Shown here: piece by piece, positions 1 to 10,000 of the stretch | Numbering within the stretch: position 1 is the stretch's first letter | Layout: every line of letters begins with the position of its first letter | NCBI GenBank assembly: GCA_020216985.1 | Contig: JAIWOH010000010.1 | Span: 1-10,000, forward strand | DNA length: 10,000 bases | Reading direction: 5' to 3' | Origin: Nitrospira sp. | GTDB taxonomy: Bacteria > Nitrospirota > Nitrospiria > Nitrospirales > Nitrospiraceae | Notes under the pieces: model-generated | Told to the model about the DNA's origin: nothing | What the model saw: only the letters and a program-made list of their open reading frames with translations | Database searches by the model: none | Program-made: the position numbers and the translations under genes

Positions 1-20
1 GGGAAGAGATTGCGTCATGC

Positions 21-578
21 CTACGACTTCATCAGCATCCGAATCAAGTCATGGGCTTCGGGCGAATCCCAGTCGCGGGCGCCGAAAATTTTCTTGCGAA
101 TCACCCCTCGGCGATCGACCATGAAGCTCAGGGGAAGCGTCCGCGCCCCATAGGTCAGCCCGACATGCATATCAGGATCATGCAAAATCGGGAAGGTCAA
201 CCCCATTTCTCGCTGAAAAAGACGAGTCACCGCCGCGCCTTGAGGGTCCGTGGAGATGGCGAGGATTTCAAAGTCCTCACGGGCGAACCTCTGATACAGT
301 TGCTCCAGAGCCGGCATTTCGATCCGGCAAGGCCCGCACCAGGTCGCCCAGAAATTCAGCAGAACGACCCTTCCTCGAAATTGGGAGAGACGCACGGTCT
401 CGCCACGAAGATCACGCAGATAAAAATCCGGCGCCTGATCCCCCACCCGCACGACATTTCGCTCATCGTCCTGCACCCATAGCGAAGGCATCGCCGTTGC
501 AGCGGGCAAGAAGGCCGGTTGCATCGACACAACGACCATCGCTCCGACCAGCAGCCGGACGGACGGAACCCATCGCAC
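21..578 (-). CDS. Exported TlpA/ResA-type thioredoxin-fold protein
   Basis: A 185-residue protein with an N-terminal signal sequence: basic start, hydrophobic stretch about residues 8-25, likely cleavage after ATA at 27-29. A complete AhpC/TSA-TlpA thioredoxin fold follows. The redox motif WCGPC is at 80-84, preceded by the family-typical LLNFWATW, and the cis-proline is in TLP at 147-149. Members of this family act outside the cytoplasmic membrane as disulfide reductases, often in cytochrome c maturation or protein thiol repair. The partner here cannot be told from the neighbours. The start is GTG at 576-578, supported by a Shine-Dalgarno AGAGGA eight bases upstream (587-592 on the complement) and by the signal peptide. 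It is divergent from metK and has its own promoter. Family is secure; exact role is unknown. Confidence 0.93.
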
Positions 579-629
579 AGGTCTTTTCCTCTAAGATTAA
601 TGATCGTCCAAACGATCGAAAACCGGGTC

Positions 630-659
630 ATCTTACAAACGGCCTTCAAAACCTGTCAA
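630..659 (-). promoter_or_regulatory. Predicted sigma-70 promoter of the TlpA-like gene
   Basis: Read on the minus strand, a perfect -35 TTGACA (654-659) is followed by an 18-base spacer and a -10 TAAGAT (630-635, 4 of 6 consensus bases). Transcription would start near 623, giving a leader of about 45 bases. The leader contains a small hairpin, GATCGT-CCAA-ACGATC, at 602-617. Motif match only. Confidence 0.55.
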
Positions 660-704
660 GGAATGCAAGGCGGCCTTCTCCGCAGACTCGGCCTACAGAA
701 AGAA

Positions 705-733
705 TGGACAAAAGGCACCGGCTTCTCTAGAAT
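705..733 (+). promoter_or_regulatory. Predicted sigma-70 promoter of metK
   Basis: TGGACA (705-710) and TAGAAT (728-733) each match the consensus at 5 of 6 positions and are separated by exactly 17 bases. The start would lie near 740, about 90 bases before the metK ATG and about 10 bases before a strong hairpin. Orientation and location fit metK or the metK-ahcY operon. Confidence 0.6.
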
Positions 734-748
734 CCTCTTCGGTTTCAG

Positions 749-783
749 CGGGACGTTCGGCCTCACCGAGGCCGAACGTCCCG
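749..783 (+). promoter_or_regulatory. Long perfect hairpin in the metK leader
   Basis: Arms at 749-764 and 768-783 are exact reverse complements (16 bp) around a 3-base centre, ACC. No T-run follows on either strand, so this is not a standard intrinsic terminator. It lies at about +10 to +43 of the predicted metK transcript and ends 46 bases before the start codon. It could be a 5'-stabilising mRNA stem, an attenuator, or a DNA operator read by a dimeric regulator. The sequence does not decide between these. Confidence 0.6.
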
Positions 784-829
784 GCACACGAGTCAACGCA
801 TCGACCACTCTCACAATCCAGAGGACCCT

Positions 830-1978
<1,149 letters not shown>

Positions 1979-1990
1979 CCCAGACAAATC

Positions 1991-2071
1991 TCGGTGCCGG
2001 ACCGATGTGGGCAATCAAAGGCCGGTTTGACCGGGAACTAAGGAACGGGGGTGAACCGGCTTCATCCCCGT
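1991..2071 (+). promoter_or_regulatory. Structured metK-ahcY intergenic RNA with complementary loops
   Basis: Three inverted repeats lie in the 132-base gap. Hairpin A (1991-2005) has a 5-bp stem and loop GCCGG. Hairpin B (2022-2034) has a 5-bp stem and loop TTG. Hairpin C (2045-2071) has an 11-bp stem with one G-U pair and loop CCGGC. The loops of A and C are exactly complementary, so they could kiss. As an alternative, 2021-2028 can pair with 2053-2060 (8 bp, one G-U), which would break hairpins B and C. A TTTTT run sits at 2083-2087, 11 bases beyond hairpin C, too far for a classical terminator. I do not see the conserved SAH riboswitch core. This could be a cis-regulatory element or a processing site; function is inferred. 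Confidence 0.4.
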
Positions 2072-2095
2072 GGCTGAACCTGTTTTTATGGATGA

Positions 2096-3367
<1,272 letters not shown>

Positions 3368-3455
3368 CGTCGAGTCCGAGTTCGATTGGGCTTTTCAACT
3401 GTTGAAGTTTGCCTTTTCGTTCATCACGACACACATACCCCTGAACGTGCTTTCC

Positions 3456-3481
3456 GCTGCGGCCATCGCGACGGCCGCAGC
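3456..3481. terminator. Hairpin between convergent genes, possible bidirectional terminator
   Basis: A perfect 9-bp GC-rich stem, GCTGCGGCC (3456-3464) with GGCCGCAGC (3473-3481), closes an 8-base loop. It lies between the ends of ahcY (plus) and the secreted-protein gene (minus), where a shared terminator is expected. Neither strand has a U-tract after the stem, so it may work with Rho or only protect 3' ends. Confidence 0.4.
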
Positions 3482-3519
3482 TGTGCCCGGCTTGGGAGGG
3501 GAGGGTCGGAGTCATTTTG

Positions 3520-4326
3520 TCAGTCCTGCCCGGAGCGTTTGAAACGGTCGCCTTCCTGCGAGGAGAGAGACACCGTCTGGGAATCGTTGATCTCTTTAAG
3601 AAATTGCGTCTGGTCAATTTCCTGATATCCATGCTGATCGGCGGTCGAGGTCGGGGTGGGAACTCCGGCCAATTCGTCCGCAATGATCTTTTTGGTCAAT
3701 TCGGCGCGATCATCATCGACGTAGATGGTCGCCGTTTTGTACTCCAGCGGCACCAAGGTAAAAAGATTTTTCTCGCTGCTGGACAAGAACCGATCGATTT
3801 CGCTCAAAAGTTTTTCCAGATCGGACCGCTGCACTCGCCTGGCGCCTAGCACCGTGATATCGGCGACCTTGATGTGAAGATCGCCACCAACACTGGTTTC
3901 TCTGATGCGCTCGATATCCTCGGGTGGGAACTCCTGAGAGCGATGGGCTTTCAGGAATGCTTGTATCCTCTGCTTGAGATCCGGCAAAGTTTTTAATCGA
4001 TCGCGTTGCCGCATGGAAATCAGCAAATCGCCCGAACTGATATTCCGAAGATGGGCATCGGATCTCAGCAACAGCTTCCGTTCGTTATTTTGTCGCCACT
4101 TTCCGTGGTCACGCTCTTCGATGGATTGAGAGCCTTTGGCGACCCGCCGATAGGATCCGTCGGCGCGAAGCTCGAGATAATGCGTAAAAGTTCCTCCATT
4201 GTGCTTGAGATAAAGATGACGATCCTGATGTCCTCGGCCGTCTTCTTCCGCGCCGGCCACGGACCCGGCCAACAGAAAAAAGAAGCCGCTCACGGTGCAT
4301 AGCAGAGACTTTTGCAAATACGCCAC
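3520..4326 (-). CDS. Secreted protein of unknown function
   Basis: I do not recognise the family. From the GTG at 4326 the protein has 268 residues. It begins with a clear Sec signal peptide: K6, a hydrophobic core at about 9-23, and cleavage after AGA at residue 26. The mature part has no cysteine. Residues about 37-88 look beta-rich, with short alternating strands (YLELRADGSYR, HGKWRQ, LLLRS), which suggests a small barrel or sandwich. The rest is charged and mainly helical, and the C-terminal 40 residues are polar and probably loose. The reading frame extends to a TTG at 4350. The GTG is preferred because AGGAGG lies 7 bases upstream, because it puts the signal peptide at the N-terminus, and because a predicted -10 box covers the TTG. 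Export to the periplasm is likely; the role is unknown. Confidence 0.75.
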   Translation of the reverse strand: MAYLQKSLLCTVSGFFFLLAGSVAGAEEDGRGHQDRHLYLKHNGGTFTHYLELRADGSYRRVAKGSQSIEERDHGKWRQNNERKLLLRSDAHLRNISSGDLLISMRQRDRLKTLPDLKQRIQAFLKAHRSQEFPPEDIERIRETSVGGDLHIKVADITVLGARRVQRSDLEKLLSEIDRFLSSSEKNLFTLVPLEYKTATIYVDDDRAELTKKIIADELAGVPTPTSTADQHGYQEIDQTQFLKEINDSQTVSLSSQEGDRFKRSGQD

Positions 4327-4333
4327 GACGACA

Positions 4334-4339
4334 CCTCCT
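4334..4339 (-). promoter_or_regulatory. Ribosome binding site deciding the GTG 4326 start
   Basis: The complement reads AAGGAGGT (core AGGAGG at 4334-4339), ending 7 bases before the GTG at 4324-4326. It lies inside the longer reading frame that starts at TTG 4350, so the shorter, signal-peptide-bearing product is favoured. Confidence 0.75.
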
Positions 4340-4349
4340 TGCTGGCTCA

Positions 4350-4377
4350 ACTATAGCAATAACCCTCAACCGGTCCA
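4350..4377 (-). promoter_or_regulatory. Possible promoter of the secreted-protein gene
   Basis: On the minus strand, TGGACC (4372-4377, 4 of 6) and TATAGT (4350-4355, 5 of 6) are separated by 16 bases. This predicts a start near 4343 and a leader of about 17 bases to the GTG. The -10 box is good and the -35 is modest. Confidence 0.4.
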
Positions 4378-4540
4378 TTGATATTCAAGATTAAGACAGG
4401 TGCGCGCCCTGCGCCCCGGCTAAAACGGACGTCGCCGATGACCGGCTGTCCTCTTTATCCTTCTGTATCAATTGTAAACCGTGCCACCGAGCTTATTGCA
4501 ATCTCGCCACGGAATGGTAGAGTAAAGCTCCAAGGGCAAT

Positions 4541-5743
4541 ATGGCAACCAATACCCATCGCCCGTTAACGCTCGCGGATTTTGACCTTTCTCTGGAAAGG
4601 GGATTCCTGCCGCCCGATCCTCAGGAAACGGTCCCTGAGTGCGCCACGCTGAATTTCCTTGGCCGAGAATTGCCGAAATTGCTGAGCGCTCGCCATGTTC
4701 GCCGGTTCATTGACGAACATGCGTCGTTGCTCCCCCCTGTTCCGGCCGGTTGGGGCGACGCCGAACATCGAGCCGCGATGCGGATTCTTTCTTTCGCCGG
4801 TCACGCCTACGTGTGGGAAACGCCCGATCATCCGGCCGACAAAATTCCCGCCCAACTTTCCGGCCCCTGGCATGAGATCGCCAAACGAGTCGGCCGTCCC
4901 CCCGTCCTGTCCTACGCCTCTTATGCACTGGATAACTGGCGCCGGTTGGACAAGTCGAAACCCATTCAGCTCGACAATATCGTCTTGCTCCAGAACTTCC
5001 TCGGCGGGATCGATGAAGAGTGGTTCGTCGTGGTCCACATTCAGATCGAACGGCAAGCGGGCCCCGGTCTCGACGGTTTAGTGAGAGCAATCAACGCCGC
5101 CTCGCAGGCAAACGACGAGGAAGTTTGGTCCGGCCTGCGAGCCTTGGCCGCCGCACAAATCGCCATGCGGGACACTTTGCTTCGGATGAAAGAACGCTGC
5201 GATCCCTACGTGTATTACACGCGGGTCAGGCCCTACATCCACGGGTGGAAAAACAACCCGTCGTTGCCCTTCGGCCTCGTCTATGACGAGGTCGAAGCCT
5301 ACGGGGGGCAGCCGCGGCAGTTTCGCGGAGAGACCGGCGCCCAAAGCACCATCGTCCCCTGCCTGGACGCGGGACTCGGTATCCGTCACGCCCCCGACCC
5401 CTTGACAGTCTATCTCCAGGAGATGCGGGACTACATGCCGCCGCGCCACCGTGCTTTCCTTGAGACATTGGAAAGTCGAACCGACGATCGGGGACGCCCC
5501 CTGCTGTCGGGCTATGTTCGCGATCGCAAGCGGCGTCATCCCGAACTGTGGTCCGCCTACTGTGATTGCGTCGACCTTTTAGCCCAGTTCCGGACAATCC
5601 ACATCGGTTACGCCGATGAGTACATCCATCGTCAACACCAAACCCACGCAAGCAATCCCACCTCGGTAGGGACCGGCGGCACTCCCTTCATGACGTATCT
5701 CCAAAAGCACTTGGACGAAACCAAACAGGCCGTCGCGTCCTAG
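4541..5743 (+). CDS. Indoleamine 2,3-dioxygenase family heme protein
   Basis: This 400-residue protein has the hallmarks of the IDO family (PF01231). IDO enzymes insert O2 into tryptophan to give N-formylkynurenine using heme. The C-terminal half follows mammalian IDO closely: HGWKNNP (234-240), GLVYDEVEAY (245-254), then a GAQS motif (266-269), YLQEMRDYMPPRHR (291-304), and GTGGT (377-381), the flexible substrate loop. H354 in FRTIH is the expected proximal heme ligand. By alignment from memory, human F163, S167 and R231 correspond to F162, H166 and R230. The substrate-carboxylate arginine is therefore kept, and the Ser-to-His change is as in IDO2. There is no signal peptide, so it is cytoplasmic. 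The ATG follows a weak AAGGG. Tryptophan may not be the natural substrate, since other indoles or PrnB-like chemistry are possible. A PF04199 hydrolase lies 0.6 kb away. Confidence 0.9.
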   Translation: MATNTHRPLTLADFDLSLERGFLPPDPQETVPECATLNFLGRELPKLLSARHVRRFIDEHASLLPPVPAGWGDAEHRAAMRILSFAGHAYVWETPDHPADKIPAQLSGPWHEIAKRVGRPPVLSYASYALDNWRRLDKSKPIQLDNIVLLQNFLGGIDEEWFVVVHIQIERQAGPGLDGLVRAINAASQANDEEVWSGLRALAAAQIAMRDTLLRMKERCDPYVYYTRVRPYIHGWKNNPSLPFGLVYDEVEAYGGQPRQFRGETGAQSTIVPCLDAGLGIRHAPDPLTVYLQEMRDYMPPRHRAFLETLESRTDDRGRPLLSGYVRDRKRRHPELWSAYCDCVDLLAQFRTIHIGYADEYIHRQHQTHASNPTSVGTGGTPFMTYLQKHLDETKQAVAS

Positions 5744-5782
5744 TCAGCCTTTTCCAGGATAAAAAGAGCGCGCACAAGGTGA

Positions 5783-6055
5783 TTAGGCTGCTCGACGGAG
5801 ATCCTCCGGTTGTTCCCTCAGGAGGGGATTGTCAGCCTTGGATCGAATCCTGCTCCCGCTTCGGCTATCTCGAAGGAGAGGCCGCTCCCTCTCGGAAAGC
5901 GTCGCGCTTGTGGTCGCCCCATCCGCATGCAACGGACCAAAGGAATGTTCGGGATGCATCGGGGGGTCGTCCTCAAATCGGCAGAACAGGTCGTAACACC
6001 AATACACGAAAACAGCTCCCACGGTCAGCCCGGCTGCCAAAAGAATATGGATCAT
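5783..6055 (-). CDS. Possible small single-pass membrane protein
   Basis: A 90-residue reading frame begins with a hydrophobic segment at about residues 3-20, followed by YWCYDLF and then a charged, arginine-rich cytosolic-looking tail. This would be an N-anchored membrane protein with no recognisable domain. The start ATG at 6053-6055 has only a GAGAG one base upstream, which is poor, and no in-frame alternative lies before the upstream stop. Longer frames on the plus strand overlap it but look non-coding (low complexity, no RBS). The frame ends 39 bases past the convergent dioxygenase gene and lies 267 bases beyond the end of the cyclase-family gene on the same strand. If it is not a gene, 5744-6322 is a 579-base non-coding stretch. 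Confidence 0.42.
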   Translation of the reverse strand: MIHILLAAGLTVGAVFVYWCYDLFCRFEDDPPMHPEHSFGPLHADGATTSATLSERERPLLRDSRSGSRIRSKADNPLLREQPEDLRRAA

Positions 6056-6322
6056 GCTCTCGTTATCGTGAGATTACTCTCGGACAATGATCGCTTGTCA
6101 CCCCTCACGTTCGCCTGTCTCTCCACAAACGGAAGCGCGAACGGTCACCCGACGACGTCGTGCCGGTTCTCAGTGTATCATCCGTTGGCACATCGTCAAC
6201 GAGCATGGCGCAACTCCTTGCCTGAGCAGGCTATTTCACGTTTCCTCAGTCGCCAATCGTGAAAGGCTCGGCAGAAGACATCGAGATGGCCTAAAACCGG
6301 CCGAAGAGGAGGCATCCGTTAT
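6056..6322. other. Intergenic stretch without a clear signal
   Basis: These 267 bases lie between two minus-strand genes. I see only a 10-bp palindrome, ACGACGTCGT (6152-6161), a weak GACAA/TTGTC repeat (6083-6099), and a short GGCC-loop-GGCC just past the stop of the cyclase-family gene. None is convincing as a terminator or promoter. Confidence 0.4.
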
Positions 6323-7159
6323 TTATCGAGTAATAACCGCGATGATGCGCAGGGGTCCGCCGGTTCCTCCCGCAATTTTCATGGGCAGGGCGATCACCAC
6401 GAAGTCGCGATCCGGCAATTGATGTAACTCGGCAAGGTTTTCAAAGACCGGCACCTGATGCTCAAGAAGGGTTACGTGTGTGTCGAACGTGGTCGATCGA
6501 CCATGGTCGATCGATGCCGTATCGATGCCGACGGCCTTGACCCGCCGCTCGCGGATCAGCCAGGCGGCCGCGTCCGGGTGCAGGCCGGGAAACCGCAGCG
6601 CTCGCACGCCGTCTGATCCTCGCTGCGCTGTCCCCAGATACCGCTCCCGCGAAGGCCAGTACCGCCCATAGCCCGTTTCCAACAACACGATGGCTCGATC
6701 TGGAATTCGCCCATGCTCGGCCTCCCACCGTTCGAGGTCCTGAACCGTCACGCGATAATCCCGATCCTCCTCGCAACGGGACTTGACGTCGACGCGAACA
6801 GCCAGGCCGATCAACCCGTCCAACGGAATCTGATCGACTGTCTGCCCGCCCCGTGAAAAATGAACGGGAGCATCGATGTGCGTCCCGCCGTGTTCGGGCA
6901 TCTCGATGCGATTCGAGGCGTAATAATAGCCGCCTTCCGACTGCTCCGCATGTTGGACGATCAGACGGAACTCCTGTTCGGTCGGCCACACGATCGTGTC
7001 CGATCCGAACGCATTGGTCAAATCGACGAACCGGGCACGATCCCAGTCAAAACTCCCGTGCCGACCATCATGAGCGCAGCCAGTCATGAACGTCGTCGTC
7101 CAGACCATGACCAGCCCCAACGGCATCCGCCTGAATGTCCCCCACGGAGACGACTTCAT
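6323..7159 (-). CDS. Cyclase-family lipoprotein, kynurenine formamidase-like hydrolase
   Basis: This belongs to the metal-dependent cyclase / kynurenine formamidase / isatin hydrolase family (PF04199). With the start at 7159 it has 278 residues. The signature HGGTHIDAPVHF is at 90-101; its histidines and aspartate bind the metals and act in hydrolysis. FDTHVTLLEHQVPVFENL at 225-242 supplies the second His/Glu set, and GGTGGPLR at 264-271 is a family-typical end. The N-terminus has two arginines, a hydrophobic run and FMTGC, a lipobox-like site with C28, so an exported lipoprotein is likely. The frame is open to a GTG at 7240, but that start has no RBS and would bury the signal. Start confidence is only moderate, because ATG 7159 also lacks a good RBS. 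Substrate is not decided: N-formylkynurenine, isatin or another cyclic amide or ester is possible. The dioxygenase homologue nearby favours the first. Confidence 0.87.
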   Translation of the reverse strand: MKSSPWGTFRRMPLGLVMVWTTTFMTGCAHDGRHGSFDWDRARFVDLTNAFGSDTIVWPTEQEFRLIVQHAEQSEGGYYYASNRIEMPEHGGTHIDAPVHFSRGGQTVDQIPLDGLIGLAVRVDVKSRCEEDRDYRVTVQDLERWEAEHGRIPDRAIVLLETGYGRYWPSRERYLGTAQRGSDGVRALRFPGLHPDAAAWLIRERRVKAVGIDTASIDHGRSTTFDTHVTLLEHQVPVFENLAELHQLPDRDFVVIALPMKIAGGTGGPLRIIAVITR

Positions 7160-7308
7160 GGCCACAATCGACCCCAAACCGACGACGGGAAAAGAATAAG
7201 AATCTGAGGCCGGCTCCTCTGCTTTCGATGCTGAGGTCACGGCGCAAACCAGTGTTTCAAGCGGATCGCAGCACGATCGCCGAACAAACGGTGGGCCGAC
7301 GGAGACGT

Positions 7309-7635
7309 CTATCTCCCGAATACCTTTTTTAACAGAGGCTCGATCTCGCCTTTGGCTTCCATCGGATCAAGAATATCGGTGTCTCCGTAAAAGGTTCCGT
7401 CGATGAAAACCTTGGGCAACGTCGGCCAATTGGTCATTCTCGTGAGGGTTTCCCGCTTGGCCGGCTGAGAGAGCACGTCGATGACCTCATAGGGATAGCC
7501 GTACTTGTCGAAGAACTGCATGGTCTCGCGCGTAAACCCACACATCGGCATCTGCTTGGTGCCCTTGCCGTAGATCAAAATCTTGTGCGCCTTCACTTCT
7601 TTTTGAATCTCTTCTTCCATCGGATCCGCCATCAT
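7309..7635 (-). CDS. Grx4-type monothiol glutaredoxin, CGFT variant
   Basis: A 108-residue monothiol glutaredoxin of the Grx4/GrxD class, which binds a [2Fe-2S] cluster with glutathione, often together with BolA, and serves in Fe-S trafficking and iron signalling. KGTKQMPMCGFT at 24-35 is the active site. C32 is kept, but the usual CGFS reads CGFT. WPTLPKVFIDG at 70-80 is the glutathione groove with its cis-proline. The next motif, normally GGCDI, reads GDTDI (84-88), a second departure. It starts at ATG 7635, with AAGGAG five bases upstream. It lies 36 bases behind bolA on the same strand, the classical partner arrangement. No export signal is seen. Confidence 0.93.
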   Translation of the reverse strand: MMADPMEEEIQKEVKAHKILIYGKGTKQMPMCGFTRETMQFFDKYGYPYEVIDVLSQPAKRETLTRMTNWPTLPKVFIDGTFYGDTDILDPMEAKGEIEPLLKKVFGR

Positions 7636-7671
7636 TCGGTCTCCTTTCTCTCGAATCTCCCCCTCCGACGT

Positions 7672-7926
7672 TCAACCGCTCGTCTTGCCCGTTTCTTCCG
7701 GTGTTTTGGCCGTCAGCTCCAACGCGTGAATACGACCGTCTTTTAAAGGAACCTCCAGCGCCTGATAAATCATCCGGTGCCGATCCAACAGGCTTTTCCC
7801 CGCAAACGCCGATGAAATGACGAGCACTTTGAGATGGTCCATGGTTCCCGTTCGATCCGTCACGGTCACAGCCGCATCCGGCATGCCCTTTCGAATGTAG
7901 TCCGTTAACGCCTTTTCTGTAATCAC
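7672..7926 (-). CDS. bolA: BolA-family protein
   Basis: An 84-residue BolA protein, normal for the family when begun at the GTG at 7926. The core FAGKSLLDRHR (41-51) is the class signature; H50 is the conserved histidine that ligates the Fe-S cluster in Grx-BolA heterodimers. H31 lies in the DHLKV segment where cluster ligands occur, and IHALEL at 66-71 ends the fold. The GTG is chosen because GAGGGGGG precedes it (7930-7937) and family members begin near this point. The open frame runs on to 8010 but adds 28 residues unlike BolA. It heads a pair with the monothiol glutaredoxin gene 36 bases downstream, which implies a joint role in Fe-S cluster handling. A 16-base palindrome lies in its leader. 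Confidence 0.93.
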   Translation of the reverse strand: MITEKALTDYIRKGMPDAAVTVTDRTGTMDHLKVLVISSAFAGKSLLDRHRMIYQALEVPLKDGRIHALELTAKTPEETGKTSG

Positions 7927-7954
7927 GAGCCCCCCTCGGCTTGTTCTATCCGTT

Positions 7955-7970
7955 CCGAGAAACTTCTCGG
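7955..7970. promoter_or_regulatory. Palindrome upstream of bolA
   Basis: CCGAGAA-AC-TTCTCGG is an inverted repeat with perfect 7-bp arms and a 2-base centre, 28 bases before the bolA GTG. The tiny centre suits a dimeric DNA-binding protein better than an RNA stem. No known operator consensus is recognised. Confidence 0.4.
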
Positions 7971-8026
7971 CCACTACCCTAGCCGAAGTTCCCCGCCGAA
8001 GGCAATGCACTCCCCCTGGTTGATAT

Positions 8027-8039
8027 CACCACGTTGGTG
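8027..8039. promoter_or_regulatory. NtrC-like enhancer site
   Basis: CACCA-CGT-TGGTG is a perfect inverted repeat with a 3-base centre. The same arm and spacing occur in the classical NtrC sites of the enterobacterial glnA promoter (CACCA-N3-TGGTG). Its centre (8033) is about 117 bases upstream of the start predicted from the sigma-54 promoter at 8124-8139, a usual enhancer distance. The outer bases T and G do not extend the symmetry. An alternative reading is a hairpin with CACCAC/GTGGTG arms (8027-8042). Confidence 0.5.
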
Positions 8040-8123
8040 GTGCAATTGAGCCATCACGCTGAAGTGCCGACACGGCGCTCCTCAAATTCATCAGAAAATT
8101 CAACTTTCTTCGCCCATCTCATT

Positions 8124-8139
8124 CGGCACGGGCCTTGCG
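8124..8139 (+). promoter_or_regulatory. Predicted sigma-54 (RpoN) -24/-12 promoter
   Basis: CGGCAC-GGGCC-TTGCG matches the consensus TGGCAC-N5-TTGCW at all constrained positions except the first and last. It has the invariant GG (8125-8126) and GC (8137-8138) at the right spacing. Transcription would start near 8150, leaving a leader of about 60 bases to the response-regulator ATG. It points into the signalling operon and has an NtrC-like site upstream. Confidence 0.65.
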
Positions 8140-8198
8140 TTCTCTCACAATAGTGTCAAGGCCGACAAGATGGCGGCGGTCGTTTATCACACTTTACC

Positions 8199-8204
8199 GG
8201 GAGG
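8199..8204 (+). promoter_or_regulatory. Ribosome binding site of the response regulator
   Basis: GGGAGG lies five bases before the ATG at 8210. It fixes this start over the upstream extension of the same frame, whose first codon (TTG at 8135) falls inside the sigma-54 promoter. Confidence 0.8.
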
Positions 8205-8209
8205 TTGCC

Positions 8210-8644
8210 ATGAACGAGTTCAAATCAGGGTTTTTCATGGGAGGTGAAAGCTGCAACGGCCGGGTCCTCGTCGTGGACGATGAGCCGGACATCCGCAAGG
8301 TGGTCAGAATGACCCTTCAAAAAGCCGGATACGAGGTCCTCGAAGCGGAAAACGGGGCGAAGGCGATCGAAACGATCAATACGGGTGAGAATCGTCTCCT
8401 GTTGGACGTCATCATCTGCGACATCCGCATGCCGAAGGTCAACGGCATCGAGGCCATTTCGTATTTTCGTCAGAATTACCCTCGCGTCCCGCTCATCGTG
8501 CTGACGGGATTCCCCGACACCGACATGGCGACCTCGCTCTTGCGACAGGGCGTCGTCGATTACCTGGTCAAGCCGGTCGAAGGCGAGAAACTCAAAGCTT
8601 CCGTCGCCCGCGCGATGGAGCAAAGGGAGCTGGCGAGACTGTGA
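8210..8644 (+). CDS. Single-domain response regulator (CheY-like receiver)
   Basis: A 144-residue protein that is almost only a receiver domain, after a short N-terminal extension of about 17 residues. The acidic pocket is D23-D24 (VVDDEPD). The phospho-acceptor is D71 in the ICDIRMP strand end, the switch threonine is T99 in VLTG, and K121 is in the LVKP motif. No output domain follows, so it should act by protein contact or as a phosphate shuttle in a phosphorelay. Its stop overlaps the start of the histidine kinase gene, so the two are translationally coupled and the kinase is the probable phosphate donor. A sigma-54 promoter and an NtrC-like site precede it. Specific signal and target are unknown. 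Confidence 0.95.
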   Translation: MNEFKSGFFMGGESCNGRVLVVDDEPDIRKVVRMTLQKAGYEVLEAENGAKAIETINTGENRLLLDVIICDIRMPKVNGIEAISYFRQNYPRVPLIVLTGFPDTDMATSLLRQGVVDYLVKPVEGEKLKASVARAMEQRELARL

Positions 8645-9789
8645 TGAATCCTGAACGCACCAAATCGGACCATTCGGCAAGCCGGCCTCCAGCCCCCGTC
8701 ACAACCACCGATCGGTTGTCCGGTCTCGACGGTTATGAGGGGACGCCCGCTCCGACTCCAACGAAAATCGCGATCGTGGGGGCAGGTCGGGGAGGTACGG
8801 CGATGCTGACATTGCTCCACCAACTTCGGACCGTCGTGGTGGTCGGCGTCGCGGACCGATGCGCCGACGCTCCTGGACTCCGACACGCACACGATCTCCA
8901 CGTGCCGGTATTCAGCGAGAGCGCCGACCTCCTGCGCGTCACGAAACCGGATCTGGTGATCGACGTCACCGGAGACGCGGCCATGGAGAAAACCCTCCGG
9001 CAACAGGTCCCGGCGGGAGTCGGCATCTTGAGCGGTCCGTCTTGCCGCCTGCTGTATGACTTGGTCCAGCAGGAATTCGCGCTCCAGGCCCAATTGCTCC
9101 AAACGGACAAACTCGCGGGAATCGGATCGTTCGCCGCGGGCATCGCCCACGACATGAACAACCCGCTCCAACTCATTTTGGGCCTGGCCGAAAACCTCAC
9201 CGAAGAGCAGGATCTCGAAGCGGTTCACCTCCAAGCGCGGGACATCGTCGAGGCCGTCAAACGCACGACGGCCATCTGTCGGGATCTTACGTCCTACTCC
9301 CGACGAACCTCCGCCCGTTCCGATCAGGCGGTCCCCATCAACGCCAAACTGGACGAGGCGCTCAAAATCGCCCGCTACGCCGTCGGACTTCAAGACATCG
9401 AAGTGCGCAAGTCCTATTGGCCCGAGGCGACGGCGATCGGCAATCCCGACGAAATTCTCCACGTGTTCATCAATCTCATCACCAACGCCGTCCAGGCTAT
9501 GGAACGCGGCGGCGTGTTGACCATCGTCACCTCCACCGTCGACGGAGCGACGGTCGTCAAAATTTCCGACACGGGGCACGGTATCTCGCCTGACGTGATG
9601 GAACGGATTTTTGAGCCGTTCTTCACGACCAAACCGCCCGGCAAGGGCACGGGGCTCGGACTGTACAACATCAAAAACGTCGTTCACCGCATGCACGGCT
9701 CCATCGACGTCGAGAGCCAAGTAGGACGGGGCACGACGTTCACCGTCACCTTTCCGCATGACGTGCGCGTGGAAGACGGAAACCCGTAA
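8641..9789 (+). CDS. Soluble histidine kinase with N-terminal Rossmann-like domain
   Basis: A 382-residue kinase with an uncommon sensor part. Residues about 41-140 look like the dinucleotide-binding half of a Gfo/Idh or homoserine dehydrogenase-like oxidoreductase. KIAIVGAGRGG contains a GxGxxG loop (47-52). A second strand ends in VADRC, whose D72 would favour NAD(H) over NADP(H). PDLVIDVTG follows at 103-111. No catalytic oxidoreductase domain comes after it. A helical linker (142-157) leads to the dimerisation helix with phospho-accepting H170 in AHDMNNPLQ. The ATPase domain has its N box (N278, N282), G1 DTGHG (310-314), F box FEPFF (324-328) and G2 GTGLGL (336-341). There is no membrane segment, so it senses inside the cell. 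The start is GTG 8641 or ATG 8644, overlapping the response regulator stop. NAD(H) sensing is inference. Confidence 0.9.
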   Translation: MMNPERTKSDHSASRPPAPVTTTDRLSGLDGYEGTPAPTPTKIAIVGAGRGGTAMLTLLHQLRTVVVVGVADRCADAPGLRHAHDLHVPVFSESADLLRVTKPDLVIDVTGDAAMEKTLRQQVPAGVGILSGPSCRLLYDLVQQEFALQAQLLQTDKLAGIGSFAAGIAHDMNNPLQLILGLAENLTEEQDLEAVHLQARDIVEAVKRTTAICRDLTSYSRRTSARSDQAVPINAKLDEALKIARYAVGLQDIEVRKSYWPEATAIGNPDEILHVFINLITNAVQAMERGGVLTIVTSTVDGATVVKISDTGHGISPDVMERIFEPFFTTKPPGKGTGLGLYNIKNVVHRMHGSIDVESQVGRGTTFTVTFPHDVRVEDGNP

Positions 9790-10000
9790 TGAGCACGACA
9801 CCATCAGCCGCCCCTCGCAAGACACGTTGGGGACTCAAAGCCAAGTTGATCGTCTCGATGCTCGTGGTCGGAACCGTCCCGCTCGTCATCGGGCTCGGCA
9901 TGGCATTCTGGCAAGGATCGAAGGAAATTCGGGATGTAAGCGGGGAAAGCTTCAAAGCCCTCGCCACGGAAGCAGCCAGGAAACTCGATCTCCTTGTAGC
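9789..10000 (+). CDS. Membrane-anchored sensor protein, N-terminal part only
   Basis: The gene runs off the window; 70 codons are visible. Its ATG overlaps the stop of the kinase (TAATG), so it is the third gene of the same coupled operon. After a basic cytosolic start (RKTRWGLKAK, residues 10-19) comes a membrane helix at about 20-41. It is followed by an amphipathic helix with GESFKALATEAARKLDLL (52-69). This layout is typical of transmembrane sensors, where a Cache-type or helical extracytoplasmic domain follows the first helix and a HAMP, kinase, cyclase or chemoreceptor domain follows later. The output domain lies outside the window and cannot be named. Confidence 0.8.
   Translation, partial: MSTTPSAAPRKTRWGLKAKLIVSMLVVGTVPLVIGLGMAFWQGSKEIRDVSGESFKALATEAARKLDLLV

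Follow-up and report, generated by a model that had tools for sequence, protein, structure and literature searches.

Gene Organization and Domain Architecture of the Window Kinase

The window, that is, the whole stretch of 10,000 nucleotides that was analysed, is a complete contig from Nitrospira. Close to its end, three genes follow one another on the forward strand. The first (8210..8644, +) encodes a CheY-like single-domain response regulator of 144 amino acids without an output domain (Response_reg, E 2.6e-29). The second (8641..9789, +), an open reading frame of 382 amino acids, encodes a soluble histidine kinase with the architecture Rossmann-HisKA-HATPase_c, which we call class A. Of the third gene (9789..10000, +), which encodes a membrane histidine kinase, only the beginning lies before the contig end; its ATG at 9789 overlaps the TAA of the class A kinase. 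The 70 amino acids of the membrane kinase inside the window matched no Pfam family. The start of the class A kinase was placed at 8641 in the initial annotation, but the likelier start is the ATG at 8644, where the receiver gene ends in an overlapping TGA (8642-8644).

The kinase opens with a weakly conserved N-terminal tail (residues 2-40; 8644..8760, +), followed by a Rossmann-type input domain (residues 41-138; 8761..9054, +). This domain contains a dinucleotide-type glycine loop, GAGRGG (residues 47-52; 8779..8796, +), the residue D72 at the acidic end of a predicted second strand (8854..8856, +), and the motif PDLVIDVTG (residues 103-111; 8947..8973, +), of which T110 and G111 are conserved. 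The segment SGPSCRLLYDLV...TDKLAG (residues 131-162; 9031..9126, +) leads without a gap into the kinase and is a putative signalling helix. Next come the HisKA dimerisation and phosphoacceptor domain (9127..9309, +; Pfam residues 163-223, E 3.9e-9), with H170 (9148-9150, +) in AGIAHDMNNP, and the HATPase_c catalytic domain (9439..9759, +; Pfam residues 267-373, E 2.8e-27). The two features of a two-component histidine kinase were both present (Pfam, alignment): the phosphoacceptor His in HisKA, and the N and G boxes in HATPase_c. In the latter, N278, N282, D310, G312, G336, G338, and G340 were invariant in 30 relatives. Translation of the reading frame placed the glycine loop, D72, PDLVIDVTG, and H170 exactly where the initial annotation had them, and the intact HisKA/HATPase core that it described behind a Rossmann-type region was borne out by Pfam.

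The protein has no transmembrane part. In its N-terminal part, general Rossmann models were the sole matches, and of these only DapB_N (42-131, E 9.4e-6) exceeded its cut-off, with 26.2 bits against 25.6; GFO_IDH_MocA (42-109, E 1.4e-4) and NAD_binding_3 (E 3.8e-4) stayed under theirs. The Pfam scan of the kinase reported no C-terminal catalytic domain of an oxidoreductase, in agreement with the initial annotation, and neither a PAS, GAF, or REC input domain nor an N-terminal winged-helix DNA-binding domain of the Rex type. An Rfam search of the window gave zero matches. Elsewhere in the window, an indoleamine 2,3-dioxygenase-like gene (4541-5743, +; IDO, E 9.9e-84) lies near a cyclase-family gene (6323-7240, -; PF04199), an arrangement reminiscent of tryptophan degradation.

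Conservation of the Rossmann-Type Domain

The Rossmann GxGxxG loop and the acidic end of strand 2 are present in the domain family of the window kinase. In a domain alignment of 30 sequences, the residues equivalent to G47, G49, G51, G52, A54, G69, and G132 were invariant, and so was D72 in an alignment of 30 full-length class A sequences. We then counted 230 distinct domain copies, taken from 294 matching stretches with copies of more than 35 gaps excluded. G47 was found in 228 of the 230, G49 in 222, and G52 in 221, while D or E occupied position 72 in 229. All four of these residues, which the initial annotation had singled out for comparison with homologues, occurred together in 214 of the 230 copies, across output types, and are conserved. 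Residue 73, directly after D72, was K or R in 106 of the 230, and the glycine loop was lost in distant members such as L222 and L229.

Pairwise dN/dS between the window gene and five relatives was about 0.11-0.24 for the domain and about 0.04-0.13 for the kinase part, with dS above 1 in the two most distant of the five pairs. Judged from these codon comparisons, the Rossmann-type domain is under purifying selection. The N-terminal tail (residues 2-40) had the highest dN of the three protein parts in four of the five comparisons (exception, L011), and it was missing or divergent in relatives. The distance from G132 to H170 was 38 residues in all 54 class A hosts caught by the search pattern, which recovered 54 of 107 class A copies. 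One class A kinase (L331:3571-4626, genome G901) scored only 40 bits in its domain, against the usual 130-165, a possible case of decay; the same genome also encodes a receiver with the domain inserted, of the kind described below.

Relationship to Known Protein Families

Pfam showed no model of this domain in particular, nor was there one among the NCBIfam matches listed. For the window protein, 25 of 92 NCBIfam matches were listed, and those with a stated stretch all lay in the kinase part. The kinase core was closest to AtoS among the NCBIfam matches listed (2.3e-49) and to ZraS in a single-sequence PDB search (1.2e-34), in which the best 60 of 68 matches were kinases only. Profiles of the domain were then compared with solved structures. 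A profile of 30 copies matched acylating acetaldehyde dehydrogenase (1.3e-5), Rex (5.7e-4), and inositol dehydrogenases (0.0023). A more diverse profile of 44 copies matched acylating acetaldehyde dehydrogenases (5.1e-8 to 5.2e-6), a putative NAD-dependent dehydrogenase (4.8e-5), Gfo/Idh/MocA (8.2e-5), and Rex (0.001), together with weak matches outside the NAD enzymes: glutamate racemase (6e-4), glycinamide ribonucleotide formyltransferase (0.001), and ribosomal protein uS2 (0.004). By profile comparison, the solved relatives of the domain are mostly NAD enzymes. The domain had initially been described as Gfo/Idh-type; the likeness holds as a profile match at about 8e-5, but the N-domain of acylating acetaldehyde dehydrogenase scores better (5.1e-8). 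In the printed alignment, the D72 column is not acidic in the top-scoring solved relatives. The NCBIfam model of acetaldehyde dehydrogenase also matched L087 and L248, far under its cut-off.

The printed alignments with acylating acetaldehyde dehydrogenase show a common loop, second strand, and (A)PGLxxA-like helix, but the match spans only about 60-95 residues of the domain and the catalytic C-domain of the enzyme is absent here. The NAD-binding domains of Gfo/Idh/MocA (PF01408), DapB (PF01113), and homoserine dehydrogenase (PF03447) gave borderline Pfam matches in most scanned members; however, the scores were near or under the curated cut-offs, and the catalytic parts of these enzymes are missing. 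The NADH-sensing repressor Rex resembles the domain in being a non-catalytic Rossmann sensor, with profile matches of 5.7e-4 and 0.001. According to an excerpt of PMC2883068, C-terminal helices hold the Rex homodimer together, and its Rossmann domain binds NADH. Rex begins with its own winged-helix DNA-binding part, whereas the Rossmann domain studied here precedes a kinase, AAA+, GGDEF, or MCP part.

Sensor kinases of the NtrC/ZraS/AtoS kind sense via periplasmic or PAS parts. The window kinase shares their type of kinase core, but its input is a Rossmann-type domain and the protein is soluble. Bacillus KinA, on the other hand, is likewise a soluble kinase with proposed control by NAD+, but its proposed NAD+ site is PAS-A and not a Rossmann domain; as far as the excerpt of PMC5552956 goes, the NAD+ signal at PAS-A (Kolodkin-Gal 2013, as cited there) was later contested.

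Class A Operons and the Class B Kinases

The operon setting of class A was surveyed in 105 distinct loci, 9 of which were untestable for an upstream receiver and 55 for a downstream membrane kinase. In 95 of 96 testable loci (exception, L150), the gene immediately before the kinase encodes a receiver, and a membrane kinase lay downstream in 45 of 50 (exceptions, L053, L054, L135, L147, and L158). A gene for a Tll0287-like protein followed within 4 kb downstream in 9 of 11 testable loci. In L042, the full-length relative of the membrane kinase has the architecture dCache-HAMP-PAS-HisKA-HATPase_c, and the Tll0287-like protein is also present (Pfam); a CxxCH motif, seen by eye in the latter, suggests a c-type haem. 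On the other side, genes for BolA and glutaredoxin are divergently arranged in loci of the Nitrospiraceae type, and the neighbours of the window kinase are BolA, glutaredoxin, and the two genes of the kinase operon. Near Nitrospira relatives of the window protein include P0004 and L094, the latter with 92% domain identity among the best 80 of 193 relatives. The initial annotation was correct in that a Rossmann-type input on a kinase is real, but too narrow in treating it as a single fusion, since the window kinase is one member of a large family with a nearly universal upstream receiver.

The genome of the window encodes a second copy of the domain. It lies on contig C155, is 34% identical to the first, and precedes HisKA_3 and HATPase_c, an architecture that we call class B. 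With the broad domain profile, these were the only two copies in the genome at E <1e-3, and the next match was at 0.002, so the profile does not simply catch every dehydrogenase. Of the 14 class B loci with wide flanks, all had a response regulator gene downstream and 13 had an NrdR gene upstream (Pfam on L009); two more conserved genes were, by eye, like glyA and rplI. In the broader set, NrdR was upstream in 35 of 45 testable loci. An automatic count found a receiver downstream in 36 of 46, which is an undercount, for L062-L064 were missed although the gene is present. NrdR is a nucleotide-sensing regulator, and class B kinases, that of L009 among them, directly adjoin it. When the class B protein was compared with plasmids, the matches listed were all below 60% identity. 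Two of the five covered only query positions 126-356, the kinase part, and three covered 83-97% of the query at 24-29% identity.

Distribution and Modular Re-use of the Domain

The domain was found in 97 of 98 relatives. With profile A1, it was detected at E <=1e-3 in 270 of 395 genomes of the window's phylum, in a phylum-wide search that scored at most 11 candidates per genome; the best E exceeded 1e-5 in 16 of the 270, which may hold ordinary enzymes only. In the phylum to which a MAG titled 'Deltaproteobacteria' belongs, the domain was found at E <=1e-8 in 108 of 395 genomes. It was also found in 63 of 78 genomes of the class of a Mariprofundaceae MAG, and in 101 of 398 genomes of the phylum of the latter, 38 of them outside that class. 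Viral contigs gave 64 pattern matches, among which there were zero relatives.

Gene calls across loci were the longest or best-supported open reading frames, and Pfam revealed diverse partners of the domain. It was combined with HisKA or HisKA_3 kinases, PAS-HisKA kinases, a sigma-54 activator with a Fis-type HTH, GAF-PAS-HisKA-HATPase-REC-GGDEF hybrids, and GAF-GGDEF or plain GGDEF parts, and in some relatives GAF or PAS stood next to the Rossmann-type domain. Moreover, it occurred in short proteins with an MCP signalling part. Pfam detected MCPsignal in all 3 that were scanned, and inspection by eye showed the same tail in 9 of 9. When proteins were searched with the domain of a sigma-54 member, sigma-54, HisKA_3, and GGDEF proteins came up together among 107 matches. 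The domain is a large family of input modules and not a one-off fusion.

Several variants were noted in the course of this survey. The domain-MCP proteins L310-L318, from the phylum of G420, are only 214-242 amino acids long and by eye lack a transmembrane region. Two kinase-type proteins (L262 and L263) carry two domain copies in tandem. Stand-alone members (L348-L354, 128-156 amino acids) had no shared neighbours that hinted at function. L248 was rejected as a stand-alone domain, for the contig ends inside the gene and the tail resembles the start of a sigma-54 activator. Open frames of 564-582 amino acids in four genomes looked like fusions of receiver and kinase, and this candidate was dismissed as well, since L289 shows stop codons between both genes.

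Receivers Containing the Domain

In 17 distinct proteins (16 aligned, plus L137), the Rossmann domain lies inside a receiver fold. The insertion point follows strand 4 (LTG) and precedes the helix leading to strand 5 (KP); the distance to the Lys of strand 5 is 40 residues in 10 hosts and 41 in 6. The insert ends in an EKLAG-like stretch, the same as where the kinase helix enters HisKA. The domain's last helix would continue straight into the moving part of either protein, HisKA in the kinase and helix 4 in the receiver. In the aligned insertion receivers, the phosphoacceptor Asp was kept in 15 of 16 (L288 has N) and the Thr and Lys in all 16. The loop after the Asp was two residues shorter than in the window receiver in all 16, so that phosphorylation of these receivers is uncertain.

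In the family in which insertion receivers are common, 14 of 48 genomes had them, at 15 loci. In genus g3, 9 of 14 genomes had an insertion receiver and none of the 14 had a full-length class A kinase. G096 encodes two insertion receivers, and between its receiver and membrane kinase genes only a remnant of the class A kinase is left, which matched parts of HATPase_c by tblastn (E 4.6e-11 and 1.6e-5). In G909, about 4.3 kb separate the gene of an insertion receiver from a class A operon that is intact.

Two trees bear on the origin of these proteins. In a domain-only tree (quick search over 117 columns, with SH-aLRT as the only support measure), one branch (SH-aLRT 99) united the inserted domains with class A domains and also contained a few long-branched GGDEF and other rows; the inserted domains were not one clade (4 changes). 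In a tree of the receiver part (83 columns before the insertion), a branch (98) set the insertion receivers apart among the partner receivers of class A, with weak wider placement (80). The trees therefore suggest that the domain moved into the receiver from the adjoining kinase gene, and one transfer of the kinase domain into its partner receiver would be the simplest reading. One insertion protein, L157, stands on a contig titled Gammaproteobacteria and groups closely with Nitrospirota copies; it is maybe mislabelled or misbinned.

Sigma-54 Members with Malate Dehydrogenase and nuoF

The neighbourhood of the sigma-54 members was characterised by Pfam on L344 and by tblastn on the other four loci. 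In all five distinct complete sigma-54 loci (L156, L172, L344, L345, and L346), malate dehydrogenase precedes the regulator by less than 100 bp and nuoF follows it at a distance of about 0.4-0.85 kb, both on the same strand. The other loci collected at that point had neither gene at E 1e-15 (tblastn). L344 and L172 are close relatives, with malate dehydrogenases 87% identical, so the five loci are not all independent. A sixth sigma-54-like member (L248/L347), cut by the contig end, had MmgE/PrpD upstream instead of malate dehydrogenase.

Between the regulator and nuoF, a sigma-54-like -24/-12 site (9 or 10 of 10 positions) was found in four of the five loci and was lacking in L345; in shuffle controls, 8 to 62 of 500 mononucleotide shuffles per region had such a site. 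Upstream of malate dehydrogenase, one of the five loci had a weaker -24/-12-like site. NADH is a product of malate dehydrogenase, and complex I binds it through the subunit NuoF. The cluster of malate dehydrogenase, Rossmann-sigma-54 regulator, and nuoF is a candidate for NADH-responsive control of complex I. This genomic context is the strongest functional hint for the domain, and it points towards NAD(H).

Proposed Mechanism and Alternative Explanations

Based on these observations, we propose that the window kinase responds to a dinucleotide of the cytoplasm, in all likelihood NAD(H), through its N-terminal Rossmann-type domain, and that this input domain lost, or never had, an enzyme part. 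Ligand binding would alter the packing of the two Rossmann domains in the kinase dimer, and the exit helix (residues ~134-160) would pass the change into the HisKA bundle. The change in HisKA would then set the autophosphorylation of H170 and, presumably, phosphotransfer to the co-translated receiver (8210-8644). The downstream membrane kinase (Cache, HAMP, PAS), which only gene order ties to the receiver, probably feeds the same receiver, and the operon would in this way join a periplasmic and a cytoplasmic redox-related signal. Taken as a whole, this proposal of a dinucleotide-sensing kinase with a helix relay and a shared receiver seems to us reasonably probable. That the domain family consists of NAD(H) sensors, with the window kinase included by homology, appears likely to almost the same degree. 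We arrived at the latter estimate because homology and the malate dehydrogenase/nuoF context were weighed against the counter-evidence; the context belongs to the sigma-54 members only and not to the window kinase.

A Rossmann-type sensor might also bind something else; candidates are NADP(H), CoA esters, and small metabolites, bound either together with a nucleotide or by themselves. Its best profile relatives, the acylating acetaldehyde dehydrogenases, handle CoA besides NAD, the CoA_binding model matched class B proteins (0.014, 0.0013, and 0.0015) and L248 (1.5e-6), and residue 73 is often basic. However, an acid at the position of D72 is a sign of NAD rather than NADP, and only one of the 230 copies is without it; malate dehydrogenase and nuoF beside the sigma-54 members also argue for NAD(H). 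We regard another ligand as rather unlikely, but as an explanation to be taken seriously. It is less probable still that the domain is a degenerate enzyme part, retained for dimerisation or protein docking and free of any ligand. The missing catalytic half, the loss of the loop in distant members, and the contested NAD+ signal of KinA would all fit such a module, yet nothing in the domain is better conserved than the loop and the acid, which a mere docking surface would not need. As for the fusion being an artefact of assembly or annotation, the window genome is indeed a fragmented assembly of the metagenome type (222 contigs), but the same fusion occurs in complete or near-complete genomes, including Nitrospira moscoviensis (NZ_CP011801.1) and Nitrospira defluvii (FP929003.1), and the near-universal domain match among the relatives refutes this reading, which we consider next to negligible.

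Extending the NAD(H) reading, the domain might serve as a general NAD(H) input module like PAS and GAF, placed before two kinds of histidine kinase, sigma-54 activators, diguanylate cyclases, and chemotaxis-type proteins. In one lineage, it might have been copied from the kinase into the partner receiver between strand 4 and helix 4, where NAD(H) would gate the output face directly, which would allow a later loss of the kinase. We offer this wider scheme tentatively and put its chance somewhat below even.

Significance

Outside Rex-type repressors, little is known of how bacteria read the NAD(H) pool. Nitrospira are nitrite oxidisers, in which energy arrives with little reducing power. If the NAD(H) reading is true, phosphorelays, c-di-GMP, sigma-54 transcription, and chemotaxis are coupled to the NAD(H) state through the domain, and this would matter in Nitrospira in particular. 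The domain may be a common, so far undescribed route by which cells read their own NAD(H) state. The insertion receiver would be a clean natural experiment on the relocation of a sensor from kinase to regulator, and the malate dehydrogenase/sigma-54 regulator/nuoF cluster offers a directly testable promoter.

Searches of the open-access literature yielded no description of such a domain, an absence that is provisional, as subscription papers and preprints were outside the scope. PMC1592074 contains neither Rossmann nor NAD, and the accessible portion of PMC8846402 does not contain Rossmann and has NADH in two passages only. In the databases, members of the family carry other names. P0177, a class B relative, and P0205 are kinases of the domain family misleadingly labelled 'Gfo/Idh/MocA family oxidoreductase', and a class A domain fragment (P0044) has the metagenome record name 'NADH/NAD ratio-sensing transcriptional regulator Rex'.
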